Of a stretch of 16,011 bases of DNA, positions 1-16,011 are shown piece by piece. Within the stretch, counting starts at the first letter, position 1. Every line of letters begins with the position of its first letter. Where the stretch lies: positions 1 through 16,011 of the forward strand of contig JADFWK010000198.1 of assembly GCA_015223015.1 (NCBI GenBank). The letters are read 5' to 3'. The position numbers and the translations under genes were made by a program. The notes below the pieces were generated by a model. That model did not search any database and was not told where the DNA came from. It was given only the letters and a program-made list of their open reading frames with translations. Source of the stretch: Pseudomonadota bacterium (GTDB lineage: Bacteria > Desulfobacterota > DSM-4660 > Desulfatiglandales > B25-G16).

Positions 1-163
1 TTATATAGATGGAGCCTATGATTCTAAGGCTTAGGGCTCAATAAACCATTTTGAATCGACCCAGTAAGGGGCCATGTCATAGGGCATAACCAAAAAAAAG
101 ATACCCATATCCTGCAAGAAGCTTTGAAATCAATAGGTTAGGTTTCACTATGACGTGACTCTG
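1..163. repeat. Dispersed repeat, copy 1 (right half of a long-palindrome element, cut by window start)
   Basis: This stretch matches 7710-7874 in the same orientation along almost its whole length, with scattered substitutions and 2 extra bases in the other copy. It includes the A8 tract arm at about 82-114, which in copy 2 is the right arm of a near-perfect inverted repeat. The left half of this copy would lie upstream of the window. Two substitutions in the arm (AT at 109-110 where copy 2 has GC) would show, once the left arm is seen, whether pairing is kept. There is no coding potential. It ends about 85 nt before the rnc start codon. Confidence 0.85.
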
Positions 164-209
164 ATCCAAGTTGTACCATGAATTTCAAGAGTAACCCCTC
201 CTGATTGCC

Positions 210-238
210 TTGACTTTAGAAGGTATTGATTTTAGTAT
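210..238 (+). promoter_or_regulatory. Candidate sigma70-like promoter of rnc, giving an almost leaderless mRNA
   Basis: TTGACT (210-215), a 17-nt spacer and TAGTAT (233-238) fit a -35/-10 pair. The expected transcription start, about 7 nt past the -10, falls at about 245, only a few bases before the ATG at 248. That agrees with the absence of any Shine-Dalgarno sequence at this start. Predicted by eye from consensus only. Confidence 0.45.
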
Positions 239-247
239 GCCGTACTA

Positions 248-955
248 ATGAATGAAACCAAATTACCAAAAAATCCTGAAGACTTAGCACCAATCCTCGA
301 TTATTCCTTCGAAGACAAAAAGTTACTGTCTCAGGCCTTCCGGCATCCTTCTTACGTTTATGAAAAGGATGAGCCAAGAGTGTCCGATAATCAGAGAATG
401 GAGTTTCTTGGCGATGCAGTTATCAACCTTGCTATCAGCCATCTGCTCATGGAATCCTTTCATGAAATGAAGGAAGGAGAGCTGTCCAAATACAGGGCTT
501 CTCTGGTAAGTGAAAGCGGTCTCTACCCTATTGCCTGTGATTTGCAGATAGGAGATTATCTCCTCCTGGGAAAGGGAGAGGAACGAACCCAGGGCAGAAA
601 TAAACCATCTATCCTAACTGATGCCCTTGAGGCCCTTATAGGAGCAGTTTATCTTGATGGCGGTTTTAGTGTTGCTCTCAGGGTAATAGCAAAACTCTTT
701 AGCCCTGTATTGGATAAGATCAGCCTTGGTAACTCATCTATTGACTATAAAACAGACCTGCAGGAATACTCACAAGAGGCTGTTCAATCAACTCCGGAAT
801 ACCGGCTTGAAAAGGAAACTGGTCCAGACCACAATAAGACCTTCTATATAGCAGTGTACCTGAGAGGAAAGTTAATGGGTAAAGGAAAGGGAAAGAGCAA
901 GAAGGAGGCTGAACGGGAAGCAGCAAAGGAGGCCTTGGCTTGTCTAAGAAAATAA
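248..955 (+). CDS. rnc: Ribonuclease III
   Basis: Double-strand-specific endoribonuclease that processes rRNA precursors and structured mRNAs in the cytoplasm. The catalytic domain (about residues 10-160) carries the family signature QRMEFLGDA at 49-57. E52 and D56, with D125 and E128 in TDALEALIGA, are the expected metal-binding residues. A double-stranded RNA-binding domain follows (about 165-234), ending in the basic Lys/Gly-rich stretch KGKGKSKKEAEREAAKEAL. The 235 residues are normal for the family. The ATG at 248 is the only start supported, because an in-frame TAG lies at 233. There is no ribosome site upstream, so translation may be leaderless. The 3' end overlaps the next gene by 16 nt, so the two are surely co-transcribed. 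Pairing of rnc with an Elp3-like radical SAM gene is, from memory, also seen in other anaerobes. Confidence 0.97.
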   Translation: MNETKLPKNPEDLAPILDYSFEDKKLLSQAFRHPSYVYEKDEPRVSDNQRMEFLGDAVINLAISHLLMESFHEMKEGELSKYRASLVSESGLYPIACDLQIGDYLLLGKGEERTQGRNKPSILTDALEALIGAVYLDGGFSVALRVIAKLFSPVLDKISLGNSSIDYKTDLQEYSQEAVQSTPEYRLEKETGPDHNKTFYIAVYLRGKLMGKGKGKSKKEAEREAAKEALACLRK

Positions 956-1974
956 AAGGCCACTTTATCATACCCATATTTATCCCACACCAGGGCTGCC
1001 CCCATAGATGTGTTTTCTGTCAACAAAAAACCATAACCAATCGCTCAGAAAGCATTTGCACAGCAGATGAGATTAGGAATCTAATTGAGCTAGCTGTACA
1101 GTCAAAACGCTTTCCTAATCAAAAGCCAAGAGAGATCGCCTTTTATGGTGGTACGTTTACGTCTCTACCAGCTGCCTCCATGAAGAACATGCTAGATGCT
1201 GTGAGGCCTTTTTTGGAAAAAGGCGTCATACAATCTATCCGTCTCTCTACAAGACCAGACGCTCTGGATGAAGACAGGCTTAATATCCTTGAATCTTATG
1301 GTGTATCAACGGTAGAGCTTGGGGTACAATCCATGGACGACGAGGTTTTACTCCTTTCTAATCGAGGGCATACATCACGTGAAACCGTTGATGCGTTCAG
1401 AGCACTGAGAAATAGAGGATTCAATGTCGGGGCACAACTGATGCCTGGCTTGCCAGGAGACTCTCAAGAGCTATTCCTGGAAACCATTGACAAGGTTATT
1501 GCCCTAAAACCTGATATGGCCAGGCTTTATCCAACACTTGTCATACGGGGAACAAAACTGGCACAATGGTATAATCAAGGAAAATATACCCCAATGGGAC
1601 TTGACGATACCATTAGTCTCTGCAAAGAGGCCTGCATACGATTAGAAAGTGCCGGGATTCCTGTTATCAGAATCGGGCTCATGTCTTCCCCATCCCTGCT
1701 CAAGAAAGGGGAAATAGTTGCGGGACCATGGCATCCATCCTTAGGATTTCTGGTTCGATCTGCCATTCACCTTGCAAAAGTGAAACCCTACCTCCCCACC
1801 ATGGAAAAGCCAAGGAGTATTGTACTCCATGCACCTAAAAGGGACATACCATTAATCAGGGGTCACAAGAAGAGCGGCATAAAGCAAATCGAAGCTATGA
1901 CAGGAGGCGTGATAAAAGGAATTATCTCCGACGACTCGGTCCCTTGTGGAAAGGTAGCCTTCGAGATTGTATGA
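940..1974 (+). CDS. Radical SAM protein of the Elp3-like (COG1243-type) group, without acetyltransferase domain
   Basis: Iron-sulfur enzyme expected to cleave S-adenosylmethionine. Residues C20, C24 and C27 (GCPHRCVFC) form the CxxxCxxC cluster motif. FYGGTFTSLP shortly after fits the SAM-binding GGT region, and the sequence to about residue 230 reads as a complete Elp3/oxygen-independent-coproporphyrinogen-oxidase-like barrel. The remaining approximately 110 residues show no GNAT motif, unlike full-length Elp3 tRNA acetyltransferases, so the substrate is unknown; a tRNA-related role is possible but unproven. The start is TTG at 940, chosen because a perfect AAGGAGG (926-932) sits 7 nt upstream inside the 3' end of rnc. 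This indicates translational coupling with RNase III. Confidence 0.9.
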   Translation: MSKKIKGHFIIPIFIPHQGCPHRCVFCQQKTITNRSESICTADEIRNLIELAVQSKRFPNQKPREIAFYGGTFTSLPAASMKNMLDAVRPFLEKGVIQSIRLSTRPDALDEDRLNILESYGVSTVELGVQSMDDEVLLLSNRGHTSRETVDAFRALRNRGFNVGAQLMPGLPGDSQELFLETIDKVIALKPDMARLYPTLVIRGTKLAQWYNQGKYTPMGLDDTISLCKEACIRLESAGIPVIRIGLMSSPSLLKKGEIVAGPWHPSLGFLVRSAIHLAKVKPYLPTMEKPRSIVLHAPKRDIPLIRGHKKSGIKQIEAMTGGVIKGIISDDSVPCGKVAFEIV

Positions 1975-2123
1975 TCTCCCTGAATAATTCCTCCCGGTGC
2001 TTTACCTGTATTGTGGCGTTCTCAAAAGAGACCCTCTCCTGCCCTTAGATTCCAACACATCCTCAAGACTCAACATATACTGGATCTTCTCAAGGACAGA
2101 AAAAACAGAAGCTATGGTGCGTG
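1975..2123. other. Gap between convergent genes; possible decayed coding fragment on the minus strand
   Basis: No intact gene lies here. Read on the minus strand just after the polyprenyl synthase stop, one frame gives a protein-like stretch (LEKIQYMLSLEDVLESKG). After a 2-nt shift the next frame continues as RVSFENATIQVKHREELF. The charged, amphipathic composition resembles a frameshifted remnant of a gene terminus, but it is short and I recognise no family. No clear intrinsic terminator is visible for either convergent gene. Confidence 0.2.
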
Positions 2124-3101
2124 CTAGTTACTCCTCGTGACAACAAATTGATTTAGCTTGAGGAGACAGTCCTTTATTGGCGAGTCAGGAAAGAGGCTGA
2201 GGCACCGGGCTGCACGATCTACATACTCTCGGGCATCGTAACGGCATCTCGCAATGGCACCATTACCCCGTACAAGTTCAGTTACCTCCCGGTAGTCGTG
2301 CTCTAAGGCATCTCCGCCTTTGAATAGATCTTCTAGCCTCTCTCGCTCCTGTTGCGGGAGGCAGGTGAGGGAATAGATGAGGGGAAGGGTAATCTTACCC
2401 TCTCTGAGGTCGCCGCCCATGGGTTTTCCGGTCTCCTCTACCGTAGCGGTATAATCAAACACGTCGTCGATAATCTGAAAGGCAATTCCCATATTGAGCC
2501 CGAAGTCCTTGAGCGATTGAATATCGGCCTGCTCTGCCCCGGCTACGATACCCCCACCAGCGCAGGCAGCCGACATGAGTGCCGCTGTCTTGGCCGTAAT
2601 GATACCCATATATTCTTTTCTGCTTAGGTCCCAATTATGGGTATTCACAAGCTCCAACACCTGGCCCTCGGTCATGCTCGTGGCCGTATCAGCGAGGATC
2701 TTTAAGAGCTCAATGTGCTTTTTTTCAACAACCATCCGGGAAAATTTGGAAAAGAGAAAATCACCCACCAGGATTGCTGTAGGGCTTCCCCACAGCTTAT
2801 TGGCTGATGCCCTTCCACGACGCATCGGGGCATTGTCAATGACATCGTCGTGCAGGAGGCTTGCCGCATGCAGACACTCAAAGATGGTGGAAAGCGTGTA
2901 CCTGTCACGGTCAGTGTAGTTGCAGAGTTCACAGGAGAGGACAAAAAACAGGGGCCTGAGTCGTTTGCCGGTACCGAGCAAGCTATACTGTGCAACCTCT
3001 TCTATGAGCGACACATTAGAGGTGAGCACCTTACCCAGCTCTTCATCGATCCGCTCAAAGTAGGGGGAGAACTGTCTTAAAACTGTGGATTCCTCGCTCA
3101 T
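2124..3101 (-). CDS. Long-chain all-trans polyprenyl diphosphate synthase (IspB/HepT type)
   Basis: Condenses isopentenyl diphosphate onto an allylic primer to make the side chain of a respiratory quinone, probably menaquinone in an anaerobe. The first aspartate-rich motif is DDVID at 85-89, followed by MRRGR (93-97). The second is DDVFD at 212-216, followed by the lysine motif GKPMGGD. GKRLRP at 45-50 binds isopentenyl diphosphate. The residue five before the first motif is A80; a small residue there is typical of long-chain (C35-C50) synthases rather than farnesyl or geranylgeranyl synthases. The 325 residues match the IspB family. The ATG is preceded by GGGAG about 4 nt upstream. The gene stands alone, convergent with the radical SAM gene and divergent from the UDPGP gene. 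The exact chain length cannot be read from the sequence. Confidence 0.93.
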   Translation of the reverse strand: MSEESTVLRQFSPYFERIDEELGKVLTSNVSLIEEVAQYSLLGTGKRLRPLFFVLSCELCNYTDRDRYTLSTIFECLHAASLLHDDVIDNAPMRRGRASANKLWGSPTAILVGDFLFSKFSRMVVEKKHIELLKILADTATSMTEGQVLELVNTHNWDLSRKEYMGIITAKTAALMSAACAGGGIVAGAEQADIQSLKDFGLNMGIAFQIIDDVFDYTATVEETGKPMGGDLREGKITLPLIYSLTCLPQQERERLEDLFKGGDALEHDYREVTELVRGNGAIARCRYDAREYVDRAARCLSLFPDSPIKDCLLKLNQFVVTRSN

Positions 3102-3152
3102 GATCTCCCTGCTAATCTTTTCCTCCGAAACAGATTATGTACTGCTCGTAAA

Positions 3153-3181
3153 AAGATAGCTAAATGATGCATGGTTGTCAA
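3153..3181 (-). promoter_or_regulatory. Candidate sigma70-like promoter of the polyprenyl synthase
   Basis: On the minus strand, a perfect TTGACA (3181-3176), a 17-nt spacer and TATCTT (3158-3153) form a -35/-10 pair. The predicted leader is about 45 nt and includes the GGGAG ribosome site next to the ATG at 3101. It is the best promoter match in the window, predicted by eye. Confidence 0.55.
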
Positions 3182-3402
3182 AACAATTATGCTCCTGGCC
3201 GATTGATCCGATAAGATACTATGGAATCGTTATTCTTGGGCTCATATTGATCGATGTCATCCAAAACCTTTTTTGCGCCTACTTGATAGCCCAATACCCC
3301 TCGCTGCCTGGAAATGATAGACTCACCAAAGAACTTATGAGCTCCAGATTATTTACTATTGATATTGACTTTTGTTTCTTATAAGGTCTTAGAAAATTTT
3401 GT
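3182..3402. other. Intergenic region between divergent genes
   Basis: With the promoter above this is a 301-nt gap between the polyprenyl synthase and the UDPGP gene. I see no RNA gene or strong hairpin. A weak promoter for the downstream plus-strand gene may be TTGATA (3359-3364) with TATAAG (3380-3385), but the 15-nt spacing is short. A 69-codon open frame starting with TTG at 3175 contains a hydrophobic stretch but has no ribosome site, and I do not call it. Confidence 0.4.
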
Positions 3403-4854
3403 TTGATAACAAAGAATATGCAAGCTGAAATGAGCCAGCCAGAGCTGGAGAAAAGATTTCTCCCTTTTGCAAGAAAAATGTCAGATGAGGGTATACCTCT
3501 TCTCATTATCGATACCTTTAAGTTTTACTATGGGAAGCTTCTGAGTGGCGAAAGGGGATTCATATCCAGAGACGACATTGCTCCGGTTAGAAAAGATGAG
3601 ATAGCTGATTTGGAGACGCTAGACAGGTTCACCGAAGAGGGAGTCCGGGCACTTAAGGAGGCGGTAATAATCAAACTAAACGGGGGCTTGGGAACGAGTA
3701 TGGGCCTGTCAAAGGCGAAGTCCCTTATTAAGGTAAAGGATGAATACAACTTTCTCGACATTATTGCGAGACAGGTTTTGAGCCTCAGAAAAGAACATGG
3801 AACAGACATCCCTCTGGTGCTCATGAACAGTTTTATTACTGATGAGGATAGTACAAAATTTCTTGAGAGATACCCTGAACTAAGCCCTGACATTCCCCTG
3901 TCCTTTCTGCAACACAAATTTCCAAAGGTCCTCAAACAAGACCTCAGCCCTGCAGTTTGGCCCATGGACCCAGATTTGGAGTGGAATCCCCCTGGGCACG
4001 GGGACATCTATTGTGCATTGATCACCTCTGGCATGCTGAACAAGCTGATTAAGAGAGGCTATCAATACGCCTTTATCTCCAACTCCGACAACCTCGGGGG
4101 CACAATGAATGTAGCAGCACTCGGCTACCTAGTCTCCAAGGACTTTCCTTTTATGATGGAGGTTGCGGAGAAGACAAAAGCAGACATCAAGGGCGGACAC
4201 ATAGCCCGGCTTCGGCAGACTGGCGGACTCGTTCTCAGAGAGATAGCCCAGTGTCCTGAGGAAGAGATAGAGGAGTTTCAGGACATAGAGGTGTATAAAT
4301 ATTTCAATACAAATAATATATGGGTCAATCTCGTATTTCTAAAAGACCAGTTAAAAGAACCTGGAAACATCCTTAAACTACCAGCCATTGTCAATCCGAA
4401 GAGAATTAGTCCTAAAGATGACTCATCCCCCGAGGTTTATCAAATTGAAACGGCTATGGGATCTGCTATCTCGATTTTTGAAGGGGCCGCAGCTGTAAAG
4501 GTACCAAAGACACGATTTGCTCCCGTCAAAAGGTGCCAAGACCTTGTTGCACTCATGTCGGATTGCTATGTGATGACAGAAGACAGCAGGGTTATACAAA
4601 ACCCTCAAAGGCGACTTGGGGATATAAAGATCGATCTCGATGATAGGTATTACAGAAAGATAGACCAATTGCAGGAAAGATTTCCCCATGGTGTCCCCTC
4701 ACTGGTTGATTGCAAGTCGCTTAAAGTGGAGGGAAATGTTTACTTTGGGAGGGGAATTATGATAAAGGGAGATGTGACTATTACCAATCCTTTGTCAAAA
4801 CAGGTTTCAATCCCTGAAGGCGCAGTAATTGATAAAGATTTACTTTTTAACTAA
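3403..4854 (+). CDS. UDPGP-family UTP--sugar-1-phosphate uridylyltransferase (eukaryotic-type)
   Basis: Nucleotidyltransferase expected to make a UDP-sugar, most likely UDP-glucose, from UTP and a sugar 1-phosphate for envelope polysaccharides. The nucleotide-binding loop is at 91-110 (KLNGGLGTSMGLSKAKSLIK), the hallmark of the UDPGP type 1 fold rather than bacterial GalU. Further family landmarks are SNSDNLGGTMN, the TGGLVLREIAQCP segment and FNTNNIWVNL. The C-terminal approximately 60 residues look like a short beta-helix tail. The 483 residues suit the family. The usual GPKS of the loop reads KAKS here, so substrate choice is uncertain. The open frame begins with TTG at 3403; ATG at 3418 or 3430 is equally possible, and none has a ribosome site. 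It is followed after 20 nt by the next plus-strand gene. Confidence 0.88.
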   Translation: MITKNMQAEMSQPELEKRFLPFARKMSDEGIPLLIIDTFKFYYGKLLSGERGFISRDDIAPVRKDEIADLETLDRFTEEGVRALKEAVIIKLNGGLGTSMGLSKAKSLIKVKDEYNFLDIIARQVLSLRKEHGTDIPLVLMNSFITDEDSTKFLERYPELSPDIPLSFLQHKFPKVLKQDLSPAVWPMDPDLEWNPPGHGDIYCALITSGMLNKLIKRGYQYAFISNSDNLGGTMNVAALGYLVSKDFPFMMEVAEKTKADIKGGHIARLRQTGGLVLREIAQCPEEEIEEFQDIEVYKYFNTNNIWVNLVFLKDQLKEPGNILKLPAIVNPKRISPKDDSSPEVYQIETAMGSAISIFEGAAAVKVPKTRFAPVKRCQDLVALMSDCYVMTEDSRVIQNPQRRLGDIKIDLDDRYYRKIDQLQERFPHGVPSLVDCKSLKVEGNVYFGRGIMIKGDVTITNPLSKQVSIPEGAVIDKDLLFN

Positions 4855-4857
4855 AAT
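4829..4857 (+). promoter_or_regulatory. Candidate sigma70-like promoter for the coiled-coil membrane protein gene
   Basis: TTGATA (4829-4834), a 17-nt spacer and TAAAAT (4852-4857) match the consensus at five of six bases in each box. The pair overlaps the end of the UDPGP gene. The expected start near 4864 would leave a leader of only about 11 nt before ATG 4875, which has no Shine-Dalgarno sequence. AT-rich sequence makes chance matches likelier. Confidence 0.42.
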
Positions 4858-4874
4858 TTGACATAAAACACATC

Positions 4875-5726
4875 ATGCCGGATAGTGACCTCCAGAATAT
4901 TGATAAGACAATCAAGGCAATACAGAACATTGGTATTATGCTCGATGGTGCCAGTGAATTTGTATGTGAAGAAGGGGTGCTTAAGAGATTTTCAGGGTAT
5001 ATAGGAGCCTATCTCAAGAAACTCGAAACAGATATCGTCTCCCTGAAGAAGAAATTTCCAGGAAAGTTCCCAGAAACACCAGAACTGGATAGTTCATTAT
5101 CAAGGATTAAAGGTATTGCTAAAACGCTGAGAAGAGGTAAAAGTGATGTTGAAGAAAAATGCCGAGGTGGAGATCTGGGTCGTGAATTAACCACAGAAAT
5201 CATCGAGTTAAGAACTAGTGTCCAAGATATCTCGCAGACTGCTAGTGGTAAGGTTTCGGGATACTCAATTGCTGACAGAATTGCAGGCCAGGGAGGGAAA
5301 GTAGCATCAGCGCTCTATTACCTTTCCCCTTTCGCCCCTGTTCCACGGAAGGTTATTCTCGCAGCGCTAGCGGTCGCTCTTATCGGTTTTGGCTATCTTT
5401 TTTTCACCATGGAATCAGAAGATGCCCTGATTCAGATCATCAGAGATGATGTTGCCTTTCTGCAAACGCAAAAAAAGGCACTCTCCGCAAAAACGCACGA
5501 ATATAGGGAGATCAAGGCAGAGATTAAAATCCTTGATAAACAAAATCTGAGTAGGAAGGATAAAATCAAATTGCTCAGCCTATCGGTGGAGGAAAGGAAA
5601 ATCGCGGAATTCATTGAAAAGACTGCGGTTTTAATAGAAAATAGAGAAACAGAATTGGCGGGAAAAAATAAGAGGTTAGAAGAGCTCCAAAAAAAATCAT
5701 TCTTTCAAAAGTTGTTAAAGAAGTAG
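4875..5726 (+). CDS. Conserved-looking single-transmembrane coiled-coil protein, function unknown
   Basis: I recognise no family. The 283-residue product has a helical, charged N-terminal part (1-140), then one clear membrane segment at about 160-178 (VILAALAVALIGFGYLFFTM). A strongly charged C-terminal part (about 185-283), rich in Lys, Glu and Leu, reads as a coiled coil and ends in a basic tail (KKSFFQKLLKK). There is no signal peptide at the N-terminus, so the protein is probably anchored by the central helix with both halves large enough to interact with partners. The topology is not determined. The start codon ATG has no ribosome site. The 20-nt gap from the uridylyltransferase gene suggests shared transcription, plus a possible internal promoter. 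It converges with the PP-loop gene. Codon pattern and length argue for a real gene. Confidence 0.75.
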   Translation: MPDSDLQNIDKTIKAIQNIGIMLDGASEFVCEEGVLKRFSGYIGAYLKKLETDIVSLKKKFPGKFPETPELDSSLSRIKGIAKTLRRGKSDVEEKCRGGDLGRELTTEIIELRTSVQDISQTASGKVSGYSIADRIAGQGGKVASALYYLSPFAPVPRKVILAALAVALIGFGYLFFTMESEDALIQIIRDDVAFLQTQKKALSAKTHEYREIKAEIKILDKQNLSRKDKIKLLSLSVEERKIAEFIEKTAVLIENRETELAGKNKRLEELQKKSFFQKLLKK

Positions 5727-5785
5727 GGGAAAGCTGAAATTGCAGATTTTAGAGTCACAACACCAGGTAACCGACAACTATCACC

Positions 5786-6757
5786 TCATATCATGAAGCG
5801 ATGGAAATCACTCTTTCCCCTCTTTCTTGCTAAAACAGACCAGTCATTACAACCTCTTGTTACCCGGACACTTTCCGATTGATGAGAAGGGGCATCACTG
5901 TAAGACACCGTTAGGGCGGCAGCCAACTCTATACCTTCCACAGAGAGGTTCCCGGTTGCCAGAACGGTGGGTCCGGGAAATGACTCAACTCGAAACATCG
6001 CATCTGCTTCCTTTCTCAAGGAGCTAATCACCTCATTTTCTTTCTGGTTTCGGCCCACCACGATCTTAGCGTTTTCGCTCAGCCTAAAATGCCTTCCCCA
6101 CCTAAGAAGTTCTACATCTCGCCTTGAGAAATCCGGGTTTGAAGATAGCAGGTCTTTGAGACGGCGGGAAAACACCCTTTCGGTTAGAAGACATCCCCCA
6201 GCAGGAGCCGGGTAGTCTTCTATACCAAATTTCTTGGCCAATTCAATCTGTGGCTGCCGAGAACGCCCTGAAAGCCCTAATAGCCTCTCTCTTATCACCC
6301 AGCCTTTCCTTTCAGGAAGGGTTTCCGGCAATCGTTTTGCTGAAAGTGGCCTGAGGATAAGATCTTTGAACCCCGACCCATGAGAGATAGTGGAAAGGGA
6401 TCGTAGGTTCTGCGACATGGGGCGTTGGCCTACGACCTCTCCACTTATGATAAAATCCGCTTTTTCATCTTTCAACATCTCACCCGCTATCTTGAACATC
6501 AGCTCATGGCAATCGATACACGGATTTAAGCCTTTTCCATAGCCGTGCCTTGGGTTAAGCACTATCTGGATGAGACTATCCGTGATGTCCACGACCTTGA
6601 GAGAAAGCCCAATATAGGGTGCAGACCGGGCAGCCTTGTCTGAGGAGAAAAAAGGGGACTCAAAACAGATGCCAACAACATCAAGCCCTTGCTCCTGGAT
6701 GAGCTTAACAGCCAATATGCTATCCAGACCACCGGAAAAAAGGGCTAAGGCCTTCAT
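5786..6757 (-). CDS. PP-loop ATPase with C-terminal NFACT-R-like domain, tRNA thiouridylase-type
   Basis: Likely sulfur-transfer enzyme that adenylates and thiolates tRNA. With the start chosen here, the PP-loop SGGLDS lies at residues 8-13 (LALFSGGLDSILA), the ATP pyrophosphatase signature shared by MnmA, ThiI and TtcA. C80 and C83 (PCIDC) and C189 (AGGCLL) give a CxxC...C pattern like that of iron-sulfur-dependent tRNA thiolases. The C-terminal part (about 215-290) reads GRHFRLSENAKIVVGRNQKE, which fits an NFACT-R RNA-binding domain. Proteins of this build are commonly annotated as MnmA-like 'methyltransferase', which is misleading. The open frame extends to a TTG at 6787. I prefer ATG 6757 because GGAG lies 8 nt upstream and PP-loop proteins normally begin right before the loop. 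The modified tRNA position is unknown. Confidence 0.85.
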   Translation of the reverse strand: MKALALFSGGLDSILAVKLIQEQGLDVVGICFESPFFSSDKAARSAPYIGLSLKVVDITDSLIQIVLNPRHGYGKGLNPCIDCHELMFKIAGEMLKDEKADFIISGEVVGQRPMSQNLRSLSTISHGSGFKDLILRPLSAKRLPETLPERKGWVIRERLLGLSGRSRQPQIELAKKFGIEDYPAPAGGCLLTERVFSRRLKDLLSSNPDFSRRDVELLRWGRHFRLSENAKIVVGRNQKENEVISSLRKEADAMFRVESFPGPTVLATGNLSVEGIELAAALTVSYSDAPSHQSESVRVTRGCNDWSVLARKRGKSDFHRFMI

Positions 6758-6796
6758 AAAAAGAGCTCCATTTATGATGCTTGACAAGTAGCAACT

Positions 6797-6824
6797 AGTT
6801 TACCAATGCCGTGGTATGAGTCAA
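6797..6824 (-). promoter_or_regulatory. Candidate sigma70-like promoter of the PP-loop gene
   Basis: On the minus strand, TTGACT (6824-6819), a 16-nt spacer and TAAACT (6802-6797) form a plausible -35/-10 pair. It leaves a leader of about 33 nt that contains the GGAG of the preferred ATG at 6757. Transcription starting here would miss the alternative TTG at 6787 or begin right at it, which supports the shorter protein. Confidence 0.45.
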
Positions 6825-6845
6825 GCCGTAAGTTAATCCTTAAGC

Positions 6846-6876
6846 TGCACGGGAATAGAACCCCCCTTCCTGTGCA
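6846..6876. promoter_or_regulatory. Inverted repeat in the divergent intergenic region (possible operator or hairpin)
   Basis: TGCACGGGAA (6846-6855) and TTCCTGTGCA (6867-6876) pair over 10 positions, one of them G-T, around an 11-nt centre ending in six C. It lies just upstream of the candidate minus-strand promoter and about 150 nt before the GNAT gene. No T-run follows on either strand, so it is not an obvious terminator. A regulator-binding dyad is possible. No other structure is seen in 6877-7009. Confidence 0.3.
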
Positions 6877-7023
6877 AACTAGCTCACTGTTCAACGCCTG
6901 TATCTTCATAGATTTCTTACCTTCGCTAATTTGCACTTGTTTTTTCCCGGCGGAGTGAGATACTAGAAAAAAGAGGTTGTCTCTTGATTTTTTAACTCTA
7001 AATAGCTTTAGGAGGGATGATAT

Positions 7024-7533
7024 ATGGATAAGAATAATTTAGCAGGCATAAGGATTAGGGAGATAAGAGAATCGGACGTCGATTTCATTGTCGAGATTGA
7101 GGAAATGAATCTGGGAATAAGACGTCCAAAGTACTGGAAGAGAGAGCTTCAAAAGAACAGAGAAGGCCGTTTCCTGGGATCAAGGATAGCTGAACTCGAT
7201 GAAAGGGTTGTAGGGTTTATCTTGGGGGATATTGGCTCAAGGGAATTTGGCATGCCCGAGAATATGGGTTGGATACACACGATAGGCGTCCATCCAGATT
7301 ACCAACACAAAGGAGTTGCCAGGATGTTACTTGAGGATTATAAGAGACGATTCATGGAGCTCGATGTGGATATCATCTATACTATCGTATCCCTATCCGA
7401 CAATATGCAACTCCCTTTTTATGAAAAGATGGGCTTTAGACCGGGGAACCGCGTGTTTCTTGAGTTTAATCTAAGCAAAGAGCCGCCAAAAGGAGATAGG
7501 GTAACTGACTACGACTTTAGAGAGATTATGTAA
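7024..7533 (+). CDS. GNAT-family N-acetyltransferase (RimI-like)
   Basis: Acetyl-CoA-dependent N-acyltransferase. The acetyl-CoA-binding motif A is clear at 83-105: WIHTIGVHPDYQHKGVARML, with Q94, G97 and A99 matching the Q/R-x-x-G-x-G/A pattern. The C-terminal NMQLPFYEKMGF (about 136-148) is the usual motif B region. At 169 residues it is a single-domain enzyme of normal size. It resembles ribosomal-protein alanine acetyltransferases in layout, but the substrate cannot be told. The start ATG has a strong AGGAGG about 8 nt upstream. It is a single plus-strand gene, divergent from the PP-loop gene and followed by the palindromic repeat element. Confidence 0.88.
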   Translation: MDKNNLAGIRIREIRESDVDFIVEIEEMNLGIRRPKYWKRELQKNREGRFLGSRIAELDERVVGFILGDIGSREFGMPENMGWIHTIGVHPDYQHKGVARMLLEDYKRRFMELDVDIIYTIVSLSDNMQLPFYEKMGFRPGNRVFLEFNLSKEPPKGDRVTDYDFREIM

Positions 7534-7571
7534 TTATCCGGAGTTTTTCCAAAAGCACAGTACGAAACTGC

Positions 7572-7588
7572 TGGCCTAGGGAAGGCCA
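7572..7588. other. Small hairpin after the GNAT gene
   Basis: TGGCCT and AGGCCA form a 6-bp stem with a 5-nt loop about 40 nt after the GNAT stop codon. No T-run follows on the plus strand, so I do not call it an intrinsic terminator; it may still slow transcription. Confidence 0.25.
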
Positions 7589-7640
7589 ATCCGAAAGATC
7601 TGCTCAGTCCATAAGGAAGCGTCAAGGTAACGTCAAAGTC

Positions 7641-7825
7641 CAGGGCATGGGTATCTTTTTTTTGGTTATGCCCTCACATAGTTTAGATGAGTGGGCGTTT
7701 CAAAATGGTTCATATAGATGGAGCCTATGATTCTTAGGCTTATGGCTCAATAAACCATTTTGAATCGACCCAGTAAGGGGCCATGTTATAGGGGCATAAT
7801 CCAAAAAAAAGATACCCATGCCCTG
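7641..7825. repeat. Long imperfect palindrome (MITE-like element or structured RNA), core of repeat copy 2
   Basis: The outer arms 7641-7665 and 7801-7825 are perfect inverted repeats of 25 bp, including T8/A8. Pairing continues for 8 bp (7666-7673 with 7792-7799) after one bulged T at 7800. Inside, 7701-7710 (CAAAATGGTT) pairs perfectly with 7753-7762, flanked by an approximate match of GTGGGCGTTT to the complement of AATCGACCCAG. AGCCTA/TAGGCT (7722-7727 with 7735-7740) closes the tip. No transposase or open frame lies within. As RNA from either strand it would fold into one very long hairpin. Confidence 0.85.
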
Positions 7826-7874
7826 CAAGAAGCTTAAAAATCAATAGGTTAGGTTTCACTATGACATGGCCCTG
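7710..7874. repeat. Dispersed repeat, copy 2 (portion shared with positions 1-163)
   Basis: Nearly identical to 1-163 in the same orientation. The shared part starts in the inner stem of the palindrome, covers its right half, and runs on for about 49 nt past the palindrome end (through the CAATAGGTTAGGTTTCACTA segment). The conserved unit therefore includes a right flank that is not part of the inverted repeat. Similarity stops after about 7874. It lies between the convergent ends of the GNAT and RACo-like genes. Confidence 0.88.
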
Positions 7875-7913
7875 AAGAAAGCCTTTGAGGCATCGTAGCA
7901 TAACAACCTAATC

Positions 7914-9839
7914 CTAATGCTTGTAATCCACCGATGGGAAAAGTTTCCTATCTGTATGGGGCAAAAAGAGGGCTGCCACATACTCATCCATAAAAGGGAG
8001 GTACGTGGAAAGTTCGATATTAGTCATCATACTTGCTATCTTAGCAGTCCGCTCAAAAGCGTGAGTAGACAGAAGAGACATTCGTGCACCCATAAGAGAA
8101 CTATTGCCAACAAACTGGATTCTTTTAGGATCAATATCAGGCAAGAGCCCTATTGCAATGGCCTTAGGAATATTCAAATAACTTCCAAAACCGCCGGCAA
8201 CAAAAAATGTATCTATCTGATCAAAACCCAGGCCCACATAGTCTATAAGGGACTTAATAGCTGCGAATACAGCACCCTTTGAGCGGACAAGATTGCTTAT
8301 ATCGGACTCGGTAACACTGATATCTTTTCCTGTCTCCGTCTCATGGGAATATGCTACAATAAATTGGGGCTCATCATCTCTTTCAATTACCCGTTCATGC
8401 TTAGTGGAGCGATTGAACTTTCCCTCCTGGCCAATTATTCCATTTCTCACAAGCTCATAGACAGCGTCGATCAGCCCTGATCCACATATCCCTCGTGGCT
8501 TGGCCTTTCCGATAGTATGGTACTCCACCCTGCCATTGGTTATCTCTACCTTTTCTATAGCTCCAAGGGTAGCCCTCATGCCGCAACCAATCCCCCCGCC
8601 CTCAAAGGCAGGTCCAGCAGAGGCTGAACAACACACCATCCAGTCATTATTGCCCATGGCGATTTCCCCGTTTGTTCCCACGTCTATTAAGGCCTTTACC
8701 TCTTGCCTATCTGCTATACCACAGGCCAAAATGCCGGAAACTATATCACCACCGACGTAACTGGCTACATCGGCAACTGTCTCCAGTATTCCCTCCGGGT
8801 TTATATTTATACCTAACTCAGCTGCCCGTATCTGAGGAAAAGCATGGGCTGTTGGTACATAAGGATCCAGTCTGATAGAGCAGGGAACAAGCCCCAATAG
8901 AAGATGACTCATGGTGGTGTTCCCCGCAGCCACAATGGCAGTGATCTGTTCAACACCTATTCCTTTGTCATCGGTCAAGCTTTTTATCAGGTTATTAATG
9001 TCTTTTATGATAGCTTCATGGAGGGGATTGAGTCCCCCTTCCCTGCTGCAGGCAAAGACCATTCTTGATATCACATCTTCACCGTAATGCGACTGAAGAT
9101 TATGGCTCCCTGCTACTCCAAGGACGTTGCCTGATTTCAGATGGACAAGTTGGGCAACAACCGTAGTCGTTCCCACATCAAGGGCCAGTCCGTAATTTTG
9201 CTCGCTGGTATCTCCAGGCTCTATCTGTAATATTCGCCAGAGATCACCATGCTTGGCTATTGTGGCTGTGACCTTCCAGTTGTTACTGCGTAACTCAGAG
9301 GCCAGATCCCGGAGACAGCGTAACGATCTCTCAAAGGTCTGATATTCAGTTTTTTTTCTTAGTTCTCTTATAACTCGGTCGCTATCAGCTATATTGTCTT
9401 CAGAACTGGGCTCCTTGAGTTCCAGGTATATCTTTTGGACCAGCGGCTCAAAAAGGGAGAGAGGGTCAGAAGGAACCTTAGAGACAAAGACCTTTGCTGG
9501 TTGACTATAATCAACCACTGTTCCTTCCATCAGAATCTGTTCCGCTTCCAGGCGAGATTCAGGCGGAATGACTACCTCCATGTCGCTGCTAACCTTTGTC
9601 TGGCAAGCCAGGACATAGCCCTCCATGAGCTCTTCCTTGGATAAAAATCCGATGGAATGCTTGTCTGCCAATACCTTACCATCGGTAACCTGAACCCGGC
9701 ATTTGCCACAGACACCCTTTCCTCCACAAAGGGTGTTAATATAAACGCCTGCCTTCTCCGCTGCCTGCATCAGGGTAATATTCTCCTCTACCTCAACCTC
9801 TTTCCCCTCCGGCAGAAAGGTTACTCTATATGTACTCAT
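7914..9839 (-). CDS. RACo-like corrinoid activation protein: [2Fe-2S] ferredoxin fused to ASKHA ATPase (DUF4445 type)
   Basis: Expected to reduce inactive Co(II) corrinoid proteins back to Co(I) at the cost of ATP, so that methyl transfer can continue. The N-terminal [2Fe-2S] domain has C38, C44, C47 and C79, the adrenodoxin-like CX5CX2CXnC spacing. A linker (about 95-210) follows. The ATPase part contains DVGTTT at 221-226, AAGNTT near 305, DVGTNGE at 386-392, SASAGPAFEGGG at 405-416 and VAGGFGSYLNIPKA near the C-terminus, all typical of RACo/RamA-like activators. The 641 residues are full length. ATG 9839 has AGGAGAG about 8 nt upstream. It is the last gene of the minus-strand run. Its corrinoid target is not in the window. 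Confidence 0.92.
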   Translation of the reverse strand: MSTYRVTFLPEGKEVEVEENITLMQAAEKAGVYINTLCGGKGVCGKCRVQVTDGKVLADKHSIGFLSKEELMEGYVLACQTKVSSDMEVVIPPESRLEAEQILMEGTVVDYSQPAKVFVSKVPSDPLSLFEPLVQKIYLELKEPSSEDNIADSDRVIRELRKKTEYQTFERSLRCLRDLASELRSNNWKVTATIAKHGDLWRILQIEPGDTSEQNYGLALDVGTTTVVAQLVHLKSGNVLGVAGSHNLQSHYGEDVISRMVFACSREGGLNPLHEAIIKDINNLIKSLTDDKGIGVEQITAIVAAGNTTMSHLLLGLVPCSIRLDPYVPTAHAFPQIRAAELGININPEGILETVADVASYVGGDIVSGILACGIADRQEVKALIDVGTNGEIAMGNNDWMVCCSASAGPAFEGGGIGCGMRATLGAIEKVEITNGRVEYHTIGKAKPRGICGSGLIDAVYELVRNGIIGQEGKFNRSTKHERVIERDDEPQFIVAYSHETETGKDISVTESDISNLVRSKGAVFAAIKSLIDYVGLGFDQIDTFFVAGGFGSYLNIPKAIAIGLLPDIDPKRIQFVGNSSLMGARMSLLSTHAFERTAKIASMMTNIELSTYLPFMDEYVAALFLPHTDRKLFPSVDYKH

Positions 9840-9942
9840 ATCTTGTTCTCTCCTCGCTACTATTCCTCTCCTTCACCACTACGTACTTTCTGTAGCCGAT
9901 ACCGCCTTTCAGTCTTTTGCCCCGGCCCCCGAAATAATGCAT
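9826..9942 (-). CDS. Possible 38-residue basic small ORF before the RACo-like gene
   Basis: The 131-nt gap between the Enzyme I homologue and the RACo-like gene is unusually long for this run. It contains an ATG frame with GGAG close upstream that encodes MHYFGGRGKRLKGGIGYRKY and then a charged tail. It ends inside the first codons of the RACo-like gene in another frame. The Gly/Lys/Arg-rich composition and overlap could mean a leader peptide for translational coupling, or chance. I recognise no family. Confidence 0.2.
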   Translation of the reverse strand: MHYFGGRGKRLKGGIGYRKYVVVKERNSSEERTRYEYI

Positions 9943-9970
9943 GATCTCCGCTGTTCAATCCCCTTTCTCC

Positions 9971-11719
9971 TCATTTCGATTTCCGTTCCCCGTCTCCTTC
10001 AGGAATCCAGCTGATTACTGAGGCACCTAAATCGGTGTCTGCTATGGCATTACGAACCGACTGAGCAGAGGTTGGTGTGATACTCAGAGACCTGAAGCCC
10101 AGGCCAAGCAAAAGCGGAACAAGCTGTGGATGTGAAGCAATCTCTCCGCAAATTGTCACATCCTTTTCCTTACCCGATTCGGCTGCCCGTTCTATGATGA
10201 AGTGTAGCAACCAAAGAAATGCTTTGTTCTCGAAATCCTCGTATTTGAGAACAGCTTCGTTATCACGGTCAGCCGCCATAAAGTACTGCAGTAGATCATT
10301 GGTTCCCACGTTAACAAAATCCACCTCCGCCCAAATGTCACTAATACTAATTGCCGCAGCAGGAACTTCAATCATGGCGCCGAGTTGAACGTCCGCAGAG
10401 AAGGCCTCACCGCTTGCGCGCAGTTCCTCCTTGACGTTTTGAAAGAGACGCTTTACCTCGCGGATGTCATCCACGGTTGTGATCATCGGAAGCAGAATGC
10501 CAACTGGGAATCCAACAGCAGCACGGAGGATTGCGCGCAGTTGAACCCGAAGTTCTTCGGGGCGGTGCAAGAGGTGCCGTCGCACACCCCGAACCCCCAG
10601 GGCAGGATTCTGTCCGGTGCAATAACGAAAGTCAACAATTTCCTTATCCCCGCCGATATCAAAAGTACGGATCACCACCCGCCTCCCACCAGCGGCAGTG
10701 AAAACACGATGATAGATGTCGTATTGTTCCTCCTCTGTTGGAAAGCTTTCCGTCTCCAAGACAAAGAACTCCGTGCGAAATAGTCCAACCCCTTCAAGCC
10801 GATTGTGAAGCACGAGTTGGATTTGGTCTGGATTATTGATATTTGCCATCAAACGAACATCCACGCCATCCTTGGTGCGGCTACCAATCGGAGGTGAAAG
10901 AGGCAATGCTTCAGGGATTTCCAGTTCCCGTCTCAGGGTAATGTATTCTTGAACGGTTTCGGGTTTTGGTCGAATGATAATAACGCTGTTAATTGCGTCA
11001 ACAATCACCCGATCCCCGTCCACAGCAGACTCCCTCAGACCCTTTACACCACCGATAGCCGGTATCCCAAAACCTTTAAGAAGTATTGCCGCATGGGATG
11101 AAAGCACAGCACTCTCAGTGACGAATGCAACCGACCGAAAACGGCGGGCCTCCATCACTGAAGATGGAAAAAGATTGCCGGAGATCAGCACTTCCGATTC
11201 CCTCCTCTGCGGTAAAACTTTTTTGTACGTCTCCGGCCTTGAAGAGAGGGCATCTACAATGCTTTCAACCAAATCACGAATGTCCTCTGCGCGGGACTTG
11301 AGATATGGGCTCCTGCTTGCCTCCAGCCCTGTGATGATCTGCTGGGCCTCCACCTCAATGGCCCACGCTGCATTCTTGTATTCAGCTGAAATCCTAGAAC
11401 GCACAGCATCATGAAACTGGCCATCTGTCAGCATTGCTTCATGGTTTTTCAATATGAGTGAAGCACTCAGAGAGGAACCTGCATGGGCTTCTTTTATGTG
11501 TTCATAGAGATGGTCACTGACAGTCTTTACCGCCTCGCTGTAGCGTTGTTGCTCTGATTCCACCTGGTCTGATGTAATCCTTTTTCTTGATATATAAATT
11601 TCACGATCAAGAATTCGTATATGCCCAATCCCGATACCAGGGCAGATTGTAACGCCTTTCAGCCTAATCTCTTTAGCACTTTCTGACACGGTGTCTTTAG
11701 GTAACGCCTTTTCATCCAT
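9971..11719 (-). CDS. PTS Enzyme I homologue (phosphoenolpyruvate-protein phosphotransferase)
   Basis: Enzyme I takes phosphate from phosphoenolpyruvate on a histidine and passes it to HPr-type proteins. All parts are present: the N-terminal CPGIGIGHI, the phosphohistidine H209 in SSHAAILL, the phosphoenolpyruvate site RTEFFVLE (315-322), TFDIGGDK (352-359), NPALGVRGVR (371-380), VGTNDLLQYFMAADRDN (471-487) and the catalytic-site C524 in ICGEIASHP. The loop before the histidine reads ESAVLSSH instead of the usual GGxTSH. No HPr, EII or kinase gene is visible nearby. The frame runs to a TTG at 11743; I prefer ATG 11719 because GGGAGG lies 9 nt upstream. That gives 582 residues, a normal size. 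Its place before a RACo-like gene suggests a special phosphotransfer role, which is inference. Confidence 0.88.
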   Translation of the reverse strand: MDEKALPKDTVSESAKEIRLKGVTICPGIGIGHIRILDREIYISRKRITSDQVESEQQRYSEAVKTVSDHLYEHIKEAHAGSSLSASLILKNHEAMLTDGQFHDAVRSRISAEYKNAAWAIEVEAQQIITGLEASRSPYLKSRAEDIRDLVESIVDALSSRPETYKKVLPQRRESEVLISGNLFPSSVMEARRFRSVAFVTESAVLSSHAAILLKGFGIPAIGGVKGLRESAVDGDRVIVDAINSVIIIRPKPETVQEYITLRRELEIPEALPLSPPIGSRTKDGVDVRLMANINNPDQIQLVLHNRLEGVGLFRTEFFVLETESFPTEEEQYDIYHRVFTAAGGRRVVIRTFDIGGDKEIVDFRYCTGQNPALGVRGVRRHLLHRPEELRVQLRAILRAAVGFPVGILLPMITTVDDIREVKRLFQNVKEELRASGEAFSADVQLGAMIEVPAAAISISDIWAEVDFVNVGTNDLLQYFMAADRDNEAVLKYEDFENKAFLWLLHFIIERAAESGKEKDVTICGEIASHPQLVPLLLGLGFRSLSITPTSAQSVRNAIADTDLGASVISWIPEGDGERKSK

Positions 11720-11782
11720 CCTAATAATCCTCCCAACCAGCAATACTTGGGTTCAGGCTCGCCCGAGAATCACTCTTTCGCT

Positions 11783-12424
11783 CTATCCCCGCTTACCCTT
11801 GTAATGGACTACAATAGAGGGATTCAGTTCATAGATTGGTGATCCTGCTCCCATTACATCTGGGATTGAGCCCAGCTTGGGACTCATAATACCTGCTGCC
11901 TTGAGCTCTGCTATCAACCCATCAACTCTATTGCTGAGACCAAACTGGAGACATATCTTCTTTATTTGATTCCCGTTGATTTTATTATCTATAGCCTTTT
12001 CGGCAATAGCCTTTATCAACCCGGGTATCTGTTTCCAAGCCGGGTCTCTTAATTTTTTAAAAAGCTCGATTATGGCCTTTTCAGGATACCATTTCGCGCT
12101 CTGCATGGCCTCTTTTGCTAGATATCGTATCACATTCGGCATCTCATATACCTCTCCGTCTCTTGCCAATAACAATCGATCCTCCCAGCTCGAGCTCTTT
12201 GCCGTCCTGACAGGCAGAAGCAATCTCCATTCCTCGGCCATAAGTAAAATATCTTCCGGATCATCTTCGACAACATCCCTTATTTCCTGGTAACAAACAG
12301 TATCATGCAAGGAGGCGTAGGCAAGTACTTTGGATAATCCACCGGTGGCCTCGGCATCACCAAGAATAGGACTCAAGGCCTTTTCCAGCTGCCTTGCCTT
12401 TTTCTTTATTTGCACGATATCCAT
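11783..12424 (-). CDS. Unrecognised 213-residue protein of the corrinoid-type cluster
   Basis: I do not recognise a family. The sequence is soluble-looking and mainly helical, without signal peptide or membrane segment. It has two cysteines (near residues 44 and 158) and several hydrophobic-helical blocks. The region around 150-178 (QIKKICLQFGLSNRVDGLIAELKAAGIMSP) resembles a winged-helix or helix-turn-helix recognition unit, so a regulator or adaptor is conceivable. This is a weak reading. ATG 12424 lacks a clear ribosome site. It lies 88 nt after the FAD oxidoreductase and 63 nt before the Enzyme I homologue on the same strand, so it is very likely in the same transcript. Conservation next to RACo-like or DUF1638 genes elsewhere would be the best clue to its role. 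Confidence 0.75.
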   Translation of the reverse strand: MDIVQIKKKARQLEKALSPILGDAEATGGLSKVLAYASLHDTVCYQEIRDVVEDDPEDILLMAEEWRLLLPVRTAKSSSWEDRLLLARDGEVYEMPNVIRYLAKEAMQSAKWYPEKAIIELFKKLRDPAWKQIPGLIKAIAEKAIDNKINGNQIKKICLQFGLSNRVDGLIAELKAAGIMSPKLGSIPDVMGAGSPIYELNPSIVVHYKGKRG

Positions 12425-12512
12425 AGGCCATGTCTCTAATTCCGTTGGGATCGCCTTGAAGGGATAGACCTGGCTCTCTCACCTATGAATTATTGATAGT
12501 ATGTTTGCTGGC

Positions 12513-13853
12513 CTATGCCTTTCTGGCCTTGTTTGCAGCAATCAAGATGGGATCCCATACTGGGGCAAAAGGCGGTGCATAACCCAAATCCAGATGATAT
12601 ACATCCTCTGCGGTCATACCTGCATGCAAGACCGCAGCCATCACATCTATTCTATGGGCAACTCCTTCTCTGCCTATCATCTGAGCCCCCAGTAACCTCC
12701 GAGTATCTCTCTCCGTGATAAGGTGAACGGTGATCGGATAACCTCCGGGATAATGCTTAGATCTAGACCTGTGACGTATGGTGGTAGCATAGGCGTCAAA
12801 TCCATCACCAGTGGCCTCCTTTAAACTCAGCCCGGTCCGTGCAACCTCCAGGTCGAATATCTTTGATACAGCAGTACCCACAATGCCAGGGAATTCTGTA
12901 TTCAACCCTCCGATATTCTCACCGGCCACCCTTCCTGCCTTATTAGCCGTTGTTCCAAGTGGTATGTACGCCGGTTTGCCACGCACTATGTGATACGCCT
13001 CAGCGCAATCACCCCCTGCATAAACACGCTCTACATTGGTTTTCTGGTGCTTGTTCACAGCAATAGCACCCGTTACACCGATCTTCACACCTATCTGTTG
13101 GGCAAGGTCCACATTTGGAAGGGCCCCTTTTGCAACCAGTACTGCCTCAGCCTTCACCTCCCCCTTGTTGGTCACTACCTTCTCGACCCTACCATGACCC
13201 TCAAAAGATATGATATCTACACCAGTACTTATGGTTACACCCTTTGATCTCACCTCCTCCTCAACCAAGCCAGACATCTCGGGATCAAAGTTCAACAACA
13301 TCTGGGACGTCTTTTTTAGTATAGTGACACGCTTTCCCAAGCTCACGAAGGCCTCTGCCATCTCAAGACCAATATACCCACCACCGCAGATTACTATATC
13401 CTCTGCATCGCGGGCGCTGTCACGGATAGAAATAGCATCCTCTACGGTGCGCAAGGTATGCACACCCATCAGTTTTTCCCCAGCAACACCCAGGGTTTTA
13501 CCGGTAGCACCCGTGGCGATCATGATGTAATCGAACTGCTCTTTGAAACTCCTGTGGTTAACCAAATCATCCACCGTGACATATCCATTTTTATAGTCTA
13601 TCTCAACTACCTCGTGCATCCTGTGGATAGGGATGGAACGTTTCTGCTCAAACTCCTCTGGGGTGATTTCAATCAGATCTTCTGGTTGAGGGACAAGACC
13701 TGACACGAAGTATGGCTCAGAACATGCCCCATAGGATATATAGCCTGATTTTTCGAAGACCACGGTACTCATATCCCCCTTCTTGAGCCGCTTGGCAGCA
13801 CTCGCAGCAGACAACCCGGCTGCAACTCCGCCTATTACTACCAGTTTCTCCAT
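12513..13853 (-). CDS. FAD-dependent pyridine nucleotide-disulfide oxidoreductase (NADH oxidase / CoA-disulfide reductase type)
   Basis: Flavoenzyme that passes electrons from NAD(P)H through FAD to a disulfide, persulfide, oxygen or protein partner. The N-terminal FAD site is VVIGGVAAGLSAA (5-17). The single redox cysteine C44 lies in ISYGACSEPYFVSG, the position used by CoA-disulfide reductases and NADH oxidases, although the usual GLPY or GIPY after it reads SEPY. The NAD(P)H site is VICGGGYIGLEMAEA and the second FAD motif YAGGDCAEA. A C-terminal dimerisation domain completes 446 residues, normal for the family. ATG 13853 follows a strong AAGGAGG by 7 nt. In this cluster it might supply electrons to the RACo-like [2Fe-2S] domain, but that is inference; peroxide or persulfide reduction is equally open. 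Confidence 0.9.
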   Translation of the reverse strand: MEKLVVIGGVAAGLSAASAAKRLKKGDMSTVVFEKSGYISYGACSEPYFVSGLVPQPEDLIEITPEEFEQKRSIPIHRMHEVVEIDYKNGYVTVDDLVNHRSFKEQFDYIMIATGATGKTLGVAGEKLMGVHTLRTVEDAISIRDSARDAEDIVICGGGYIGLEMAEAFVSLGKRVTILKKTSQMLLNFDPEMSGLVEEEVRSKGVTISTGVDIISFEGHGRVEKVVTNKGEVKAEAVLVAKGALPNVDLAQQIGVKIGVTGAIAVNKHQKTNVERVYAGGDCAEAYHIVRGKPAYIPLGTTANKAGRVAGENIGGLNTEFPGIVGTAVSKIFDLEVARTGLSLKEATGDGFDAYATTIRHRSRSKHYPGGYPITVHLITERDTRRLLGAQMIGREGVAHRIDVMAAVLHAGMTAEDVYHLDLGYAPPFAPVWDPILIAANKARKA

Positions 13854-13937
13854 AATTGAACCTCCTTAACCGTCAGCTTTTCTATGCTGGTGCCAGCAAA
13901 ACTACCGCTGAAACTGTCGAGATCAAGGCGCCTTAAC

Positions 13938-14582
13938 TCACTCTTGCAGTGTATGGAGCTGTGCCAGCAATTTACCCTTGAATCGGTCGAGAGTTATCTC
14001 ATGTGGGATAATTGGGATGGCCATCCAGTCGGAGTATTCAAGCAGTTCTTCTGCATGTTCCTCAATATAGTGATCAAAAAAACCTATCCCATCGAGAACT
14101 ATTGCCCCTCCAGTATGCTTTGGAAAGTTTTCGTTTGCCAGGCCTTTATCCCAGTCCTTAAATACATGCTTTCTGAACAATATCCACCCCGGTGTCATCC
14201 ACCATACCTTATCCCCTTTGCCTATCTCTTCCCTTTCATCTTTACCAGCGAGCATGTCGACACAGTGAGAGGCCTGCACCCTCACAATGCCGTCACCCTG
14301 TTCCTTGATAATGGTATCTATCGTCCTGAAAAGGTCATTGGAGTTGACATAGCAAAACTGCCCCCCATATACGACAATTATCTTGTTCGAGTATTCCCTT
14401 GCCTTTTTAATTCTATCTATGAGCTGGTTTTCTAATTCTCTCGGTATCTCATGCAGTCCTGGGGTTGTAAAAAGCACCTTCTTTGCATCCAAAAAGCCTT
14501 CTTCTTTCAGGTGGTTTATCTCCGGGCTTAGGGTCCCACATGCCACAATAACGCAGTCTCTAAATGAGTTATTCTTTTCCAT
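13938..14582 (-). CDS. DUF1638 family protein
   Basis: Protein of unknown biochemical function in a family that, as I recall, often lies beside corrinoid methyltransferase genes in methanogens and anaerobic bacteria. Landmarks are IVACGTLSPEI (12-22), the central IIVVYGGQFCYVN (68-80) and QASHCVDMLAG (103-113). The cysteines C15, C77 and C107 with H106 could form a metal or iron-sulfur site, a suggestion from conservation of these positions as I remember the family. The 214 residues match the usual size. There is no signal peptide or membrane segment. ATG 14582 has GGAGAGAG directly upstream. It follows a 43-residue small ORF by 24 nt and precedes the FAD oxidoreductase by 84 nt. That gap holds a dyad TGCTGG-CCAGCA at 13885-13898. 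Confidence 0.82.
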   Translation of the reverse strand: MEKNNSFRDCVIVACGTLSPEINHLKEEGFLDAKKVLFTTPGLHEIPRELENQLIDRIKKAREYSNKIIVVYGGQFCYVNSNDLFRTIDTIIKEQGDGIVRVQASHCVDMLAGKDEREEIGKGDKVWWMTPGWILFRKHVFKDWDKGLANENFPKHTGGAIVLDGIGFFDHYIEEHAEELLEYSDWMAIPIIPHEITLDRFKGKLLAQLHTLQE

Positions 14583-14606
14583 CTCTCTCCAATCATCTTT
14601 AGAGGG

Positions 14607-14738
14607 TTAAACCGATACCGCACATCCATAGGCACTATGTATGGCATCCATGGCCCTACCTATTTCCTTGCAATCTCCTACAAGGAAACCTTCGATTTTT
14701 CCTTTGAGCCTATTTTCTAAAAAATTGTCCGGATCCAT
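14607..14738 (-). CDS. Small ORF, 43 residues, between the MBL-fold and DUF1638 genes
   Basis: An ATG frame encodes MDPDNFLENRLKGKIEGFLV, then GDCKEIGRAMDAIHSAYGCA and a short end. It fills most of the otherwise 215-nt gap between two genes of the run, ends 24 nt before the DUF1638 start, and has a balanced, protein-like composition with two cysteines. The ribosome site is weak (AGATAAGAGAT before the ATG). I recognise no family. It could be a genuine small cofactor-binding or regulatory protein or the worn end of a longer gene. Confidence 0.5.
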   Translation of the reverse strand: MDPDNFLENRLKGKIEGFLVGDCKEIGRAMDAIHSAYGCAVSV

Positions 14739-14797
14739 ATCTCTTATCTAAAGAAGAAGTTCGCATCCGTTAAATAACCCTCGCTAAATAGTGATGA

Positions 14798-15442
14798 CTA
14801 TGTGATTTGTATAATTCTACCCGCCCCACCGCCAACATACTTCTCCGGATATAGAGACCTTATCTCTGACTTGTATTGGGTGCAGTGACAGGGACAGACT
14901 AAATCGAGATCTTTAATGACATCAAACTGGTTGAAACCATGAAGCCCTCCGATAAGGGCATAAGGCTTCCCAAATTGGGAGGCCGAGTTGAGAATACTCT
15001 CCACACCTGGGTGGGAACATCCTGCAATTACTGCTAGACCTTTTTCTGTTCTGACAGCTAAAGATTGCTCAATGCCCTTTAGCTCTCCGGTAGAAAACAC
15101 ACCTGTGCAAATCTCCACCGGATCAGTAACCCTTATGACCTCCTTAGCAAGCAGGGGTTGCGGGCATGATGCGGGTATGTAGATCTTAACTTCACTATTC
15201 TTTTCTAAGAACCGGGAAAGCCCGCCAATATGATCCCAGTGGGCATGCGAGATAACAACCATATTAATTGAGAGAGGATCGATAGTAAGCTTATCCATAT
15301 TGTGAAGGAGAATTGAACCATTTGCACCTGTGTCAAAAAGGATCCCGGGCATATCCTCCCTCTCTATCAGGCAAGAAAAGCCCCAATCTGACTTAAGCCC
15401 ATTGGTATGCACCTCATTATCGTAAGTTAGTGTTATCTTCAT
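14798..15442 (-). CDS. Metallo-beta-lactamase-fold hydrolase (COG1237-like)
   Basis: Metal-dependent hydrolase of the group often labelled, by similarity only, as dihydropterin-ribofuranosylaminobenzene 5'-phosphate synthase. With the start used here, the metal ligands are H66, H68, D70 and H71 (SHAHWDHIGG), H144 in GCSHPG and H168 in GGLHGF, with CPCHC at 183-187 near the C-terminus. The 214 residues are compact for the family. The frame extends to an ATG at 15466, but I prefer ATG 15442. A GAGGG lies 6 nt upstream of it, and the longer start would add a Gly/Arg stretch (MEGGRGNR) that is simply the translated ribosome site. It lies 54 nt after the permease gene in the same run. The substrate is unknown; a pterin or one-carbon link would suit a corrinoid setting but is inference. 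Confidence 0.85.
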   Translation of the reverse strand: MKITLTYDNEVHTNGLKSDWGFSCLIEREDMPGILFDTGANGSILLHNMDKLTIDPLSINMVVISHAHWDHIGGLSRFLEKNSEVKIYIPASCPQPLLAKEVIRVTDPVEICTGVFSTGELKGIEQSLAVRTEKGLAVIAGCSHPGVESILNSASQFGKPYALIGGLHGFNQFDVIKDLDLVCPCHCTQYKSEIRSLYPEKYVGGGAGRIIQIT

Positions 15443-15496
15443 CCGATTCCCTCGACCTCCTTCCATGGATGGATCAGCATTACACCACCTCTCTGC

Positions 15497-16011
15497 TTAA
15501 AACCCTGCCACATAGCACACTATCCCTGCCACCAGCCCGACAACAAAATTAATCATCTTGACAGAAAGAAAACTCCTATTTGACTCTGCGAGCAAAGGAA
15601 GCATTCCGTGACCATCTTGAACAATAGAACTTGCCAGGAGAACACCAAAGGGAATTACCCCTTGGGCATACAGGGTTACGAATATCATATGTGGGCCAGA
15701 TTCCGGGATAAGTCCGATAAGACACGCAATCAACATCACAGTCAAATAATTTGCCTTAATCCAGCTGCCCACTTCTAAATAGTTTATCAAGAAATGCATT
15801 ACCAACAAGGCTCCAAATGTCCAGAGAAATACCCTTGGGATATGAACCTTTACTATGTGTTCCCAGAGATGCTTTTCCAGGAAATGTTCCGGAACAGTGG
15901 AGACTACAAAAAGAGCAAACAGAGAGGTTATGAGCAGCGTTATCTTGATCCAGTTCCATTCTGGTGGGCCTAATCTATTAAAGGTTAACCCAGTAATAAA
16001 TAGTACCAGAA
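15497..16011 (-). CDS. ArsP_2-like (DUF2899) multi-helix permease, C-terminal part; 5' end outside window
   Basis: The frame stays open from the stop at 15497 to the window end, giving the last 171 residues or so of an integral membrane protein. At least four hydrophobic helices are visible, among them KITLLITSLFALFVV, RVFLWTFGALLVMHFL, YLTVMLIACLIGLIP and INFVVGLVAGIVCYVAGF. The block IPESGPHMIFVTLYAQG, followed by SSIVQDGHGMLPLLAESNRS, is characteristic of the putative 10-helix heavy-metal exporter family (ArsP_2), whose true substrate is unsettled. A shorter frame beginning at TTG 15808 is only an internal start; the translation upstream of it is clearly membrane-protein-like and continuous. 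It is the first gene of the run seen here and may transport a metal or organic ion linked to the cofactor chemistry downstream. Confidence 0.8.
   Translation of the reverse strand, partial: LVLFITGLTFNRLGPPEWNWIKITLLITSLFALFVVSTVPEHFLEKHLWEHIVKVHIPRVFLWTFGALLVMHFLINYLEVGSWIKANYLTVMLIACLIGLIPESGPHMIFVTLYAQGVIPFGVLLASSIVQDGHGMLPLLAESNRSFLSVKMINFVVGLVAGIVCYVAGF

Follow-up and report, generated by a model that had tools for sequence, protein, structure and literature searches.

The window (the whole 16,011-nt stretch of DNA analysed here, which is the complete contig C62, one of 267 contigs in the 68.5%-complete host genome G000) carries a 185-nt palindrome, and the locus raises the question of whether this palindrome is part of a mobile element or encodes a structured RNA. 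The original prediction described the palindrome as near-perfect, which holds for its outer arms, where 25 of 25 bp pair, and not for the entire core, whose identity to its reverse complement is 75%. Folding of window positions 7620-7880 yielded -113.3 kcal/mol against a mean of -63.6 for shuffled sequences (z = -10.8, with 0 of 200 shuffles as good), and the other strand, folded with DNA parameters, gave z = -10.6.

Comparison of copies revealed that the palindrome is the core of a 252-bp element (window 7623-7874) that possesses two unlike ends, the 18-bp E18 and the 49-bp E50, whose termini are related in inverted orientation (CAGGG..ACGTCA.AGT). This terminal pattern has 31 exact sites in the single-contig relative G004, against 0 for the reversed control pattern. 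When the copies were lined up, E18 took the family form given in Table 1 and the family ending of E50 was ..CACTATGACGTG.CCCTG, while no open reading frame of at least 70 aa was found within 7623-7874. The right half of the core together with 49 nt was found again at 3-84 (96% identical) and 90-164 (91%), confirming the recurrence that had been noted at 1-163; the half unit that this seemed to define was an artefact, since the contig start truncates the copy. The proposal of a unit with a conserved flank on one side only was likewise rejected, as the opposite 18-bp end had been overlooked, the supposed flank is the E50 end, and a target-site duplication bounds both sides.

Table 1. Coordinates of the element, its parts and its second copy within the window.
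Feature	Position	Strand	Basis
Left target-site duplication AAGGAAGCGT	7613..7622	+	8/10 identical to 7875-7884
E18 end CAAGGTAACGTCAAAGTC	7623..7640	+	Conserved end common to many copies; family form CAGGGTAACGTCAAAGTC
Palindromic core, orientation E18-A..B-E50	7641..7825	+	Arm pairing and fold; both orientations among other copies
Left core arm, 25 nt	7641..7665	+	100% complementary to 7801-7825
Right core arm, 25 nt	7801..7825	+	100% complementary to 7641-7665
E50 end, 49 nt, ending ..ACTATGACATGGCCCTG	7826..7874	+	Common to many copies; terminus related to inverted E18
Right target-site duplication AAGAAAGCCT	7875..7884	+	8/10 identical to left duplication
Second copy, cut by contig start	1..163	+	Core remnant 1-114, E50 end 115-163
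Target duplication of second copy ATCCAAGTTG	164..173	+	Identical to E18-side duplication in G003 L294

Far from being limited to the two copies 7.7 kb apart that were first noted, the element is present in about 40 copies on 37 contigs of the incomplete host genome (blast places merged), 33 of the 40 lying within 100 bp of a contig end. In G004, 91 blast places were found; several sites in that genome adjoin runs of N. Matches (E <= 0.001) were obtained in 20 of the 99 genomes searched, host included, the named relatives being metagenome-assembled genomes (MAGs): every one of the five genomes in the genus, 12 of the 13 further genomes in the family (two of these 12 with one weak match each), and three in another family of the order. 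An exact 25-mer of the element retrieved 43 stretches from MAGs titled Deltaproteobacteria, Pseudomonadota or Proteobacteria, including chromosome CP070673 (bin73), while the viral contigs of IMG/VR contained no exact E18 17-mer.

The two window copies are similar and only 7.7 kb apart, as would be expected if one had arisen from the other by local segmental duplication, yet their flanks and target duplications are unlike and some 40 copies occur genome-wide, so that we regard a local duplication as virtually impossible. Both findings that had been named in advance as telling against the original prediction, namely only two copies and shared long flanks, were looked for, and neither was found. 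The insertion at window 1-163 is shared with G003 (L294), whose copy has an E18 end and the duplication ATCCAAGTTG / GTCCAAGTTG; the former sequence is also identical to an E18 flank in G004, upstream of rnc, where the site of this insertion holds a coreless shell of about 70 bp. At the orthologous place of the main window copy, beside a gene that is 95% identical, G002 carries an element flanked by AAGAAAGCGG / AAGAAAGCGT (9/10 identical), in which most of the core and of E50 is replaced by other sequence.

Target-site duplication was assessed in 94 elements with both ends readable. An exact 10-bp duplication was found in 26 and a match of at least 8/10 in 49, whereas re-paired flanks gave means of 0.3 and 0.6, respectively, the latter with a maximum of 3. 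An exact 9-bp duplication was found in five elements and one of 7 or 8 bp in none. No position of the duplication itself stood out in the flank profile. The dispersed copies, the inverted ends and the 10-bp duplication bear out the suggestion of a mobile element. Although typically about 250 bp long, elements of 151, 219 and 286 bp also have the duplication, and so do coreless shells of 60 and 93 bp, which argues that the shell is the moving unit. A more complex arrangement was seen at G004 2111948-2112209 (L140), where AGAGGAGATG stands beside three successive ends, as if a single target duplication served two elements.

With inverted terminal repeats, a target-site duplication, short length, no coding capacity and many copies, the family is a MITE-like, non-autonomous transposon, and it is new as a family so far as our searches go, no description having been recognised in the literature searched. 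We retain the label "MITE-like" because no autonomous transposon with shared ends was found in a limited search; ends shared with an autonomous transposon are a usual feature of MITEs and not a strict requirement. The locus had been set apart from a simple MITE, rightly in that it carries a separable long palindrome, and wrongly in that the supposed one-sided flank is E50 and an E18 end is present. Correia elements (CREE) insert at TA, and membership of that group, which entails a TA target duplication, does not fit the 10-bp duplication seen here. According to PMC2649163 and PMC10969869, the CREE of Neisseria are likewise MITE-like, with many copies upstream of genes, and inversion is reported (PMC10969869); promoters can arise at the ends of a CREE itself, whereas here the promoter-like sequence lies in the target, outside the element. 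Other MITEs, such as Coxiella QMITE2 and Chunjie of Geobacter uraniireducens (235 bp, with 37 further copies of 178-235 bp), are, according to the corresponding passages of PMC10969869, also short and non-coding, with inverted ends, target direct repeats, tens of copies, mostly intergenic positions and a strong hairpin. Measured against those accounts, the present family differs in its two unlike ends, its separable core that occurs both ways and also in a second shell, and its promoter phasing at E18, the distinction from Chunjie being one of description and not of sequence.

The search for a transposase covered retrieved loci, the exact end matches that were listed and incomplete genomes, and among these no driver transposase and no autonomous partner sharing the ends was found. 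The CAGGG ends suggested ISAs1; however, the ISAs1-type domain PF13808 was absent in seven of eight genomes, and its single match had no close copy of the ends on the side covered, its open reading frame running off the retrieved stretch, and ISAs1 was rejected as the driver. Near 42 unpaired termini (duplicate loci included), 11 open reading frames were present, none transposase-like by eye, and no autonomous partner was found between unpaired ends. A transposase supplied in trans would presumably cut at the termini and produce the 10-bp staggered insertion. In two further genomes, G009 and G012 (L257, L263, L264), an E18-type terminus was observed with a different interior, the paired ends in L263 and L264 lying about 296 bp apart.

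The flanks of E18 displayed a pronounced regularity. After exclusion of flanks that were shorter than 150 nt, had N in the first 150 positions or were more than 65% similar over 40 nt to a flank already retained, 112 non-redundant E18 and 122 E50 flanks remained (a looser rule gave 116 and 122). In 45 of the 112, a -35-like hexamer starts 17-21 bp outside E18: TTGACA-like hexamers (at least 5/6 matching) began at +18, +19 and +20 in 8, 29 and 7 flanks, whereas the 57 remaining positions up to +60 together held 44, a background of about 0.8 per position. A TATAAT-like hexamer at +40-44 was present in 42 of 112 flanks (other 5-nt bins: mean 8.8, maximum 12). It accompanied 24 of the 45 flanks with a -35-like hexamer at +17-21 and also 18 of the 67 without one (bins elsewhere: mean 5.4, maximum 9), including 11 of 39 that lacked even a 4/6 match at +16-22 (mean 3.4, maximum 5). 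Since the -10-like excess persists without a recognisable -35-like hexamer, the signal appears to be a promoter and not a hexamer alone. Strict two-box promoters at +17-21 were predicted in 20 of 112 flanks (shuffled mean 0.6, maximum 3), against 1, 0 and 0 when the test was displaced by 40, 60 and 80 bp; all of these promoters are sequence predictions.

Phasing was seen across genomes, with 9/25 in G002, 9/20 in G003, 10/26 in G004, 5/16 in the host, 2/4 in G001, 5/8 in G006 and 5/13 in ten other genomes pooled. It was alike in elements with a recognised core arm (24/61) and without one (21/51) and is, therefore, not tied to the core. None of 78 elements lay inside an open reading frame of over 900 nt, and in 58 of 77 cases the E18-side gene, as assigned by a crude ORF caller, was directed away from the element. 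The two window copies illustrate both outcomes: the E18 flank of the second copy, taken from the relatives, has TTGACC at +19 followed by TATATA, and the gene downstream resembles pyrR by eye, while the main copy sits between convergent genes and has no promoter-like sequence at +17-21. Under the rule of at least 5/6, 67 of the 112 E18 flanks are unphased.

On the E50 side, no sharp -35 peak was observed (12/122 at +12-16 and 9/122 at +17-21, other 5-nt windows holding 1-7; single positions reached 4 at +15 and 4 at +19). A -10-like hexamer at +40-44 was found in 18 of 122 E50 flanks (other bins mean 7.3, maximum 14), and 3 of the 122 had a strict promoter (shuffled 0.5, maximum 2). The idea that E50 has a spacing as sharp as that of E18 was abandoned on recount. 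The weaker and broader signal is compatible with some insertions in the opposite orientation, the same fixed distance being unproven for this end. At +20, the reversed hexamer TGTCAA was slightly over-represented (5 of 112 E18 and 5 of 122 E50 flanks); it has TG.CA in common with the main motif.

Two explanations of the E18 phasing were weighed. In the first, insertion itself is directed to promoters. In the second, insertion is random between genes, and selection preserves those copies that lie at about -54, since E18 binds a regulator and helps the gene. Class I activators sit near -62, where E18 (17 bp) would be centred, and selection is further favoured by a phase that is exact to about 1 bp and sharp for E18 only (45/112 versus 9/122 for E50), as well as by the retention of elements at orthologous sites. 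However, copies with an exact 10-bp duplication, which are taken to be young, were phased as often (11/24) as those with a decayed duplication of 8-9/10 (8/23) or none (18/38), with 3/5 for the exact 9-bp class; in addition, strict hits were nearly absent at +22-60 (3 over 39 positions), though there were 6 at +9-16. The similar phasing of young and old insertions points to promoter-directed insertion. The recount of the E50 flanks shifted the balance a little from targeting towards selection; even so, we consider targeting the more likely of the two, and retention by selection unlikely.

We thus conclude that the family is probably a non-autonomous MITE-like transposon whose insertion is often directed to sigma-70-type promoters and whose core is an invertible passenger. 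In such a scheme, 8 bp would separate the duplicated 10 bp from the -35 box downstream of them, placing the duplication at about -53 to -44 relative to the expected transcription start, with E18 usually the end facing the promoter, and the insertion machinery would contact promoter-bound RNA polymerase or recognise promoter DNA shape. The target is likely promoter DNA with RNA polymerase. More tentatively, and with a little less than an even chance of being correct as a whole, we propose a transposition system that targets the sigma-70 promoter, probably through the bound polymerase, placing its shell about 50 bp upstream of the start, sparing the promoter and carrying a self-inverting cassette. 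Yeast Ty1 and Ty3 integrate at RNA polymerase III genes at a fixed distance from the transcription start, and host-sparing target choice is well known for yeast retrotransposons; the fixed distance is shared, whereas the present element is bacterial, DNA-transposon-like and associated with sigma-70-type promoter-like sequence. To our knowledge, no bacterial element keeps a fixed spacing to the -35 box when it inserts, and no such case was recognised in the open-access PMC literature searched. If confirmed, promoter-directed insertion would offer a direct means of testing whether a transposase recognises RNA polymerase, and the many copies would serve as markers of active promoters in uncultured bacteria.

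What, then, is the palindrome for? The second option raised at the outset, a structured non-coding RNA or regulatory hairpin under selection for pairing, is favoured by the fold (z = -10.8), by arm co-variation and by pair-keeping changes on both sides in 6 of 58 consensus pairs, as counted after aligning 21 of the 64 distinct cores, all taken on the + strand of their locus. Yet the window gave no Rfam match at the gathering threshold, the covariation term contributed only -0.83 of -65.24 kcal/mol, and mixed pairs at arm position 13 were A/C (8) as often as G/T (7), with no strand preference. The core also occurs in either orientation relative to the shell, and the few pair-keeping changes are equally explained by arm-arm copying, and template switching is reported to yield this pattern (PMC8604942). 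With no Rfam match and weak covariation, this reading was rejected as very unlikely. A bidirectional transcription terminator spread between genes seems less likely still: the long hairpin of the main window copy has T8/A8 tracts and sits between convergent genes, yet convergent gaps are not enriched among element gaps (8/77 versus 15/80 other gaps), and a frequent position is upstream of promoter-like sequence.

The core would be dispensable for movement, because coreless shells carry the same kind of duplication. It occurs in both orientations: among 65 readable elements, the arm adjoining E18 was B in 43 and A in 22 (28 versus 16 in a smaller set, with three E18/E18 and two E50/E50 copies among 64), and the core-shell junctions fall at the same place either way. 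Orientation was readable in two genomes at 14 orthologous sites, of which 6 differ and 8 agree, after leaving out groups that lie in the repeat R2, that lack a readable orientation in two genomes or that were joined through chance similarity. Two of these flips are weak (the flanks of G003 L071 match two different G004 places, and the G004 copy of G002 L327 is E18/E18). For a fifteenth site, window 1-163 versus G003 L294, agreement is deduced only from the opposite end. One pair, G004 3838416 and G001 C75, is a clean in-place inversion: the two elements have an exact 9-bp duplication and an identical 49-nt E50 in common with the core reversed, and the ortholog is the best core match, albeit by a narrow margin (187 versus 185 bits).

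The reading of all six flips as clean inversions was abandoned on account of poor ortholog ranks. At 8 of the 9 rankable orthologous sites, flipped or not, other cores match better than the ortholog, which ranked 33, 34, 8, 21, 37, 13, 13 and 58 among 91-120 cores of other genomes; four further pairs were unrankable because one core was missing. Together with E50 being sometimes more diverged than the flanks at orthologous sites, these ranks indicate that sequence exchange between copies is common, and five of the six flips could be replacement by other copies. Accordingly, a static core, with its orientations arising from independent insertions of the palindrome into the shell, from replacement or from assembly error, is a serious if doubtful possibility. 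It would account for the eight orthologous cores that are not mutual best matches, for the same core in a different shell, for the existence of coreless shells and for the 33 of 40 host-genome copies that reach contig ends, but not readily for the clean pair, with its shared duplication, identical E50 and best-matching reversed core, nor for junctions at the same place in both orientations.

In keeping with the preferred reading of an invertible passenger, the two arms within a copy are closer to each other than are arms taken from different copies, with 4.64 mismatches in 34 nt within a copy versus 5.82 between copies (55 copies, permutation p = 5e-5). The core arms would allow inversion of the centre and mutual arm correction, most simply by template switching, and may also allow the exchange of sequence between copies. 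Minute inversions at chloroplast hairpins are a comparable kind of case. Template switching between inverted repeats is reported to correct the arms and invert the spacer (PMC8604942), with arm co-variation in one copy and the intervening segment both ways, as here; the spacers there are of a few bp, whereas about 135 bp separate the perfect arms of this dispersed mobile element. With dozens of near-identical palindromes, some at orthologous sites in related species, the core provides a naturally replicated experiment on how hairpins invert, how their arms are corrected and how copies exchange sequence.

The equal-ended copies of G004, which show no visible target duplication, lie at 168315, 746635 and 1591583 (E18/E18) and at 1063947 and 2211454 (E50/E50). 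Exchange between inverted copies is a possible origin; three of the five have runs of N less than 300 bp away, and their use as proof of recombination was given up in favour of treating them as a lead.

The same core was also found beside quite different ends (GGAGCATTACCGGTTTGTTA..) in G011, G015, G016 and G083 and between yet other sequence in G013, which argues that it is a module separate from the shell. Flanks of this second shell have a 9-bp repeat in G083 (CACCCGTGG), and no flank repeat was seen at the 86-kb copy of G011. The loci of this unrelated, GGAGCATTACCGGTTTGTTA-ended shell (L056, L057, L211, L212, L213, L217 and L226) come from two bacterial families, and the core occurs both ways in it as well, the long end adjoining A in L226 and B in L213. 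At 684 kb in G011, the second-shell flanks (L251) are inverted repeats of each other over some 120 nt outside the element, indicating an inverted duplication or an assembly product, and this locus (L075) was not used as an equal-ended second-shell copy.

Other repeats are nested with the element. In the host genome and in G003/G004 (e.g. L039:92-190, L005, L134 and L126), the element sits at the centre of many copies of a second dispersed repeat of about 100 bp (GTTTGAGCCCTAAGG / CCCTAAAGGCGAGTTTTGACATCGCC.., ending CAACAGCCTG), whose own halves carry TTGACATCGC in inverted orientation. Within the core itself, other repeated sequences (CCTGGCCCAGACCTGGC.., GTCATTCTGAGGAGCGAAGCGACGAAGA..) are inserted beside the inner end of an arm in L113, L294, L037, L041 and several G002/G003 copies.
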